Source: Myxococcaceae bacterium
GTDB lineage: Bacteria; Myxococcota; Myxococcia; Myxococcales; Myxococcaceae
Assembly (NCBI GenBank): GCA_004173515.1
Contig: SECN01000001.1
Location: 1-64,000, forward strand
Reading direction: 5' to 3'
Length of the DNA: 64,000 nt
Positions within the stretch are counted from its first letter, which is position 1, and each line of letters starts with the position of its first letter. The position numbers and the translations under genes are program-made. The notes under the pieces were generated by a model. The model was not told where the DNA came from and ran no database searches. It saw only the letters and a list, made by a program, of their open reading frames with translations. Positions 1 to 64,000 of this stretch are shown here, in pieces.

Positions 1-3000
1 CAGGTGAGCTGCATCGCGGCCGTCACGGTGGCGAGGCGCACGGTGGTGTTCTCGTCCTCCACGCTCTGGCGCGCGAGCACGTCCAGCGCTTCCGGACGGC
101 GGGTGCGGCCCAGCGCGGCGACCAGCTTCGTGCGCTCGGGAATCTCCGTTGCCACGGACAGACGCGCGGCGAGCGCGGCAACGGCCGCGACGGTTCCCAG
201 CCGGGCCAGGGCCTCCTGGGCACGGCGCACCACCAGCGGCACTTCCGAGCGCAGGAAGGCGCCCAGCACCTCCACCGCCCGGTCATCCCCACGCCACGCG
301 AGCAGCTCCGCGGCGCGCAGCCGCAGGTCCTCGTGCTCGCTTCCGGCCGCGCGGCCCAGGGCCTCGGTGACGCGCGGGTCGTTGGCTCCGGCCAGACGTT
401 CAATCACGCCCACGCGCAGGTCGGCGTGCTCGCTGCCCAGCGCTGCCAGCAGCGGATCCAGGCTGCCCGCCGGGCTCAGCTTCTCCAGCAACTCGAAGGC
501 GGACTTGCGCACCTCCGGCAGCGGCGAGTTGAGCGCCGCCGTCACGCGCGGACGGGCCGCGTCGCCGCGCTCCGCCAGCTCTTCCAGCGCCGCGCGCGCC
601 ACGTCCGGCGACAGCGATGCCAGGGCCAGCGCCAGGGGCTCATCGCTGCCAGCGGGGTACAGCTCCTTGAGGCCCGCGAGCGCCGCGCGTCGCACCAACT
701 GGTGCGGATCCTCCAGCGCGCGCAGCAGGGCGGCCACGGCGGCGGACGTGCCCGCGTAACCCTCCAGGGTGAGCTTCACCACGCGGTCCACGGCGTCGCG
801 GCGGACGCGGTGGCCTTCCTCGTCGCCCGCGGACACCTGCCGCAGCAGGCCCACGTAGGCGCCGAACGCCAGCCGGCGCAGGTGCTGGCGCTCCGCCTGG
901 GTCGCCGTCTGCGGCGTCGCGTGCCCTGCTTCTCCGGCGTGGACGGCTGCACCACGTGCGACGCGCCCTCGGCCGTCTCCGGCTTCCAGGGGGCTTCCAG
1001 CGTGCGGGGCCGAGCGACCTTCTGTGCCTCGCGGAAGTAGTCCAGGGGCTTGTTGCGCAGCAGCAGCACCTGCGCCGCCGCGTAGCGCTGCTCCGGTTGG
1101 GCGCTGGAGAGCGCCTCGGCGAGGCCCACCACGCGCTTGGCCCGGTCCTCCTCCGAGGGCCAGTCCTTCATGTCGCCGGCCTTCTCCGGGCGCGGCGGCA
1201 ACAGCACTTCCACCAGGTGCGAGCGGTACGCGTCCGGCTCCGTGCGCAGCTCCAGCGCGCGGGCCGCCGCGTAACGCACTTCCGGACGGCCGCTGGACAG
1301 CGCGCTCGTCAGCAGGTCCGGCGGCTCACCGTCGCGGCTGGCGCGCAGGTCGCGGGCGAGCACGATGGCGAACACCATCTCCTGCACTTCACGCGCGGAG
1401 TCCTCCAGGCCGTGCAGGAGGCCACCGTCGCCCTCCGGGCCGAGGGCCGCGAAGGCGAGGATGGCACCCAGCCGGATGGGCAGGTGCTCATGGCGCAGGT
1501 TGCCGGTGAGCACCGGCAGGGCACGGACATCGCCCAGGCGAGACAGGCCGTCCGCCGCCCATGAGCGCGCCGCGACCAGCGAGTGGCCCAGCGCATCCAG
1601 CAGCGCGCCCTCGTCACCCCGACGGCTCGCGGTGGCGAGGCCGCGCGCGCCCTGCTCCTGGAGGTCCGACAGCTCGTGCGGCAGGAGCACCGTGGCGTAG
1701 AAGCCCAACAGGCGCCGCGAGCCCAGCGTGGCCAGCGCGCGCGACGCGCGGATGCGCAGCGGGACGAGGTAGCCGGGCGGGTAGAGCCGCTCCAGGTCCT
1801 TGTCGGTGATGAGCCCGCGCATGGGCTCGATGATGTCCTCCGCGCCACGCGGGGCCAGCAGCTCCGCGGCCCGCACGCGCACCGGCAGCGCCGTCGCCGC
1901 GATGCCCGCGAGCAGGGGTCCGTTCTCAGTGGGGATGAGCTTGTCGAGCGCGTCCAGCGCCGCGACGGCCACCTCCAGGTGCTCGTCCTGCACGCGCTTG
2001 AGCAGCGCGGAGCGCAGGGGCTCCGCAGGGGCGTGGATGGAGCCCTTCGCGGCCTTCTCGCGCAGGGCCGGGTGCGTGGAGGCGAGCGCGGCCAGGTGCG
2101 GCTCCGGCTTCTCCTTGCCCGCGAGCTTCACCCACGCCTCGTAGGCGGCGGTGGCCACGGCCACGTCGCGGTCCTCCACGGACTTCTTCAGCCGCTCCAG
2201 CGCCCAGTCTTCCGTGCCGCGCTGGGCGAGCACTTCCACCGCGCGGTTGCGCAGGTCCGGGAAGCGGCCCGTGAGCGCCCGGTCCACGGCCTTCTCCGGC
2301 TGCTTCTCGTTCCACGCCCACAGCGTGCGGAACGCCTCGCCGCGCACCTTGCCGGACTCGTCCTCCAGCGCGTTGCCCAGCAGCGGCTCCGCGCCCTGCG
2401 CCTTGGCGCCCAGCTTCACCAGCCGGTCCAGGCCGCGCACGCGCACGTCCTCGTGCCCGGAGCGCAGCGCGGCCTCCGCGGCGGACAGGGGCGCTTCCAC
2501 GTCCAGCGCCACCACCGCCTCCAACGCCGTGGCGCGCACGTCCGCGTCCGCGTCGTCCAGCATCCACACCAGCCGCTCGCGGGCGCGAGGGTCCTGCAAC
2601 GCCTGGAGCGAGGCCGCCGCCTGACGACGGATGGCCGACTCGTCCTCGCGCGACAGCTGCAACAGCGCGCCCAGCGCCCGACCATCTCCCAGTTGCGCAA
2701 GGCCCCGAGCGCCACGCACCGCCGTGTCCGGCATGCGGCACGCCATGGCGGCCAGCAGCGGCTCCAGGTCGGACTCCGTCAGCGCCGCGCCCGCCGTGGC
2801 GTTGGCGAAGAGCCGCTCGCGCGCGGTGGCCAGCTCCGCGTCGGTGGCGGGCTTCGCCTCCGTGTCTCCGGCGGCGCGCTTCGACTGGAGCATCAGCATG
2901 CGCGCCACTTCGCGCACCGAACGGGCGAACTCCTCGTCCTGCTTCTCCAGCGTGAGCGCCAGCGCCCGGCGCTCCAGCACGCGCACGGCGAAGGCCACGC

Positions 3001-4435
3001 GGCGCACGTCCCGGTCCGCGTCGTCCAGCGCGCGCGCCACCAGCGGCTGCATGCGCGGATCCCCCAGCAGGCCCGTCGCGGAGGCGCGCAGCAGCACCTC
3101 CACCTTGAGGGCGGCGGGGCCCCGCTCGAAGGCCAGCTTCAGGGGCTCCGTGCTGCCGGCGGGGGAGACGGCGACGAGCGCGTCCAGCGCGGCCTCGCCC
3201 ACGGGCGCCTTGTCGTCCGCGAGCTTGCCCGCGATGAGGCCCGGCACCAGCGGCGACGTGCCGCCCAGCTTCGCCAGCCGGCGCAGCGCCAGCACCCGCG
3301 TGTCGGAGAAGCGCGAGTCGAGCGCCGCGCGCGGGGCGGCCAGCGGCGACTCCGTCTCCAGCTTCGTCAGCGCATCCAGCGCGGCGGTGCGCACGCCCAC
3401 CACGTCGTCGTTGAGCCGCTCGCGCAGCTTCGCCCGGGCGGCGGTGCGGCCCTGCGCGCCCAGCTCCGTGGCGGCGAGCTTGCGCACCTCCGCGTCCGGA
3501 TCCGTGCCCAGCAGGGCCAGCGCGAACTCCAGCGCCTCCGGCTCCAGCAGCGCGGCGGCCTCGCGCACGGCGGCCTCGCGGCGGGGACGGCCCGCCTTGC
3601 GCGCCTCGTTGAGCACATCGAAGCCGTGCGTGAAGGTAACGGTCTCGTCCGTGGGCTTGCCATCCGTGCCCAGCGTGATGCGCGTGACGGTGCGCTCGTC
3701 GCCGGCCGCGAACACGAAGCCCAGCACCTGCTTCGCCTGACGGGGATTGGCTGGCGGCCCGAAGGCCACCGCGTGGACGGCCTTGGTGCCCAGCTCGAAC
3801 GTGCGCGGCTTGCGACGCTCGTCCAGCCGCCACACCTTCAGCTTGCCGTCGCCACCCACCGACGCGATGCGCTCCGCCGGCTCCTGACCCGCTTCCGCCG
3901 GGGGCGTGGGCGGGAACACCAGCCCCAGCACCGGGCCCGCGTGGCCGCTGTCCTTCTCGCCGCGGACCTCGAACTCCACCGCGCCGACCAGGTACCAGAT
4001 GCGCAGCTTCCCATCGTCGCGCAGCGGCTGCGAGGACGCGCTCCACTCCTTCAGCTTGCGCGTGCTCTCCCAGTCCCACGCGCGCACGAAGCCGTCCGCG
4101 CCCGCCGTGTAGAGCACCTTGCCGTCGCTGCTTCCCGCCACCGCGGTGCACCCGCCCGGGTGCGCGCCGTGGAGCTGGAACTGCACCGCGCCGTCGGTGA
4201 GCGACCCGAAGCGCACCGTGCCGTCCGCGCCCGCCGCGGCGTAGCGCTCGCCCGACAGCGCGAGCCCCAGCACGTGCGCGGGCAGCGACGCCGTCCACAG
4301 GACCTTGTTGGTGCCGGGCTCGTACGCGGTGAGGCGGCTGTCCGGGGCGGCACGCGTGCCCCCCACGAGCAGCAGGCGGGCATTGGCCGCGAGCGCACGG
4401 ACCTTCTCGATGTTGCCGATGGAGAGGTTGGCCAT
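1..4435 (-). pseudogene. WD40/HEAT-repeat giant protein, frameshifted and cut by window edge
   Basis: The first ~270 residues look like a WD40 propeller (repeated units ending in AWDW, KVWR and similar). The rest is a long series of HEAT/armadillo-type helical repeats (recurring 'D.DVR..A..AL..L' units), so this is a scaffold or interaction protein with no visible enzyme domain. The frame that starts at ATG 4435 reads well to about position 925, then turns into Arg-rich nonsense and stops at 776. From about 913 down to position 1 another minus frame again gives good HEAT repeats (for example VKLTLEGYAGTSAAVAALLR near 780-721). The offset fits one missing base at about 913-930. I see no slippery heptamer there. 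The gene continues past the window start. It lies 12 bp after a second HEAT-like gene, which is also frameshifted, so the two probably form an operon. The function is unknown. Confidence 0.75.
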
Positions 4436-4447
4436 GGTGTCGTTGTC

Positions 4448-6604
4448 CTAGATGCCGCCGAGCTGCACGCCCGGGTGAGCCGCGAAGCGCGTCGTGCCGC
4501 CCGCCTCGCGCGTGTCCTTGCCGCCGCCCGCGGGCTTCCAGTCCTCCGGCAGGTGCAGCGGACGGTGCTTCTCCCAGAGCAGCCGCACCGCGAACAGGCC
4601 CACCTCGCGGTCCGCGCTCTGCATCAGCCCGGACAGCCGCTCCGCCCCGCCCAGCCGCGCGTAGTGCCGGCGGATGAGCTCCACGGCGACTTCGCGCGTG
4701 CTGCGCTTGGTGGACTCCGTGAGCGCGAACACCTTGCCCGCGTCCAGCTCCTCCGGCTGCAACGTGTGGCGCGCGTCCGCCCCGGCCTCGCCCGCGTTCA
4801 GCAGGGCGTCATAGGCCAGGTTGCGGATCTCCTTCGCGTCCGAGTCCGCCAGCTCGTACACCCGCGTCTGGTAGCCCCACGCGCGCAATTCCGAGCGGGC
4901 GATGGTCAGCGCGAAGCGGCGCACGTCGTCGCGCGCATCGAACAGCGCGGGCCACAGCTTCTCCGCCGTGTACGCCTTGCGAGGCGCCCGGGGCTTGATG
5001 TCGTAGGACTTCGACTCCGGCTGCTCCGGCCCGATGCCCGGGTGGTGGCATCTCAGGTACGTCTGCGCGAACGTGCGCACCGGGGCCGGCTGCTTCGCGC
5101 CCAGCGCCAGGTCGAACAGGCGCTCCAGGCCCTGCGCCGCGTCGCCCGTGTCGCTGAAGTCCGCGGGCACCACGTTCTCCAGCAGGTAGCGGTGACCGAA
5201 GTCGTGCAGCGTCGGGTCCGCGCGCCGCGCCAGCGCCAGCAGCCAGGGCACCGTGAGCTGCCGCGCGGTGAAGAGCTTGCGGTTGCCCAGCAGCGCCAGC
5301 GCCGTCTCGCGGTGCTTCGCGCTGAACACCAGCGCCTTCACCCGCTCCACGTCCAGGCCCGGCAGGCTGTCCGCGCGCGTGAGCCACTGCGCCGCCTGAC
5401 GGCCCAGGCGCGGATGCGACACGAGGTCCAAGAGCCACTCCGGCCCGATGTCCGCCGGCTTGTACGCGCCCAGCGCCTTCATCGCCGCGTCCTCCACGAT
5501 GCGCGGACGCTTCGAGCGCTTGGCCTCCGTCAGCGTCTGCTTCCAGAACGACGCGGGCATCTCCCCGGCGGCGTACTTGGACGCGATGTAGCCCGTGGCC
5601 CACTTGAGCTGTTCCTGCTGGCCGAAGAGCTGCTCGCGCAGGAAGTCCTGCGTGATTTCGGCCCGGTCGAAGGACTGCTCCAGCGCCTTCGCCGCGAAGC
5701 CCGCCGTGGCCTTCGTGACGAGCAGCCGGCCCAGCAGCTCCAGCCCCAGGTCGCGCGGCTTGCGCTTCTCCAGCGTGGCGGCGGCGAAGGCCACCACGTC
5801 GTCCTCGCCGTCCTCCGCCAGCTCCGCGAGCCGGTCCGCGGGCATGTCCTGCGCGTGGCCGCGCGCGTACTCGATGGCGTACGCCCGGGCCTTGTCGCTG
5901 GGGGACACCAGGAGCGCGAGCACCGCGTCGTGCAGCCCGACGGCGCGCAGCTTGCCCTGGTTGGATGGCGAACTTCGCGGCCGGATCCGAACCGCACGTG
6001 TCCAGCAGGCGCATCAGCGCGTCCGGCGAGCGCTTCCACGCGTCCGGGTACATGCGCTGCTTCACCATGTCCGCGGGCGGCTGGATGGGGAAGCGCGTCG
6101 CGGAGTAGTTGCGGCTGTTGTGCGCCCAGACATGGTGCGCCACCCAGCACGCGGACCACGACGTGTCCGGCTGGTAGTGCCGCAGGACCTCCACCGCGAA
6201 CTGCGGGTAGAGCTCCGGCACGGCCGCGCCCAGGTGGCGCAGGAAGCGCCACGCGCGGCGCTGGAGGTAGGTGAGGGTGCCGCTGCCGACCTCGCGCGAG
6301 CGGTGGCTGCCGCGCTCGGTGTCGAATCTCCACGCCAGCACGCCGAACATCTCCGCGTCGTGGCGCGCAAGCGCTGCCACGCCTCGTGCGAGCCCTGGCG
6401 GCGGCCGGCCTTCTCACCGCGCTGCTGCGCCTGCGTGAGCAGGGACTTCAGCGCGTCGAAGTCGAGCGCGCCCTGCGGCAGCGGCGTGTCCGACGTCTTG
6501 TCCGGCTGGTCCAGGAACGCCAACACGGCCTCGGCGAGGTCGGGTGCCTCCGCCCTGGCCAGACGTTCGAGGTCCGTTGCGCTCAGCGCGTCGCTCGGGG
6601 TCAT
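4448..6604 (-). pseudogene. HEAT-like repeat protein with two frameshifts, partner of the WD40/HEAT gene
   Basis: The coding sequence has to be pieced together from three frames. ATG 6604 to about 6375 gives MTPSDALSATDLERLARAEA... ending in EAWQRL. The next frame, about 6380 to 5965, begins ARHDAEMFGVLAWRF and ends in DPAAKFA. A third frame, about 5965 to the TAG at 4448, begins SNQGKLRAVGLHDAVLALL. Junction one fits one lost base near 6370-6382, and junction two fits one gained base near 5963-5968. The product would be ~715 aa of alpha-helical repeats with no catalytic motif I recognise. GTG 6610 is an alternative start. It is followed after 12 bp by the WD40/HEAT gene. Either these are sequencing indels or the whole operon is decaying. 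The family is not recognised. Confidence 0.7.
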
Positions 6605-6659
6605 GGGCACGGGGGTTTAACACACCTCACCGTCACCCCAAGGCTCCGATGCTCCCACC

Positions 6660-9600
6660 TCACCAGGTGAGGGTGGGCACCTGCACCTCCTGCTCGGCGG
6701 CGGTCCCCACCGTCACGTCCTGACGGTACGTCAGCCACTTCCCGTTGCCCCGGCGCAGCACGAACAGCGTGTAGGACCCGGGCGGCACGTTGCTCCAGGT
6801 CGCATTGCTGGAGGCGGCCGTTTGCAGGGCCCTCTCGCGCAGCCGCTCCGCCGCGTCATCCGAGCCTGGCAGCGGCACCGTGCCCGGGAAGAGGAGCGCG
6901 ATCCCCTGGGCCCCGCGCTCGCCCCAGCGCACCGTCACCGTGGCGCCCTGCGCGGCCGCGACCAGCCCCACCCGGGTGACGCGATGCGCCTCGACGCGCA
7001 CCTTCTGGTAGGGCGCCGCGTAGGGTCCATTCCCAGAGCGCAGGCCCACCAGGTAGTCACCGGGCTCCAGCTCGCGGAAGACGGTCCGCGCGTCATCGTC
7101 CGCGATGTAGTTGGTGACCTCCAGGTCCCGCTCCGAGCGGATCGACACCATGGCGGAGTAGGGCTGGCCCTGCGCATCCTTCACCGTCACCTCCAGGCGG
7201 GTGTCGCCCTGGAGGCGCAATTCGAGCGTGTCCTCGTTGGGGCCCAGCGCGCGCTCCAGCGTCGCGTACTCCGCCTTGTCATGCTGCGCGGTGAGCCGGT
7301 ACGGCCGGGACTCCACGGAGGGCAGGGTGAAGGTGCCATCCCGGGCGGTGGTGGCGTCCAGGAAGCCGCCCGAGACGTCGTAGATGTCGTATTCCTCTCC
7401 CGACTCCTCCTCCGCCGCGGCCTTCAGCTCCTCGAGGGGAAGGGACAGGGAGATGGCCACGCCCTCCAGCGGTTCGCCGGTCGCGTCGTCCACCACGCGG
7501 CCCCGGACGGCGTGCCCCGCTTCGATGCGCACCTCGCCCAGGTCCACGTCGCGCCCGGCGGGGACGCGCACGTCGCGCTGGGTGAACGCGTGGCCCGGGG
7601 CCTGGAAGGTCAGGTGATGGAGGCCGGGCTTGTCCACGAAGACGGTGAAGGCCCCGCGCGGGTCGCGCACGGGCTCCTCGTTCAGGTCGAAGCGCGTGAT
7701 GGGCGCCCCGTTCGGTTTCACCAGCCGCCCGGTGATGTGGCTCTGGGCGGTCAGGACGACGCGCACGGCCAGGTTGCCCGCGCGGGCGATGACCTTGGGG
7801 TCTTCATCGTGTCCCTTCCACCGGCCCATCTTCAGCTCCCCGAGCAGGTCCGCGATTCCTTCGTCTCCTTCGTCCTCCTCGGGCTCGGGCTCGGGCTTCG
7901 CGGGCGGGCGGGGCATCGCGTAGCCGGGCTTCGCCGCCTTCACCTCGTAGTCCCAGTCCCGGGCCATGGGCTCCAGGACGAAGCGGCCGTCGGGCCCCGT
8001 CTTGTTCTCCAGGGGGGAATAGGTGCGGCCCCTGCTGCCCTCTTCTTCCCGGGCCAGGGCCGTCACGGTGACGCCCGCCAGGGGCTGGCCCTGGCCATCC
8101 ACCACCACGCCGGCCATCCGTCCATCCAGGTCCAGGTGCAGCGCGAGCTCCACGGTCTCCGAGCCCCGCAGCTCCACGCGCTGGGGCATCCGTCGCTGGT
8201 AGCCGCCCTCGGTCGTCTGCACCCAGACGGCGTAGTTGCCCGGCTCCACGCCCTTGATGGTGAAGGTCCCTGCCTCCTCCGTGGAGCCCGCGAAGTCGAC
8301 GCGCCCGTGGTCCTCCGGGTCGTCCTCGTTGATGCCGCCCTTCGTCAGGGTGACGTCCACCCCGTTGACGGGGAGGCCGCTGGAGTTCGTCACGGTGCCC
8401 CGCACCGTGGCGCCGGAGTCCAGGGTCACCTGGACTCCGGAGGAGGGGGCCTGGGCCTGGAGTTCCTTGCGCAGGAAGCCCTCCGCTTCGACGGCGAGGA
8501 TGCCGGCCATGGCCTGGTCCACCTTGATGACGAAGTGGCCCGTGTCGTCGGACGTGGCGTCGAAGGTGCGGATGCGCATGTGGTGCGAGCGGTGCATGAG
8601 GATCCGCGGCCGGACTGGAAGCTCATCCTCGGGCCGTGGCCGCAGCGACACGGCGGCCTCCTTCACCGGCTGGCCCTGGGCGTCCAGGACCTGGCCCTCC
8701 AGGAGGGTCGCGGGAGACAGGACGAACTCCAGGGGCGGGGTGTCGTGGCCCACGGTCCGCTCCTCGGTGAGGTCCAGCATCCGCTCCGCCATCACCTGGA
8801 AGTGATACGAGCGGGCCAGCAGCGGGCCCAGGCGCACGTGGCCTTCCGCGTCGGTCTGCTGGGTCTTGTTCACGCCATCACCCACCACGCCCAGGTCGAA
8901 GGTGTCGCTGTCCGCGCCGATGGCGACCACCACGGCGTCGCGCACGGGACGGCCCGCCGCATCGCGCACGGTGGCGTCGACGAAGAACGCGCTGCCCAGG
9001 CGGAGCGTCACCTCGGCTTCGGACTGGTGCTCCGTCAGCTCCACCTGGGCCAGGGCCCGCTGCCCGCCGTGCTCCGTGGTCATGACGTAGGCGGAGGGCA
9101 GCAGGTTGTCGAAGCGGAAGCGCCCGTCGGCGTCGGAGACGGTGATGCGCTCACCGTCCCGCTCCACCACGGAGACGCCCGGGACGGGCCGCTCGCCGTC
9201 CAGCACCTGGCCCACGATGCGCCGGGGCGGGTGCAGCACCAGGTCCTCTTCCAGGGCCTGCGGCCCCAAATCTTGGAGCCAGGTGGAGAGCTTGCCGGGG
9301 TGGGACGCGGCCAGGGTGTAGGAGGCCTCGGGCAGGGGGCCCACGGCGAAGCGGCCCTCGGCGTCGGCGACCGCTTCGAAGTAGCGGGCGTTGCCGGTGT
9401 GCAGCACCGTCAGCCGGGTGCCGGGCAGCGGGGCGCCATCCTCGTCCACCACGCGGCCGGAGAGCCTCTTCGCGGGGACGAGCACCAGCTTCAGGTCCTG
9501 GGTGCCGGTGGCGACGTCCTCCTCCAGGGCCGCGCCCTCGGGTCCCAGCGCCCACACGGCGACGGAGCCCTGGGGCAGACCCTCCAGCGTGAAGGTGCCG

Positions 9601-10016
9601 TCCTGGGCGGAAGGGGTGCTGGTGAGCACGAAGGCGGAGCCCCGGTGGGAGGCCACCATCTCCAGCGCCCAGTCCCAGGCGGACGCGGTGGTGCAACCGC
9701 TGTCCGCCAGGGAGACGGCGGGATCCGTGTCGCAGGGCAGCTCCGACAGGGTCTCGCCCGGCAGGGGCACCGTGGCGGAGACCTCCACGCCGGCGGCGGG
9801 CTGGCCCCGGGCGTCCAGGACGCGGCCCCGCACCTGGAGGGCACCCCGGGGCGGTTCGGGTGGAGGGGTCGACAGCGGCCTGCGCACGGGCCTGGACGTA
9901 GCGGAGGGCGCGTCCTTCGAGGACGGTGCGGTGGGGCTCAGCCACCCGAAGATGCCCGCTCCGATGAGGAGCAGGAGCACCACTCCCCCCATGACCACCG
10001 CCGACGGCTTCCGCAT
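6660..10016 (-). CDS. Membrane-anchored carboxypeptidase-regulatory-like repeat protein
   Basis: This 1118-aa protein has one N-terminal hydrophobic segment (about residues 8-26) that serves as a signal anchor, followed by a Pro/Ser-rich linker. It then carries about ten Ig-like units of the carboxypeptidase-regulatory/transthyretin type, recognised by the recurring pattern G.V.D..G.P..G..V and D..G.F....L..G.Y.L. There is a Glu/Asp/Pro-rich insert near residues 700-720. Such proteins are common, large and surface-exposed in myxobacteria, and they act as adhesive or structural stalks; no catalytic residues are visible. The reading frame is intact over 3.3 kb, in contrast to the two frameshifted genes just downstream. 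The start is ATG 10016. The role is inferred only from the fold. Confidence 0.8.
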   Translation of the reverse strand: MRKPSAVVMGGVVLLLLIGAGIFGWLSPTAPSSKDAPSATSRPVRRPLSTPPPEPPRGALQVRGRVLDARGQPAAGVEVSATVPLPGETLSELPCDTDPAVSLADSGCTTASAWDWALEMVASHRGSAFVLTSTPSAQDGTFTLEGLPQGSVAVWALGPEGAALEEDVATGTQDLKLVLVPAKRLSGRVVDEDGAPLPGTRLTVLHTGNARYFEAVADAEGRFAVGPLPEASYTLAASHPGKLSTWLQDLGPQALEEDLVLHPPRRIVGQVLDGERPVPGVSVVERDGERITVSDADGRFRFDNLLPSAYVMTTEHGGQRALAQVELTEHQSEAEVTLRLGSAFFVDATVRDAAGRPVRDAVVVAIGADSDTFDLGVVGDGVNKTQQTDAEGHVRLGPLLARSYHFQVMAERMLDLTEERTVGHDTPPLEFVLSPATLLEGQVLDAQGQPVKEAAVSLRPRPEDELPVRPRILMHRSHHMRIRTFDATSDDTGHFVIKVDQAMAGILAVEAEGFLRKELQAQAPSSGVQVTLDSGATVRGTVTNSSGLPVNGVDVTLTKGGINEDDPEDHGRVDFAGSTEEAGTFTIKGVEPGNYAVWVQTTEGGYQRRMPQRVELRGSETVELALHLDLDGRMAGVVVDGQGQPLAGVTVTALAREEEGSRGRTYSPLENKTGPDGRFVLEPMARDWDYEVKAAKPGYAMPRPPAKPEPEPEEDEGDEGIADLLGELKMGRWKGHDEDPKVIARAGNLAVRVVLTAQSHITGRLVKPNGAPITRFDLNEEPVRDPRGAFTVFVDKPGLHHLTFQAPGHAFTQRDVRVPAGRDVDLGEVRIEAGHAVRGRVVDDATGEPLEGVAISLSLPLEELKAAAEEESGEEYDIYDVSGGFLDATTARDGTFTLPSVESRPYRLTAQHDKAEYATLERALGPNEDTLELRLQGDTRLEVTVKDAQGQPYSAMVSIRSERDLEVTNYIADDDARTVFRELEPGDYLVGLRSGNGPYAAPYQKVRVEAHRVTRVGLVAAAQGATVTVRWGERGAQGIALLFPGTVPLPGSDDAAERLRERALQTAASSNATWSNVPPGSYTLFVLRRGNGKWLTYRQDVTVGTAAEQEVQVPTLTW

Positions 10017-10161
10017 GGCGCCCCTCCAGGGTGGGCGACTGTAGCAGGAGGGCTGACGTGGACCGCGAGCGGGGGGCTTCAGCCCGGCGCGTCAGGGGGG
10101 GCCGGAGGAAAAAGAAGGGGTCGAACCAAGGATTCGAGCGACCGACGTATTTGGAGATGAG

Positions 10162-10365
10162 GTGGGAGTGACGGAGGCAGAGCCGTCGTCGCTCAAGGGC
10201 TTCGGGCGCAGAGCGTCCTGGGCGGAGGGGGGAAGGGTTCTGGGGGTCGATCTTCCGGAACTCCTCAAGGTTTTCGAAGGTCGTCGTCTTGAAGGCACAA
10301 GCAGGACGGAAGCGGGTCTTTGGGGGCCGCTTTCGATGAGGGGGACCCCTCGGGGGAGGGGTTGA
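10162..10365 (+). CDS. Possible 67-aa small protein (or part of a small RNA)
   Basis: A GTG start at 10162 is preceded by GGAG with five bases of spacing. The frame runs 67 codons and stops at 10365, two bases before the left arm of a perfect terminator hairpin. The predicted product is basic, has a short amphipathic stretch (LPELLKVFEGRRLEG) and shows no signal peptide or known domain. The terminator shows that something is transcribed on this strand, but the ORF itself may be accidental in such GC-rich DNA. A structured small RNA is an equally good explanation. Confidence 0.25.
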   Translation: MGVTEAEPSSLKGFGRRASWAEGGRVLGVDLPELLKVFEGRRLEGTSRTEAGLWGPLSMRGTPRGRG

Positions 10366-10367
10366 GT

Positions 10368-10409
10368 CACTGGGAGCGCGTCGAGGGGGCGCGCTCCCAG
10401 TGTTTTTTT
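10368..10409 (+). terminator. Strong intrinsic terminator
   Basis: A perfect 13-bp stem (CACTGGGAGCGCG at 10368-10380 and CGCGCTCCCAGTG at 10390-10402) with a 9-base loop is followed by seven T residues (10403-10409). The T-run is only on the plus-strand side, so it terminates plus-strand transcription. The genes on both sides are on the minus strand. Confidence 0.85.
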
Positions 10410-10461
10410 CCAAGGGTCGGCCTGGATCCGCGTCGGGGGACGCTGGGTCGGCCGGCCTGTT

Positions 10462-10935
10462 TTATTTCTGGATGGAGAGGATGACCCACTGCCGGGTGTC
10501 CACGGCGTAGACGGTGGGGACGTCCGCGATGGCGGGGCCCGCAAGGTCACGGCAGGCCGTGGGATTCACGGAGAAGCGGACGAACACCACCCCGTCTTTT
10601 CCGGGGACGCCGGTGACGTCATACGCCTCGCGTTGGTGGACGCAGACCTCGGTCGGGCTGGCGTTCCGGTCGGGCTTCGAGCCCAGCGGAAGGAAGTCCT
10701 CCATCGCCAGGGCGACCGAGGCCGCCATTGTTCCGGACAGGACCTGCTGATCCTCCGTGGGAAGCACGATGGGGAACGCGAAGTGGGCTGCCTGCTCCGG
10801 AGGGGCGTGGACGGGGCGTGCCGGGGGACGGAAGAGGGCGCACGCGGGAAGCAGCAAGAGAGGGAGAAGCCTCCACGGTTGGGTTCCCATGATGTTTTTC
10901 GGCTTCGCCTTTCCTCGCGGAGTATCTCTGGCCAT
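10462..10935 (-). CDS. Small lipoprotein of unknown function
   Basis: This is a 157-aa protein from ATG 10935, or 142 aa from ATG 10890, which begins MGTQPWRLLPLLLLPAC. The hydrophobic stretch ending in LLPAC is a good lipobox, so the mature protein should be membrane-anchored at the Cys. After the signal the protein has two conserved-looking parts, one around VLSGTMAASVALAMEDFLP and one ending DTRQWVILSIQK. It follows the JAMM-like lipoprotein gene on the same strand after 20 bp and is probably co-transcribed; it could be a partner or an inhibitor of it. I do not recognise the family. No strong ribosome-binding site precedes either start. Confidence 0.6.
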   Translation of the reverse strand: MARDTPRGKAKPKNIMGTQPWRLLPLLLLPACALFRPPARPVHAPPEQAAHFAFPIVLPTEDQQVLSGTMAASVALAMEDFLPLGSKPDRNASPTEVCVHQREAYDVTGVPGKDGVVFVRFSVNPTACRDLAGPAIADVPTVYAVDTRQWVILSIQK

Positions 10936-10955
10936 GGATTGTCGTAGGTGAGAGG

Positions 10956-11597
10956 TCAGGAGTCATCTTCGATGGCGGTAACGCGACCCGTAGCCTTGTC
11001 CTCGGGAAGAATGCGCCCCACCAGCTTCCAATGGTAACCCTGTCGCTCGTAGACCTCGCCCGCCCTGGTCGCGTCATCCGAGTAGGGAACAAGCTTCTGG
11101 AGATGGCAGGCAGTGTCGAATTGGATCCGGATGATCCACCACTGGTTGTCCACGAGCCGGTCCTTTGGGGAGAGGGGTGACGGCGCCCAGGGGTGACTGT
11201 GGAAATCCGCGATCGGGTGGGTTCGGCCTCGAGCATCCAGCACGCGGTGCGGAACAGTGCAGGACTTCCGACGCGACGGCCCTACCAACTCAAGTCGTCC
11301 AAGATTGGAGGTTCTGCTCGCGTAATACATGCCATCCCCGAGCGAGTAGATGAGGCCACAATACTCCTGGCCGTAGTCGCGCTCTTGCGCCCTGGGCAGG
11401 GTCATGACTGCCGGACACAGCTGGTCAATGACGCCATCGATATCGCGGGACGGGGTGATGGCATCCCACGGACCTCGGACCCAGACCCTGTCGCTGCTCT
11501 CTTCGAATCCGTAGTCCCGCGAAGCAAGAGGTGTGTCAGGCCCTCCAGCACAACCCAGGGTAGACAAGCAGAGGGCTGCGACAATTCGTGCGTGCAC
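10956..11597 (-). CDS. Lipoprotein with JAMM/DUF4329-like metalloprotease motif
   Basis: The start is GTG 11597, because a GGAGG lies five bases upstream and the protein then opens directly with a lipoprotein signal (VHARIVAALCLSTLGC). The mature part contains QEYCGLIY, GMYYAS and then DFHSHPWAPSPLSPKD. Together these resemble the JAMM/MPN layout: an upstream Glu, then HxHP, then a Ser/Asp pair that binds zinc. DUF4329 domains of polymorphic toxins share this pattern. It is therefore a possible surface-located isopeptidase, protease or deamidase. The protein is 213 aa long and a second small lipoprotein follows. The metal-binding assignment is inferred from the motif only; the overall family is unknown. 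Confidence 0.6.
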   Translation of the reverse strand: MHARIVAALCLSTLGCAGGPDTPLASRDYGFEESSDRVWVRGPWDAITPSRDIDGVIDQLCPAVMTLPRAQERDYGQEYCGLIYSLGDGMYYASRTSNLGRLELVGPSRRKSCTVPHRVLDARGRTHPIADFHSHPWAPSPLSPKDRLVDNQWWIIRIQFDTACHLQKLVPYSDDATRAGEVYERQGYHWKLVGRILPEDKATGRVTAIEDDS

Positions 11598-11703
11598 GTG
11601 GTCCTCCGAGCTGCCCGATACCGCGAGCAGGATCCCGGAATCTGGCACGTGCTCCTGACACGAAATGACCGAGTCCACCGAGTCAATCGTGCCTTTGTCC
11701 TTC

Positions 11704-14700
11704 TCACCCCCCGGAGACGACCCGCAGCGGCTGGGCGCCTTCCCGCACCAGCCTCGTGGCCCCGGCCAGCTCCAGCACGTGCGCGCCTTCGGCTTCGAAG
11801 TGCGCGCGCAGCCAGGGGTGGCAGGTGAAGGCGATGACCTGGTGGTGTTCGGCCATTCGCGCGAGGAGTCGCACCGCGCCTCGGGCCCGCTCTGGATCGA
11901 AGTTCACCAGCACGTCGTCCGCGATGAGCGGCAGCGCGCCGCGCGTCTCTCCGAAGTAGCGGATGACGGCCAGCCGGAACGCCAGGAAGAGCTGCTCGCG
12001 CGTGCCCCGGGACAACTGCTCCGCGCTCCAGTCCCTGCCGCCGTCACTCACCCGCAGCTCCCTCGCATCGCCGGCCGGGATGAAGACGCGGCGGTAGCGC
12101 CCTCCTGTCATCTCCTGGAAGGACTCGCTCGCGAGCTGGATGACGCGCGGCTGCTGCTCCTCCTCGAACCTCCGCCTCGCCCGTCCCAGCAGCGCCAGCG
12201 TCAGCCGGTCCGCCGCGTAGCGCGTGGCCAGCTCCGACGCCTTCGCCCGCAGCGTCTCCTCCTGGATGCGCAGCCGGAACACCCGGTCGTCGTTCTCCCA
12301 CTGCGACAGCTGCGTCTTCAGGCTGCCCTGCTCGGTGAGCGCCGCCTTGAGCCGCTCGCCCTCGGTGCGGTAGCGCTCGCGCAGGCCGGACAGCCGCTCC
12401 TTCAGGCCCGCCTCTCCGCCCGCCGCGTGCACCTCCGCGCGCGCCACGTCTTCCTTGAGGCCCGTGAGCGCCTGCACCCGCTGGCCGTGCTCGCGCACCC
12501 GGACCACCAGCTCCGCGTACCTCTTCGCTTGCACCGCGCGGCGGCGGAACGTGGCCTCGTCCTGGCACCCGCCTTCCGCGAGCAGCGCCTCCAGCGTCTG
12601 GTCCTCGTCCATCACCAACTGGTCGAAGCGCGCCTTCTCCGCCAGCAGCTCCCCGCGCTGTCCATCCAACTGACGTTGATCCGCCGCCCTCGCGCGGACC
12701 TCCTCCAGCGCCAGCGACACCCGCGCCGCCACCGTCTCCGCCGGACCCGGAGGCAGCCCCGCCGCCTGGGCCTCCGCCAACAGCCGGGAGGTCGTCGCGC
12801 CACACGAGGCCTCCGCCACGGTGAACTCCTCCTCGTCCGTGCGCAGGTCCAACAGCCGCTGTCGCAGCGCTGCGGCATCCCGCCACAGCGTCAGCGCCGA
12901 CGCCGGGGACAGGGCCACCGGGAATCGACGCGCCACCAGGAACGCCGACCACTCCTCGCGCAGGACCTCCGAGCGCTGCTCCACGCGCAGCCGGACCTCC
13001 TCCACCCGCTGCTCCTCGCGCACTGCCCCGTCCCACGCCGTGCGCTGCGTGTCCTCCTCGCGCACGAGCAGGTCGCGACGCTCGGCCTGCGTCAGCCGCT
13101 CCGCGAGCAACGACTCCTGCGCGGCCAGGTCGGACAGCGACGCGCCCGGAGACAGGCCCGCGGCTCCGGAGGCATGCAGCAGCTCCCGCTGGAGCAGCTC
13201 CTCGCGCGCGGACATCGTCGCCTGCACCGCGCGGAAGCGCTCCTCCTCCTGCTGACGCCAGCGGTGCCGCGCCGCCTGCGCGTCCAGGCTCGCGTGCCGC
13301 GCCTTCTCCACGCGGTGACGCACGAGCAGCAACAGCCCCACGAGCAGCGCCCCGCCCACCGCGCACAGCACGCCCACCGAAACACCCGCGAGCACCGCCG
13401 CGAGCACCGCGAAGCCCAGCGCCACGCCTCCCGCCGTCACCACCCACGACAGCGGCAGCAGCGAATGCATCGGCACCGCGTCCGTGGGCGCCCGCACGCC
13501 GTCCATCTGCCGGCGCTGCTCCAGGCGCTGCTCGGCCAGCCGCTCCAGGTCCCCGCGCACCGCGCGCATCCGCCCCACCGCCGCCTGCCTTTGGCGCACC
13601 TGCGCGGGCCGCTCCTGGGGCAGGGACTCCAGCTCCACCTGGAGCCGCGCCAGCGCCGTCTCCAGCCGCGTGCGCTCCTCGCGCGCCCGCGCCTGCTCCG
13701 TCTCCGCCGTGCCGAGCGCGACGTCCGATGCGTCCAGCCGGCCCGCCAGCGACTCCAGCTCCCCCCGGGCCCGGGCTCCCAGGTCCAGCGCGAGCAACCC
13801 GCCCGCGTCCACCGCGAGCCCCAGCTCTCCCAACGCCTGCTCCAACTGCCGCCGCCGCGAGGCGAGCGACGCCCGGCGCGCGGGCAGGGCGCGAAGCTGT
13901 TCGGAATGTCCCGCGAAGGTGGACAGCGCGGTGCGCAGGGCCTCGGAGCGCTCGCGCACGGGCCAGGGCGAGGCGTGCCGTTCCCTCGCTTCGTCGATGG
14001 GCGCCAGCCGCTCGTGCAGCTGCGCCTGCTGGGCCCGGTATGTCTTTCTCCGCTGGAGCACGTCCTCCAGCCGCGTCTCACCGCCCGCGGGGAAGGTGTC
14101 CAGCACCGGCAGCGCGGACAGCTCCGTCCGGTCGCGCGCGAGCACCGCCAGGTCCGACAGCGAAGACTCCAGCCGCACCGCGTGGTCCAACTCGCGAGCG
14201 GCCTCCTTCTGCGCCACCTCCAGCGCATGGCCCTCCGCGATGCGCCCCGTCAGCCGGTCGCGCGTGGAGAAGTAGAGCGCGGGGCGGTCCCCCGCCTCGC
14301 GCAGCGCCTGCTGCACGTCCTCCAGGTCCTTCATCACCTTGTTCAGCTCGGGCTTCTGCCCGCGCGGCGCGTACAGCCCTTCCGCGTCCTTGCGCAGTCG
14401 CTCCAGCGCTTCGGGCAGCCGACGCGCGCCCTGCATGCCCGCGGCGAACAGCGCCTCGGACACGCCGCGCTGCTGCGCCAGCCGCTGGAAGGACGACAGC
14501 TCATCCAGCCGGAAGGCGAACACCTCGAAGAACAAATCCCGGGGCACGTCCGCCAGCGCCTGCGCGAGCAGCGTCTCCGGCAGCGGCTGTCCCTCCGGCG
14601 TCTGCACCGTGAGCGTGCCCTCCGACGCGCGCTTGCCCACGCGGCGGCGCACCACCAGCGGACCCGCGGCCGTGTCCAACCACAGCTCACCACCGAAGAG

Positions 14701-14904
14701 CGCGCCCTCGGGCTCATAGCGCTCCGGCTGGCCGCGCTTCTCGAAGCCGAACAGCACGCCGCGCAGGAAGGCCAGCAGCGTGCTCTTGCCCGCCTCATTG
14801 GGCCCGTACAACAGCGTGAGCCCCGGTGCCGGCGCCCCCGAGTAGCCCGAGAAATGCCCGAAGCCATCCACCTGGAAGCGGTTGATGCGCAGTCCCGGTT
14901 TCAT
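11704..14904 (-). CDS. yhaN: YhaN-like SMC-type ATPase
   Basis: This 1066-aa protein has an N-terminal ABC-type ATPase half with a Walker A motif GPNEAGKS near residue 33. Long coiled-coil regions follow, and the C-terminal half has a signature-like segment (SRGTREQLFLAFRLA) and Walker B (PLIADDVLVNFD). This layout matches the AAA/SMC-like YhaN family that pairs with a YhaO nuclease, comparable to SbcC/Rad50 with SbcD/Mre11. At the turn of the coiled coil, roughly residues 482-528, there are two long hydrophobic segments that look like a membrane hairpin. The ATG overlaps the stop of the upstream nuclease gene in an ATGA, so translation is coupled. The likely role is DNA end processing or repair, possibly near the membrane. 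Confidence 0.85.
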   Translation of the reverse strand: MKPGLRINRFQVDGFGHFSGYSGAPAPGLTLLYGPNEAGKSTLLAFLRGVLFGFEKRGQPERYEPEGALFGGELWLDTAAGPLVVRRRVGKRASEGTLTVQTPEGQPLPETLLAQALADVPRDLFFEVFAFRLDELSSFQRLAQQRGVSEALFAAGMQGARRLPEALERLRKDAEGLYAPRGQKPELNKVMKDLEDVQQALREAGDRPALYFSTRDRLTGRIAEGHALEVAQKEAARELDHAVRLESSLSDLAVLARDRTELSALPVLDTFPAGGETRLEDVLQRRKTYRAQQAQLHERLAPIDEARERHASPWPVRERSEALRTALSTFAGHSEQLRALPARRASLASRRRQLEQALGELGLAVDAGGLLALDLGARARGELESLAGRLDASDVALGTAETEQARAREERTRLETALARLQVELESLPQERPAQVRQRQAAVGRMRAVRGDLERLAEQRLEQRRQMDGVRAPTDAVPMHSLLPLSWVVTAGGVALGFAVLAAVLAGVSVGVLCAVGGALLVGLLLLVRHRVEKARHASLDAQAARHRWRQQEEERFRAVQATMSAREELLQRELLHASGAAGLSPGASLSDLAAQESLLAERLTQAERRDLLVREEDTQRTAWDGAVREEQRVEEVRLRVEQRSEVLREEWSAFLVARRFPVALSPASALTLWRDAAALRQRLLDLRTDEEEFTVAEASCGATTSRLLAEAQAAGLPPGPAETVAARVSLALEEVRARAADQRQLDGQRGELLAEKARFDQLVMDEDQTLEALLAEGGCQDEATFRRRAVQAKRYAELVVRVREHGQRVQALTGLKEDVARAEVHAAGGEAGLKERLSGLRERYRTEGERLKAALTEQGSLKTQLSQWENDDRVFRLRIQEETLRAKASELATRYAADRLTLALLGRARRRFEEEQQPRVIQLASESFQEMTGGRYRRVFIPAGDARELRVSDGGRDWSAEQLSRGTREQLFLAFRLAVIRYFGETRGALPLIADDVLVNFDPERARGAVRLLARMAEHHQVIAFTCHPWLRAHFEAEGAHVLELAGATRLVREGAQPLRVVSGG

Positions 14905-16151
14905 GACGTCTCCTCGTGGAGCTGCTCCACGCCGCGCTGTCCCGCCTGCGCCACCAGCTCCGGCCGGGGCGTCTCCAGTGCGTCCACGCCCAGTCGCTTC
15001 AGGCGCTGGCCCAGCGTCGTCAGCTCCTCGTCGTCCCACAGCGCCGCGAGCGCCGCGTCGTCCTGCTCCAGGGCCCGGGCTTCTTCGAGCAGCGTGCCCA
15101 TGAAGCCGCCCCCGGCGCGCACCGCCTCCAGGTCCACCTCCGGCCGGCTGCCGTCCCGGAGCGACTCCAGCAACACCGGCGGGTGCGCGCGCGACAGCCG
15201 CTCCCGCAGGTCCGCTTCCAACTGCGCCCGAGCCCCCGGCCGCGACAGCTCCCGGTGCAGCGGCCCGCGCCCGGCCAGCGTGAGGCGCACCGCGTGCCCG
15301 TCGAAGTCCTCCGCGCAGCGGCCCTCCACGACCTCCGTCGCCACCGCCTGGAGCGCATCCAGCGAACCCACGCCCGCGAGCGGCACGTCCAGCCGGTGCC
15401 AGCGCACGCGGTCCACCGGCACGAACCGCCTGCGCGCGACGCCGTCCTCCACGTCCACCACCACGCAGCCGCGCTCGCCCGTCTCGTGGATGTGCCGCCC
15501 CTGCGGATTGCCCGGGTACACCGCCACGCCGCCCCCCGGCAGCAGGTGCTCCGCGCGCGTGTGCACGTGCCCCAGCGCCCAGTAGTCCAGCCCGCCCGCG
15601 GCCAGGTCCGCCGCCGTGCAGGGCGCGTAGTTCGCGTGCCCCGCGTCGCCGCCCAGGTTCGCGTGCAGCAGGCCCACGCTGAAGTGGGTGCCGGTGCGGC
15701 GGAATCGCGCGGACAGGTTCTCGCGCACCTCCACGTCCGGATAGGACACGCCCTGCACGTGGCACAGGCGCCGGCCCTCGCGCCGCACCTCCACGTCCTC
15801 CCAGTCCGGACCGAACACCTTCACCGACGCGGGCAGCCCCAGCGTGCCGGTGTCTCCGCTCAACGGATCATGGTTGCCGTGGACGATGAAGGTCTGGATG
15901 CCCGCGCGGTCCAGCCGTGAGAGCTCCGAGCGCAGCGCCAGCCGAGCGCGCACGGAGCGGTCCTTCACGTCGAACAGGTCTCCGGCCAGCAGCAGGAACG
16001 TCACCCGCTCCCGCAGGCACACGTCCACGATGCGCGCGAGCGCCAGGAAGGTGGATTGCTGGAAGCGCTCCAGGAGGGGGCCGTGCGTGGCCACCCCCCG
16101 AAACGGCGTGTCCAGGTGCAGATCCGCGGCATGGACGAACGAGAAGCGCAT
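14901..16151 (-). CDS. yhaO: YhaO-like DNA repair metallophosphoesterase
   Basis: The 416-aa product carries the calcineurin-like phosphoesterase motifs in order: DLHLD near the N-terminus, GDLFD, GNHD, LLHANLGG and GHVH. These residues bind two metal ions in Mre11/SbcD-type nucleases. The C-terminal ~150 residues form an extra helical domain as in YhaO. The start is ATG 16151, where the conserved MRFSFVHAADLHLD begins; longer upstream extensions are low-complexity. The stop overlaps the ATG of the YhaN-like ATPase by four bases (ATGA), a strong sign that the two form one complex. The assignment to the YhaO rather than the SbcD branch rests on the partner gene. Confidence 0.85.
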   Translation of the reverse strand: MRFSFVHAADLHLDTPFRGVATHGPLLERFQQSTFLALARIVDVCLRERVTFLLLAGDLFDVKDRSVRARLALRSELSRLDRAGIQTFIVHGNHDPLSGDTGTLGLPASVKVFGPDWEDVEVRREGRRLCHVQGVSYPDVEVRENLSARFRRTGTHFSVGLLHANLGGDAGHANYAPCTAADLAAGGLDYWALGHVHTRAEHLLPGGGVAVYPGNPQGRHIHETGERGCVVVDVEDGVARRRFVPVDRVRWHRLDVPLAGVGSLDALQAVATEVVEGRCAEDFDGHAVRLTLAGRGPLHRELSRPGARAQLEADLRERLSRAHPPVLLESLRDGSRPEVDLEAVRAGGGFMGTLLEEARALEQDDAALAALWDDEELTTLGQRLKRLGVDALETPRPELVAQAGQRGVEQLHEETS

Positions 16152-16435
16152 CGTGTGGGCACCGTACCCGAGTCTCCCCGCACGCCCGACTTTCCCTCCC
16201 CGGAGGGTGATGCACCGGTGGACACACGGGATGTCCTGGGGTCGCACCAAGCGTCCGACTTCGGAAACCCGCCACGTCGTCCAGCCTCCACGGCCCTGCG
16301 TTTCGCGGCGCGTTCCCCTCCCGCGCCCTGCATTCCGCACGACGCCCGGGCCCGAGCCTCCCCGTAACCGACCGCCGTCCCTGGAGTCCGCCACCGCACG
16401 GTGCGCGGTACGCGCGCTGCACCAGGGAGGGGACC

Positions 16436-17749
16436 ATGAAACCCGCCACCTCCCGCCACCCCGTTCGCCTGGCCCTCGCGCTGGCGACGCTCCTGCTCGC
16501 ACCGCTGGTCCATGCACAATCACCCACCGAGCCGGACTTCTCCTGGGTGCCCGGCAACGGTGGCGCCAGTGAGAAGCCGCTGTCCTTCGGCGCGTTCACC
16601 GGCGAGTTCCGAGCCGACACCGTCTACCACCACAGCTTCAACCACCCGCAGGACGACACCCTCTCCGGATCCAGCGAGGTCTTCCGCCACGGCGAGGTGC
16701 AGGTCACCCAGTTGGGGATTGGCGGCGACTTCCTCTACAAGAACGTGATGGGTCGCCTGATGACCCAGTTCGGTCTGTATTCGCAGACGACGCCGCGCAA
16801 CGACGCGAGTCCCGCGCGTGGCCAATGGAACCTGGACGACGCCTACCGCTACATCTCCGAGGCGTACGGCGGCTACCACTTCGATGCGCTGCGAGGCATC
16901 AACCTCCAGGCCGGCATCTTCATGAGCTACATCGGCCTGTGGAGCTACTACAACGCGGACAACTGGACCTACCAGCCGTCCTACGTGTCGTCGAACACGC
17001 CGTGGTTCTTCAATGGCGTGCGCGCTCAAATCTTCGTGAGCGACACCCTCAAGATCGAACCCTGGCTCGTCAATGGCTGGCAGTCCTACGGCCGCTTCAA
17101 CGACGGCTACGGCGTGGGCGGGCAGCTCCTCTGGCGGCCCACCGGCTGGCTGTCGGTGGTGGGCAACCAGTATTACGGCACGGACACCTTGGGCAATCCT
17201 GGCCGCCGTCGCATCCACACCGACGACAGCGTGATGGTGAAGTACCACGACAATCCCAACGGCTTCGTCAGCAAGGCAGCGGCATCCGTCACGCTCGACG
17301 CGGGCTGCGAGTTCGGCGGCGGCGTGGACTGCGGGTCGCAATACTTCCTGGGGTTCATGGCCTACCACCGCCTGTGGTTCGCCCGCGACCGTCTGGCATT
17401 GACGGTGGGCGGGGGCGCCATCACCAACCCCGGGCGCTACCTGGTGCTCCTGCCGCCCATCAACGGGACGACCGCGGCCTCCGGCACGCCGTACTTCACC
17501 GCGAACCCCGGGGACCGCTATCAGGCGTATGACTTCCAGGTGGCCGCGGACGTCATGCCCCAGCCCTTCATCACCTTCCGCCTGGAATTCAACCACCGCG
17601 CCGCCAACGTGCCGTACTTCTCCGGACCCGGAGGCGTCACGCCGCCAGGAGGCAACCAGGGCGCGCCCGGCTCGCTCGTGGACGGCTGGAGTCCGGATCT
17701 GGTGAAGCGCGAGAACCGCCTCACCGGCGCGTTGATGGTGAAGCTCTAA
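16436..17749 (+). CDS. Porin-like outer-membrane beta-barrel protein
   Basis: This 437-aa protein has a clear signal peptide (residues 1-27, cleaved after LVHAQ). The remainder alternates polar and hydrophobic residues, is rich in Tyr, Trp, Phe and Gly, and ends in LTGALMVKL, a beta-barrel-like C-terminal strand. Length and composition fit the putative outer-membrane beta-barrel porins of Gram-negative bacteria. The substrate is unknown. The gene stands alone: it is divergent from yhaO, 284 bp away, and its stop overlaps the convergent thioredoxin-fold gene by four bases. Confidence 0.8.
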   Translation: MKPATSRHPVRLALALATLLLAPLVHAQSPTEPDFSWVPGNGGASEKPLSFGAFTGEFRADTVYHHSFNHPQDDTLSGSSEVFRHGEVQVTQLGIGGDFLYKNVMGRLMTQFGLYSQTTPRNDASPARGQWNLDDAYRYISEAYGGYHFDALRGINLQAGIFMSYIGLWSYYNADNWTYQPSYVSSNTPWFFNGVRAQIFVSDTLKIEPWLVNGWQSYGRFNDGYGVGGQLLWRPTGWLSVVGNQYYGTDTLGNPGRRRIHTDDSVMVKYHDNPNGFVSKAAASVTLDAGCEFGGGVDCGSQYFLGFMAYHRLWFARDRLALTVGGGAITNPGRYLVLLPPINGTTAASGTPYFTANPGDRYQAYDFQVAADVMPQPFITFRLEFNHRAANVPYFSGPGGVTPPGGNQGAPGSLVDGWSPDLVKRENRLTGALMVKL

Positions 17750-18873
17750 CGCGACTTCGAGGGCCGTGTTTCATGCAGGGGCGCCAGGTCGACCGGCGCG
17801 TAGTAGTGCCGGTCGCCGAGCGCGTCGACGCGCCGCCAGAAGTCCTCGCCCACGGCCAGACCGCTCGCGTTCTTCCGGGCCGTCTGTCGCCAGAGCGCCC
17901 AGGAGTCCGGGTGCAACCGGGTCGCCTCGGCGAACTCGGCCGCGGCCTCGTCGGCCTGCCCGTCGCGCAGCAGCGCCTGGCCCAGACGAAAGTGCGCGTG
18001 GGCTTCGGCGCTCGCCGCGTCGGGAACGGTCAGCCGCGCCATGACGGCCTCCGCATCGAGGGCGTACGGGCTCGCGCTGCCACGGACCGCCCAGTCGCGC
18101 ACGGCGTCCAGGTACGCCGCCTTCGCCCGGTCGCGCGCCTCTCGCACCGACTCCGGCATCGCGAAGCTCTGGCGATCCATGGCTCGGAAACTGTCCGTCA
18201 TGCCCGCGGATTCGGGTGGCCGCACCATGCGTCCGGCTTCGTCGATCCAGACGGCCTGTGGCACGTTGACGAGGTTGTACAGATTCGCGGTGAGGTGGTC
18301 GCGGTCGATCAGGCACGGATACCCGGGTGAGGCCGCCTCGATCCAGGGCCGGGCCGCGTCGGGCCCGTCCAGCGCGATCGCCAGCACCGTGAAACCGTGC
18401 TCCCTGGCGGATTCGTACAGCGAGTTCCAGACGGGCAGGTCTGCTCGGCAGCCGCACCACGAGGCCCAGGTCACGAGGAAGACCTTGCGACCCCGGTGGT
18501 CAGACAGCCGATGCAGCCGCCCATCCAGGTCGGGCAACGCGAAGTCGGGCGCCTCCAGTGAGGTCAGCGCAGCGGCACGGCGTGATGCGCCCTCTCCGAG
18601 CACCCAGAGGCTCCCCGAGCGGCTGTGGACGACAGGCCACTCCGCGTGCCGCCACACGCCCGCCACATCGATACGGTCGCCGTCGACCAGCGTCCGGTCG
18701 CCGCGTGGGAAGGGCATACACGTGTCGTCTCGACACAGGCCCACGGGCTTCCAGAGCCAGCCGGTGACGCTCTCCAACTCCCCCTTGTCCAGCCAGAGGG
18801 CGTCGCCGTCGGCCGTCGCGTTTGCGAGGTGCATGTCCTGCGAATCATGAATCACCCGAATTCCGCTCATCAT
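17746..18873 (-). CDS. TlpA/redoxin-fold protein with C-terminal TPR-like region
   Basis: This 375-aa protein starts MMSGIRVIHDSQD, with a GGAG seven bases before ATG 18873. Residues ~120-260 form a thioredoxin/AhpC-like domain (APDFALPDLDGRLHRLSDHRG, then VTWASWCGCRADLPVW). The active site is WCGC, that is C-x-C instead of the normal C-x-x-C. The N-terminal ~110 residues resemble an NHL/propeller piece, and the C-terminal ~70 residues contain a tetratricopeptide-like pair (AHFRLGQALLRDGQADEAAAEFA). There is no signal peptide, so it probably acts in the cytoplasm. It is divergent from an AraC regulator 114 bp away, which probably controls it. Confidence 0.75.
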   Translation of the reverse strand: MMSGIRVIHDSQDMHLANATADGDALWLDKGELESVTGWLWKPVGLCRDDTCMPFPRGDRTLVDGDRIDVAGVWRHAEWPVVHSRSGSLWVLGEGASRRAAALTSLEAPDFALPDLDGRLHRLSDHRGRKVFLVTWASWCGCRADLPVWNSLYESAREHGFTVLAIALDGPDAARPWIEAASPGYPCLIDRDHLTANLYNLVNVPQAVWIDEAGRMVRPPESAGMTDSFRAMDRQSFAMPESVREARDRAKAAYLDAVRDWAVRGSASPYALDAEAVMARLTVPDAASAEAHAHFRLGQALLRDGQADEAAAEFAEATRLHPDSWALWRQTARKNASGLAVGEDFWRRVDALGDRHYYAPVDLAPLHETRPSKSR

Positions 18874-18930
18874 CGAAACGCTCCGTGGCTTGAGTCGTGA
18901 CGAAACTACGCAGCGGAGCGAGTCGAAGCC

Positions 18931-18963
18931 TGCCCGATTCTCGGGAACCCTTGCCTGATTCTC
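18931..18963. promoter_or_regulatory. Putative AraC operator: two direct repeats, 21-bp period
   Basis: TGCCCGATTCTC (18931-18942) and TGCCTGATTCTC (18952-18963) match in 11 of 12 bases and are offset by exactly 21 bp, two helical turns. AraC-family dimers typically bind direct repeats with this spacing. The site lies 25-57 bp before the regulator start, in the intergenic region shared with the thioredoxin-fold gene. Confidence 0.55.
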
Positions 18964-18987
18964 TCCACGTCCGCAGAATCGTCTCGA

Positions 18988-19926
18988 ATGCCTGCCAACC
19001 CACCCAAGCGAACGAACGACGAGGGGTTCCATGAGAGCCTGCGGCGGCTGACCGGGTACGCGCTGCGACTCATTCCGCCTGCGAAGGCTCAAGCGGCGCA
19101 GCTCGTCACGCCACGGCACGGCCTGTACCTGCTGCGGCAGCACCAACGCACGGTCTTCGAAGCCGCCATCTATACTCCGGTGCTTTGTCTGATTCTCCAG
19201 GGATGCAAGGAGATGACCTTCGGCGATCACCACTTTCGCCTGCGTGCCGGCGAGTGCGCGCTGGTCAGCCACGACCTGCCGATTGTCTCCCGGGTCCGGG
19301 ATGCTCCCTATCTGGTGTTGCTGCTCGACATCGAGGTCGAGGTGCTTCGGAGCCTCTCCGAAGACCTCGGCGAGTGGATGACGGCTCCCGCCGAAGCGCG
19401 GGCACTCGAGGTCCATCAGGCCGACTCGCGCCTGCTCGACGCCATCGGCCGCTATCTCACGCTCGCGGAGTCGGAGCTGGACGCGCGGGTGCTCGGCCCG
19501 ATGTTGCTCAAGGAGATCCACTACCGCCTGATGATGGCGCCGCTCGGTCACATGCTGCGGAGCCTGCTCCGGCCCGACAGCCACGCGAGTTCAATCGCCC
19601 GCGCCATCGCGCTGCTGCGGCGGGACTTCCGCTCACCGATGGTGGTGGAGGAGCTGGCGCGCGAGGTGGGGATGAGCGTCTCGTCCTTCCACAAACACTT
19701 CAAGGACGTCACCGCGTCTTCGCCGCTGCAGTACCAGAAAGGCCTGCGCCTGCTCGAATCACGTCGGATGCTCGTGGCGGGCGCGGCCTCGGTGACCACG
19801 GTCGCGTTCGAGGTGGGCTACGAGAGTCCCAGCCAGTTCAGTCGCGAGTACGCACGAAGGTTCGGACGGCCACCCAGCCAGGACGTGGCGCCCAGGGCGC
19901 TCAGCGCCTCTTCACGCGGTCCTTGA
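18988..19926 (+). CDS. AraC-family transcriptional regulator
   Basis: The 312-aa product has an N-terminal cupin-like sensor domain of the AraC_N type (residues ~30-190) and two C-terminal helix-turn-helix motifs. The first is EELAREVGMSVSSFHKHFK; the second ends in VTTVAFEVGYESPSQFSREY, followed by the conserved RRFGRPP. The latter is the AraC signature. It is divergent from the thioredoxin-fold gene with 114 bp between them, and a pair of direct repeats at 21-bp spacing lies in that gap. It probably controls both itself and that neighbour. The ligand is unknown; related AraC_N regulators often sense alcohols, aldehydes or other redox-active compounds. Confidence 0.88.
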   Translation: MPANPPKRTNDEGFHESLRRLTGYALRLIPPAKAQAAQLVTPRHGLYLLRQHQRTVFEAAIYTPVLCLILQGCKEMTFGDHHFRLRAGECALVSHDLPIVSRVRDAPYLVLLLDIEVEVLRSLSEDLGEWMTAPAEARALEVHQADSRLLDAIGRYLTLAESELDARVLGPMLLKEIHYRLMMAPLGHMLRSLLRPDSHASSIARAIALLRRDFRSPMVVEELAREVGMSVSSFHKHFKDVTASSPLQYQKGLRLLESRRMLVAGAASVTTVAFEVGYESPSQFSREYARRFGRPPSQDVAPRALSASSRGP

Positions 19927-20049
19927 GCCGCACAGCCCCCTCCAACTCGCTGCCTCGCCCGCCCAAACTGATGCAAGCAGGAGGCGCGGGTCCAGCGGTC
20001 CACCCCGCCCGGCCCGCGCCTCTCGTCTGTCAGGACGATGCCCGCGTGG

Positions 20050-20499
20050 CTAACGCGTCGTCTCGTTGCCCGAGCCGCCCGTGTTGCCACCGGAGTTGTC
20101 CATGTTGTGGCTGCCGGAGGTGTCCATCCCGGTGCCGGTGGAGCCGCCGGTGCCGGTGGAGCCGGAGGAGTTGTCCATCGGCTCCTGCATCATTCCGGAG
20201 CCTCCGGTCCCCGAGTCCATGCCGGAACCTCCCGTGCCCCCGTCGTCCGTCATCATGCTGCCGGAGCCGCCCATGCCCTCGCTCGTGGAGCCGGAGGTGC
20301 CCATGCCCGTGCCCGAGGACGTTCCGGTGCTCGGCGGATTCTGCATCGTGTCCCCCGTGCTGTGGGTCGTGCTGCCGGAGCCGCCCGTGCCCTCCTGGGG
20401 CGCCATGCTCTCCGACGAGCGATCCCGACTCTGACACCCGGAGAGGGCCATCGCGCCCGCCACCGCCCCCACCACCAGCCATCGCGTGTAACCCGTCAT
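20050..20499 (-). CDS. Gly/Ser/Thr/Met-rich low-complexity lipoprotein
   Basis: A 149-aa protein begins with a lipoprotein signal ending LSGC (Cys at residue ~22). Almost all of the rest is made of Gly, Ser, Thr, Met, Asp and Asn in short imperfect repeats such as GTGGSG, GSGMM and STGTGG. No folded domain is visible, so it is probably a disordered surface-attached polymer or spacer. It lies 162 bp downstream of the methyltransferase gene on the same strand, so co-transcription is possible. The opposite strand also has an open frame (Pro/Glu/Val-rich), which is a shadow caused by the repeats. Confidence 0.7.
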   Translation of the reverse strand: MTGYTRWLVVGAVAGAMALSGCQSRDRSSESMAPQEGTGGSGSTTHSTGDTMQNPPSTGTSSGTGMGTSGSTSEGMGGSGSMMTDDGGTGGSGMDSGTGGSGMMQEPMDNSSGSTGTGGSTGTGMDTSGSHNMDNSGGNTGGSGNETTR

Positions 20500-20661
20500 T
20501 CGCGCTACCTCCCATTGGATGTGACGAACCCAAGGCTGGGGGTGATGGCGCGTGGGGGCATCGTCCTGGATGGCCGATGCCGTCGGTTCGCCCTCCCTTC
20601 CTGCGATGAAGGGGGCGCCCGCCGGGTCGTCCGCCCCAGACCGAAGTCTGGGGCTCGGGGC

Positions 20662-21624
20662 TCAGGGCTCGCGGCGGAGCACGAGCAGCGCGTACTCCAG
20701 CCCGCCATCCATCAGGCCTTGTTGCAGCCACAGGTGGTCGCGCTGCGACTCCATCCGCACGGCGTTGAGCGCGGCGCGCAGGCTGCGGGCGTTCGCGGGG
20801 GCGTGCTCCATGTATTCGTGGACGAGCAGCTCCGACGTCAGCGTCCAGAATCCCACCGCGCGCGCGGACACGTCGTCATGCACCTCCAGCTCCAGGCCCG
20901 CTTCCTGCGCGGCCAGGAGGAATTCGCTCACGCTGCCCAGGTGCGTGCGCCACGCATCCCCGGACGGGTGCACCGCGCCGGGGCGCACCCAGAAGCAGTC
21001 CGCGATGGCCAGCATGCCACCGGGCTTGAGCCACGCACGCGCGGCGCGCAGCCAGTCCGCGCGAGGGATGGAGCACGTGTTCTCCACGGCGATGATGGCG
21101 TCGAAGCACGCGCGGCCCTGCAGCTCCGCCGGCGAGGACAGCCGGGCCTGCACGCGCTCCGCCACGCCCGCCTCGTGCGCGAACCGGAGCACCTGCTCCA
21201 CGTGCTCGGGCACGTTGACCATCGCCGTCACGAAGGCGCGGTGTTCCTGGGCCCAGTACAGCGCGCTGCCGCCCAGGCCGCTGCCCACGTCCATCACGTC
21301 GCCGCCGTCCGGGAAGGGGGCCATGGCGCGCGCCAGCTCCGCGAGCAGCGCATCCTGCGAGGCCCGCAGCCGCTCGCGCAGCTCCGGTTCCGGCGTGCCG
21401 GGCGGGGGCAGCCGATCCACCAACCCCATGTGGCAGTGCACCCGGGGGCCGGGGCCGTAGCGGGCGAGTCCGCGCGTGGCGAGGGCTTCATGGTAGGCGC
21501 GCAGGTCGGTCGGGAGCGCGGGCGGGCGGGCGCCGCCGCTGGCCGGGAGCGATTCGCTGCCGTCACCCCGGCGCGGTTCGAGCGCGGGGGGGAGCGTCTT
21601 GTGGAAGGCTCTCAGGGTCTTCAT
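20662..21624 (-). CDS. Class I SAM-dependent methyltransferase
   Basis: The 320-aa product has a Rossmann methyltransferase domain with motif I VMDVGSGLGG (residues ~115-125), an acidic loop at the end of strand 2, and the post-motif pattern FDAIIAVENTCSI followed by LKPGGMLAIADCFW. This is the layout of small-molecule C- or O-methyltransferases. The ~90 residues before motif I are helical and contain HCHMGLVDRL. The ATG overlaps the stop of the histidine-kinase gene in an ATGA, so the two proteins are made together. That is an unusual pairing. The substrate cannot be read from the sequence. Confidence 0.8.
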   Translation of the reverse strand: MKTLRAFHKTLPPALEPRRGDGSESLPASGGARPPALPTDLRAYHEALATRGLARYGPGPRVHCHMGLVDRLPPPGTPEPELRERLRASQDALLAELARAMAPFPDGGDVMDVGSGLGGSALYWAQEHRAFVTAMVNVPEHVEQVLRFAHEAGVAERVQARLSSPAELQGRACFDAIIAVENTCSIPRADWLRAARAWLKPGGMLAIADCFWVRPGAVHPSGDAWRTHLGSVSEFLLAAQEAGLELEVHDDVSARAVGFWTLTSELLVHEYMEHAPANARSLRAALNAVRMESQRDHLWLQQGLMDGGLEYALLVLRREP

Positions 21625-22976
21625 CGGTACTCCCGGGGCAGCAGGATGCGAAGCAGGGCACCGCCGCCCGGCCCGTTGTGGCGATGCAGCAGGCCCCCGC
21701 TGGCGCGTAGCAGGCACTCGCTGGTGTAGAGGCCCAGCCCGGTGCCCTGGGACTTGGTCGTGTAGAGCTCCTCCGCGGGCGCGGTGAGCCGTTCCGGGAG
21801 GAAGCCGGGTCCGTCGTCCTCGATTTCGACTTCCAGCCTCCCGCTGAGCGGTTCGGTGCGAGCGCGGATGAAGACCTGGGAAGCGCCCTGTGCGCCATTG
21901 CCCTCGCATGCGTTGACAACCAGGTTCTCCACCACCCGGCGCAGCGTGACGGGGCCGCCGCGCAGGAGCGCGCGCTGGGGACGGGGCGGCTGCAGCTCCA
22001 CGTGGATGTCCACGTCCGGGAAGCGCAGGGCCACCTGGGCCTGCACGGCCTCCAGCACCGGCCCCAGCTCCACGGGCTCGGGCTCGGTGCCGGCGAAGCG
22101 GCGGCCCTTGGCGCGCACCTCCTTCACCATCTCCTGGAGCTGGCGGAGGCTGTCCTGGAGCTGGCGGGCCTGGTCCTCGAACTCCGTGCGCGCCAGGCTT
22201 CCGCGCTGTGCGCCGAAGGCCTTCATCATGTCCGCCGCGCTCTCCGCGTGGAGCAGCGCCTGGTCCATGTCGTGGTGGTGGCGCAGCATCTCCGCCATGG
22301 CCTGGGTCAACTGGCCCACGTCGCGCTCCTGCTGTTCGATGAGCTGCGCGTGCACGGCGGCGCGCAGGCGCTCCGCGTCCGCGCGGGCCTGGTCATGCCG
22401 CACGGCGAAGGTGCCCAGGTACAGCTCCGCGATGAGGGCCGAGGGCACCACGATGGCGAAGAGCACCGCGTGGTCGGCGCCGGCGCTCAGGGGCAGCGCG
22501 CACAGCATGCCCACGAGCGTGCCCACCGCGAGGAAGGGCTCGCGCCACGTCACGCGGTACTGGCGGCCATGCGCGGCGGTGGTGAAGACGAGCGCCATGC
22601 CGAAGACGATGGCCCCCGGCATCGCGGCGAGCGCCATGAGGCTCGCGAGGAAGAAGTGCAGCAGCGCCATGCAGGGCAGCCGCCACAGCCAGCCCCAGGT
22701 GGACAGCCGCGCGCGGCGCGAGTGCACCACGGAGAAGGCCAGCCCGCTGACGATGCCGGGCAGGAAGCACGCGAACGCGGTGGAGAAGGGGAGGGCGAAG
22801 AAGGTGCGCGCGCCCGGGGCCCAGGACACGGCGGCGAGCAGCGCGGTGCCCGCGAGGGCGGTGCCCACGCAGGTGCCCACGCGTTCGGAGGCGAGGATGC
22901 GCGCCGCGTCCTGGGCATGCATCCAACGGCGGAAGGCCGTCACCACCACGGAGGAGGACTCTGGCGGGGCCCTCAT
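21621..22976 (-). CDS. Membrane histidine kinase coupled to a methyltransferase
   Basis: A 451-aa protein starts at ATG 22976 (MRAPPESSSVVV). It has about six hydrophobic segments between residues ~25 and 200, without a recognisable sensor domain. After these come a coiled-coil stretch and an unusual H-box (EMLRHHHDMDQALLHAE). The ATPase domain has the N-box NLVVNACEGNG, G1 DDGPGF and G2 GTGLGLYTSE. It is thus a complete kinase of the HATPase_c type. No response regulator is adjacent. The stop overlaps the methyltransferase ATG by four bases. The signal may be membrane-borne and the output may act through an unlinked regulator. Confidence 0.8.
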   Translation of the reverse strand: MRAPPESSSVVVTAFRRWMHAQDAARILASERVGTCVGTALAGTALLAAVSWAPGARTFFALPFSTAFACFLPGIVSGLAFSVVHSRRARLSTWGWLWRLPCMALLHFFLASLMALAAMPGAIVFGMALVFTTAAHGRQYRVTWREPFLAVGTLVGMLCALPLSAGADHAVLFAIVVPSALIAELYLGTFAVRHDQARADAERLRAAVHAQLIEQQERDVGQLTQAMAEMLRHHHDMDQALLHAESAADMMKAFGAQRGSLARTEFEDQARQLQDSLRQLQEMVKEVRAKGRRFAGTEPEPVELGPVLEAVQAQVALRFPDVDIHVELQPPRPQRALLRGGPVTLRRVVENLVVNACEGNGAQGASQVFIRARTEPLSGRLEVEIEDDGPGFLPERLTAPAEELYTTKSQGTGLGLYTSECLLRASGGLLHRHNGPGGGALLRILLPREYR

Positions 22977-23260
22977 GCGCGCGCACCGGAAGACAGACGC
23001 AGGGCGGAACGCGACGCGGCGTGATGGGCGCGAGGCCGGACACGGGTGTGCCCGGCCGGATGGATGCATCCCGGATGCGGCCTCATGCTGGTCACCCCCC
23101 TGCACCAAGCACCGCCTGCTGCGTCGTGAAGCAAAGGCGAAGCCGGGTTCCCGGTCAAACCAGAGGGCGCGTCACTGTTGGCCAGTCCGCCGTGTCCGCG
23201 TGTCGTCAGGGTGCGTTACGCACTTGGGTGCCTGTGCGGGGCGGGGTAGAGGGGGCGGCC

Positions 23261-23881
23261 ATGCGTGACAGAATCCAGACGGTGTTGCGGCAGCTGGTCC
23301 AGTCCTCCGAATTGGAGGTGCGGTGGCTGCACACGTTGTCGCTGCTGGAGTTCATCGGGGCGCGGAAGATTTCGCGCACGGTGGCGGACCGGCATCCGAC
23401 GTTGGAGGTGTTGGGGCACCTGGCGGACGAGACGCGCCACGCCTTCACCTTCAAGGCGCTGGCGTGCGAGGTGGCGGGCCGCGAGGACGTGACGGAGTTC
23501 CTGAGCGTGGGCGCGGCGTCCACGTGGTTCCAGTCGCTGGACCGCGAGCTGGCGACGTGGGCGATGCAGATGACGGGCGAGACGGACGTGCACCTGCACT
23601 ACCTGCTCACCACGGCGGTGGTGGAGCGCCGGGCGATGGTGCTCTATCCGCTCTACAAGGCGGCGACGCGCCACGCGGTGGTGCGCGAGGAGCTGGGCCG
23701 CGTGGTGGTGGAGGAGCAGGGCCACCGGCGCACCATCGAGGACGCCTGTCAGCAGCGCCTGGCGAAGGTGGGCGCGACGCTGGAGCCCGCGCTCGCGCTG
23801 GAGGCGCGCCTGTTCGAGACGTTCCTGGGCGTGCTGGAGAAGGACGTGGCGATGGCGCTCGAAGGCGTCCGGGCGGCCTGA
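23261..23881 (+). CDS. Ferritin-like four-helix diiron protein
   Basis: This 206-aa helical protein carries a full set of ferritin-like diiron ligands. E30 lies in helix 1 (SLLEFIG), E57-x-x-H60 in helix 2 (ADETRHAF), E122 in helix 3 (AVVERRAM) and E152-x-x-H155 in helix 4 (EEQGHRR). The spacing fits rubrerythrin- or ferritin-like oxidases and oxygenases. There is no signal peptide and no extra iron-sulfur or rubredoxin domain. The start is ATG 23261; a longer frame upstream is unlikely because it begins inside GC-rich noise. It converges on the methyltransferase gene (4-bp gap). Its role may be iron handling or oxidation of an unknown substrate. Confidence 0.75.
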   Translation: MRDRIQTVLRQLVQSSELEVRWLHTLSLLEFIGARKISRTVADRHPTLEVLGHLADETRHAFTFKALACEVAGREDVTEFLSVGAASTWFQSLDRELATWAMQMTGETDVHLHYLLTTAVVERRAMVLYPLYKAATRHAVVREELGRVVVEEQGHRRTIEDACQQRLAKVGATLEPALALEARLFETFLGVLEKDVAMALEGVRAA

Positions 23882-23885
23882 GCCC

Positions 23886-24632
23886 TCACGCCTCGTCCGT
23901 CGCGTCCGGCGGCTCTTCGCCTCCGCCGCCCGCGCCGGACAGCAGCACCAGCTTGGAGCCGTTCCACGTGGCCTGGAGGTTGCGGGCCCGGCGCGCGCGC
24001 TTGCGGCTCAGCTCCACGCCCACCGCGTCCATTCCCAGCGCGTTGGCCACCGCGAGCGCCGTGCCGTGGCCGCAGAACGGATCCACCACCGTGCGCGTGC
24101 GCGTCTGCTCCAGGATGAAGCGGCACGCCACCAGACACGCGGACAGCCCCATGCCGCGCGTCCACGTCACCTCGCCGGCCTCCGGCAGCACGTCCGCGGT
24201 GGACTTCGCCGCGTCCGTCTTCAGGCCCCTGGAGAAGCACAGCAGGTGCGAGTACGCGGGCCGCCCGAACGTCACCGTCCCCGGCGTCCTGCGGCACACC
24301 ACCTTGTGCCAGAGCGTCTCACAGCCCGCCGCCTCCGCCGCCTTGGACACCAGGTAGCCCTTGTCCACCCAGGCCCCATCCTTCTTCACGTCGGACTGGT
24401 AGAACACCGCCACCCCGTCCTCTGGCACCCGCGACAACACCCGCGCCGCCGCCCCCACGAACCAGTCCTTCCACTGGGGCAGCGTGAGCGAGGGGAACTC
24501 GGAGACGTCCGGCATGGACGCCACCACCGAGCACCCCGCCAACACCGGGCGTGCGTCCAGCCACGCCAGCGCGTCCTCGCAGTACACCGTGCGCTTCGCT
24601 CCCGCCGCTCCGCTGTGCCCGTCGTCCGTCAT
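23886..24632 (-). CDS. DNA/RNA-type SAM methyltransferase domain protein
   Basis: The 248-aa product ends with a methyltransferase motif I, DPFCGHGTALAVANALG, followed by VGVELSRKRARRARNL. This is typical of N4/N6 DNA methylases and Trm11-like RNA methylases. The position where a catalytic (D/S)PPY motif is expected (residues ~37-45) reads SMPDVSEFPS, so the usual active-site Tyr is missing. The middle section has KGYLVSKAAEAAG and FGRPAYSHLLCFSRG. There is no restriction enzyme nearby. The start is ATG 24632. A nucleic-acid substrate is likely, but which one is open. Confidence 0.7.
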   Translation of the reverse strand: MTDDGHSGAAGAKRTVYCEDALAWLDARPVLAGCSVVASMPDVSEFPSLTLPQWKDWFVGAAARVLSRVPEDGVAVFYQSDVKKDGAWVDKGYLVSKAAEAAGCETLWHKVVCRRTPGTVTFGRPAYSHLLCFSRGLKTDAAKSTADVLPEAGEVTWTRGMGLSACLVACRFILEQTRTRTVVDPFCGHGTALAVANALGMDAVGVELSRKRARRARNLQATWNGSKLVLLSGAGGGGEEPPDATDEA

Positions 24633-24824
24633 GCCGCGTCGCAGTCTGCCAGAGCGCACCCGCTCCCACCCTGCATTCCCACCACGCCCTACCCCCTGGG
24701 GAAGCCCGTCCTTCCAGGGAACAGGCAACCCCCGAGCATATGGACGCCCTCGCTCAGTCGTGGCTTGCTACACTTCCCGTCTAACCCTGCTTCACCCACT
24801 CCCCCCGGAGTAAGGATTCCCCTC

Positions 24825-25613
24825 ATGCCCACGACGACCGCGACGGATGGCACGCCTTTGCACTACCGGGTGCTGGGGGATGGACCCCGCTCCGTGGTGC
24901 TGGTGCATGGGTGGATGGTGTCGGGCGCGGTGTGGGACGCGATGATCGAGAAGCTGGACCTGACGGGGCTGCGGCTGGTGGTGCCGGACCACCGCGGCAC
25001 GGGACCGTCCGGGCGTCCGACGTCTGGCTATTCGCTGGAGCAGTACGCGAAGGACGTGCTCGCGGTGGCGGACCACGCGGGGGCCAAGCGCTTCGCGCTG
25101 GTCGGCCACAGCATGGGCGGGCAGATCGCCAAGTGGGTCGCGTCGGAGGCGCCCGAGCGCGTGTCCGGGCTGGTGCTGCTCAACTCGGTGCCCGCGTCGG
25201 GGCTGCCGCTGCCTCCGGACGCGGCGGGCCTGTTCCGCACGTCGGCGGGGGACCGGGACAAGCAGAAGACCATCCTGGGCCTGGCCTGCAAGCAGTTGTC
25301 GCCGGAGTCGCTGGAGTCGCTGCTGAAGGACTCCGGGGACGTGTCCAAGGACGCCATCGAGCAGTGCTTCGATGCCTGGACGGCGGGAGGCTTCGCGCAC
25401 CGGCTGGCGGCCATCACGGCGCCCACGCTGGTGGTGGCCACGGATGATCCGTTCCTGCCGCCGCTGTTCCTGAAGCAGGCGGTGGTGTCGCTCATCCAGA
25501 ACGCGCGGCTGACGCACCTGCCCGGGCCGGGTCACTACCCGCAGGTGGAGCGTCCGGCGGAGACGGCGGCGCTGTTGGGGGCATTCCTCGCCGGCGGTTC
25601 CGCGCAGGCCTGA
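24825..25613 (+). CDS. Alpha/beta-hydrolase
   Basis: This 262-aa protein has the complete alpha/beta-hydrolase fold signature: the oxyanion region HGWMVSGAVWD, the nucleophile elbow GHSMGG (Ser in the middle), an acidic residue in ATDDPFLP and the catalytic His in GPGHYPQVERP. This arrangement resembles peroxidase-like or esterase members. It has no signal peptide, so it is cytoplasmic. GGAG lies 15-18 bases before ATG 24825. A small gene on the same strand follows after 46 bp. The substrate cannot be inferred. Confidence 0.85.
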   Translation: MPTTTATDGTPLHYRVLGDGPRSVVLVHGWMVSGAVWDAMIEKLDLTGLRLVVPDHRGTGPSGRPTSGYSLEQYAKDVLAVADHAGAKRFALVGHSMGGQIAKWVASEAPERVSGLVLLNSVPASGLPLPPDAAGLFRTSAGDRDKQKTILGLACKQLSPESLESLLKDSGDVSKDAIEQCFDAWTAGGFAHRLAAITAPTLVVATDDPFLPPLFLKQAVVSLIQNARLTHLPGPGHYPQVERPAETAALLGAFLAGGSAQA

Positions 25614-25659
25614 AGCAGCATCCGCCAGTGGGTTGGACCGGGAAGCAGGAGCGAACGCG

Positions 25660-26094
25660 ATGGCCTGGAGCATGTCCTTCGAACACGACGCCGAACACGA
25701 CGTGGTCACGGCGAACTTCACCGACTGCATCCTCGTGTCGGACGAGGACGTGTATCGGTGGCGGCGCGAGGTGGAAGAGCAGTTCGCGAAGTTCAACGGC
25801 CGGGTGGACCTGCTCATCAACCTGGACGGGTTGGTGGTGCGCCACACGGCGGGGCGCACCTTCGGCAAGGAGCGCCGCGAGGTGCTGGAGCGCAACACGC
25901 ACCGCTCGTTCCGCTACGGCGGCGATGACATGACGCGCATGTTCATCGCCACCAGCGGCGCCATCAACGGCGCGGCGGTGAACCACTTCGCCACGCGCGA
26001 GGCCGCCCTGGCCGCGCTGCTGGCGGAGCGGGATGCGCTGCGCAAGCGCGGCTTCATGCCCTTCGTGTCCAACCACCGCGGCACCAAGCTCTAA
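25660..26094 (+). CDS. SpoIIAA/STAS-like small protein
   Basis: A 144-aa protein (or 140 aa from the internal ATG 25672, MSFEHDAEHDVV) alternates strands and helices in the way of SpoIIAA-like/STAS folds. It starts with a strand ending VTANFTDCILVSD, then a helix (EDVYRWRREVEEQFAKF), then a strand with VDLLINLDGLVV. The C-terminal half is a helix-strand-helix stretch ending KRGFMPFVSNHRG. No catalytic residues are obvious. It is downstream of the hydrolase gene and convergent with the sulfite-oxidase-fold gene. The assignment is by fold pattern only. Confidence 0.55.
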   Translation: MAWSMSFEHDAEHDVVTANFTDCILVSDEDVYRWRREVEEQFAKFNGRVDLLINLDGLVVRHTAGRTFGKERREVLERNTHRSFRYGGDDMTRMFIATSGAINGAAVNHFATREAALAALLAERDALRKRGFMPFVSNHRGTKL

Positions 26095-26096
26095 AG

Positions 26097-26807
26097 CTAG
26101 ACGCCGGCGAACCACTCGTAGCCCCGGTCCTCCCAGTAGCCACCCGTGGCCGTGGGGAGGAAGCGCACGGTGGTGAGGTACTTCACCATCTTGTAGCCCA
26201 GCTTCACGCCTGAATAGAGACGCAGGGGCGCGCCGTGGCCGGGCTCCAAGGGCTGTCCGTTCATGCCGTACGCGAGGAGCGTCTGGGCATGCAGGGCGCT
26301 GGGGCTGTCCCACGACGAGTAATAGCCGCTGTCGAACGAGCGGAACTCCACGAAGCCCGCGCGAGGGTCCGCGCCCACCGCGCGCGCCAGGTCGCTCACG
26401 CGCACGCCGTGCCATGACGCCACCGCGCTCCAGCCCTCCACGCAGTGGTGGCGGATCCGGTAGTCGGTGCGGGGCAGCCGCTGCAACTCCTCCAGCGAGA
26501 AGGAGCGCGGCTGGGACACAAGTCCGCCCACGTCCAGACGCCATCCGGCCGGGGCCACGGGCACGGTGTCGGAGATGAAGTAGTGGGGGAAGTCACGGGC
26601 AGGGGTGAGCTGCTCGACGGGCTCCTCGGGGGCGAGGCGCGCGGGGCTGAAGAGGGCGGTCTGCGCGCGCTGGTTGAAGCGCTCCATCACGCCCAGGAAC
26701 CCGTCGCGCGGGCGGCTGGAATCACAGGCGCTGGTGGCGAGCGCGGCGGCCCCCAGGAGCACGCGGCGGCGGGTGAGGACGCGGCGCCCGGATTCATTCT
26801 CGGACAT
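26097..26807 (-). CDS. Tat-exported molybdopterin oxidoreductase (sulfite-oxidase fold)
   Basis: This 236-aa protein begins with a twin-arginine type signal (LTRRRVLLGAAALATSAC) that also ends in a lipobox-like Cys. The mature domain is of the MsrP/YedY sulfite-oxidase type: HYFISDTVPV, VGGLVSQP, SLEELQRLP, then RIRHHCVEGWS with the molybdenum-binding Cys at residue 122, and later RLYSGVKLGYKMVKYL. Such enzymes repair oxidised methionine in the envelope or reduce related compounds. The ATG lies 14 bp inside the end of the cytochrome b gene. The cytochrome would deliver electrons, as MsrQ does for MsrP. Confidence 0.85.
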   Translation of the reverse strand: MSENESGRRVLTRRRVLLGAAALATSACDSSRPRDGFLGVMERFNQRAQTALFSPARLAPEEPVEQLTPARDFPHYFISDTVPVAPAGWRLDVGGLVSQPRSFSLEELQRLPRTDYRIRHHCVEGWSAVASWHGVRVSDLARAVGADPRAGFVEFRSFDSGYYSSWDSPSALHAQTLLAYGMNGQPLEPGHGAPLRLYSGVKLGYKMVKYLTTVRFLPTATGGYWEDRGYEWFAGV

Positions 26808-27471
26808 GGGGCTTGCTCCCTCCGGTCACCATCTCCCCGAAGGTGCGCGGGTGCAGGGCGACGAGCACCACGTGGCCGAGGGTGAAGAAGACCAGCAACG
26901 CGAGCAGCAGCAGATGCACCGCGCGCGCCGGGTCGTAGCCACCGAAGAGTGAAGTGAGCCAGTGCAACTGCACGGGTTTGTGCAGGGCGAGGCCGGACAG
27001 GACGGACAGCGCGCCCAGGCCCAGCGCGGACGTGTACGCCAGCCGCTGGAGGCCGTTGTAGAGGCCGACCTGCGCGGGCGCGGGGCGGATCCGCAGGTAG
27101 TACGCGAGCGTGGCCACGGCGTTGCGCGTGTCGCGGCGGGGGAGGAACAGGCGACGGCGCCACTCGCCGCTGAAGGCGAGGTAGAGCACGTACACGACGC
27201 CGTTGAGCGCGAGGAACCACCCGAAGGCGAAGTGCCAGGCGCGTGCCCCCGCGAGCCAGTCCCCCAGTCGCAGCCAGGACGGAGGCACGGCATCCTGGAA
27301 GGGATAGAGCGCGTAGGCCCGGCCGCGCGGCCCCATGCGCGGGTACGCGGCGAGGATCTGCAAGCCACTGGCGGCGAGGATGGCGAGCAGAGGCACGTTG
27401 GCCCAATGCGTGAGGCGGATGGGCCACGGTTGGGGCCGGCGCTGTTCGGGTGGGTGCACGCGGTGGAGCAC
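26794..27471 (-). CDS. Cytochrome b561-like membrane partner of the molybdoenzyme
   Basis: The product has four hydrophobic segments with His residues placed like heme ligands: RLTHWANVPLL, AWHFAFGWFLAL, LHKPVQLHW and FFTLGHVVLVALHP. This is the di-heme cytochrome b561/b6 pattern that accompanies MsrP/YedY-like enzymes. I chose GTG 27471 (VLHRVHPPEQ), which gives 225 aa, because everything upstream in the frame is Arg/Pro/Ala-rich and not protein-like. ATG 27591 is the nearest alternative, and neither has a good ribosome-binding site. The gene overlaps the molybdoenzyme gene by 14 bp, so they form one operon. Confidence 0.7.
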   Translation of the reverse strand: MLHRVHPPEQRRPQPWPIRLTHWANVPLLAILAASGLQILAAYPRMGPRGRAYALYPFQDAVPPSWLRLGDWLAGARAWHFAFGWFLALNGVVYVLYLAFSGEWRRRLFLPRRDTRNAVATLAYYLRIRPAPAQVGLYNGLQRLAYTSALGLGALSVLSGLALHKPVQLHWLTSLFGGYDPARAVHLLLLALLVFFTLGHVVLVALHPRTFGEMVTGGSKPHVRE

Positions 27472-27768
27472 AGCACCGGCGCGCGGAGGGTGGATACGCG
27501 GGGCACGGGCGGCTGCTGCGTGGAGAACGTCGCTCGGGGATTTCGTCCGCCAGCGGATGGAAGACGTGCGCGCCAGGGTGGTGGGCAGCATGCGAGCAAG
27601 CAAGGGCTTTCGTGGGCGCGCGCGCCCGTCCACGAGTCGCGGGCGAGTGGCGGCCACCGGACGACGCATCGCGCGAGCCTGCCCGGGGCCCCCGGTGAAT
27701 TGGACGTGGGGGGGCGACCCGGTATCGTCTCCTTTTGCTCCCAAGGCCTTTTCGAGGACGGTGCGACC

Positions 27769-30351
27769 ATGCGGCGAATCCATGCGGTGCACCTGGCGGG
27801 AGCCCTGCTGCTGACCACGTTCGGCTGCGTGCTGGAGGAGCCGTCCTTCGAGGTGGCGCCGTCCGGCGGCGCGCGGCTGGTGGTCGCGCTGCCCCGTTCA
27901 CTGGATGCGGCGCGCGTGGCGGCGGTGACGTCCACGGCGACGAATGCCTCCGGCAAGGAGCGGTCGTCGACCCTGGATGCGGACGCGGACCTGTGGGTCG
28001 GCCAGGTGGATCCGGTGACGTCGGCGGGCGAAGGCGTGGGCCTGCGCGTGGATGCCCGGGATGCCACGGGCGCGGTGGTGGCCACGGTGGCGGTGTCGAC
28101 GCTGGAGCTGGCGCGGTACGGTGATGCGCTGGTGGTCGCGGTGCCGCAGCCGGAGCCCGCGGTCGGCCTGGCCCCGCGCATCGACGCGGTGGTGGCCTCG
28201 GCGTCGCGGGTGGTGCCAGGCCAGCGCGTGGAGCTGCGTGCGTGGGCGCGCGGCCGGGAGGCCGGGGAGGTGCTGGGCTACACGTGGATCGCGACCGGTG
28301 ATTCGCTCGAATGCCCGGAGGACTTCACGCAGCCCACGTGCACGTGGACGGTCCCCCAGGACGCCACGGAGCCGGACGTGGTGCTGGGGCTCACCGTCGT
28401 GGACATGCGAGGCGGCGCGTCCTCGCTCACCTTCCGGTTCGCGCTGGGGGCGGTGGGCGCGGTCGCTTCGAACGAGAGAGTCCAGTTCAACCGCTCCCCC
28501 GTCCTGGAAGCGGCCGGGGACACGCAGCAGGTGGGCGAGGGACAGCCGATCACCCTGGAGGCGAAGGCCACGGACGAGGACGGGGATGCGCTGACCTACT
28601 TCTGGTTCGCGAGCTGTGCGGGCACCTTCGAGGGCGGCTACACGTCCCGCGTGGTCTTCACCCCCACGCAGGAGCCCGCGGACTGTGGCTGCCAGGTGGA
28701 AGCCACGGCGCATGATGACTTCACGGGGGGAGACACGGAGGTCGTCGCGAAGCTGTGCGTGCGACGCAGCGAACCGCCGGTCCTCGCGACCACGTCGCAG
28801 TCCGCCCCGAGCGCCCGCGCGGGCGAGCGCGTGACGTTCACCGCGACGGCGACGGACCCCCGGGGCGAGCCGCTGAGCTTCACCTGGACGACGAGCGCGG
28901 GCGCGGTGGGCACGGCGGTGGGCGACGGCACGACGAGCACGGTGGACTGGACGGAGCTGTCCTGCCTGCCGACGGACGTGACGCCCACGGTGGAGGTGAC
29001 GGTGACGAACGCGTCGGGGTCGAGCGTGCGGCACACCTTCTCGGTGGAGTGGACGGACCGGCGCTGCGGCGCGCTGGCGGGAGCGTGCGCGTTCACGATG
29101 GCGCAGCAGCAGGTGACGCTGTCCACGGACTGCGTGACGCAGGGGCCGGTGTTCATCCCGGACGGCTTCACGTTCGACGGGGCGGAGCACACGGTGACGG
29201 CGGTGGAGGACGTGGAGGCGGGGGAGCACTTCCAGGGCGCCGTGCTGCGCAACCGGGGACCGGTGGCCAGCGTGCGCCACGTGACGGTGACGGCGCGGAA
29301 CCTGTCGGACGTGTGTGACGCGGGCGCGGCCCGGCTGCGCGGCATCTTCCTGGAGGGTGCGGGCGGCGTCATCGAGGACACGGTGGTGGCGGACCTGCAT
29401 CAGAAGGAGAACCTGAGCGGGTGCCAGGAGGGCATCGCCATCGAGGTGCGCAACGAGGCGGCCGGCGCCACCCCGGTGACGGTGGACGTGCGGCGCAACC
29501 GGCTGACGGGCTACCAGAAGGGGGGCGTGGTGGTGGCGGGGCAGGTGGTGGCGACGGTGGAGGACAACGTGATGGAGGGCGGCGGGCCGGTGGCCCACAT
29601 CGCGCGCAATGGCATCCAGGTGTCCTATGGGGCCTCGGGCCGGGTGGTGGACAACGAGGTGACGGGCCACGCCTACACGAAGAGCACGGACAGCGCTGCT
29701 GGCATCCTGGTGGTGGGCGGCTCGTATTACGGCGCGGGCCGGGCGCTGTGCCACGACCTGCTCATCCAGGGCAACGAGGTGACGGAGAACGACATCGGCA
29801 TCAACCTGTCGCAGGCGGAAGGGGGCTTCAGCGCGCCCGCCACCTCCCAGAACATCCAGGTGCTGGAGAACGAGCTGAGCAAGGGGGCGCTGACGAACCC
29901 GAGCTACCAGGCGGGCATCTTCGACAACGGGAGCGCGAATGTGCTCAGTCGCAACAAGATCAGCGGCGACGGCTACGACCCGGACGCGCATCCTTCCGTG
30001 ACGTTCGCCCTGGACGTGGTGACGGTGGGCGATGCCGACCAGGTCGCCTTCGCAACGCCGGCGAGGACGCTGGATGCGCAGGCCTGCTCCGAGGCGCTGG
30101 TGGTGCAGGGGCGCGACGCCGCCGGCAACCTGTCCTTGCTGGTGAATCCGACGGTGCTGTTGAGCGCCTCGGACGAAGGAGCCTCGTTCCACCTGCAACC
30201 GGATTGCTCGGATGCGGCGGTGACGTCGGTGGACCTGATGGGCCTCCAGCGCGAAGCCGTCTTCTATGTCCGCGCCGGAGCCTCGGGGGTGCTGACGGTC
30301 AAGGCGACGGGCGATGGCGTGAGCGCGGAGCAGGACCTCACCGTTCGCTGA
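27769..30351 (+). CDS. Lipoprotein with PKD-like domains and a beta-helix
   Basis: This 860-aa protein starts at ATG 27769 (MRRIHAVHLAGALLLTTFGC), a lipoprotein signal with its Cys at residue 20. Residues ~130-430 hold three Ig/PKD-like domains (for example ITLEAKATDEDGDALTYFWF). Residues ~450-760 form a right-handed parallel beta-helix with repeated N..V..N.ITG-like rungs (DNVMEGGG, DNEVTGHA, GNEVTEND, ENELSKG, RNKISGD). Such helices bind or cleave polysaccharides. No acidic catalytic cluster can be assigned with certainty. It probably sits on the outer surface. Confidence 0.7.
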   Translation: MRRIHAVHLAGALLLTTFGCVLEEPSFEVAPSGGARLVVALPRSLDAARVAAVTSTATNASGKERSSTLDADADLWVGQVDPVTSAGEGVGLRVDARDATGAVVATVAVSTLELARYGDALVVAVPQPEPAVGLAPRIDAVVASASRVVPGQRVELRAWARGREAGEVLGYTWIATGDSLECPEDFTQPTCTWTVPQDATEPDVVLGLTVVDMRGGASSLTFRFALGAVGAVASNERVQFNRSPVLEAAGDTQQVGEGQPITLEAKATDEDGDALTYFWFASCAGTFEGGYTSRVVFTPTQEPADCGCQVEATAHDDFTGGDTEVVAKLCVRRSEPPVLATTSQSAPSARAGERVTFTATATDPRGEPLSFTWTTSAGAVGTAVGDGTTSTVDWTELSCLPTDVTPTVEVTVTNASGSSVRHTFSVEWTDRRCGALAGACAFTMAQQQVTLSTDCVTQGPVFIPDGFTFDGAEHTVTAVEDVEAGEHFQGAVLRNRGPVASVRHVTVTARNLSDVCDAGAARLRGIFLEGAGGVIEDTVVADLHQKENLSGCQEGIAIEVRNEAAGATPVTVDVRRNRLTGYQKGGVVVAGQVVATVEDNVMEGGGPVAHIARNGIQVSYGASGRVVDNEVTGHAYTKSTDSAAGILVVGGSYYGAGRALCHDLLIQGNEVTENDIGINLSQAEGGFSAPATSQNIQVLENELSKGALTNPSYQAGIFDNGSANVLSRNKISGDGYDPDAHPSVTFALDVVTVGDADQVAFATPARTLDAQACSEALVVQGRDAAGNLSLLVNPTVLLSASDEGASFHLQPDCSDAAVTSVDLMGLQREAVFYVRAGASGVLTVKATGDGVSAEQDLTVR

Positions 30352-30374
30352 TCCGAAGCGCGCGGACCCGGGAC

Positions 30375-30399
30375 GCGGCGGCCTCGTTCCGGCCGCCGC
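30375..30399 (+). terminator. GC-rich hairpin after the beta-helix lipoprotein
   Basis: A perfect 9-bp stem (GCGGCGGCC and GGCCGCCGC) with loop TCGTTCC starts 24 bp after the stop at 30351. It has no T-run, so termination would be weak or factor-assisted. Confidence 0.4.
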
Positions 30400-30594
30400 T
30401 CCGAGATGCACGGACGCGGGAGCCCGTGGCGGCCCGGTGACCCCATCCGGCTCCTCGCCTGGACGGGCCGAGCGCGGCCACCCCATGCTCCGCGTGTGCG
30501 CGGTTTCGCTGGGTGAACGACCGGCGGTCCTTGAAGGGACGGGGCACCGCACATCGTGTTCGCCTCGGAAGGCACGGCGCGGTACACGGGGCGC

Positions 30595-32478
30595 GTGCAC
30601 GGACGGGCGGTCATCACCTGGGTGGGGCTCTGGCTCCTTCTTCTGCTTCCCTCCTGTCTGCCGCGCGCCGTGAAGCAGGGCGGGCCCGGTGGACCGGAGG
30701 ACGCGGCCCGCGCGTACCTGGAGGCGTGGGCGCGCAACGACCTGGGCGCGCAGCGACAGGCGCTCGTGGAGGTGCCCGCGGACTTCGACGCGCAGCACGC
30801 ACGCTGGAGACAGGGCCTGGGCGTCACGGCCTCGCGCTTCGAAGGGCTCCACCTCGAGTCCGAGGACGACCGTGTCGCGGTGGTGACCTTTCGCGGCGTG
30901 CACTCGCTGCGGGGGCTTGGTGACTGGGGGGTGGAGTCCAGGCTGCGCTTCGAGCGCAAGGGCAAGGGCTGGAGCCTGCGCTGGACGCCGGAGGTGTTCC
31001 ATCCAGAGGCACGCGCCGGAGACAGCTTCGGGCGCCTGAGGGCCTGGGGACCGCGAGCCGCGCTGCTCGACGCCAGTGGAGCGCCGCTCACCGCGCCCGG
31101 AGAAGTCATCAGCATTGGAGCCTATCCAGGCAGGGTGCGGGATGGCGCCGCCGTGGCCAGCGCGCTCCAGTCCCAGCTCGGGATGGACCCCGTGAGGATC
31201 CAGGCCGTCCTGAAGTCCGCGAGCGCCCAGCCCGAGCAGTTCGTCCCGTTCATCGACGTGCGCCCGGAGCGCTATCAGCAAATTCGCGCCGTGCTGGCGC
31301 CGGTGCCCGGCATCTTCTTTCGCAAGAAGACCGCGCGCCTCACCCCCTCGGAGGGCTTCGCCGCGCACACGCTGGGGCGCGTGGGCGATGCGACCGCGGA
31401 GGCGCTCAAGGTCCTGGGTCATCCCTATCAGGCGGGAGACGTGGTGGGCCTGTCGGGCCTGGAGCGGGCGCAGGAGAGGGCGTTGGCTGGAAGCCCGTCC
31501 GGAGAGGTGCGGTTGCTGCGCCGTTCGGGCGAGGCCGTGGTGCTGCATCGCTTCGAAGGCGCGCCGGGGACGCCGGTGCGCACCACGTTGAGAAGGGACG
31601 TGCAGGCCGCTGCGGAGGCGGCGCTCGCGGACGTCACGAGGCCGGCGGCGCTGGTCGCGGTGGACACGGCCACGGGCCAGATACTGGCGGTGGCCAGCCG
31701 TCCCCTGGGCGAGGCGCTGCACCGAGCGCTGACGGGGCGCTATCCCCCGGGCTCCACGTTCAAGGTCGTGACCGCCGAAGCGCTGTTCGCGAGCGGCCTG
31801 AAGCCAGACACCCGGGTCGACTGTCCCGTGGAGGTGACCGCGGGCCGCAGGCGCTTCCGCAACTTCGAAGCCGAGGCCTTCGGAGAGTCGACGCTCCGGT
31901 ACATGTTCGCGCTCTCGTGCAATACAGCATTCATCCAGCTCGCCGCGAGGTTGGGCGGCAATGCGCTGGAGGACGCGGCCCGGCGCTTCGGCTTCGGGGT
32001 CCGCTACGACGTGGGACTGCCCTCGCCCGGAGCTTCCTTTCCGGCGCCCGGGGACGATGCCGACCGAGCGGCGGCCGCGATGGGGCAGGGGCGCGTGCTG
32101 GCCACACCGCTGCACATGGCCACGGTCGCGGCGGCGGTGGACACCGGCGTCTGGCACGCCCCGAGCCTGCTGGCGGACGCGGAGGAAGGTCCGGAGGCGC
32201 GCTTGAGCGCGGGCACCCCGGTGGCGCTTCGCGACCTCATGCGCGCGGTGGTGACGGATGGAACGGCGAAGTCGGCGGTGGGCTTCCAGGGGCTCATGGG
32301 CAAGACGGGGACCGCGGAGTTCGGCACGGCGCTGCCGCCCGAAACCCACGCATGGTTCATCGGCCTGCGCGGAGGGATGGGCTTCGCGGTGTTCGTGGAG
32401 GGCGGGGGCGTAGGGGGCCGTGTCGCCGTTCCCATCGCGGCGCGCTTCCTCCAGACGCTGGATGCGACAGCGCGCTGA
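30595..32478 (+). CDS. MecA-like class B penicillin-binding transpeptidase lipoprotein
   Basis: With GTG 30595 the product is 627 aa; GTG 30556 would add 13 residues. An N-terminal hydrophobic stretch ends LLLPSC, a lipobox. Residues ~30-130 resemble the NTF2-like MecA N-terminal domain (EDAARAYLEAWARNDL). A non-penicillin-binding dimerisation domain follows, then the transpeptidase with SxxK at S387 (STFK), SxN at S441 (SCN) and KTG at K570 (KTGTAEFG). All catalytic motifs are intact. It would be a periplasmic D,D-transpeptidase, cross-linking peptidoglycan. MecA-like enzymes are often poorly inhibited by beta-lactams. No other cell-wall gene is adjacent. Confidence 0.85.
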   Translation: MHGRAVITWVGLWLLLLLPSCLPRAVKQGGPGGPEDAARAYLEAWARNDLGAQRQALVEVPADFDAQHARWRQGLGVTASRFEGLHLESEDDRVAVVTFRGVHSLRGLGDWGVESRLRFERKGKGWSLRWTPEVFHPEARAGDSFGRLRAWGPRAALLDASGAPLTAPGEVISIGAYPGRVRDGAAVASALQSQLGMDPVRIQAVLKSASAQPEQFVPFIDVRPERYQQIRAVLAPVPGIFFRKKTARLTPSEGFAAHTLGRVGDATAEALKVLGHPYQAGDVVGLSGLERAQERALAGSPSGEVRLLRRSGEAVVLHRFEGAPGTPVRTTLRRDVQAAAEAALADVTRPAALVAVDTATGQILAVASRPLGEALHRALTGRYPPGSTFKVVTAEALFASGLKPDTRVDCPVEVTAGRRRFRNFEAEAFGESTLRYMFALSCNTAFIQLAARLGGNALEDAARRFGFGVRYDVGLPSPGASFPAPGDDADRAAAAMGQGRVLATPLHMATVAAAVDTGVWHAPSLLADAEEGPEARLSAGTPVALRDLMRAVVTDGTAKSAVGFQGLMGKTGTAEFGTALPPETHAWFIGLRGGMGFAVFVEGGGVGGRVAVPIAARFLQTLDATAR

Positions 32479-32488
32479 AGCTCCCGTG

Positions 32489-33829
32489 TCAGGAGCGCTG
32501 GCGCTCGGCCTCGAGGAACAACTGGGTGAGCGAGTAATCCAGCAGTGCCTGGCGGGATTGCATGTAGCGCCGGGCGCGCAGGAAGGGAAGCCAGACACGG
32601 TTTCCGACCCGCACCTGGGACTCCTCCAGCTTCTTGCGAGGAATCCACTGTCCGCCCAACCGTCGCACCAGCACATGGCCCAGATAGGCCCCCACCGCGG
32701 GCGCCGTATGTTCGTCGATGTATTCCCGTAGATACCGCCTCGGAAAGTCCTCTCGCCAGAAGTAGAGGTCGAGGTCCGTAAGTGACCCGGGCATCGAATC
32801 GAAGATGGAGGGCACGGAGGTGTGCAGCACCACGATGAGCCCCTCGACGAGTTCGAGATATTGGTCGAGAACGAGGTCCGGGCCTTCCACGTCGCAGGGG
32901 AGGGCGGCACTGACTGGCAGCCATTCCTCTGGTTCGGGCGGTTGGTAGGCGTTGAACTCCGCGATCTTCCGCTGACGCTCGCCAAGGAGGACTTGATCCA
33001 CCACACCCTGGAGGAGCGGGGCCAGATCCGGGTGGAAGCGAGGCTCCACGGGAACGAGCGCCGCACTCCGCTCGCGCAGGGTCCGCAGCACGGTGGCTTC
33101 ATCGAGTTCAGGCCGCAGGTGAACCTGGATACGGGCCTGGGCCACTCGCGCCTCGTCGCTGGCGAAGTCGGCGGGCGTGGGGCGAGTCACGAGGAGGATC
33201 GAACCGTTGGGAAGTTCTTCCACCTTGTAGGCCGGAGTGGAGAGCATTCGCTCGCGGCCAACGCTTTCCACCAGCTTCGGACTGAAGACGTTCAGCCAGC
33301 CCACCTCATAGATCTTGTCGAACCCGTCTCTGCGCGCGGTTCTCTCATCACGACCGTAGTCGGGAGCGCCAGAAAGCTGGTCCTCGGCCAGACTGCTGGT
33401 CATGGCATGGGTGACGAGATGTCGTGACGCCCATTCACGGACCATCTCCACGAATCCCCGGCTGCGCTCCGCATTCGCGAAGAATGAAAGCGGCTGGAGC
33501 GAGACATAAATGTCCAGTCTGGGAGGGTGAGGTGGAAACCAGAGCAGAAGAGTCATGTCCAATGCGGGCCACTTCGTACGATGGAGGCCCACCATCGCAC
33601 CGTGTTCGTCGCGCGCTTCTTCCACCGCTTTCCAGAAAGCAGCGCGAGAATACTTTCTCCGCCGTCGACCCTTGACGATGTCCGGCATCCAATCTCCAGC
33701 GCAGGACTCGAGCGCTTGGAGGACCGGATCCAGGGTGTGTTCCAAGCTCGCCTCGGGGGCAAAGGTGCCTTCGAATGAAAGGCTGAGACGGTCCTCTACG
33801 GGCAGTTTGTGGAATTTAAGCGTCTTCAT
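32489..33829 (-). CDS. Immunity-like protein downstream of a putative nuclease lipoprotein
   Basis: This 446-aa protein lacks a signal peptide and appears to have two parts. Residues ~1-260 contain the pattern YEVGWLNVFSPKLVESVG and VEELPNGSILLVTRPT, reminiscent of type VI or Imm52-like immunity proteins. Residues ~300-446 form a second alpha/beta domain (AYLGHVLVRRLGGQWIP, ending TQLFLEAERQRS). The ATG overlaps the stop of the upstream lipoprotein in an ATGA. That coupling and the order toxin-then-immunity are the main arguments for an immunity role. Base composition here is visibly less GC-rich than in neighbouring genes, which suggests transfer. The exact family is not recognised. Confidence 0.5.
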   Translation of the reverse strand: MKTLKFHKLPVEDRLSLSFEGTFAPEASLEHTLDPVLQALESCAGDWMPDIVKGRRRRKYSRAAFWKAVEEARDEHGAMVGLHRTKWPALDMTLLLWFPPHPPRLDIYVSLQPLSFFANAERSRGFVEMVREWASRHLVTHAMTSSLAEDQLSGAPDYGRDERTARRDGFDKIYEVGWLNVFSPKLVESVGRERMLSTPAYKVEELPNGSILLVTRPTPADFASDEARVAQARIQVHLRPELDEATVLRTLRERSAALVPVEPRFHPDLAPLLQGVVDQVLLGERQRKIAEFNAYQPPEPEEWLPVSAALPCDVEGPDLVLDQYLELVEGLIVVLHTSVPSIFDSMPGSLTDLDLYFWREDFPRRYLREYIDEHTAPAVGAYLGHVLVRRLGGQWIPRKKLEESQVRVGNRVWLPFLRARRYMQSRQALLDYSLTQLFLEAERQRS

Positions 33830-35988
33830 TGAACTGACACCTCCACTCCCTTGACTTTGGACTCAGCGGATTTCATGGCGGGCTTCAGGAACTTCGCATT
33901 GCGAGGCTTCAAGTCGCCGCCCTCATAGATGAGGCGGACCCTCTGGACCCGTGCTTCCATTTCCAATCCGGGCCTGCGAATTTTCAGCGTCTCACCGTAA
34001 TACCTGAGCGCGAGCTTCGCGTCCCCGGTCATCTGCGTCGTCAGTTCTCCCAACTCCATTCGAGAGAGGTCACGGCTCTTGATGCTGAATGTCTCCACCC
34101 GGGGTGGTTGGCCAGCGGGTGGCTGGTTCTCAATCACGAGCAGGTCCGCGAACCGGAGATCCGCCTTCATCACGCCCACGTGCATCTCGATGCGGGGCTG
34201 GTTGAAGTCCTGGAGCCAGTGGCGCTGCGCCGGTGGAAGCGCCGCGTCCGCTTCCAGCAGGGAGAGCATGTTTCGCTCGAAGGCCAGACCCCGGGCGAAC
34301 TCGCCACGCATCCGCTGATAACCCCCGAACTTGAGGGGGCCCTTGACGGGCAGGTCCTCGCTGATCTCGACCAGCCTCCGCTCCCAGTACTTCACGTACT
34401 CGCTCCACATGAAGGAGCCCTGGAGGACGCCAGGGGGTGGAGCATCGAGGGCCGGCGCGTGTTGCTTCAGGTGCTCCACGTCCCGGGTCAGTCGCGCGCC
34501 CGTGTCCTCCAACTCGGCTTGGCGCAGCCGGGCCCGCAGCGCTTCCAGCGGATCACCCCCTGGCACTCGCGACAGGTCCGTCTTGCCGCCAGCGTGCTTC
34601 CCACCGCTGCTCCTCGTCGGAGCAGTATCTCGGGCCGCCTCCGTCAACAGGGCCTGCGCCCGGCCTGTGTTGCCCCCCGTCTCGTGCAGGGCCAGTGCCC
34701 CGGGCTCTCCCCATTCAGCGACCAGGAGCGCGCCCTCCCGGCTCTGCTGAAGGTAGCGGGACAGCCCTCCCAGTGCGTTCTCGCCAAGTCGCGCCTTCAG
34801 CGACTCCAGACGTGACACCACTGCCTGGAGTCGTGTGCCCTCTGGGGACGCGGCTTCTCGCAAGGCGCGCACGCTCTTGCCACTCGCGTACAGGCCCAGC
34901 ATCAGCGCGGCGGGTGCCAACTGCCGCGTGGCTTCTTCGTACTCGCCCTGGGCCAGGGACGCCGCGCCCTGAGCGGTTCCCGCCACCAGATGGTAGAAGC
35001 CCACGGGGACGCCGAAGGTGAGGTGGTCGAAGACACCCAGCGTCACGTTGCCAGGCGCCCAGGCCCCCAGGTATTGCGCCTGTTCCACCGCCTCGTACGC
35101 TGCCCGGTAGGGCGGTGGGAGCTGCTGGGCCTGATGGGCCAGCACCATGCCCAGGCCCTTGTTGACGACGTCGATGCTGCCGAGGGCGTCATCCGCGGCG
35201 CGCCCCAATCCCCGGCCAATGTCTCCGGCGCGGAAGTCGCGCTCGGGAAAGTCCGGGAGGGCCATGCCGCGCTGCCGCAATTCCTCACGGACGACCTCCA
35301 TGCGCCCCACAGTCGTTTTCAACTGCTTGTCATTGGCCAGGAGCCGCAGCACCTGGCGCAGCTCGTCGTCGAAGGTGGTGTGAAGGACGAAGAGGGCGAA
35401 CACTTCCGCTCGGGGAAGGCCGTACCGCTCGGTGGCGGTGACGAGGAAGTCGGCGCGCTTCTGCTGAAGGACCCTGGCGGCTTGCGCATCCATGGGACCC
35501 AGGGCCCCCAGGCGGACGGCATTCCAACCGGTGAGGGATTCCACCAACCGGGGCATGTCCACCGTGCGCTGGAGGGCGACGAAGGCGGTGGGGGACGTGC
35601 ACTCAAGGAAGGGCGCCAGGACCTCCTCATCCGAGTCCAGGTGGGGCCAGCCAGCGGGCCTCTCCCCGCATGGAACAGAGTCGGCTCCAACGACCTTGAG
35701 TGGCGCCATCTCCCCCCAGGCCGCGCCCCGTGACCGCGTCGGCGTGCGGCGGTACAGCAGCGGCCAGGGTTCGTCGGCGGTGTCGATGGAGGTCCCAGGC
35801 GCGGACGCCTCGGGTTGGCTCGTGGCAAGGGCGGTGTCCTCCAGCACATGCAGGGGCGTCTGGCGTGATGCGGATGCGAGGGCACCGCCATGCGATGGCC
35901 GCAGGGACAGCGACGCGCATCCCGTGGTGAGGAGGGCCGTAGCGAGCAGCAGGACCCACCCACGGTGCCGCTGGAGCTCAGCGCGCAT
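33826..35988 (-). CDS. Large lipoprotein with a possible nuclease-like C-terminus (toxin candidate)
   Basis: This 720-aa protein starts at ATG 35988 with a lipoprotein signal ending LLTTGC (Cys at residue ~24). The middle part is helical; residues ~250-400 include small-residue-rich stretches (GVPVGFYHLVAGTAQGAASLA). The C-terminal ~160 residues read GEFARGLAFERNMLSLLEADA, then RFADLLVIENQ and VETFSIKSRDL. This is an E...D...SxK layout that resembles PD-(D/E)xK nucleases. A lipoprotein with a C-terminal toxin domain and a coupled downstream gene is the design of Myxococcus SitA toxins, passed between cells by outer-membrane exchange. That link is inference. It overlaps the barrel gene by 11 bp and the next gene by 4 bp. 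Confidence 0.55.
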   Translation of the reverse strand: MRAELQRHRGWVLLLATALLTTGCASLSLRPSHGGALASASRQTPLHVLEDTALATSQPEASAPGTSIDTADEPWPLLYRRTPTRSRGAAWGEMAPLKVVGADSVPCGERPAGWPHLDSDEEVLAPFLECTSPTAFVALQRTVDMPRLVESLTGWNAVRLGALGPMDAQAARVLQQKRADFLVTATERYGLPRAEVFALFVLHTTFDDELRQVLRLLANDKQLKTTVGRMEVVREELRQRGMALPDFPERDFRAGDIGRGLGRAADDALGSIDVVNKGLGMVLAHQAQQLPPPYRAAYEAVEQAQYLGAWAPGNVTLGVFDHLTFGVPVGFYHLVAGTAQGAASLAQGEYEEATRQLAPAALMLGLYASGKSVRALREAASPEGTRLQAVVSRLESLKARLGENALGGLSRYLQQSREGALLVAEWGEPGALALHETGGNTGRAQALLTEAARDTAPTRSSGGKHAGGKTDLSRVPGGDPLEALRARLRQAELEDTGARLTRDVEHLKQHAPALDAPPPGVLQGSFMWSEYVKYWERRLVEISEDLPVKGPLKFGGYQRMRGEFARGLAFERNMLSLLEADAALPPAQRHWLQDFNQPRIEMHVGVMKADLRFADLLVIENQPPAGQPPRVETFSIKSRDLSRMELGELTTQMTGDAKLALRYYGETLKIRRPGLEMEARVQRVRLIYEGGDLKPRNAKFLKPAMKSAESKVKGVEVSVQ

Positions 35989-37330
35989 TGTCCACCCCCA
36001 TGCCGATGGAGGCGAAGCTGCCCGGGCGCAGCGTCCCCTGCTCCGTTGGAGAGAGCCGCGTACCGCCTTGCCCCATCGCGTACAGGCGCCCCCCAAGGAA
36101 CCGCCAGCGCACCTCTCCCGCAGTCAGGTAGCGCGCTCCCGGCTGACCCACGCCCACCACCACCGCTTGCAGGGCCACCTCGAGGTCGCGTTGGAAGAGC
36201 TGCACCGCCAGTCGCCCGTTCGCATCCACGCGGCCCCAACTGAAGGCTTCCACGCCCAGCATGAGGAGCAGGTGCCGCTGCACCACCTCGCCCAGGTGCA
36301 CCGCGTCCCATCCCAACAGCAGCTCACCGAAGACGGAGGAGCCCTGGGGAAAAGAGACCTCCGCCAATGGCAGCCCTGATGCGCCCGCTGCCTGGAAACG
36401 CGCCAGCTCGTAGTCCGGGCCGAAGTAGCCCTGCCGGAAGCCTCCATGCTGGCGGCGCACTTCCAGCCGTGCACGCAGGTCCAGCGTCGGTGACACCGCG
36501 TCGACTCCCGCGCCCGCCACCATGCCCCAGGCGCCACCTTCACCGGGGCGTCCTCCCCAACCGGCGAAGAGCTGCGCCTCGAAACCATCCGCCTTGTCCC
36601 GTCGCGCGACCAGCACCGCCGTGCCGTCCACGTGCGCCAGCGTCACCGACCGCGACGTGCCGTCCGTTCGCTGTCCGTCATGCACCACGGACAGTGCCAG
36701 CGCGTAGCGTCCAGGCCGTGCTGGCCGGCCGGAGAGGAGGTGCTGCACGTCCAGTGCGACTTCCGCGCCCATGAGATGGAGTCCCAGGACGTCGGAGGTG
36801 AAGCCTTCCAGGTAGACAGGCCCGGCGGTGGCGGTGAGCACGGCTCCGGCGGGATGTTGGTCCGGGTTGCCCTGGTTGGAGTAGTGACGCACCAGGTGCC
36901 CGGACAGCAGGCTGTAGCTGTCCATCGCGCCTGCCCACAGCGCGACGGGCGTCGCCTCGTTTCCCAGGCGGAGGAAGCGCACCCACTGCCCCCAGTCGGA
37001 CAGGGTGTCCCAGTCCTCCTTGCGGATCAGGCCCGCGTCCTTGTCCCCGTTCCACAACCTCCACCGCACCGGGGCACCCAGATTGAGGCCGAGCGTCGCT
37101 CCTCCATCCACCACCACGGTGGGCTCCAACTGCATGAAGCCTTCGTCCTCGCCCGTCCTCGAACGCAGCGTCAGCGCCAGGGCCTCCAGTCGCAGCAGGT
37201 AGGCCCACGGGCGAGGTTGAAGGAAGGTGCGCTCCTCTTCCAACGGCGATGCGTCCGGGAGGGTCTCCGCCCAGGCGAAGGCCGGCAGGAGCAGCCAAAG
37301 CCAGAGAGCCCGATTCCGCGCCATGTGCAT
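35978..37330 (-). CDS. Outer-membrane beta-barrel protein, first gene of the cassette
   Basis: A 450-aa protein starts at ATG 37330, four bases after GGGAGG; ATG 37324 is a close alternative. It has a signal peptide (MARNRALWLWLLLPAFAWAE) and then alternating beta-strand sequence with many Gly, Trp, Tyr and Leu (GATLGLNLGAPVRWRLWNG, FRQGYFGPDYELARFQ). The C-terminus, SFASIGMGVDNAR, does not have the classic terminal aromatic. It is a predicted outer-membrane barrel. The gene overlaps the downstream lipoprotein start by 11 bp, so all three genes of this operon are translationally linked. It could help export, anchor or receive the lipoprotein. Confidence 0.65.
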   Translation of the reverse strand: MHMARNRALWLWLLLPAFAWAETLPDASPLEEERTFLQPRPWAYLLRLEALALTLRSRTGEDEGFMQLEPTVVVDGGATLGLNLGAPVRWRLWNGDKDAGLIRKEDWDTLSDWGQWVRFLRLGNEATPVALWAGAMDSYSLLSGHLVRHYSNQGNPDQHPAGAVLTATAGPVYLEGFTSDVLGLHLMGAEVALDVQHLLSGRPARPGRYALALSVVHDGQRTDGTSRSVTLAHVDGTAVLVARRDKADGFEAQLFAGWGGRPGEGGAWGMVAGAGVDAVSPTLDLRARLEVRRQHGGFRQGYFGPDYELARFQAAGASGLPLAEVSFPQGSSVFGELLLGWDAVHLGEVVQRHLLLMLGVEAFSWGRVDANGRLAVQLFQRDLEVALQAVVVGVGQPGARYLTAGEVRWRFLGGRLYAMGQGGTRLSPTEQGTLRPGSFASIGMGVDNAR

Positions 37331-37513
37331 GCCGCCTCCCGTGAATGAAAGCCCAGCGATGCCGGAAGCAAAGGACACACGTCTGACGTTCGACCTGTCT
37401 GCGATGACGCGGTCCTGAAGGGCAGGGACTCCGTCCCCTCTGGCGGACAGCCTGTGAGCCCCAGGGGCCTGCCTCCTGGACGGACGCACTTCGGGCGCTA
37501 TGCTCCAGGTCCT

Positions 37514-38437
37514 ATGAAGACGTCCCTACCTGCGAAGTGGGTGTTGCTTGGCGCGCTGCTCGCGGGATCCGCGCTGGCGGACGGACGTGAGCAGGCCGGC
37601 ATCCGGAGCCTGTTCCTGTCGAGCCAGCCAGACGCCGCGCCTCAACGTGTGTTCGTGAAGGGACAAAGGGTGACGGTCCTTCGCTTCGCGCAGGCGGTGG
37701 AGGTGGAGCGGACCCGCATGCTGGGAGGGGAAGGCCGGTTCGAGCCCCTCGGCATCGTCGGGCGGAAGGTCATCCTGGAACCTCGTCAGGATCTGGCTTC
37801 GGACGAGGGGTTCTCCCTGATGGTGACCCTGGCCGACGGGCGCGAAGTTCCCTTCCTGATTCGTCCCCACGGACAGGGGGAAGGTCGAGGCGCGGACCAG
37901 CAACTCGACGTCTTCGAGGATCACCAGAGTTGCGAAGCCACGGTGGCGGCGCTCCGCGAGTCGGCGCAGGAGAACAGGACCCTGCGCGCGGAACTGGAGA
38001 AGCTCCGCAAGGAGGAAGCCTCCGAGGACCATGCGCTGGCGGCACTGCTGGCCTCGGGCTCCGTGGCCCAGACGCCCTTCACGCTCGCGGACCACTTCTC
38101 CGGAAAGGATGCGGACGCGGCGTTGGACGGCTCCGTCTTTCGGGGCAACGGGAAGGCCGCGGTCATCTTCAAGGTGAAGAACCTCAACGCCACCCAGCCC
38201 TGGAGCGTGAAGTCCGTGCGCCTGGTGGGCATCTCGGACGCGAGGGAGCGTGCCGTGGCCCTGCGGTTGTCGGCAGCGGAAATCGCGCCGGGTACTTCCG
38301 GCGTGGTGGCACTGGTCGCGGATGGGAGCGCATTCTTGGACGAGGGCACGCTGACCTCCCTGTTCCTGGAGCTGTACCGTCAGGACGGGCTTCGGCAGGC
38401 CATGGTTCAACTGGATCCGCACCTGATCGGAAAGTAA
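37514..38437 (+). CDS. Exported DUF2381-like myxobacterial protein
   Basis: This 307-aa protein has a signal peptide (MKTSLPAKWVLLGALLAGSALA). It then follows the pattern of the DUF2381/TIGR02268 family known from Myxococcus: an early beta domain with REVPFLIRPH, a coiled-coil middle (ALRESAQENRTLRAELEKL) and a late beta domain (AAVIFKVKNLNATQPWSVKSV). Members are paralogous and usually sit near Ser/Thr kinases or lipoproteins, and their function is unknown. It is divergent from the barrel operon with 183 bp between. A small lipoprotein gene follows after 10 bp. The family assignment is from memory of its pattern. Confidence 0.65.
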   Translation: MKTSLPAKWVLLGALLAGSALADGREQAGIRSLFLSSQPDAAPQRVFVKGQRVTVLRFAQAVEVERTRMLGGEGRFEPLGIVGRKVILEPRQDLASDEGFSLMVTLADGREVPFLIRPHGQGEGRGADQQLDVFEDHQSCEATVAALRESAQENRTLRAELEKLRKEEASEDHALAALLASGSVAQTPFTLADHFSGKDADAALDGSVFRGNGKAAVIFKVKNLNATQPWSVKSVRLVGISDARERAVALRLSAAEIAPGTSGVVALVADGSAFLDEGTLTSLFLELYRQDGLRQAMVQLDPHLIGK

Positions 38438-38447
38438 GAGCGACCGG

Positions 38448-38945
38448 ATGAGTTCCCGCAAATGCATGTACGTGGGGTGGATGGGCCTGCTGGGATTGTC
38501 GTTGGGCTGCGCCACGGTCCCTGGAGAGGTTCGCCTTCGAGCCGATGGCACACCCCTGTCGGAGAAGTGCCCGGAGAAGTCGCAGGAGGTCATGAAGTAT
38601 CTGCGGCTCTTCGTGGGGGAGGCCGCCTGGGTCCAACTGGATGCGAACCAAAGCCGAGCGGACACCATCACCCTCTACGACGGTCCCATCGAAAGCGTGC
38701 TGGATGAGGACATCGGGACCCTGGATGCGCCGGCCCGGCTCTACGGGCGCGTCTGGACCGGAGGGACTCAACCGGTCATCCGCTACTACTCGGCCCAGTC
38801 CATGAAGGGCGGAGACATCATCCCCATTTGCGCCGTGGCACGGCTTGGGTTCGGACAGTTGCGCAAGCTGCCGGAGTCCAAGCCGGGAACAGCGGTCCTC
38901 GCTTCACCGCGAGCAGGGGTCTACATCGTCAACGAGTTCCGGTGA
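38448..38945 (+). CDS. Small lipoprotein paired with the DUF2381-like gene
   Basis: A 165-aa protein starts at ATG 38448 and has a lipoprotein signal ending LSLGC. The mature part contains CPEKSQEVMKYLRLFVG, a beta-rich central section (LYGRVWTGGTQPVIRYYSA) and a C-terminal strand ending GVYIVNEFR. It follows the DUF2381-like gene after 10 bp and is surely in the same operon. I know no function for this family. Confidence 0.65.
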   Translation: MSSRKCMYVGWMGLLGLSLGCATVPGEVRLRADGTPLSEKCPEKSQEVMKYLRLFVGEAAWVQLDANQSRADTITLYDGPIESVLDEDIGTLDAPARLYGRVWTGGTQPVIRYYSAQSMKGGDIIPICAVARLGFGQLRKLPESKPGTAVLASPRAGVYIVNEFR

Positions 38946-39127
38946 GGTCCTGAGGCCCAGGCCAACAGGCGCTCCACCCCCCTCCGGCATGTCAGGTGGT
39001 CATCGCGGGTGACGCTGTCCACCCTCGGGGCATGGCCGACGAACGCCCGAGCGGCCGTGCTGCCAGGCCCGCGCTGCGGTTCCCAGGCCATGGCCGCAAG
39101 CGGCGAGGACCGGCCCCGAAGCGCACG

Positions 39128-39409
39128 GGCCCACCTGCCTGGAGTGAGCCCGTGGAGGCGCTGTGCGCACGGCTGGGCACCACGCCCCAGGGGCTGCCAC
39201 AGGAAGAGGCCGAGGCGCGGCTCGCCTCGGGTGGCCCCAACACGGCGGAGGCCCGGCACCGGCGCTCGCTGCCGGTGGAACTCCTCCTGCGCTTCGGCAA
39301 CCCGCTGGTGCTCGTGTTGCTGGTCGCTTGTGGTGTGTCGGCCGGCGTCCATGACCTGACCAGGTCCGCCATCATCGCCGTCATCGTCCGCCGCTTCGGC
39401 ACCGCGTGA
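39128..39409 (+). pseudogene. N-terminal remnant of a cation P-type ATPase
   Basis: The frame (open from 38996) contains WSEPVEALCARLGTTPQGL, then the 'GPN' motif of P-type ATPases (EAEARLASGGPNTAEA). The first membrane segment follows (LLRFGNPLVLVLLVACGVSAG), and then the start of the second (SAIIAVIV). At that point the homology ends and the frame stops at 39409. A complete enzyme is ~800-900 aa, so about 90% is gone: the phosphorylated DKTGT region and everything after it are absent from the following DNA. The RND exporter starts 162 bp further on. This looks like a deletion scar rather than a functional gene. Confidence 0.65.
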
Positions 39410-39571
39410 CACGGCCCCGGAGGGCAGGGCCTCCGCCTCCTGGTGGACACCCTCCTGCCCCACGTGTCCTGCATCGGGCGCGTGACGCGGAGGCACCGGG
39501 ACGCCTCGCCGCCCCGAGGGCTATCGCAGCAGCAGCCCAGGTGCACGCACGGGCCAGGAGCCTTCGTGTCC

Positions 39572-42034
39572 ATGCGTCACGTCGAACGGGAGATGTTCGC
39601 ACGTGCCTTCGTCGGCGGGCTCGTCCGCCACCGCCACGTCGTCCTCGGTGTCGCGGCGCTGCTCACCGCGGTGGGCGCGGCCTTGACCGTCTCCCTCTAC
39701 GGAGACCTGCGCAGTGAGGTGGAGGAGCTGCTGCCCTCCACGGCCCCCAGCGTGGTGTCCGCTCGGGTCCTCGGTCCCCGGCTGTATGACGTGAACCACC
39801 TGTCGGTCGTGCTGGAAGGCGACGACCCGGCCGCGCTCAGACGCTTCGCGGATGCCTTCGCCGCCCGGGTGCGCGCGCTGCCCCCTTCCCAGGTGCGGGA
39901 GGTGGAGTACCGCAGCGACGCGGAGCTCGATTACGTGCGCCGCTTCGGCCTCTTCTACCTGTCCGTCCCCGAACTCCAGACGCTGCTCCAGCGCGTGCGC
40001 GCCCGGCTCCAATGGGAGGCACGCCACGCGAACCCCTTCGTCGTGGACCTGGTGGGGGACGACACGCCCCCGTCCCTGGACCTGCCCGGCCTCGCGCCGT
40101 CGTCGGGTGGAGCGCTCGCGTCGGTGGAGCGCTTCAAGGATGGCTATTTCCAGAGTGCGGATGGCAAGCGACTGGTGTTGCTCATCCGGCCGCCGGAGGC
40201 CACCACCGGGTATGCCTTCAACCACGCGCTGCTGGAGCGCGTGAAGGCCGAAGCCCAGGCCCTGGCCGCGCGGTTCCCGGGAGCCCCCTCCCGCATCGGC
40301 TACGACGGCGAGGTCGCCACGATGTCCGAGGAGCAGGCTTCGCTCCGGCAGGACCTGGTCCTGTCCGGCGTGCTGGTGGTGTCGGGCGTGTCGCTGGTGC
40401 TGTGGCTGTACTTCCGGAGGTGGCGGGCCCTGCTGGCCATCGTCGGTTCGCTGGCCGTGGGGTGCGCCGTCACGTTCGGTCTGGCGAAGGGGCTGATTGG
40501 CCACCTCAATGCCAACACCGCGTTCCTGGGCTCCATCGTGGTGGGCAATGGCATCAACGCCGCCATCATCTTCATGGCCCGCTACCTGGAGGAGCGTCGG
40601 GCGGGCGTGTCCGTGGAGGACGCGCTTCCGCTCGCCTGGAGCCGGACGCTGGTGCCCACCTTCGTCGCGTCGTTCGCTGCGGGACTGGCCTATCTGGCGC
40701 TGTCGGTGACGCGCTTCCGGGGCTTCAACCAGTTCGGCGTCATCGGGGGGCTGGGCATGGCGCTCTGCTGGGTGTCTGCCTATGTCGTGCTGCCGCCGCT
40801 GCTCGCGACGCTCGAAGGACGGCGCCCCATGGACTTCTCCCAGGTCCACGGCGCGGCGCGGCTGACGGCGGTCCTGGCCCGTGGGGTGGAGCACCGCCGA
40901 CGCCTCATCCAGGCCCTCGCGCTGGCCCTGCTGGTGGCGTCGGGTGTGGCCATCGCGACGTACCGGGGCGAGCTGGTGGAGTCCGACTTCAACAAGCTCC
41001 GGGCCCGCGACAGCCAGAAGAACGGCTCCATCTACTGGGGACAGCAGGTGGACGCGGTCTTCCAGACGTACCTCACGCCCATCGCCATCGTCGCGGACAC
41101 CCCGGCGGACCTCCAACGTGTCGTCACGGCGCTGGATGCGAGGCAACGGGGGCTCGGGGCCGAGGCGCCCCTGCGTGAGGTGCGCACCGCGAACACGCTG
41201 TTGCCGGATGCTCCGGAGACGAAGCTGCCGCTGCTGCGCGAGCTGCGCCAGTTGCTGCCCGACTCCCGGGTGGCGAGCCTGCCCCCGGACGCCCGCGAGG
41301 AAGTGACGCGCTACCTTCCGCCCGTGGACGCGCGTCCGCCCCGCTGGGAGGACCTGCCGCCCACGCTGCGCCAGCCGCTCACCGAAAGGGACGGCACGGT
41401 GGGGCGCATCGCGTTCGCCTATCCCAGGCACGTGGGCGCCATCGACGCGAAGTATGGTCGTGAGCTCACGGACGTCATCCGGGGGGCCATCCAGGACGCG
41501 GGTGGGCATGCGCTGGTGACGGGCCGTCCGCTGCTCATCACGGACATCACGGAGGCCATCCTGCATGACGGTCCCCGGGCCACGCTGCTCGCGTTCGCCG
41601 TGGTGACGCTGCTGGTGTTCGCGGTGGTTCGGAGTCCGAGGCCCGCGGCCATGGTGCTGAGCGGGTTGTTGATGGGGGTGGTGTGGCTGGTGGGGCTGGG
41701 CGCGGCGCTGCGGCTGCGGTTGAACTTCCTCAACTTCGTGGTGCTGCCCATCACCTTCGGCATCGGCGTGGACTACGCGGCGAACCTGGTGCTGCGCTAT
41801 CGGCAGGAGGGGCCGGGGTCGTTCACGCGGGTGATGGATGACACGGGAGGCGCGGTGGCGCTGTGCTCGTCCACGACCATCATCGGCTATGCGTCGCTCA
41901 TCTTCTCCAACAACCAGGCGCTCGCGGGCTTCGGCCTGCTGGCGTCATTGGGCGAGGTGGCCTGTCTGTCCGCCGCGCTGCTGGCGCTGCCTGCGTTCTT
42001 TTTCGCGCCGTCCATGCAATCGCGCGGTCGCTGA
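39572..42034 (+). CDS. RND/MMPL-family exporter
   Basis: This 820-aa protein is translated from ATG 39572 (MRHVEREMFARAFVGGL), with a GGAG ~11 bases upstream; the 43 extra codons before it are low-complexity. It shows the duplicated RND layout: TM1, a large periplasmic loop (~residues 40-270), a group of five TMs (LVLSGVLVVSGVSLVLWLYF onward), TM7, a second loop and five more TMs. The second group contains the conserved TFGIGVDYAANLVLRYR. This resembles hopanoid-associated HpnN and MMPL lipid exporters. No membrane-fusion or TolC-like partner is adjacent. The substrate is probably a lipid, but this is inference. Confidence 0.8.
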   Translation: MRHVEREMFARAFVGGLVRHRHVVLGVAALLTAVGAALTVSLYGDLRSEVEELLPSTAPSVVSARVLGPRLYDVNHLSVVLEGDDPAALRRFADAFAARVRALPPSQVREVEYRSDAELDYVRRFGLFYLSVPELQTLLQRVRARLQWEARHANPFVVDLVGDDTPPSLDLPGLAPSSGGALASVERFKDGYFQSADGKRLVLLIRPPEATTGYAFNHALLERVKAEAQALAARFPGAPSRIGYDGEVATMSEEQASLRQDLVLSGVLVVSGVSLVLWLYFRRWRALLAIVGSLAVGCAVTFGLAKGLIGHLNANTAFLGSIVVGNGINAAIIFMARYLEERRAGVSVEDALPLAWSRTLVPTFVASFAAGLAYLALSVTRFRGFNQFGVIGGLGMALCWVSAYVVLPPLLATLEGRRPMDFSQVHGAARLTAVLARGVEHRRRLIQALALALLVASGVAIATYRGELVESDFNKLRARDSQKNGSIYWGQQVDAVFQTYLTPIAIVADTPADLQRVVTALDARQRGLGAEAPLREVRTANTLLPDAPETKLPLLRELRQLLPDSRVASLPPDAREEVTRYLPPVDARPPRWEDLPPTLRQPLTERDGTVGRIAFAYPRHVGAIDAKYGRELTDVIRGAIQDAGGHALVTGRPLLITDITEAILHDGPRATLLAFAVVTLLVFAVVRSPRPAAMVLSGLLMGVVWLVGLGAALRLRLNFLNFVVLPITFGIGVDYAANLVLRYRQEGPGSFTRVMDDTGGAVALCSSTTIIGYASLIFSNNQALAGFGLLASLGEVACLSAALLALPAFFFAPSMQSRGR

Positions 42035-42049
42035 GGCGTGTGGAGGCTC

Positions 42050-43549
42050 ATGAGTCGAGACCCCATGAACTGGAACTCCGTGCGCCTGCTGAGCGTCCTC
42101 GCCGCCGTCCTTCTGTTCGTGCCCGTCGCGGGTGCCGCGTCGCGGCAACAGGAGCTGGACCGGCTGGTCACCCAGTACCATCAACTGCGCCAGTTCAACG
42201 GCGCGGTGCTCGTGGCCAACGAGAAGGGGATTGTCTTCAAGAAGGGCTACGGCTTCGCCAACTTCGAATGGCAGGTGCCGAACACGCCGGACACGAAGTT
42301 CCGCCTGGCTTCCGTGTCGAAGCAGTTCACCGCGATGGTCGTCTTGCAACTCGTGGCGGAGGGCAAGCTCCACCTGGACGACCCGCTCGTGAAGCTGCTG
42401 CCGGACTACCGCCAGGACACGGGCGCGCGCGTCACCCTCACGCACCTGCTGAACCACACCTCGGGCATCCCCAGCTACACGTCCGCGCCCGGCTTCTTCG
42501 AGAAGGTGTCGCGCAATCCCTACAAGGTCGCGGACTTCGTGAAGCAGTTCGCCAGCGGCGACCTGGAGTTCGAGCCCGGCTCGAAGTTCGCCTACAACAA
42601 CTCCGGCTACTTCCTGCTCGGCGCCATCATCGAGCGCACCACCGGCAAGACGTATGCGCAGGCGGTCCAGGAGCGCATCTTCGACAAGCTGGGGATGAAG
42701 AGCTCCGGCTACGACGTGTACGCCACGGTGCTCCCCAAGCGTGCGAGCGGCTACGAACTCAAGCCGGAGGGCTACATCAACGCGCCCTACCTGGACATGT
42801 CCATCCCGTACGCGGCCGGCTCGCTGTACTCCACGGTGGAGGACCTCTACCTCTGGGACCGCGCGCTCTACACGGACACGCTGCTGCCCGCCGCGCTCAA
42901 GGAGAAGATGTTCACGCCGGGCCTGGAGAAGTACGGCTTCGGGTGGACCATCGAACCGATGAAGCTCCAGGACGACAAGACGGAGCTGGGCATGGTGACG
43001 CACAGCGGCGGCATCAACGGGTTCAGCACCCGCATCTACCGCGCGCCCGCGAGCCGGGAGGTCGTCATCCTCCTGGACAACACGTCGCGTGGCGACAAGC
43101 TCAAGGAGCTCTCCAGCGGGTTGTTCAGCGCCCTGCATGGCATCGCGCCCCGGGCGCCCCGGCCCGGCATCCAGGAGACCTTGAGCGCGACGCTCGACAA
43201 GGCGCCCGTGGCGGAGGTCATCGCCCGGTACCGCGAGCTGAAGGCGAAGAAGCCGGACGCGTATGACTTCTCCGCCGGGCAGCTCAACAGCCTGGGCTAT
43301 CAGTACCTCGGCGCGGGGCGGGCTCCGGACGCCATCGAGCTCTTCAAGCTGAACGTGGAGATGTTCCCGAAGGACGCGAACCTCTACGACAGCCTGGGGG
43401 AGGCGTACTTGGCGCAGGGGGACAAGGAGCGGGCCCGGGTGAACTACAGCAAGGCGTTGGAACTGGAGCCGGGCATGCCGAGCGCGGAGGCGGCGCTCAA
43501 GGCGATGGGGGCTCCGGGGAGTCCGCCCGCGTCGAAGGTTTCGCAGTAG
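42050..43549 (+). CDS. Secreted class-C beta-lactamase-like serine hydrolase with TPR tail
   Basis: The 499-aa product starts at ATG 42050, preceded by GGAGG (spacing only three bases); ATG 42065 is the alternative. A signal peptide ends at VAGAAS. Residues ~35-380 are a beta-lactamase/D-alanyl-carboxypeptidase fold with the nucleophile motif SVSK, the YxN motif YNNSGYF and the HxG motif THSGGINGF. The last ~90 residues form two tetratricopeptide repeats (NSLGYQYLGAGRAPDAIELF, YDSLGEAYLAQGDKERARVNY). Such proteins often act on D-amino-acid peptides or esters. It follows the RND gene by 15 bp and is probably co-transcribed. Confidence 0.85.
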   Translation: MSRDPMNWNSVRLLSVLAAVLLFVPVAGAASRQQELDRLVTQYHQLRQFNGAVLVANEKGIVFKKGYGFANFEWQVPNTPDTKFRLASVSKQFTAMVVLQLVAEGKLHLDDPLVKLLPDYRQDTGARVTLTHLLNHTSGIPSYTSAPGFFEKVSRNPYKVADFVKQFASGDLEFEPGSKFAYNNSGYFLLGAIIERTTGKTYAQAVQERIFDKLGMKSSGYDVYATVLPKRASGYELKPEGYINAPYLDMSIPYAAGSLYSTVEDLYLWDRALYTDTLLPAALKEKMFTPGLEKYGFGWTIEPMKLQDDKTELGMVTHSGGINGFSTRIYRAPASREVVILLDNTSRGDKLKELSSGLFSALHGIAPRAPRPGIQETLSATLDKAPVAEVIARYRELKAKKPDAYDFSAGQLNSLGYQYLGAGRAPDAIELFKLNVEMFPKDANLYDSLGEAYLAQGDKERARVNYSKALELEPGMPSAEAALKAMGAPGSPPASKVSQ

Positions 43550-43644
43550 GACGTCCACGGCCTCCTCTAGGAGGAAACGAATGCGGACCGGTCCCGTGGC
43601 GTTCTGCTAGGGACCGTCCCGCGGTACTTCCTGGAGGTGTCTGG

Positions 43645-44217
43645 ATGAAGCTCTATTTCAATCCGAAGAGTCGTGCGGTGATCGCCAAGTGGATGCTCGA
43701 TGAGTGCGGCGCCGAGTACGAGGTCGTCCCCATCAGCTTCGAGAAGGGCGAGCACAAGGCGCCCGAGTTCCTGAAGATCAACCCGGCCGGCAAGCTGCCC
43801 GCGCTGGTGGACGGAGATACCCGCGTGTTCGAGGGCGCGGCCATCTGTATGTACCTGGCCGAGAAGTACCCCCAGGCGAACCTCGCGCCGAAGGTGGGCT
43901 CGCCGGAGCGCGGCCGGTTCCTGTCCCTGATGGTGTACTCGACGTCGCAGTTGGAGCCCTCCATGGGCGACTTCCTGCTGAAGGCCCCGACGGCGCCCAC
44001 GCGCGGTTGGACGGACTTCGAGGGTGCCCTGAACGCGGTGGAGCGCGAGCTGGGCGACGGGCCCTACCTGTTCGGAGACTGGTTCACCGCGGCCGACGTG
44101 ATGATCGGCTCGATGTTCATGTGGCAGCGCATGTTCGGCTCCAAGTCGGGCCGTCCCAAGATTGACGCCTACGTGGACCGGCTCGCCGCCCGCCCCAAGG
44201 GCATGAAGATGGGCTGA
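43645..44217 (+). CDS. Glutathione S-transferase family protein
   Basis: A 190-aa protein opens with a thioredoxin-fold GST N-terminal domain (MKLYFNPKSRAVIAKWML, then INPAGKLPALVDGD and the glutathione-binding FEGAAICMYLAE). A helical C-terminal domain follows with the N-capping box YLFGDWFTAADVMIG. It is slightly shorter than average (~200-220). A Ser (S10) takes the usual catalytic position. ATG 43645 is preceded by GGAGG (43632-43636) with eight bases of spacing. It stands alone between the serine hydrolase and the M23 gene. Confidence 0.9.
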   Translation: MKLYFNPKSRAVIAKWMLDECGAEYEVVPISFEKGEHKAPEFLKINPAGKLPALVDGDTRVFEGAAICMYLAEKYPQANLAPKVGSPERGRFLSLMVYSTSQLEPSMGDFLLKAPTAPTRGWTDFEGALNAVERELGDGPYLFGDWFTAADVMIGSMFMWQRMFGSKSGRPKIDAYVDRLAARPKGMKMG

Positions 44218-44306
44218 CCCCGGCAGGGGGTGAGGAGAAAAAAGGGGTCATTTCGTTGGGTGGGGGCAGGCGCGAAACCAGCGCCCCCATCCAAGGAGCA
44301 GCACCC

Positions 44307-46214
44307 ATGTCCCCACGCCTTCGTTCCGTCGTCCGGCTCACCGCCGTGGCCGCCGCGACCTTCAGCGTCGGCGCTTCCGCGCAGACCTATGCCTTTCCCG
44401 GCAGCAGCGCGGACCTCCCCGACGGCGGCCATTGGTGGATCTCCAGCGACCACGACGGCACGGAGAACCGGGACCTCAAGGCCGCGCGCTTCGACACCAC
44501 CACCAGCAGGTTCACCGGCGTGAAGCTCCCCTTCGCGGACTACGCCGTGAACCCCAAGAACTCCGACTGGGTCATCTACGGACTGCCCGTCTCCGCCATC
44601 GCGGACGGCGAGGTCATCACCTGCTGGCGCAACGCCCCGGAAGGTCTCAAGCCCGCGGTCCACGGCGGCGACGACGTGCCGCACCCCGGCCGCACCGCCA
44701 ATCCGCCCATCATCCCGCGCTCCGGCAACCACCTGAACATCCGCACGTCCGACGGGAAGGTCATCCTCTACGCGCACCTGCAGCCGGGCACCATCCCGGA
44801 GGCGCTGTGCCCCTTCAATGACACCTACGTGGCGGACGCCGAGGACCGCGTGGGTGACCTTCCCCGCGAGGTGATGGTCCCCACCGCGCAGCGGGCCTTC
44901 GTGAAGCGCGGGCAGTTCATCGGCCGCGTGGGCAGCTCCGGCGCTTCCTCGGGGCCGCACCTGCACGTGCACCTGAAGCCCATGCTGAGCGAGACGACGA
45001 TGGGCGAATCCCTGCCGCTGACCTTCTCCCAGGCGTGGCAGAAGAACGGGGCGGTGACGTACGACTCGTCGCTCGACTTCGTTCCGCTGCGCTCCGAAGC
45101 CCTCAACCAGTTCCCCTCCGCCATCCACCCCGACCCCCTGCTGCGCCGGGGCTCCATCACCGGTGACCCGGCGATGGAGGTGGCGATGACGTCCTCGGGC
45201 GACACGGTGGTGACCGCCACGCGCGACGTCTCCGGGCGGCTGGCGATGGGCTCCTGGCGGCTCGCGGGGGATGGCACCTTCACGAAGCTCCACGGCGCCA
45301 CCACCACGGACGCGTCCACCTACGTGTCCATCGCGAACCCCGGCCTGGGCCGCGACGTGGTGACGGCCGCGCGGGACGCAGACGGCAAGCTCAAGCTCAT
45401 CGCGTGGCGCGTGTCGTCCGGCGGCAGCTTCACCCGGCAGGCGGAGGGGGGCGGGGACGTGGTCTCCAGCCAGATGGCGCTCGCGTCCATGCCGGGCGGG
45501 AGCCTGGGTGTGGTGAGCGCCGTGCGCGATTCGGCGGGCCGCTTGAAGGTCAGCACCTGGGAGACCTCCTCCACCCTGGACACCTTCACCCGACGGGGCA
45601 ACGGCTTCGGTGAGGATGCCACGCACGTCTCGCTCGCGGCCGTCGCCAATGGCCGCGTCGTGGGGGACGTGGGCAGCAGCTTCAAGGGCGTCGTCACGGC
45701 GGTGCGCACCCCGGCCGGCAAGCTGAGCGTCACGGCCTGGGAGATCGGCTCCACGGGCCTGGTCTACAAGCGCGGCACCTACCTGGCCGGCGACGTGGCG
45801 GACGTGGCCATCAGCAGCATGTCCATCACCAACGTGCGGGACCTGGTGGTGGTCAGCGCCCGGCTGCCCACGGGCGTGCTGCGCAACATCTCCTTCGACA
45901 TCACCACTTCGGGACAGCTCCTGCGCCGCGACGACGAGGACGCGGCCGGCGTCCTGGACGTGCAGGCGGCGCGGGTGGTGGGGCAGCACCTGGTGACGTC
46001 GGTGCGCGACTCGGCCGGCAACCTGCGCGTGTTCACCTGGGACGTGGACGCGAACAGCCAGGTGCACCGCACCGGCCAGGAGCTGGCGGGCGACATCCTG
46101 GACGGCATGGCGCTCACCTCCACCTATGTGGGCGCCCGCTTCGTCATCTCCGCCGTGCGCCTGGCCTCCGGCGGCGACGTGCGGCTCATCGCCTGGGACG
46201 CGAACCTTCCGTAG
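44307..46214 (+). CDS. Secreted M23 peptidase with seven-unit propeller-like domain
   Basis: This 635-aa protein has GGAG eight bases before ATG 44307 and a signal peptide ending VGASAQ. Residues ~30-250 contain an M23/LytM endopeptidase domain: GNHLNIRTSDG with the first zinc His, YAHLQPG, GRVGSSGASSGPHLHVHLK with the catalytic HxH. These cleave peptide cross-links of cell walls. Residues ~290-635 contain seven related units around 'VVTAxRDxxGxLxLxxW' (DADGKLKLIAWRV, DSAGRLKVSTWET, TPAGKLSVTAWEI and so on). Seven units fit a propeller. Together they suggest a secreted wall-lytic enzyme with a binding propeller, useful to a predator. Confidence 0.8.
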   Translation: MSPRLRSVVRLTAVAAATFSVGASAQTYAFPGSSADLPDGGHWWISSDHDGTENRDLKAARFDTTTSRFTGVKLPFADYAVNPKNSDWVIYGLPVSAIADGEVITCWRNAPEGLKPAVHGGDDVPHPGRTANPPIIPRSGNHLNIRTSDGKVILYAHLQPGTIPEALCPFNDTYVADAEDRVGDLPREVMVPTAQRAFVKRGQFIGRVGSSGASSGPHLHVHLKPMLSETTMGESLPLTFSQAWQKNGAVTYDSSLDFVPLRSEALNQFPSAIHPDPLLRRGSITGDPAMEVAMTSSGDTVVTATRDVSGRLAMGSWRLAGDGTFTKLHGATTTDASTYVSIANPGLGRDVVTAARDADGKLKLIAWRVSSGGSFTRQAEGGGDVVSSQMALASMPGGSLGVVSAVRDSAGRLKVSTWETSSTLDTFTRRGNGFGEDATHVSLAAVANGRVVGDVGSSFKGVVTAVRTPAGKLSVTAWEIGSTGLVYKRGTYLAGDVADVAISSMSITNVRDLVVVSARLPTGVLRNISFDITTSGQLLRRDDEDAAGVLDVQAARVVGQHLVTSVRDSAGNLRVFTWDVDANSQVHRTGQELAGDILDGMALTSTYVGARFVISAVRLASGGDVRLIAWDANLP

Positions 46215-46328
46215 GGGGTGTCCGCCCCCGAGCACCGCCTCGGGGATTTGCCCGGTTTGCGCGACTCCACCTTGCCGCGTGGGAGGGATTCAACGACCAT
46301 CGGCGCCCTTTCCCGGAGGGGATGCATC

Positions 46329-46874
46329 TTGGAGCTGCGACACGGCCACTCCGCGGGGGCCTCGCCGGACGCCGGGCTGGACACGCTGCGGCGCGACCTG
46401 GAGAGGGCCCTCGCCCGCGTCTGCCCTCCGTCCCTCGCGGACCGGCGGGACGACCTGCTGCAGGTGGCGATGATGCGGGTGGTGGAGCTGCGCAAGCGGG
46501 ACCCGGAACACGCGGCCCTCACGCCCGCGTACCTGCACCGGGTGGCGTACACGGCGCTCATCGACGAGCTGCGCCGGGTGAACGCACGCAAGGAGGTGGC
46601 GCTGGAAGAAGTGGAGCAGGCGCCCGTGCAGCCCGTGGCGCCAGGAGACCCTGAGCGTTCGGCCGGCGCCGCGCAGATTGCCCGGGCCGTGCGCGACTGC
46701 CTCCAGGGCCTGGTGCAGGACCGCCGCCTCGCCGTGACGCTGCACCTTCAGGGGCACACCATCCCGGAGGCCGCGGAGCTGCTGGGCTGGGAGAGCAAGC
46801 GCACCGAGAACCTCATCTACCGCGGACTCAGCGCCCTGCGCGCCTGTCTCTCCATGAAGGGAATCGCGCCGTGA
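46329..46874 (+). CDS. ECF-type RNA polymerase sigma factor
   Basis: Region 2 (DDLLQVAMMRVVELRKR, YLHRVAYTALIDELRRVNAR) and region 4 (VQDRRLAVTLHLQGHTIPEAAELLGWESKRTENLIYRGLSAL) identify a sigma-70 family member. I chose TTG 46329 because a GGAGGGG lies seven bases upstream and the protein then begins LELRHGHSAGASPDA; this gives 181 aa. GTG 46218 would add 37 residues that do not look like part of the family. The stop overlaps the GTG of the anti-sigma-like gene (GTGA), so the pair is coupled. It heads an operon that ends in a CHAT protease. Confidence 0.8.
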   Translation: MELRHGHSAGASPDAGLDTLRRDLERALARVCPPSLADRRDDLLQVAMMRVVELRKRDPEHAALTPAYLHRVAYTALIDELRRVNARKEVALEEVEQAPVQPVAPGDPERSAGAAQIARAVRDCLQGLVQDRRLAVTLHLQGHTIPEAAELLGWESKRTENLIYRGLSALRACLSMKGIAP

Positions 46875-47572
46875 GCGGACACCGCCCCGAGGATGACGCC
46901 ATCGACGACGCGGGGGTGGAGCGCCTGCGGACGGCCCTGCGCGAAGAGGACGCGGTGTCAGGGGCGCCGGTGGACGCGGACCTCGTCTGGCGGGCCGTGA
47001 TGAAGGAGCTGCCGGCGGAGGAGCGCCGGGCGGTCATCGAGCGCGTCGCGGCGGATCCCGCATGGGCCCAGGCCTGGCGTCTGGCGGTGGAGCTGTCCCG
47101 TGCTGCGGCGAAGGTGGAGGCCCCGGCGAAGGTGCTGTCGCTGACGGACCGCAAGGCGAAGCGGTCCTGGCAGGGCCGTCCCGCATGGGTCGCGATGGCG
47201 GCGGTGTGGGTGGTGCTGGCGGGCGTGGTGGTGGTGCTGCGGCAGCAGCAGGGCAAGGACCCGGAGCGGATCCGCGGAGGCGAGGCCGAGGCCATCACCT
47301 CCTCGGTGCCGGAAGCCACCGCGCTTGCCCGCGACGGCTTCGTGTTGCGCTGGAGTGGCGTGCCCCAGGCCACGCAGTGGAGCGTGCAGGTGTCGTCGGA
47401 GGACTTGAAGCTGTTCCACCGCGTGGAGCGGCTGGCGCAGCGGGAGTACACCGTGCCGGCCCCGGTGCTGGCGGAGCTGCCCTCGGGGGCGAGGGTGCTC
47501 TGGCAGGTCGAAGCGCGGTTGCCGGATGGAAGCGTCCGGCGAAGCAGCACGTTCGTGAACCGGTTGCAGTGA
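46871..47572 (+). CDS. One-TM anti-sigma-like protein with periplasmic FN3-like domain
   Basis: The 233-aa product has a cytoplasmic helical part (residues 1-~100, ELPAEERRAVIERVAADPAW), one TM segment (residues ~105-122, WVAMAAVWVVLAGVVVVLR) and a periplasmic ~100-residue beta domain (FVLRWSGVPQATQWSVQV, VLWQVEARLPDGS). The beta domain is FN3-like. There is no zinc-binding HxxxCxxC motif of classical ZAS anti-sigma factors. Its position, overlapping the sigma gene by four bases, and its topology point to a membrane anti-sigma factor that senses something outside. It is 50 bp upstream of a secreted protein gene. Confidence 0.65.
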   Translation: MSGHRPEDDAIDDAGVERLRTALREEDAVSGAPVDADLVWRAVMKELPAEERRAVIERVAADPAWAQAWRLAVELSRAAAKVEAPAKVLSLTDRKAKRSWQGRPAWVAMAAVWVVLAGVVVVLRQQQGKDPERIRGGEAEAITSSVPEATALARDGFVLRWSGVPQATQWSVQVSSEDLKLFHRVERLAQREYTVPAPVLAELPSGARVLWQVEARLPDGSVRRSSTFVNRLQ

Positions 47573-47622
47573 GCGCGCGGCAGGGGCCGCGTCCAATCCA
47601 AGACAAGGCAGAGGGGGCTGTG

Positions 47623-48114
47623 ATGAAGACAATCAATGCGAAGGCTGGATGGGTGCGGGCGTTGGCGGTGGCGACGCTCCTGTGGGGCGTCACGGCGGCG
47701 GCGCAGGCCGCGCCCCTGCCGACCACCGTGGTGACGACGGAGGTCCTGACCGGTTCGGCGAACGACATGGTGGAGGCCTCCATCGATGACGTGGGCGTGC
47801 CGAGCACGGGGCAGGCGGTGCCGGTGACCTTGCGCATCCTGGGCGAGGGGGACGTCGTGCTCGCGACCGTCACGGGGACCGTGAGCACGGGGTCCCCCCT
47901 GCGGGTGAGGGCCCGGGCGCCCTCGGCGGCCGGTGTCCGCGCGCAGCTCATCCTGCATCCGAGCCGCGTGCGGATGGCCGCCGGCGTCCTGACCCTCGAA
48001 CGGGAGGCGCCGCGTGATCCACCTCGGAAGACCGTTTGCGTGGCGGCCAAGGACCCGAACACCACCATGCCGGAGCCCATCACGATGTACTGCTGGGTGG
48101 AAGTCGAGGAGTGA
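47623..48114 (+). CDS. Secreted small protein in the CHAT operon
   Basis: A 163-aa protein is translated from ATG 47623 and has a signal peptide (residues 1-~29, WVRALAVATLLWGVTAAAQA). The mature part is a beta-sandwich-like domain of ~100 residues (AVPVTLRILGEGDVVLATVTG) and a C-terminal piece with two Cys residues (KTVCVAAKDP, TMYCWVEVEE) that may form a disulfide. No known family is recognised. It ends two bases before the start of the CHAT protease, so it could be its inhibitor, substrate or chaperone. This is inferred from position only. Confidence 0.6.
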   Translation: MKTINAKAGWVRALAVATLLWGVTAAAQAAPLPTTVVTTEVLTGSANDMVEASIDDVGVPSTGQAVPVTLRILGEGDVVLATVTGTVSTGSPLRVRARAPSAAGVRAQLILHPSRVRMAAGVLTLEREAPRDPPRKTVCVAAKDPNTTMPEPITMYCWVEVEE

Positions 48115-48115
48115 C

Positions 48116-51004
48116 GTGTCCGGAGGGCGGCGACAGCGCGCGAGGCGACCGGGGCTGCTCACCTTCGTGGTGGGGCTGACCCTGTGTTGCCTCGCGGGGG
48201 CCGCCCCTGCCTCGGAGCCCTCGGCGCTGGCCCGGTGCGAGGAGGGCTTCCTCGCCCACCCGGAGGGCTCCGAAGCGGCGATGTGCTTCTTCCGCGAGGC
48301 CCAGGGCCTGGAGGGGCGCGACGAGGCCCGGCGCAGGCTCCAGGGGCTCATCGCGCGCCATCCGGACCGCCCCTGGCTCACGCTGGTCCTGGGCCACCTG
48401 GAGCTGCTGTCCGAGCCGCGCCAGGCCGAGGCGTCCTACCGTCACGCGGCCCTCGCGTTCCGGCGCCTGGGGGACGCGGAAGGCGAGGTGATGGCCGGCC
48501 TCAACCTGCGCAGCGTGCTGGGGATGCTGGGCCAGACGGAGGAAGCGCACCAGTGGGTCCTGCGGGTGGGCGAGGTGGCCCGGGCCTCCGGTGACGCGCG
48601 CTTGCAGGTGCGAGCGCTCATCCTGGAGGCAGCCGAGCTCTCCGACCTGGGCCAGGACCTGGGGCGCGCCTATCTGCTGCTCAAGCGCGCGGAGGCCCTC
48701 ACCTTTCCCGGGGGCACCGACGGCATGAAGAAGCAGCTGCTGAGTCCCCTGGCCACGGTGAGCGTGAACCTGGGGCGCCTGGACGAGGCGCTGGACGCGT
48801 ATGGGAAGCTCGCGGAGCTCGCGCGGCGCACCCGGGACGCGGGCACGGAAGCGCGCGTGCGTCTGGCCGTGGCGAACCTCGCGCTGCTGCGACACGAGGA
48901 GCGCCCCGAACCGGGAGGCCGTCCGGAGCTGCTGCGGCTCGCGCGGGAGGCGCTCGCGGCGGCCGAGCGCGCGGGCAGCAAGGCCTTCGAGGCGATGTCC
49001 CTGCGCCTCGTGGCGGAGCTGCTGGGCGACGGTCCCGGGGAGCGGCGCGAGGCGGAGGCGTTCCTGGAGCGCTGCATCGACCTCGCACGGACGACGGGGC
49101 TGCCCGAGCGCCGCATCTCCTGTCTGTGGACGCGCGCCGAGCGCCGCGCCCGGGTGGAGGCCACCGCCGCCGACGCCGAGCGCGACGCGGACGAGGCCCT
49201 GCGCCTCGCCGCCGAACACGACAACCCGCTCTACCTCGCCCCGGCCTGGAGGGCGCACTCGATGGTGGCCTTCCGCACGCGGCCCCTGCCGGAGGCGCTG
49301 CGAGAGGCGGAGCGCGCGCTCGACGCGGTGGAGGTGCTGCGCCAGTCGCAGCGCGACGCCTCCAGCCAGGCCGAGCTGTTCTCCGGTTGGGCCAGCGACT
49401 ACCACCGGCTCGCCGGCCGCACGCTGGAGGCCGGCGAGGCCTCCGTCGTGCCACCCCGGGAAGCCCTGGAGCGCGCCTTCACCGTGAGCGAGCGCCTGCG
49501 GGCGAGGACCCTGTTCGAAGCGCTCCTGGCTTCCCGTGCGCTCGCCGCCGGGGAGGACGCGCCGGAGCGCCGGGAGCAGCGGGCCCGCGTGCTGCGCGAC
49601 CTGTCCGCCACCCAGCGGCGGCTGCTCGCGAAGGAGCTGCCCGCGTCCGAGCGCACGCGCCTGCTGGGGGAACTCCAGGAGCTGGAGCGCCGGGAGCAGG
49701 AGCTGCGTCCCGCGCCCCGGCATGCCGCGGTCCAGTTCGCCTCGCTGGAGCAGACGGAGCAGCGCCTGGGCGACGACGAGGCGCTGCTCGTCTTCCTCGT
49801 GGGCGCGGACCAGGACCTCCAGGGCGAGCGAGCGGGAGGCGCGTGGGTGCTGGCCGTGACCCGCGAGGGCACGCACGCGTACCGCCTCCCCGAACGTGCC
49901 CGGCTGCGTCCCGCGGTGGCGCTGCTGTCGGGCCTCATCGAGCGGCGTGACGGTTCGGAGGCGGGGGCCGCCGCCGCGCTGTATGCGCAACTGCTCGGCC
50001 CCGCGCTGCGGGAGCTTCCCCCGCGCGTGTCCCGCCTGTTGTTGGTGCCGGATGGGCCGCTGCATGACCTGGCCTTCGCCGCGTTGAGGGAGCGCCCGGA
50101 CGGTCCGCCGTTGATGGCCCGGTATGAACTCGCGCTGGTGCCCTCCGCGAGCCTGCTGCACCACTGGAGGGAGCGGCCCGCGCGACCTCCGGGAGGCCAG
50201 GCCCTGGTGCTGGCGGATCCGGACCGGAACGCCACCCCGGCGGCCCCGACGGTGGTGGCCACCGCGCGAGGCGGCGTGTTCGGTGAGACCGCGAACCTGG
50301 GCGCGCTCCCCGAAGCAAGACGGGAAGGGCACACCGTGGAGGCGTCCCTGGAGGACACCGCCGTGAGGCCGCGCCTGCTGGTGGGCGCGGAGGCCTCCGA
50401 GCAGGCCCTCAAGGCCACCGCGTTGGACGACGTGCGCATCCTCCACCTGGCCGCGCACGCCGTCGTCGACGTCGAGTCCCCCGAGCGCTCCGCGCTGGTG
50501 CTGGCCCCGGGCGCATCACAGGAGGACGGTCTGCTCCAGCCCCGGGAGATCGCGGAGCTGAAGCTGCGGGACGCGCTGGTGGTGCTCTCCAGTTGCCAGG
50601 GCGCGTCCGGCGCGCTGCTCGCGGGGGAGGGCGTGCTGAGCCTCGCGCGGGCCTTCTTCGAGTCCGGCGCCCGCGCGGTGGTGGCGAGCCTGTGGCCGAT
50701 GCGCGACGCCGAGGCCGCATGGCTGCTGGAGCGCTATTACAGACATCTGGCGCGGGGACAGGGCGTGTCCCAGGCCCTGCGCTCCGCCCAGCGCGAGGCC
50801 TGGGAGGACGGTCAGCCCGCGGCCGCCTGGGCGGGGCTGGTGGTGATGGGAGACGCGGCGCTGGTGCCCGTGCCTTCGCACCGCGCGGAGGTCGCATGGC
50901 CCATGGACCCCGCGTGGTTCTGGAGGGGGTTCGCGCTCCTCGGCGGCGGCATCCTGGTCGCGGGTGGCTTCTGGCGGTGGCGGAGGGCCCGCTCGAAGGC
51001 GTGA
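48116..51004 (+). CDS. Secreted, membrane-anchored TPR-CHAT protease
   Basis: This 962-aa protein starts at GTG 48116, one base after the previous stop. It has a signal peptide (GLLTFVVGLTLCCLAGAAPA), ~500 residues of tetratricopeptide-type helices and then a CHAT domain. The CHAT domain has H781 in LHLAAHA and C827 in LSSCQGA, the catalytic pair of caspase/separase-like proteases. A single TM segment and basic tail close the protein (FALLGGGILVAGGFWRWRR, residues ~940-956). The topology puts the protease in the periplasm. Most TPR-CHAT proteins are cytoplasmic, so this one is unusual. It is the last gene of the sigma/anti-sigma operon, and its target is unknown. Confidence 0.8.
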   Translation: MSGGRRQRARRPGLLTFVVGLTLCCLAGAAPASEPSALARCEEGFLAHPEGSEAAMCFFREAQGLEGRDEARRRLQGLIARHPDRPWLTLVLGHLELLSEPRQAEASYRHAALAFRRLGDAEGEVMAGLNLRSVLGMLGQTEEAHQWVLRVGEVARASGDARLQVRALILEAAELSDLGQDLGRAYLLLKRAEALTFPGGTDGMKKQLLSPLATVSVNLGRLDEALDAYGKLAELARRTRDAGTEARVRLAVANLALLRHEERPEPGGRPELLRLAREALAAAERAGSKAFEAMSLRLVAELLGDGPGERREAEAFLERCIDLARTTGLPERRISCLWTRAERRARVEATAADAERDADEALRLAAEHDNPLYLAPAWRAHSMVAFRTRPLPEALREAERALDAVEVLRQSQRDASSQAELFSGWASDYHRLAGRTLEAGEASVVPPREALERAFTVSERLRARTLFEALLASRALAAGEDAPERREQRARVLRDLSATQRRLLAKELPASERTRLLGELQELERREQELRPAPRHAAVQFASLEQTEQRLGDDEALLVFLVGADQDLQGERAGGAWVLAVTREGTHAYRLPERARLRPAVALLSGLIERRDGSEAGAAAALYAQLLGPALRELPPRVSRLLLVPDGPLHDLAFAALRERPDGPPLMARYELALVPSASLLHHWRERPARPPGGQALVLADPDRNATPAAPTVVATARGGVFGETANLGALPEARREGHTVEASLEDTAVRPRLLVGAEASEQALKATALDDVRILHLAAHAVVDVESPERSALVLAPGASQEDGLLQPREIAELKLRDALVVLSSCQGASGALLAGEGVLSLARAFFESGARAVVASLWPMRDAEAAWLLERYYRHLARGQGVSQALRSAQREAWEDGQPAAAWAGLVVMGDAALVPVPSHRAEVAWPMDPAWFWRGFALLGGGILVAGGFWRWRRARSKA

Positions 51005-51093
51005 TGGGGCCCGGCTGCCTGGCTGCCCGAGGTGCGGGGGGCGAGCCGACTTCACGGGTAGCACCGCAAGGAGACGATCCCCACCCTTGTTCC

Positions 51094-52335
51094 GTGAGCG
51101 CCCCGGCGAATGAGATGGAAACAGATGCGCGGCTCCAGGCACTGGAGAGGCTGCTGGCCCTCCCCGCCGCGGAGCTCCAGCCCACGCTCAACACGGTGGG
51201 CCAGCTCATCTCGGAGCTGCTGAAGGCGGACAAGGTGGACGTCTTCCTCATCGACATGAGCACCCAGTGCCTGGTCGCGGTCGGGACGAGCGACACGCCC
51301 ATGGCCCGCCTCCAGAAGTCGCTGGGCCTGGACCGGCTCCAACTCGCCAACGGGGGCCGTGCCGTCCAGGTGTACGAAACGGGCGAGCCCTTCATCACGG
51401 GCCGTCAGGAGGAGGACCCGGAGGAGCTTGTCGGCATCAAGCACCGGCTGGGGGTCCGCTCCTCCCTGTTGGTGCCCCTGCCCATCGGCATGGAGACCCG
51501 GGGCGTGCTGGGCGTGGCGTCGGCCCGGAATGACTTCTTCACGCAGAAGGACCTGCGCTTCCTCCAGGCCGTCGCGCGCTGGGTGGGAATGGTGGCCCAC
51601 CGGGTGGAGCTGGTGCAGGAGCTGACGAACCTGGCGGTGAAGCAGGCCCGCCGGGCGGCGGCGGAGGAGCTCATCACCGTGCTCGCCCACGACATGGCCA
51701 ACTACCTGCTGCCGCTCCAGGCCCGCATCCAGCTCCTCCAGCGCCGGGCCGTGCGAAACCAGAGCGCGGAGGACCAGCGGGACGCGAACGGCGCGGCGGC
51801 CTCCCTGCGCTCCCTCACCCGGCTCATCCAGGACCTGCTGGACGTGGGGCGCCTGGACCAGGGGCTCTTCACCCTGCGCCCCCAGCCGGTGGATGTGGCG
51901 AGACTCGCGCGGGAGGTGGCCTCCACCGCGGACACGCCCGGGCATCCGGTGCACTACCGGGGGCCCGAGGAGCTGGTGATGCTCGCGGACCCCGAACGCC
52001 TGCGCCAGGCGCTGGAGAACCTGGTGGCGAATGCGCTGAAGCACTCGCCGCAGGGGCTCCCCGTGGGCGTCGACGTGCAGGTGCGGAATCGCCCCGAGGG
52101 GCCATGGGCCCGCCTCGCGGTGACCGACCAGGGACCGGGGATTCCGCCCGAACAACTCCCCACCCTCTTCGAGCGCTTCGCGCGGGGACCCGGCTCCACG
52201 GGGCTGGGAATCGGCCTGTTCCTCGCGCGTCGCGTCGCCGAGTCGCATGGCGGCACCCTGGAGGTGACGTCGAAGCCGGGGGACGGCACGCGCTTCGAGC
52301 TGGCGCTGCCGGAGGCCCCGGCGACCTCCGGGTAG
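51094..52335 (+). CDS. Cytosolic GAF-domain histidine kinase
   Basis: The product is 413 aa from GTG 51094 (VSAPANEMETD); ATG 51115 would give 406 aa. It has an N-terminal GAF domain (residues ~10-165, DVFLIDMSTQCLVAVG, VRSSLLVPLPIGMETRGVLG) and an H-box VLAHDMANYLLPLQARI with the phosphorylated His. The ATPase domain has NLVANALKHSPQG, DQGPGIPPEQL and TGLGIGLFLARR. There is no TM segment, so it is soluble and probably senses a small molecule or redox change through GAF. It lies 90 bp after the CHAT gene and 49 bp before an MlaF-like gene. No response regulator is adjacent. Confidence 0.85.
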   Translation: MSAPANEMETDARLQALERLLALPAAELQPTLNTVGQLISELLKADKVDVFLIDMSTQCLVAVGTSDTPMARLQKSLGLDRLQLANGGRAVQVYETGEPFITGRQEEDPEELVGIKHRLGVRSSLLVPLPIGMETRGVLGVASARNDFFTQKDLRFLQAVARWVGMVAHRVELVQELTNLAVKQARRAAAEELITVLAHDMANYLLPLQARIQLLQRRAVRNQSAEDQRDANGAAASLRSLTRLIQDLLDVGRLDQGLFTLRPQPVDVARLAREVASTADTPGHPVHYRGPEELVMLADPERLRQALENLVANALKHSPQGLPVGVDVQVRNRPEGPWARLAVTDQGPGIPPEQLPTLFERFARGPGSTGLGIGLFLARRVAESHGGTLEVTSKPGDGTRFELALPEAPATSG

Positions 52336-52384
52336 GCAGGGAGGCCTCGCATGCCAGGGAGGCGCGCACTAGGGTGCCAGGGCG

Positions 52385-53179
52385 ATGAGTGACACGGGCC
52401 GTGAGGCGACGCCGAAGCTGACCATCGAGGTGAAGGACCTCCACAAGTCCTTCGGCGGCCAGCCGGCGCTCCGGGGCGTGAACCTGGTGGTGCCGGAGGG
52501 CACGACCTGCGTGCTGATGGGCGTCTCCGGCTCCGGCAAGACGGTGCTGATGAAGCACATCATGGGCCTCATCCGGCCCGACCGGGGCGTGGTGCTGGTG
52601 GAGGGGGATGAGGTGGCGCGGATGAACGAGCCCCAGCTCAACCAGATGCGTCGCAAGCTGGGCATCCTCTTCCAGGCCAACGCGCTCTTCGACTCGCTCA
52701 ACGTCTTCGACAACGTGGCGTTCCCGCTGCGCGAGCGCACCGGCATGCCCGAGCCGGAAATCACCAAGACGGTGAACCAGACGCTGGAGAAGGTGGGCCT
52801 GTCGCACGCGGCCACGCGCTTCCCGGGTGAGCTCTCCGGCGGCATGCAGAAGCGCGTGGGCTTCGCGCGCGCGACCATCCTCCAGCCCAAAATCCTGCTC
52901 TACGACGACCCCACGGCCGGCCTGGATCCGCTCACCACGGCGGCCGTGAACGAGATCATCACCACGGGCAAGCAGCAGTTGGGCGCCACGTCGCTGGTCA
53001 TCACCCCGGACGTGGCCTCCGCCTTCGGCACCGCGGACCACCTGGCCCTGATGCACGAGGGACAGGTGGTCGAGTACGGCCCGCCGGAGCACTTCAAGCA
53101 GTCGCAGCACCCGGAGGTGAAGGCCTTCCTGCGCAACTGGCTCCGGCGCCGCTCCGAACAGCGCCCGCCCAAGGCCTGA
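52385..53179 (+). CDS. MlaF-like ABC ATPase with altered catalytic positions
   Basis: This 264-aa ABC ATPase has Walker A at residues 46-53 (GVSGSGKT), the signature LSGGM at 150-154 and Walker B LLYDDPTAGLDP. Overall it resembles MlaF, which powers retrograde lipid transport to keep the outer membrane asymmetric. Two catalytic places deviate. The Glu after Walker B is Asp (D175), where ABC proteins normally have YDEPT. The H-loop His is Pro (P208, LVITPDVASAF). No permease (MlaE), MCE protein or other Mla gene is adjacent. Either the partner genes are elsewhere, or this is a regulatory or weakly active ATPase. Confidence 0.8.
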   Translation: MSDTGREATPKLTIEVKDLHKSFGGQPALRGVNLVVPEGTTCVLMGVSGSGKTVLMKHIMGLIRPDRGVVLVEGDEVARMNEPQLNQMRRKLGILFQANALFDSLNVFDNVAFPLRERTGMPEPEITKTVNQTLEKVGLSHAATRFPGELSGGMQKRVGFARATILQPKILLYDDPTAGLDPLTTAAVNEIITTGKQQLGATSLVITPDVASAFGTADHLALMHEGQVVEYGPPEHFKQSQHPEVKAFLRNWLRRRSEQRPPKA

Positions 53180-53204
53180 GCCCGGGGCGGGGCTTGCGCG
53201 GGCG

Positions 53205-54707
53205 CTACCAGCCGTTGACGTACCAGGAGTGGCGCAAGGTGTTGTCCGTGCCGCGATAGAAGACATCCATCCGGCCGGGGCCCCAACTGGCGACGTCGGG
53301 CGCGGAGGTCATCTCACCGCCGAGCCAGTTCCAACCGCTCCAACTGGAGCCCGTCCACGCGTTCACCCAGAGGCTGTTGTCCGCGCCACGGCCGAACACC
53401 TCCAGCCGGTTGACGCCGCGAGAGACGGCCGCCGGAGCGGAGGTGAAGGTGCCGCCCAGCGAGTACCAGGGGCTCCAGCCGGCGCCATCCCAGGCCTTGT
53501 GGAGCATGGTGTTGTCCGTGCCGCGAGCGAACAGGTCGATGCGGTTCGGGCCCCAGCTCACCGCGGCCGGATCCGACGTCACGACGCCCGGGATCAGGTT
53601 CCACGACGTCCAGCCCGAGCCCGTCCAGGCCTGGTGGTAGAGCTGGTTGTCCGCGCCCTGACCGAACACGTCCAGCCGGTTCGCGCCCCACGACGCCACG
53701 GCCGGGCCGGAGTTGAAGGTGCCACCCTGCGAATACCAGGGGCTCCAGCCGACGCCATCCCACGCCTTGTGGAGCATGGAGTTGTCCGCGCCGCGCGCGA
53801 ACACGTCGATGCGGTTGTTGCCCCAGGACGCCGCCGCCGGGTCGGAGGTGATGACGCCCGTGTGGAGGCCCCAGCCGCTCCAGCCAGCGCCCGCCCAGTA
53901 CTGGTGGTGCATCTGGCTGTCCAGGCCCCGGACGAACACGTCCAGCCGGTTCGCGCCCCAGGACGCCGCCGCCGGGCCGGAGTTCAAGCCGCCGCCCAGC
54001 GACTCCCAGGGGATGCCGTAGGTGAACTTCGCGCCCTGGACGTCCGTGGCGCTCAGGTTGCCGTTCCCGTTCCAGGCCGGGTTGCAGTAGTTCATCACGG
54101 AGCCCAGGTCCCACGGTCCGATGAGCCAGTCCCCCGACGAGCCCTGCGCGGGTTCGGTGCAGGTGGAGGGCCGGTCCGGCCGGTTCTGCTCATGGGCATA
54201 GCCCAGCGCGTGGCCGAACTCATGCACCGCGATGGCGTCGATGCAGTACTTGAGGCTGCTGGCGCACGACGGGCTCCAGTTGGCGAACGTGAAGTTGAGC
54301 ACCATGCCCTGGGCCATGCCGTTGAGGCCATTGCCCAGCGCCTTCACGTGCGGACCCACGTCACTGATGTTGATGCGCACGCCGCTGGACCAGAACGGAC
54401 ACGTCCCCCAGCCGTAGAAGCGCACGCTCGAGTTCGCCTCCCACGTGCGCGTCACCGCGTCGCGCACCCACTGCCGCTGGGTGGCGTTGCCGGCGGCCGG
54501 GTTCTCCCAACACACGGGGATGCTCACGGGCCGCCAGAGCGTGGAGGACGCCACGTAGAGGTCGGCCTCGCTGCTGCGCGGCGCTTCCAGAGGCGTCTGC
54601 TCGGAAGGCATGGATGCTTCCGGCGCGCCGCCACAGCCCATCAGCGCTCCGACCCCAAGCGTCGCGATCAGCGCCATCCCCAGGCGCTGCGTGCTTTCAG
54701 TGAACAT
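53205..54707 (-). CDS. Secreted zinc metalloprotease with PLL-like beta-propeller
   Basis: This 500-aa protein has a lipoprotein-type signal (GVGALMGC, Cys at residue 25). Residues ~50-240 are a metzincin/astacin-like protease: [11 protein letters not shown] at residues 162-172 holds the three zinc His and the catalytic Glu. The turn around LGSVMNYCN supplies the Met-turn. The rest is six ~45-residue blades of a PLL/fucose-lectin-like propeller (units around 'NRLDVFxRGxDNxxxHxxW'). Such propellers bind sugars. A predator could use it to cleave and hold prey surface proteins. ATG 54707 follows an AGAGGGG box. At DNA level the blades repeat with a 270-bp period. Confidence 0.85.
53461..54000 (-). 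repeat. Tandem 270-bp repeat inside the propeller
   Basis: Positions 53461-53730 and 53731-54000 align without gaps (for example GAGTACCAGGGGCTCCAGCC at 53461 and GAATACCAGGGGCTCCAGCC at 53731). Each unit encodes two blades, so every second blade is more alike than its neighbour. A third, shorter copy lies downstream at about 53270-53460. Confidence 0.8.
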
Positions 54708-54930
54708 GGTGTCCCCTCTTGAGTCCGCCCGCTGCATTGGACGGGGCCTGCATGGCCCACGCATCCCCGGGCGCGACACGCCAAACCCTGACACAATGCT
54801 TGACGCACTGGAAGTGAATTCAGGTGAATCCAGTGTCTGCGGGAAATGACCCGGATGCGGTTTGGGGAGGGGCGTTGCGTTTGTTTCGTGAATCACAGCC
54901 GCTGCTGGCCGCCGGGGTATGCTCTGTCGC

Positions 54931-55695
54931 ATGACCTCTGGCGCAAGCAGTCATCGAGGAGCCCGTGGGCGTCGGCCGCGGCTGTCGCGAGACACCGTCG
55001 TGGAGACCGCCGTCGCGCTCGTGCGGGAGCAGGGGTTGCGACAGCTCTCCATGCGGACGCTGGCCGAGCGGCTTCGGGTCACGCCCATGGCCCTCTACAA
55101 GCACGTCGCGAACCGGGATGCGCTCGTGCTGCTGTGCGCGGAGGCCCTCCTCCAGACCCTGGTGTTGCCCGTGGAGCCACGTCTGGTGTTGCCTGAGGGG
55201 CAACGTCTGGTGTTGCCCGCGGAGCAACAGGAGCCGGTGGCGTGGCTCCGGCAGCTCGCGGGCCGTCTGCGCACCGTGGGGCTGGCGCACCCGGGGCTGA
55301 TGGACTTCCTGCTGGAGCAAGGCCCTGTCGTCCACACGGCGCTCGTCATCCTCGACCGGACCGTGAGCGGACTTCACGCCGCCGGCATCCCGTGGAAGGA
55401 GGCGGGGGCACTGCACAACACGTTCTTCTCCTGGCTGGCCGGAGCCATCCGCCGGCAGGAGCCGTGGGGCGTGGGTCCCCCGGGGACGCCCCCGCCGTTC
55501 GAGCGGTTCTTCGCGGCGGCCCAGGCGCTTCCCGCCAGGGATTACCCGGGGCTCGCGCACAGCGTGCCGCACATGCGGGCCACCGACGTGGAGCGGGAGT
55601 TCGAGGCCAGCCTGGGCTTCATGCTGGAGGGCATCCAGCGGCGCATCGACGCGCGGCAGGTCCCCGCGCGCAAGCGCGCCCGTCGCCCGCGTTGA
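54931..55695 (+). CDS. TetR-family repressor
   Basis: The 254-aa product has a TetR N-terminal domain: [19 protein letters not shown], then the helix-turn-helix [19 protein letters not shown]. It is followed by a helical ligand domain of ~180 residues. The start is ATG 54931 ([10 protein letters not shown]), with ATG 54919 as an alternative. Residues ~77-100 are three 8-aa tandem repeats ([24 protein letters not shown]), an insertion not expected in this family. It ends 13 bp from the convergent amidohydrolase gene. A perfect palindrome sits in front of that gene, so it is the likely target. Confidence 0.85.
55159..55230 (+). repeat. Three 24-bp tandem repeats in the tetR gene
   Basis: Three copies begin CTGGTGTTGCC (55159-55182, 55183-55206, 55207-55230). 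Each encodes LVLP plus four residues. The copies differ at a few bases, so the expansion is not brand new. It lies between the DNA-binding and ligand domains. Confidence 0.85.
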
Positions 55696-55708
55696 GGCTG
55701 GCTTCGCG

Positions 55709-57112
55709 TCACGCGTCCTTCGTGACGCCGGCGCTTCCCAGGTCCCAGTGCGCGGAGAGCTCCGCCCGTTCGCCCAGGAGCGCGTCCGGCCCTCCCACGC
55801 GGGCGAGCACCGCGTCGCGGGCCTCGATGACCCGGCGCCGGACGGTCGCCAGGTCCACGTCCACCAGGGCGCCCTGGAACTTCGCCCACCGTCCGCGCAC
55901 CATCACGGATTCGACGTTGCCCGCGTGCGCCTGGAGCACCACCGCGTCGCGGGGACGGTTGAGCGGCGTCAGGTTCAGCGCGTCGGCGGCGAGGACGATG
56001 AGGTCCGCGTCTTTCCCCGGGCGCAGCGAGCCCGTGACGCGTCCCAGCCCCAGGGCCTCCGCGGCGTCGAGCGTCACCATCTGGAGCATGCGCGCGGCCA
56101 TGAGCGCGAGGACCTTGGACAGGCCGTCGCGCTCATGGGCCCGGCCTCGCTCCACCTGGAGTGCCAGCCGCATCGCGGTGAACAGGTCCCCACCGTTGCT
56201 GGAGACGACGTCGCATCCGAGCGTCGTCCGCACCCCCGCGCGCAGCGCGCGTCCGGTGACGGGCAGGCCCATGCCCATCTGGAGCTCCGTCTCCGGAGTC
56301 ACCGCGATGGCACCGCCGCTGTCGGCGATGCGCTTCAAGTCTTCATCGGAGCTCCACGTGCAGTGGACGAAGAGCACGTCCGGCCCGAGCAGTCCTTCCG
56401 CCGCCATCCGTTGCACTTCGCTCGGACCCGACACGGGCCACGCGGAACAATGGGCGGTGAGGGGGACGCCCAGCTCGCGCGCGGAGCGGATCTCCGCCCG
56501 GCTCTGCTCCCAGGGAACCTGCATCTCCGTCAGGGCGATGCCCATGCGGACGCGCCCGCTGTCGGACGCGAGGCGGGTGGAGCGCAGGCGTCGTGCGTCC
56601 TGGAGCCGGCTCTCGGGCGTCGGCAGCGCGGTGCTCGTCTGGGGGCCCGCTGCGTAGCCGTAGGCGAAGAGGGCCCGGATGCCGGAGTCCTCGAGCGCCG
56701 TGAGCGCGGCGTCCGCGTGCGCGGGGGACTCCACGCAATGGGAGTAGTCCACGAGGGTGGTGATGCCCGCGTCCAGTGCCTCCAGCGCTCCGGCCAGGTT
56801 GGCGGCGTGCAGGTCTTCCGGTTGGAAGGCAGGGGACAGCTTCACACGCACCGCCGCCAGATAATCCATCACCGTCCAGTCCGCCCCCAGTGCGCGCAGG
56901 GGTGTCTGCCAGGTGTGCCGGTGCGCATCGATGAGGCCCGGCAGGAGCAGCTTCCCGCTCAGGTCGCAGACGCGACAGTCCCCGGCGTGCAGTCGGGGTC
57001 CCATGGCGACGATGCGTCCGTCCTCCACCAGGACGTCGCCTCGCGGCAGGTCCGCCTGTCCGGGGTCACAGGTGATGATCTCCGCCCCACGCAGCAGCCA
57101 TCGGTCGCCCAT
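55709..57112 (-). CDS. Amidohydrolase, cytosine/guanine-deaminase or related
   Basis: This 467-aa protein is a metal-dependent amidohydrolase. The metal ligands are visible: PGLIDAHRH near residue 60, AHCSAWPV near residue 218, LFVHCTW near residue 247, and later LGCDVVSS near residue 305. The C-terminal composite domain includes LGRVTGSLRPGKDADLIVL. The layout matches 5'-deoxyadenosine/S-adenosylhomocysteine or guanine-type deaminases. GGAGGAG lies six bases before ATG 57112, a strong site. An operator palindrome lies 25-43 bp upstream, and the convergent TetR gene is the likely regulator. The exact substrate is open. Confidence 0.8.
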   Translation of the reverse strand: MGDRWLLRGAEIITCDPGQADLPRGDVLVEDGRIVAMGPRLHAGDCRVCDLSGKLLLPGLIDAHRHTWQTPLRALGADWTVMDYLAAVRVKLSPAFQPEDLHAANLAGALEALDAGITTLVDYSHCVESPAHADAALTALEDSGIRALFAYGYAAGPQTSTALPTPESRLQDARRLRSTRLASDSGRVRMGIALTEMQVPWEQSRAEIRSARELGVPLTAHCSAWPVSGPSEVQRMAAEGLLGPDVLFVHCTWSSDEDLKRIADSGGAIAVTPETELQMGMGLPVTGRALRAGVRTTLGCDVVSSNGGDLFTAMRLALQVERGRAHERDGLSKVLALMAARMLQMVTLDAAEALGLGRVTGSLRPGKDADLIVLAADALNLTPLNRPRDAVVLQAHAGNVESVMVRGRWAKFQGALVDVDLATVRRRVIEARDAVLARVGGPDALLGERAELSAHWDLGSAGVTKDA

Positions 57113-57136
57113 GCGGTGCTCCTCCTCCGGGTGAAG

Positions 57137-57155
57137 AGGTATACACCGTATACCT
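57137..57155. promoter_or_regulatory. TetR-type operator palindrome
   Basis: AGGTATAC-ACC-GTATACCT is a perfect 8-bp inverted repeat with a 3-bp centre. It lies just upstream of the amidohydrolase ATG. GTATAC also looks like a -10 element, so a bound repressor would block the promoter. Confidence 0.7.
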
Positions 57156-57303
57156 TCTTGACGGGCGGTGCACGGGTGGGGCGCTCCCGGCCGTTGTCAC
57201 ACCGTGATGGAAAAGGACCCAGGGGGGCGGACATCCGGTGCGAGGGTGTGCCAGTCTACGGGGGACCCGGGCCGGTGGGTCTGTGATTGAAGAGGGTGTC
57301 CCC

Positions 57304-58245
57304 ATGTCACGCCGGAAGCTGCGCCGTGTGTTTTCCCGCCTGTGGTTGCTCGCGCCCGTCACCACGCTGGGGGTGGGTTGTTCCTCCACCTGGGGCTGTG
57401 ACGCGGCTCCCGTCCAGGAGACGTTCACCCTCGAGTCCATTGAGTTGGCGGATGGGGGCGTGGCCACGGCGGACACGGCCTGCGAGGAGGTGTGCGCGCA
57501 GTTGGGAGCCAGGGCGCCGTGTTCGTTCAAGCGCTCCTCGGCGGGGCTCGCCGAGCCCGATGAGGTGAGCTGTGAGATGCGGTACCTGTGCGAGGGCCGG
57601 CGTCCCGAGGGCCTGTGCAGTGATGGCATGGTGGAGGGGCGGGTGCCCGCGCTGGGAGCGCTCTTCGCGAGGATGGCGCACCTGGAGGCCGCATCCGTCC
57701 CGGCGTTCGAAAGGCTCGCGGACGAGCTGGCGGCGCACGGCGCGCCGGAGCGGTTGGTGCGGGCGGCGCGGCGCTCCGCGAAGGAGGAGGTGCGGCACGC
57801 GCGCGCGATGGAGTCCCTGGCGGTGCGTCACGGCGCCGCGATGCCGGAGGTGACGGTGGCGCCGTTCGGGTACCGGTCGCTGGAGGCGCTCGCCCTGGAG
57901 AACGCGGTGGAGGGTTGCGTGCGGGAGACCTTCGGCGCGGTGCTCGCGGGGTGGCAGGCGCGGTGCGCGGAGGATGCGACGGTGCGCGAAGCGCTGGCGG
58001 CCATCGCGCCGGACGAGCTGTGCCACTCGGAGTTGTCCTGGGACATCAACGCCTGGGTGAGGACGCGGCTGCCCGAGGACGCCTGGGCGCGGGTGGAAGC
58101 GGCCCGGCGTGAGGCGTGGAGCGCGTTGGAGCGGGATGCCGCGGACAGCCTCATGCCGGAGCACGTGGCCCGCCAGTCCGGGCTGCCTTCGCCGGAGGTG
58201 GCCCGGCAACTGGTGCGGGAGCTGGCGCGGACGCTGATGGCCTGA
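57304..58245 (+). CDS. Cys-rich lipoprotein with ferritin-like domain
   Basis: This 313-aa protein starts at ATG 57304 and has a lipoprotein signal (WLLAPVTTLGVGC). A Cys-rich stretch follows (C60, C64, C73, C90, C96, C105). The C-terminal ~200 residues form a ferritin-like four-helix bundle with ligands E128 (HLEAAS), E162-x-x-H165 (KEEVRHARAM), E200/E203 and E238-x-x-H241 (DELCHSEL). Iron would thus be handled outside the cytoplasm, which is unusual for this fold. The gene stands alone, divergent from the amidohydrolase. The function, possibly iron storage or a surface oxidase, is inferred. Confidence 0.7.
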   Translation: MSRRKLRRVFSRLWLLAPVTTLGVGCSSTWGCDAAPVQETFTLESIELADGGVATADTACEEVCAQLGARAPCSFKRSSAGLAEPDEVSCEMRYLCEGRRPEGLCSDGMVEGRVPALGALFARMAHLEAASVPAFERLADELAAHGAPERLVRAARRSAKEEVRHARAMESLAVRHGAAMPEVTVAPFGYRSLEALALENAVEGCVRETFGAVLAGWQARCAEDATVREALAAIAPDELCHSELSWDINAWVRTRLPEDAWARVEAARREAWSALERDAADSLMPEHVARQSGLPSPEVARQLVRELARTLMA

Positions 58246-58291
58246 CCGGTCGGGCGGGGGAGCCCTCGGCCAGAGTTCTGGTCGAGGAGAG

Positions 58292-58334
58292 TCAATCTAT
58301 TGGTTTTAAAATGGAGATGGAGTCAATAGATTGA
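58292..58334. promoter_or_regulatory. Two HipB-like operator palindromes
   Basis: TCAATCTATTGG (58292-58303) and TCAATAGATTGA (58323-58334) share the pattern TCAAT-NN-ATTG and lie 31 bp apart. Between them is an AT-rich TTTTAAAAT that can act as a -10 region. This is the normal setting for an autorepressing HipB dimer pair. Confidence 0.65.
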
Positions 58335-58368
58335 GCTTCATGGTAGTCGGGAGCCACAATGGGCGCGC

Positions 58369-58716
58369 ATGCCTCGACAGAACCTGACGAGTGAGACGAC
58401 GCCCTTCGCCGTGGGGCGGGCCATCACGACCTTGGGGCAGAACATCGCGCGGGCCCGCATCCGACGCGGGCTCCGTCAGGTGGATCTCGCGAAGAAGACG
58501 GGGCTGGCGTTGGGGACGCTCAGGCGCATCGAGGAGGGGAGCCCCACCACCGCGCTCAGTGCCTACTTCACCGTCCTGTGGGCGCTGGGGCTCGAACGCG
58601 AGTTCGACGACCTGGCCTCGCCGGATCGCGATGAGGAAGGAAAGACGCTCGAGCTGGCTCGCCAACCGGAGCGTGTCGGAGTCCATCGCAAGGATGAACT
58701 CGATGCCGACTTCTGA
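58369..58716 (+). CDS. hipB: HipB-like XRE antitoxin
   Basis: The 115-aa product has a single XRE helix-turn-helix domain (residues ~22-80): LGQNIARARIRRGLRQVDLAKKTGLALGTLRRIEEG. The rest is a charged tail ending DELDADF. It begins at ATG 58369, about 35 bp after two palindromes that it probably binds. The stop lies 14 bp inside the hipA gene, so the two are coupled. HipB both neutralises HipA and represses the operon in known systems; here this is inferred from arrangement. Confidence 0.85.
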   Translation: MPRQNLTSETTPFAVGRAITTLGQNIARARIRRGLRQVDLAKKTGLALGTLRRIEEGSPTTALSAYFTVLWALGLEREFDDLASPDRDEEGKTLELARQPERVGVHRKDELDADF

Positions 58717-59965
58717 CGCGTCCCGATGCTACGTGTACCTCCAGCTTCCGAACTCGCTCGACGTCGTGACCTGTGGGCTCTACGCCCAGCAGGACGGCGT
58801 GGGGCAGTTCGTCTACGGCAGGAGCTATCTGGAAAATCCCCGCGCCGTCGAATTGGAACCCTTCGAGCTTCCGTTGCAGCCGGGCACCTTCAGGACGACC
58901 CGGCTGGGAGGCATCTTCGGTTCCTTGCGAGATGCTTCGCCCGACGCCTGGGGACGCAGGGTCATCGAACGTCAGTTGGGGCGCGGGGACCTGACCGAGA
59001 TCGGCTTCCTCCTCAACTCGCCGGAGGACCGGGCGGGGGCGCTGTCCTTTGGCACGGACAGCACGCCGCCGGCCCCGGTTCATCAGTTCAACAAGGTGCT
59101 TTCCCTGCCCTTGCTGTTGGAGGAAGCCAGCCGGTTCGAGCAGGGGCTGCCGCCTTCTCCCCAGGTCGATGAGCTGGTGAATCCGGGTAGCTCCATGGGA
59201 GGCGCGCGTCCCAAGAATGTCGTCGAGGACGACGAGGGCCTGTGGATCGCCAAGTTCCCGTCGCGCGGTGACCGGTGGAACAACGCCGTGGTCGAACTCG
59301 CGATGCTGAAGCTTGCCCTCGACTGCGGCCTCCGTGCTGCTTCCGCGAGGAGTGTCCGTATCGCCGGACAAGATGTGCTGCTCGTTCGCCGGTTCGATCG
59401 GGAACGCACCGAACACGGCTATCTGCGACACCGGATGGTCAGCGCCCTGACGGTGCTCCGCGCCGATGAGAATCCACGCGTGGGTCCGAATGAACGCAAG
59501 ACCTGGTCATACATCCTGTTGGCGGATGAGTTGAAGCGCTGGGTCAGCGAGCCCGTGGAGGACTTGCGAGAATTGTTCTGCCGGATGGTGTTCAACGCGC
59601 TCATTTCAAACATCGACGACCATCCCAGGAACCATGCGCTCATCGCCGCCGGAGCTCGCTGGAAGCTGTCGCCTGCCTACGACCTGACGCCAGCGCCGCA
59701 GGCCAGCACTGAACGCGACCTGGCGATGGAGGTGGGAAGCGCGCAGCATCGCCGGGCCAATCGCCACAACCTCTTGAGTGAATGCATACGCTTCCGGCTG
59801 TCGAAAGAGGAGGCCACCCGCATCATCGACACGATGAAACAACGCGTGTCACACCGGTGGCGCGACATCGTCCGGAGCTGCGGTGGTTCCATGGCGGATG
59901 TGAGCGCCATTGAACGGGCCTTCGACTACGAAGGCTTCGAGTACGGCTCCGACCCCCGGAGCTGA
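58703..59965 (+). CDS. hipA: HipA-family Ser/Thr kinase toxin
   Basis: The 420-aa product has an N-terminal HipA domain (LYAQQDGVGQFVYGRSYLEN) and a kinase domain. GGARPKNVV is the nucleotide-binding loop, ISNIDDHPRNHAL the catalytic loop (D305, N310) and LSPAYDLTP the metal-binding DFG equivalent. All catalytic residues are present, so the kinase should be active. HipA phosphorylates glutamyl-tRNA synthetase in E. coli and causes growth arrest. I chose ATG 58703, nine bases after AAGG, over ATG 58694. It follows HipB with overlap. Its length is close to E. coli HipA (440). Confidence 0.88.
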   Translation: MPTSDASRCYVYLQLPNSLDVVTCGLYAQQDGVGQFVYGRSYLENPRAVELEPFELPLQPGTFRTTRLGGIFGSLRDASPDAWGRRVIERQLGRGDLTEIGFLLNSPEDRAGALSFGTDSTPPAPVHQFNKVLSLPLLLEEASRFEQGLPPSPQVDELVNPGSSMGGARPKNVVEDDEGLWIAKFPSRGDRWNNAVVELAMLKLALDCGLRAASARSVRIAGQDVLLVRRFDRERTEHGYLRHRMVSALTVLRADENPRVGPNERKTWSYILLADELKRWVSEPVEDLRELFCRMVFNALISNIDDHPRNHALIAAGARWKLSPAYDLTPAPQASTERDLAMEVGSAQHRRANRHNLLSECIRFRLSKEEATRIIDTMKQRVSHRWRDIVRSCGGSMADVSAIERAFDYEGFEYGSDPRS

Positions 59966-60015
59966 AGGCCGCACCCAGGGTATGGTCCCCGGCTTCCTCC
60001 TTCCCCCGGGTCTCC

Positions 60016-61806
60016 ATGGTCCCAAGGCAACTCCTCTCCCTCGTCGTGCTCGCGACGACTTCACTCCTGGCGAACACGGCCCGGGCCAACACCGTCTATG
60101 GCGCCTGGCAGGGTTCGGGCGGGCAGAGTGCGTCCAGCCCGGGCAACCGGGTGCTCCTGTTCGACGCACAGGCCACCTCCGCCGTGACCTTCACGCTGAC
60201 GTCGTCGGCGGATGCGTGGCTGTACTTGTTGGATGTGAATGGCACCATCCTCGCGCAGGACAACAACGGCGGGGGCGGCACGAACTCGCGTCTGGCCGTC
60301 ACGCTGTCGCCGGGCAGCTACAAGCTGGTCGCCGCGACCGCGCTCGCGGGGCAGAGCGCGGAGTTCACCCTGAGCGCGGACACGGTGGCGCTGCGCTATC
60401 CGAAGGCCCTGGAGGTCAAGCCCTCCAGCCGGTTCGCCTGGGTCTACGACGATCACGGCACCGGCGCGACGAATGACATCTCCGTCTGGCGCCCGGACCT
60501 CTCCCAATCCCCCGGCTTCTTCTCCCTGGGCGACGTCGCCATGCCCAACCGGGGACAGGTCCCCGCGACCACGTTCCTGGTGCGCGGCGAGGGCGACCTG
60601 CTGGCGCGTCCGTCCAACTACAACTGGATCTGGAGCGACTCCGGCTCCGGCGGAACGCACGACGCCTCCTTCTGGGAACCCGTCGCCCCAGCCGGCTACA
60701 CCTGCCTGGGCCATGTCGCGGTGCTGGGCTACTCCAAGCCCTCCACGGACCTCATCCGCTGCGTGCGCAGCGAATACGTGCTGCCCGCCAACCCCGCCTG
60801 GGTCTGGGACGACAGCGGCTCCGGCGCCAACGACGACATCGGCGTGTGGCAGGCGGTGGCGCGCGACCACCGCGGCCTGCCCGCGTCCACCTTCATCTCA
60901 CGCCCCAGCCATGGCGACACGGGCGGCGGCCGCTACTGGAGCCTCAACAAGAGCGCCACCTCCAACCCGGAACTGCGCGGCCTGCCCGTGGACGCGCAGG
61001 TGGTGGCGGCGTTCGCCCCGCGCGTGTGGCTGCATCCGGACGAGGCGTACTTCCCGTCCGCCACCGGGTTCCACCTGGCCAACGTCCACGAGGAGAACGG
61101 CCACCTGGTGACGAACCAGGCGCTGGGCTGTGATTCCTGCACGGATCCGCAGTTCCTGGACGGCCAGCGCCCCAACCAGACGTCCGTGCCCGTCTACGCG
61201 CAGGTCATCGCGCGCACCCAGGGCGGCCAGCCGACGAACGTGACGGACGTGCTGTATTGGAATTTCTATCCCTACAACAATGGCAAGCGCGTGTGCATCG
61301 GCTGGTATTCGCCCTGGGGCTGCGTGGGCGGCTACTCCACCTTCGGCAACCACGTGGGCGACTGGGAACACCTCACCGTGCGCTTCGTCGACGGGCGCCC
61401 CTCCCAGGTCTACCTGAGCCAGCACGCGAACGGACAGCTCTTCCCCTTCGGTGACAAGGCCGTGTTCCTCGCGGGCTGGCACCCGGAGGTCTTCTCCGCC
61501 AATGGCTCGCACGGCCTCTACCCGGACGCGGCCCGGCACATCTACGAAACCATCTTCAACGGCGACTTCCTGGCCGACGACACCGGGGCCGGACTCGCGT
61601 GGGACACCTGGAACAACGTGGTGGTCATCCCCTGGCAGCCAGCGGGGACGTACACGGGCTCCCTCGCCTGGATGAACCTCACCGCGTACTGGGGCAACCC
61701 GGAGGGCGGCTGTGACAACCCGACGGGCTATTGCGTGAACAGCGGCGGCCCGTCGCCGTTGAGGAACCGGTCCGTGTACCAGCCGGAGTACCTGACGCTG
61801 GAGTAG
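60016..61806 (+). CDS. Secreted Vps62-related protein
   Basis: This 596-aa protein has a signal peptide (residues 1-24, ending NTARA). Residues ~30-125 look like a PPC-type beta domain (VTFTLTSSADAWLYLLDVNG). Next come three ~45-residue repeats around 'FAWVYDDHGTGATNDISVWRP' (second copy with WIWSDSGSGG, third with WVWDDSGSGA). The C-terminal ~270 residues carry the Vps62/DUF946 signature: GNHVGDWEHLTVRF, VFLAGWHPEVF and SHGLYPDAA. The eukaryotic namesake concerns vacuolar sorting; bacterial members are secreted and of unknown function. The start is ATG 60016. The reading is clear, but the role is not. Confidence 0.8.
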   Translation: MVPRQLLSLVVLATTSLLANTARANTVYGAWQGSGGQSASSPGNRVLLFDAQATSAVTFTLTSSADAWLYLLDVNGTILAQDNNGGGGTNSRLAVTLSPGSYKLVAATALAGQSAEFTLSADTVALRYPKALEVKPSSRFAWVYDDHGTGATNDISVWRPDLSQSPGFFSLGDVAMPNRGQVPATTFLVRGEGDLLARPSNYNWIWSDSGSGGTHDASFWEPVAPAGYTCLGHVAVLGYSKPSTDLIRCVRSEYVLPANPAWVWDDSGSGANDDIGVWQAVARDHRGLPASTFISRPSHGDTGGGRYWSLNKSATSNPELRGLPVDAQVVAAFAPRVWLHPDEAYFPSATGFHLANVHEENGHLVTNQALGCDSCTDPQFLDGQRPNQTSVPVYAQVIARTQGGQPTNVTDVLYWNFYPYNNGKRVCIGWYSPWGCVGGYSTFGNHVGDWEHLTVRFVDGRPSQVYLSQHANGQLFPFGDKAVFLAGWHPEVFSANGSHGLYPDAARHIYETIFNGDFLADDTGAGLAWDTWNNVVVIPWQPAGTYTGSLAWMNLTAYWGNPEGGCDNPTGYCVNSGGPSPLRNRSVYQPEYLTLE

Positions 61807-61838
61807 GGGACCGCGGCCGGAGCAAACCCACGGTCCCC
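61806..61838. terminator. Putative bidirectional terminator hairpin
   Basis: An 8-bp inverted repeat, GGGGACCG (61806-61813) and CGGTCCCC (61831-61838), lies between two convergent genes. There is no T-run, so this is weak support. Confidence 0.4.
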
Positions 61839-61851
61839 GCCTCACGGTGCT

Positions 61852-62451
61852 TCAGTAGGCCGCGTACGTGGGGGCCGTGGTGCTGGTGAAGAAGTCCAGA
61901 TAGGTGGCGGTGTAGTTGGAACCGCTGCCCGTCTCACCCGCCAGGGGGCCCGTCTTCGTCCCCGACGCGTACAGCGTGGTGCCGTTGCTGGCGATGGACA
62001 GGTTGCACGCGTTCACGTTGCCCGCGCCAAAGTTCACGACCAGCAGCGTGTCGCGCGCGGTGCTCAGGTCGTCCGGGCGGATGTGCTTGACGCTGCACTG
62101 GGTGTTGCCGCGCGGGCTGGGGCTGTAGTGGAAGGAGAAGCCCGTGGCCACGCCCAGCGCGTTCGCCGCCAGCGAGATGGTGGGGACGTTGTAGGAGGTC
62201 CCCAACTGCACGCTGGCCGCGCCCCAGGCGCACGTGGAGGACGCGGCGCGCGTCAGCGTGATGGCGTACTGGGGCTGTCCACCGCCCGGCATCAGCGCGG
62301 AGGAGATGGTGAACGTGCACCCCTGCGACGTGCCGGTGGTCAACGTCTGGGACTGGGTGCCCAGGGTGTCCGACTCCGCCTGCTCGGGACCTCCACAGGC
62401 GGACACGAGCAGGGCGGTGGACAGACAGAGGGCGCGGGCAATGGCTTGCAT
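61852..62451 (-). CDS. Lipoprotein of unknown function
   Basis: A 199-aa protein starts at ATG 62451 with a lipoprotein signal ending LLVSACGG (Cys at residue 19). The mature part is beta-rich, with Ser/Thr-rich linkers and four Cys residues that may pair (GCTFTISSAL, STCAWGAA, NTQCSVKHI, NACNLSIAS). It has the look of a small secreted Ig- or jelly-roll-type domain. I do not recognise the family. It is convergent with the Vps62-like gene. Confidence 0.65.
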   Translation of the reverse strand: MQAIARALCLSTALLVSACGGPEQAESDTLGTQSQTLTTGTSQGCTFTISSALMPGGGQPQYAITLTRAASSTCAWGAASVQLGTSYNVPTISLAANALGVATGFSFHYSPSPRGNTQCSVKHIRPDDLSTARDTLLVVNFGAGNVNACNLSIASNGTTLYASGTKTGPLAGETGSGSNYTATYLDFFTSTTAPTYAAY

Positions 62452-62541
62452 GGAGAAGCACTCCGGGTTCGAGGAAGGCCCGGACTCTAGACAGAAGGTC
62501 TGACATTCCTCCAGACGCCCCCCTGGCTGTGGATGTGAATT

Positions 62542-63450
62542 CTAGAGAGGCGGTAGCTTTTCCAGGAAGCCTGACTTCGACAGCCACATCACCAGCGCGA
62601 AGCTGATGGTGTTGAAGGCCGCGTGCGCGACAATCAGTGGCAGCAGCCGCCCCCGGAACCAGAAGACGAACCCGAACCAGGTCCCGATGACGAAGGTCTG
62701 GAAGACGGCGAGGAGGCCCTCGTAGAAGTGGCCCACGCAGAAGAGCAGGGCCGCGACCAGCACCGCGGGCACCCAGCGGCCCAGCACCACGCGCAGGCGG
62801 GGCACGAGGAAGCTTCGGAAGACGAACTCCTCGAAGCCGGTCACCAGCACCATGATGGCCGCGAAGGCGGGCACGCCCAGGCCGGTGTCCATGAGCGCGG
62901 TGGCCATGCCTTTGCGCGCCAGCATCTCCTTGCCGGCCAGCTTCAAGGCCACGGCGACGGCCGCCATGGGCACCGACGCGGCGATGTGCACCGCGTAGGT
63001 GCCGGCGAGCACCGGCACGCCGAGCAGCAGCTCCTTCGCCCAGCCCTCGCGCGCGAGCCCCACCTGCGCGGGACCCTGGCCGTCGCGCCACACCAGCACC
63101 GCCACCAGCAGGCACATGCCCAGGGCGCGGATGCACAGGGGCGCCATGGACAGGGAGAAGCCCTTCTCCTGCTCCGCGGCGGTGGCGACCCACGCGCCCG
63201 CGCCCGTGCCGCCCAGCGCCACCAGGAGCCCCAGGATGCCCAGCCAGCCCCCCGCGCGCCCGGCCTCCCAGGGGCGCAGCAGGGCCAGCCCCCACGCGAG
63301 CAGCGCGACCCCGACGACGGCCATGGGGGCCCGCCCCAGGGGGCCCACCGTCGAAGGTCCCAGGACGGCGAGGAACACGAACGCTGCTTCGGACAGGGCC
63401 CGGCGCCGCGTTGGGGCGTTCTCCAGCAGCACGGCGACATCACGACGCAC
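62542..63450 (-). CDS. CPBP-family intramembrane metalloprotease
   Basis: This 302-aa membrane protein has about eight TM segments and the CPBP/Abi motifs: EEFVFR in GFEEFVFRSFLVPRL (motif 1, with catalytic Glu pair and Arg), FCVGHFYEG (motif 2) and VAHAAFN (motif 3). These bind zinc in Rce1-like proteases, which cleave membrane-bound peptides. It begins at GTG 63450, preceded by GGAGGAAC at about seven bases, a good site. The substrate is not known. It stands alone. Confidence 0.85.
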   Translation of the reverse strand: MRRDVAVLLENAPTRRRALSEAAFVFLAVLGPSTVGPLGRAPMAVVGVALLAWGLALLRPWEAGRAGGWLGILGLLVALGGTGAGAWVATAAEQEKGFSLSMAPLCIRALGMCLLVAVLVWRDGQGPAQVGLAREGWAKELLLGVPVLAGTYAVHIAASVPMAAVAVALKLAGKEMLARKGMATALMDTGLGVPAFAAIMVLVTGFEEFVFRSFLVPRLRVVLGRWVPAVLVAALLFCVGHFYEGLLAVFQTFVIGTWFGFVFWFRGRLLPLIVAHAAFNTISFALVMWLSKSGFLEKLPPL

Positions 63451-63653
63451 GGGGTGTTCCTCCGGTCCAGGTCCACGGGGCAGGGGCCTCGCGGGATTCC
63501 GGACACGCTAACGGCTTCGCCCTCAGGATTCTGATCCCTCCTTGGATTTCCGCGCACGGGGCGCGTGCTTTCCAACGGGAGCGCCGGGGGAGGGACGGGT
63601 GGCATCCGCATTGCTCTTGCGCCCCGGACACCTCATCCCCTGGGAGTCGTCCC

Positions 63654-64000
63654 TTGAATGCACCTCGACTGCGCCACCTCTTCTCGCGGGCCCTCCGCAC
63701 CACGCTCGCCACCCCGTTGGTGCTCGCGGGCTGCGGCTCCAATGGGGTGTCCCTGGAGGGCTATGACGAGGTGGCGTGCGACAACGGCACCCCCGCGGTC
63801 AGCGACCTGACGATCTCCCCCGCGCCGGACTACCTCCAGCTTCGCCTCATCACGCCCCTGGATCCGCCCGCCTGGCAGGGCCTGGCGGATTCCGGAGAGG
63901 CGTGCTCGACGGCCACGGAGGTCCCGGTCTGTGAAGCGGCCCTGGCGGATGCGAAGTCGATGGAGGGCTTCCATCACACCTGCTTCCAGCTCTGCTCGGA
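63654..64000 (+). CDS. Lipoprotein, 5' part only
   Basis: TTG 63654 is preceded by GGGAG seven bases upstream, and the frame gives LNAPRLRHLFSRALRTTLA, then TPLVLAGC, a good lipobox. The mature part starts GSNGVSLEGYDEV and contains five Cys residues in its first ~85 residues (VACDNG, EACST, PVCEAA, HTCFQLC). The frame is open to the window end. The overlapping ATG-initiated frame at 63658 reads as low-complexity and is a shadow. The Cys pattern could be the beginning of a ferritin-like or other Cys-rich lipoprotein, but this is a guess. Confidence 0.6.
   Translation, partial: MNAPRLRHLFSRALRTTLATPLVLAGCGSNGVSLEGYDEVACDNGTPAVSDLTISPAPDYLQLRLITPLDPPAWQGLADSGEACSTATEVPVCEAALADAKSMEGFHHTCFQLCS

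Follow-up and report, generated by a model that had tools for sequence, protein, structure and literature searches.

The ComQXPA quorum sensing locus of Bacillus, as laid out in PMC4008528, serves here as the architectural reference. A second group of described systems comprises the pairs of terpene synthase and methyltransferase (2-methylisoborneol, sodorifen and SvaMT-type), in which, according to PMC12929941 and PMC12723460, a SAM enzyme methylating a prenyl diphosphate is found beside an isoprenoid-fold enzyme. For one such methyltransferase, C6-FPP-MT, PMC12929941 gave Glu165 the role of base and Phe243-Trp244 a positioning role, and described His194 and Phe45 as essential or nearly so.

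The window analysed here (64,000 nucleotides, positions 1 to 64,000 of contig SECN01000001.1 of a Myxococcaceae bacterium, assembly GCA_004173515.1) contains a sensor histidine kinase gene (HK) overlapping a methyltransferase gene (MT). We consider it rather probable that this pair is a reduced version of a cassette conserved in myxobacteria, in which a membrane sensor is tied to (methyl)isoprenoid chemistry, with a presumed ligand, MT substrate and output. The features are as follows.

21621..22976, minus strand: HK, six-TM sensor histidine kinase of 451 aa (open reading frame with ATG start and translation; Pfam HATPase_c; orthologs)
22413..22880, minus strand: membrane-spanning part of HK, residues 33-188 (hydropathy)
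22260..22283, minus strand: H-box RHHHDMDQ, HK residues 232-239 (alignment of 62 HKs)
22272-22274, minus strand: third His of the H-box, residue 235, aligned with the ancestral phospho-acceptor (H0)
21717..21929, minus strand: intact ATP-binding N, G1 and G2 boxes of HK (ENLVVNACEG, EDDGPGF, TTKSQGTGLGLYTSE; alignment)
21621..21624, minus strand: ATGA overlap of the HK stop and the MT start
20662..21624, minus strand: MT, SAM methyltransferase of 320 aa belonging to the prenyl-diphosphate C-methyltransferases (open reading frame with ATG start; phmmer; profile)
21268..21297, minus strand: SAM-binding motif VMDVGSGLGG of MT
21082..21084, minus strand: MT E181, aligned with catalytic Glu165 of C6-FPP-MT (role from PMC12929941)
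20845..20850, minus strand: MT F259-W260, aligned with Phe243-Trp244 of C6-FPP-MT (role from PMC12929941)

The first-pass annotation had described a six-TM kinase sharing an ATGA overlap with a class I methyltransferase gene, with no response regulator next to the pair, and each of these points stood up to closer inspection. Hydropathy gave five clear membrane segments in HK and a weak sixth, visible only in the alignment average; across the family, six segments were scored in 33 of 62 kinases, five in 28 and four in one. The overlap was found in all 16 genomes of the window's genus, which is presumably Corallococcus, in 13 of them from called genes and in three by reading the sequence (gene calls came from a home-made codon-usage caller, not a standard program). 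HK and MT are adjacent in 16/16 genomes of the genus (59 genomes searched), a pairing that is more than chance. A search for a conserved pair in other genomes had been proposed, with unlinked genes in relatives as the outcome that would speak against it; the genes proved to be linked throughout the genus. The neighbouring called genes (Pfam on seven) include no response regulator; orphan histidine kinases are common, and a missing adjacent regulator does not exclude membership of a two-component system.

Two other stretches of the neighbourhood may be mentioned. Neither the redoxin/TPR gene nor the AraC-type regulator at window 17746-19926 has a counterpart in the 20 neighbourhoods compared; the two are perhaps an insertion in the window's lineage. 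On the other side, a conserved flank gene (window 23886-24632, minus strand; 17 members among the loci compared) gave a marginal match to DNA N6/N4-methylase just below the Pfam cut-off.

HK possesses the HATPase_c domain (Pfam, E 4.3e-15) together with the N, G1 and G2 boxes (the statements on the G2 box are based on motif strings), as a two-component histidine kinase should, and these boxes are intact in 16/16 genomes of the genus. HisKA gave no match in the window HK at E<=1 (Pfam), and the HK of locus L072 gave E 0.08. Orthologs were detected in 62 of 193 genomes of the phylum (E<=1e-30). A RegB/PrrB-type redox kinase was also considered and rejected, as the NCBIfam match was weak (E 3.5e-9, 36 bits vs a cut-off of 350) and reflected the kinase core. 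Three homologs of a Hyalangium-like group (L075, L147 and L148) have damaged N or G boxes and lack H0; they are probable pseudokinases retained in the operon, judging from their alignment.

MT (METHYLTRANSFERASE) matched two PDB entries by phmmer, 9tb4 (4.6e-38) and 7fbh (1.2e-31), with the next match at 3.3e-9. A family profile built from 12 rows raised these to 5.6e-82 and 6.8e-73 over nearly the full length, with the next best at 3.6e-23, and the Pfam match was to Methyltransf_25 (1.3e-7). This full-length relationship to the C6-FPP-MT / BezA group places MT, by sequence, among the prenyl-diphosphate C-methyltransferases. An ordinary quinone or fatty-acid methyltransferase is disfavoured by the PDB and profile rankings, and the corresponding NCBIfam matches were far under their cut-offs. 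The catalytic Glu is kept in 55 of 56 MT family members and Phe-Trp in 56/56, both sets of residues being present in 16/16 genomes of the genus. In the window MT, two residues of the FPP pocket are replaced, Phe45 by Cys64 and His194 by Cys210 (BezA also lacks His194, having Val). The enzyme is therefore not classed as an FPP-specific C6-FPP-MT proper, but more broadly as related to the prenyl-diphosphate C-methyltransferases, with no substrate or methylation position assigned.

The pocket is altered throughout the genus. In all 16 MTs of the genus, position 45 is occupied by Cys or Gly and position 205 by Ser or Thr; in the 38 MTs from loci that contain X, a gene described below, the residues are Tyr/Phe and Phe, respectively (the two degenerate MTs of G032 and G112 being set aside). 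The changed pocket goes with the loss of X. The Tyr37 position is Gln in 9/16 genus MTs, and the enzyme may therefore have lost or altered its prenyl activity. Elsewhere in the window's genome there are three terpene synthase domains, two in a single ORF on contig C47 and one on C321, unlinked to the HK-MT pair; a methylated precursor could serve these synthases as substrate.

The syntenic locus of other Myxococcaceae, among them Myxococcus xanthus, has the order c13 - HK - X - MT; in Myxococcus and its relatives, the genes HK, X and MT follow one another directly and mostly overlap. A scan of named genomes yielded 20 loci, including Myxococcus xanthus AM003, Pyxidicoccus, Hyalangium and Archangium (the names are record titles, of which one 'Comamonas' and one 'Klebsiella' look mislabelled). 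X is predicted to adopt the isoprenyl-diphosphate-synthase fold: its AF2 model (pLDDT 94.9) matched farnesyl and geranylgeranyl diphosphate synthases, with 4wk5 as the best structural match (Z 23.4, rmsd 2.6 over 232 residues), and no Pfam family scored above cut-off. Trans-isoprenyl diphosphate synthases have a second Asp-rich motif and an IPP-binding Gly-Lys-Arg motif. The DDxxD motif of X (D74, D75, D78) is invariant in 20/20 sequences; the place of the second motif reads E-D-x4-D, and a GKR-like motif was not seen in an alignment judged by eye. The product of c13 is a small protein with uncertain start positions, whose conserved core is central, not C-terminal; its AF2 model (pLDDT 76) had no PDB match at E<=0.001.

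X was found in 49 of 195 phylum genomes and c13 in 45 of 193, and the two co-occur in nearly all genomes with either one. Among the 49 genomes with X, 35 have c13-HK-X-MT, including G036, in which X and MT are fused, and seven have DyP-RR-c13-HK-X with no MT. The remaining arrangements are HK-X-MT with no detected c13 (one), c13-HK-X (one), c13-HK-X-RR (one), an X-MT fusion followed by DyP-c13-HK (one), DyP-X-MT with no HK (two) and a contig fragment (one). RR-like genes occur in the Archangium-type loci and in L180, a deep member (7545-10301, minus strand) whose regulator-like gene directly follows X. In L072 (8225-8593) and the Archangium-type loci, a receiver-like gene precedes c13 (E 0.012, under the Pfam cut-off); by eye it is missing the phospho-Asp, and it is likely a pseudo-receiver. 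In three deltaproteobacterial MAG loci (L089, L091 and L094), c13 adjoins X in the absence of HK and MT, and c13-X may be the older core.

MT is present in 56 of 193 phylum genomes (E<=1e-25), 53 of which also have HK. HK lacks an accompanying MT in 9/62 genomes (six g8 genomes, G018, G048 and G069), and MT lacks HK in G032, G112 and G079; no further cassette genes were found within the 9-10 kb surrounding the HK of G069 and the MT of G079. Given the nine HK genomes lacking MT and the three MAG loci with c13-X and no HK, no pair in the cassette is obligatory. Of the earlier suggestion that the kinase acts on, or together with, the methyltransferase, 'together' is supported by the linkage in the genus and the presence of HK in 53/56 MT genomes, and 'acts on' by phosphotransfer is not supported.

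In the phylum search, X and c13 were each found in 0/16 genomes of the window's genus. The Myxococcus loci and the window share their flanks: c4, c3, c2 and c9 lie on one side, and the opposite side has a metallophosphatase gene together with a small lipoprotein-like and an AAA-like one. It is therefore from precisely this site that c13 and X are absent. Upstream of HK in 13 genus loci, a search for c13 remnants returned only antisense matches (E 0.002 or worse), taken as chance. By this comparison of loci, the genus has lost c13 and X, keeping HK and MT as an ATGA-coupled pair, and the direct contact of HK and MT is derived, as X sits between them elsewhere.

Phylogenetic trees of HK (45 of 62 sequences) and MT (41 of 56, plus two PDB references) both recover the genus as a single clade near the genomes of Myxococcus type. 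In the tree of MT, the degenerate g18 pair joins the genus at support 87, possibly a long-branch join. The stem of the genus is 0.39 vs 0.068 for the Myxococcus type in the HK tree, and 0.61 vs 0.074 in the MT tree. Median dN/dS in the genus was 0.60 for MT and 0.49 for HK (13/16 genomes, G002, G003 and G007 being excluded), compared with 0.13-0.37 across five genes of the neighbourhood (9-12 genomes per gene); in 27 Myxococcus-type genomes the medians were 0.30 for MT, 0.41 for HK and 0.32 for X. These ratios were calculated by the Nei-Gojobori method on very GC-rich genes, with pairs outside the dS limits dropped, and serve only as comparisons. They suggest that constraint on HK and MT was relaxed or changed after the loss of X, not abolished; slow decay, too, would be compatible with a dN/dS of about 0.6.

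The H-box of the window HK had been noted as odd. The oddness was confirmed, but it is not a fixed feature: HHHD occurs in the window and in three relatives from the genus, the remaining 12 of the 16 members having HHQ or HHE. Distant members of the HK family have YNHD or WNHD, and most Myxococcus-type kinases YHHD or YHHE. H0 is His in 37 of 62 HKs and lost in 25; within the genus it is kept in 4/16 and missing in 12/16 (the H-box survey leaves aside the HKs of G055 and G069, and the H-box tree also L079). On an HK tree built without the H-box columns, the H0 label requires four changes, read here as four losses in the family. A His two residues upstream of H0 is present in all or most members of three of the four H0-loss groups (the genus, the L159-L171 Myxococcus group and the Hyalangium-like group), and in 22/25 HKs lacking H0 vs 7/37 having it, although these counts are not independent. 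HHH-type sequences occur beside HHQ sequences both in the genus and in the L159-L171 group. The window's H-box is thus one step of a repeated change, a transitional state; either the acceptor moved or it was given up, and both would fit the alignment. The series is a natural experiment, in which the phospho-acceptor was repeatedly lost while, in the majority of cases, the ATP site stayed intact, in kinases that are still under constraint.

According to the cassette reading favoured above, a prenyl or methyl-prenyl compound would be produced or modified by MT (and by X where present). Being lipophilic, this product would partition into the membrane, where the 6-TM kinase would also reside; the kinase may respond to it or to the membrane's isoprenoid state, and translational coupling would keep the ratio of sensor to enzyme in step. 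In the genus, this system may have drifted or shifted, as suggested by the faster evolution, the altered MT pocket and the passage of the H-box from a canonical to a His-less form. As the H-box is moving toward the His-less form, signalling need not be classical phosphotransfer. Genes of one operon, moreover, do not necessarily serve one pathway.

A more specific version can be put forward only tentatively: an undescribed myxobacterial sensing system, in which the multi-TM kinase detects a non-canonical (methylated) prenyl compound or a prenylated product of its own operon, and in which this kinase has gone over repeatedly to a non-canonical mode, the H-box passing from YHHD through HHHD to HHQ, with the window as the intermediate.

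It seems unlikely that the cassette is a ComQXP-like cell-cell signalling system, with c13 as peptide precursor, X prenylating c13, MT methylating the prenyl donor and the 6-TM kinase as receptor. The reading has its appeal for the full cassette, the same types of parts stand in a row (an isoprenyl-synthase fold, a small protein and a multi-TM HK) and c13 travels with X, but none of the 13 invariant columns in 18 c13 proteins is Trp or Cys, the conserved core of c13 is not at the C-terminus, most loci have no adjacent ComA-like regulator, and the window's genus retains HK in the absence of c13 and X. Moreover, the census in PMC4008528 found no such locus outside Firmicutes. Membership of ComQXPA itself was rejected on the lack, in c13, of an invariant Trp such as ComX carries close to its C-terminus, and on the absence of c13 and X from the genus.

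It is similarly doubtful that the pair in the window's genus is a decaying relic, undergoing slow loss with no selected joint function. The loss of c13 and X, the raised dN/dS, the long stems and the drifting H-box and pocket residues all point that way, but the open frames, the ATGA junction, the ATP-binding boxes and the Glu and Phe-Trp of MT are kept in 16/16 genomes, and dN/dS is still < 1.

Finally, the proposal that HK phosphorylates or directly regulates MT, the two forming a signalling unit that replaces kinase plus regulator, is consistent with the ATGA coupling, the intact ATP-binding boxes and the absent adjacent regulator, but is very improbable. Phosphotransfer to MT, as first suggested, was set aside as the leading explanation on account of H0, which only 4/16 HKs of the genus retain and which the family has lost on four occasions, whereas MT is retained in all 16 genus genomes. 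In addition, X ancestrally lies between the two genes, and the seven DyP-RR-c13-HK-X genomes have no MT at all.

Returning to the cassette reading, it would, if true, link bacterial homoterpene chemistry with two-component sensing, fields hardly in contact, and would give an enzyme family, with a testable product, to a gene product so far called only methyltransferase. The full four-gene cassette occurs in a strain of Myxococcus xanthus, a species with good genetics. Among open-licence PMC papers, screened by titles and the starts of abstracts, we found no published description of a cassette of kinase, prenyl methyltransferase and X, and the term 'histidine kinase' does not occur in the main text of PMC12723460.

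Compared with the Streptomyces enzymes C6-FPP-MT (9tb4) and BezA / C6-GPP-MT (7fbh), MT shares the full-length profile match, the catalytic Glu and Phe-Trp; unlike them, the window MT is partnered by a kinase and not by a terpene synthase, and in the window's relatives the X protein, about 242-245 aa long, has an isoprenyl-synthase fold. From the terpene synthase and methyltransferase pairs, the myxobacterial cassette differs in having a sensor kinase and c13 as parts. The relatives of the window resemble ComQXPA (PMC4008528) in having genes for an isoprenyl-transferase fold, a small protein and a multi-TM kinase in a row, whereas their c13 has no conserved Trp/Cys, an additional methyltransferase is present and an adjacent ComA is mostly missing. 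The window itself differs further in lacking X and c13. Each part of the cassette has known relatives; it is for the combination of kinase, prenyl methyltransferase and X that the open-licence papers showed no precedent.

Follow-up and report, generated by a model that had tools for sequence, protein, structure and literature searches.

A four-gene operon of a Myxococcaceae bacterium encoding an ECF-type sigma factor, a predicted membrane anti-sigma factor, a small exported protein and an exported, membrane-anchored CHAT protein

The window, i.e. the whole stretch of 64,000 nucleotides of Myxococcaceae DNA that was analysed, contains four closely packed genes on its forward strand. The genes, and the features within and before them to which we refer below, are as follows.

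46271..46302, + strand: conserved block before the sigma gene, possible promoter (aligned upstream regions of relatives)
46329..46874, + strand: predicted ECF-type sigma factor, 181 aa, TTG start
46871..47572, + strand: predicted membrane anti-sigma factor, 233 aa, GTGA overlap with the sigma gene
47174..47242, + strand: transmembrane segment of the anti-sigma factor, residues 102–124 (hydropathy)
47273..47275, + strand: codon of Arg135 of the anti-sigma factor, candidate cleavage site in the juxtamembrane linker (alignment, disorder)
47623..48114, + strand: exported beta-sandwich protein, 163 aa
48116..51004, + strand: exported TPR-CHAT caspase-like protein, C-terminally membrane-anchored, 962 aa
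48116..48211, + strand: signal peptide of the CHAT protein, about residues 1–32 (h-region 14–26, AxA-like site, conserved)
49970..50854, + strand: CHAT domain, residues 619–913
50456..50458, + strand: codon of the catalytic His781
50594..50596, + strand: codon of the catalytic Cys827
50927..50971, + strand: C-terminal transmembrane segment of the CHAT protein, about residues 938–952, basic tail inside

The original prediction of four overlapping or nearly touching genes was reproduced in a check of the open reading frames, with junctions of −4, 50 and 1 bp between the sigma and anti-sigma genes, the anti-sigma gene and that of the exported protein, and the latter and the CHAT gene, respectively. 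That the four genes form one functional module is, in our view, almost certain. The upstream neighbour (44256–46214) codes for a protein that resembles M23-type peptidases and whose N-terminus looks like that of an exported protein; it is likewise located upstream in Corallococcus praedator.

Judged by its sequence, the product of the first gene is clearly an ECF-type sigma factor. Profile searches against Pfam and NCBIfam returned TIGR02937 (3.3e-14, 52.8 bits; cut-off 42.9) as well as Sigma70_r2 and Sigma70_r4_2 above the Pfam cut-offs, regions 2 and 4 being the only ones present, as in ECF sigma factors. An alternative GTG start at 46218 is also open upstream of the TTG codon; the latter is preferred because it is preceded by a GGAGGGG box and agrees with the conserved start in relatives. 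When four genomes were searched for a regulon by means of the conserved block, no sites were detected except the upstream region of this operon itself; one copy each was found in the genome of the window and in G052, i.e. in two of the four genomes, both preceding the operon.

The predicted role of the second gene product is to hold the ECF sigma factor. Hydropathy and the AlphaFold2 (AF2) model indicate a helical cytoplasmic N-terminus resembling zf-HC2 but devoid of zinc, one transmembrane (TM) segment, and a periplasmic FN3 fold; together with the adjacent ECF gene, the N-terminal anti-sigma domain and single TM segment correspond to the layout of class I (ASD/zf-HC2) membrane anti-sigma factors. 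The FN3-like periplasmic domain proposed earlier is backed by the model, in which about residues 139–233 reach a pLDDT of approximately 95 or more, and by FN3 domains of the PDB, which were matched at Z-scores of up to 10.1. Neither this protein nor the 163-aa exported protein matched any Pfam family. The diverged homologues of the anti-sigma factor, which match zf-HC2 and, weakly, fn3, possess a zf-HC2 finger and a TM segment like other zf-HC2 (ZAS) anti-sigma factors; unlike these, the window protein has a degenerate finger without the Cys ligands, and the periplasmic part is an FN3 domain or, in the fusion proteins described below, CHAT itself.

Residues 121–138 of the anti-sigma factor, which directly follow the TM segment, are disordered in the AF2 model (pLDDT <50). 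Of 26 non-redundant homologues that were aligned, 24 have R at the position of Arg135 in this linker, a level not approached by any other linker position, and an alignment-free count revealed a peak of R at a fixed distance from an invariant Trp (13/26, as compared to at most 5 elsewhere). Many proteases of clan CD cut after Arg or Lys, which makes Arg135 a candidate cleavage site; however, its role may be structural instead. If the CHAT protein cuts the anti-sigma factor, the disordered linker is more likely to be the target than the folded FN3 domain behind it. Two anti-sigma factors encoded close to a CHAT gene, albeit outside its operon (L159, L180), also carry an Arg at or near the equivalent place, which counts against the cleavage reading. 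A juxtamembrane motif, R-x-L-E-x-R-x-S, is common to TPR-type anti-sigma factors with and without fused CHAT (L075 2485–3354; L070, L073, L074).

The CHAT domain of the fourth gene product aligned with positions 4–289 of the 289 of the Pfam model (7e-61). His781 and Cys827, the pair described as intact in the original prediction, are both present, and the His and Cys residues are conserved in each of the 44 CHAT proteins in which both positions could be read; the majority of these proteins are ECF-linked, exported or fused. The claimed signal peptide and C-terminal anchor likewise proved to be general properties: all 17 orthologues have a signal-peptide-like N-terminus, and 16 of them a C-terminal TM segment followed by a K/R tail. 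TPR repeats N-terminal to the CHAT domain gave only weak matches in the window protein (0.0027, below the cut-off), and are clear in the relative L062. Similarity to Csx29 was weak (0.0025, 16.7 bits, as compared to a cut-off of 300), which places the protein outside that family. A reading of the CHAT protein as part of a defence system was rejected, the PADLOC matches to BovA being weak only. The genome of the window harbors a total of ten CHAT genes. In Corallococcus praedator CA031B (G008:C737, L042 11780–19057), two fragmentary copies of the 3′ end of the CHAT gene lie downstream of it, each copy bearing a HamA gene (DUF1837, Hachiman-type) with no adjoining helicase gene seen, which looks like a defence-gene insertion accompanied by duplication of the CHAT 3′ end.

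The 163-aa protein possesses a signal peptide and two Cys residues, Cys139 and Cys157, that are invariant in an alignment including the counterparts from L127 and L128, which were recognised by their signal peptide, beta-rich body and C...P...C tail. It is the fastest-evolving product of the operon, with a mean pairwise identity of 0.49 versus 0.75–0.82 for the CHAT protein and the sigma factor. Its AF2 model is a beta-sandwich (pLDDT 82), for which fold searches retrieved only generic beta-sandwiches (GOLD-like, CBM-like, and protease-attached jelly rolls; best Foldseek E-value 2.6e-3, Z at most 7.9), so that no inhibitor family could be named. In Pyxidicoccus caerfyrddinensis, a locus comprising L116 5285–8784 contains the genes of the small exported protein and CHAT without those of a sigma and an anti-sigma factor, the full operon being located elsewhere in the genome (L120). 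Since it is found there with CHAT alone, the small protein is most likely a partner of the CHAT protein.

The four-gene order was sought in relatives of the window and found in 16 of the 16 with a fully covered operon, always with the −4 overlap and with a last gap of 1–4 bp; the neighbourhood is thus conserved, whereas a lack of conservation would have refuted the original prediction. Most members of the genus have an orthologue of the CHAT protein, as do a few other genera. Among 75 genomes searched with both the CHAT protein and the anti-sigma factor, 20 contained both, none contained CHAT only, and two (G069, G073) contained the anti-sigma factor only; the latter two have a diverged CHAT gene beside the anti-sigma gene, and if these are counted in, presence matches perfectly. 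G013, a member of the genus lacking CHAT, also lacks the anti-sigma factor, and in G045 CHAT is reduced to a remnant and a full anti-sigma factor is absent. This short remnant (L050 8962–9449), which shares about 77% identity with the window protein and is without a sigma/anti-sigma pair, represents a decayed copy of the operon. The correlation of the distance matrices of the sigma factor, anti-sigma factor and CHAT protein was moderate (0.44–0.63) and was not taken as proof.

A profile scan of species genomes detected relatives in Corallococcus, Myxococcus and Pyxidicoccus, and, at 25–40% identity, in Acidobacteriota, deltaproteobacterial metagenome-assembled genomes (MAGs), Paraliomyxa, and a Steroidobacter MAG. 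In the closer half of these relatives, nearly every locus has a homologous anti-sigma gene as well as an ECF gene at most 2 kb away. The trio of ECF, TM/FN3 anti-sigma and CHAT genes is present at the acidobacterial, deltaproteobacterial, Paraliomyxa and Steroidobacter loci, and the gene set spans two bacterial phyla. Its arrangement varies: the genes are divergently oriented in L059 and L060, ordered CHAT-ECF-anti-sigma in L063, and ordered ECF-anti-sigma-CHAT with a lipobox-like start of CHAT in L062, L067 and L068. Among the diverged loci, the third gene of the operon is present in L127 and L128 and absent from L130 and L138. A larger exported protein is encoded in its place in L064–L066, for which neither the profile of the window's secreted protein nor Pfam gave a match, so that there is no tie at the sequence level.

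A natural fusion links CHAT to anti-sigma function. On contig C537 of the genome of the window (L072), an ECF gene is followed by a gene for a 998-aa protein consisting of a zf-HC2 finger (1.2e-6, above the cut-off), a TM segment near residue 72, TPR repeats and a CHAT domain (2.9e-17). The same zf-HC2-TM-TPR-CHAT fusion follows an ECF gene in two other genomes examined (L190, L225). The anti-sigma profile moreover matches the N-termini of about 20 more open reading frames of 1000–1180 aa, some of which were checked for their identity as CHAT fusions. Since a cytoplasmic location is expected of the finger, the CHAT domain of the fusion should lie outside, supporting an outer location of CHAT. 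The fusion gene belongs to a second CHAT-ECF cluster (L072 983–2950 and 2956–6539), in which a gene for a 656-aa CHAT protein directly precedes the ECF and fusion genes.

Forty Myxococcota CHAT genes, hand-picked for genome spread and leaving out orthologues of the window protein, were sampled to view the family more widely. The assumption that TPR-CHAT proteins are usually cytoplasmic fails for Myxococcota, approximately 16 of the 40 having an N-terminal hydrophobic segment. An ECF gene lies within 2.5 kb of eight of the 40, as compared to an expectation of about 4.5%, i.e. about two (binomial P ~4e-4); ECF linkage is therefore a property of certain CHAT groups, and the idea that all Myxococcota CHAT genes are ECF-linked was rejected.

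The operon suggests that bacterial caspase relatives relay envelope signals to genes. In what we regard as the best single mechanism, to which we would give an even chance of being correct, the CHAT protein would perform the site-1 cleavage of the anti-sigma factor in the periplasm. The ECF sigma factor would be kept at the inner membrane by the one-TM anti-sigma factor, and the TPR-CHAT protein, tethered by its C-terminal TM segment with its body in the periplasm, would sense an envelope condition by means of its TPR part and would probably be gated or otherwise regulated by the small beta-sandwich protein. Once active, CHAT would cut the juxtamembrane linker, the candidate site being after Arg135, and general site-2 and cytoplasmic proteases would finish the anti-sigma factor, resulting in release of the sigma factor. 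Regulated proteolysis, as surmised in the original prediction, is consistent with the shared operon, the export and intact dyad of CHAT and conservation far beyond the genus, and has become more plausible through the fusions and the linker Arg; these two, the conserved dyad and the precedent of Craspase (see below) also single out the site-1 role. Against it stand the location of a caspase-like Cys protease in the oxidising periplasm, which would be out of the ordinary though not without precedent, and the lack of an adjacent ECF gene for most CHAT proteins of the Myxococcota sample; besides, CHAT and anti-sigma genes would equally be expected in one operon if CHAT were a product of the regulon.

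The latter possibility is the main rival, although we consider it rather unlikely. CHAT and the small protein would then be the output of a system in which the anti-sigma factor senses stress via its FN3 domain and the sigma factor switches on its own operon, the exported protease being directed at other envelope or foreign proteins and the small protein serving as inhibitor or chaperone. Sigma/anti-sigma operons are commonly autoregulated and often carry genes of the regulon; the separate pair in P. caerfyrddinensis indicates that the small protein and CHAT can act apart, and many SP-TPR-CHAT proteins lack an ECF neighbour. However, the occurrence of the anti-sigma finger, TM segment and CHAT in one chain is hard to square with CHAT as a mere output, and the trio has been kept together across phyla despite rearrangement. 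The large TPR-like region, the membrane anchor and the FN3 domain, a typical binding module, would also suit a CHAT protein that is not proteolytic at all and signals as an anchored sensor or scaffold by binding the FN3 domain or the small protein. This we deem improbable, because the dyad is intact in every readable CHAT protein even at about 30% identity, pointing to selection on catalysis. Accidental or merely positional clustering, for which nothing speaks beyond the abundance of ECF genes (58 matches in the genome of the window), is refuted by the conserved order and junctions, the co-occurrence and the fusions, and has hardly any probability left.

In type III-E CASP systems (Craspase; Cas7-11-Csx29, Csx30, CASP-sigma), a TPR-CHAT protease cleaves an inhibitor of an ECF sigma factor, whereby inhibition of the latter is relieved (PMC10028731). 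In both systems, a TPR-CHAT gene adjoins that of an ECF-like sigma factor and that of the protein inhibiting it. Craspase, however, works in the cytoplasm as part of a CRISPR effector and is triggered by RNA, and Csx30 has not been described as a TM anti-sigma factor, whereas the CHAT protein of the window operon is exported and anchored, its anti-sigma factor has TM and FN3 parts, and a small exported protein is added; no cas genes were noticed among the neighbouring genes read. In the genomic surroundings of ECF54 sigma factors, CHAT, subtilase or carboxypeptidase genes are found, and proteolytic control has been proposed for these sigma factors (PMC8999054). They thus share with the window the adjacency of ECF and CHAT genes, but they are described as lacking an anti-sigma factor, with an actinobacterial example, and the passage on them does not discuss CHAT export (PMC8999054), whereas a TM anti-sigma factor is encoded in the operon and in its orthologues. 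To speak of a new kind of regulated proteolysis, as had been suggested, is therefore too strong.

The one-TM anti-sigma factor with a periplasmic domain and a held ECF sigma factor is also reminiscent of regulated intramembrane proteolysis of the RseA/DegS/RseP type (RpoE, RsiW, RsiV, RsiP), in which a site-1 cut in the periplasmic part would start release. The site-1 proteases of those systems belong to other classes (DegS-type serine protease, signal peptidase), in contrast to the caspase-like Cys protease considered here, for which the papers retrieved contain no description in such a role. Nor did a literature search, beyond whose reach many subscription papers lay, retrieve a paper describing an exported CHAT protein with a TM anti-sigma factor. 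We tentatively propose, while rating it somewhat below an even chance, that the operon belongs to a branch of transmembrane signalling that is widespread but has not been described before. In this branch, caspase-like CHAT proteases of the periplasm would make the site-1 cut in ECF anti-sigma factors, acting in trans in the four-gene operon and in cis in the zf-HC2-TM-CHAT fusion, which would cut itself; Craspase would be a cytoplasmic offshoot of an older CHAT/anti-sigma/ECF theme. If true, bacterial caspase relatives would have a defined function, open to testing, beyond immunity and cell death; anti-sigma control would gain a further class of protease, and the Craspase arrangement would have an evolutionary origin. 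The operon is present in one strain of Myxococcus xanthus (L122), a tractable species, which makes direct testing possible.
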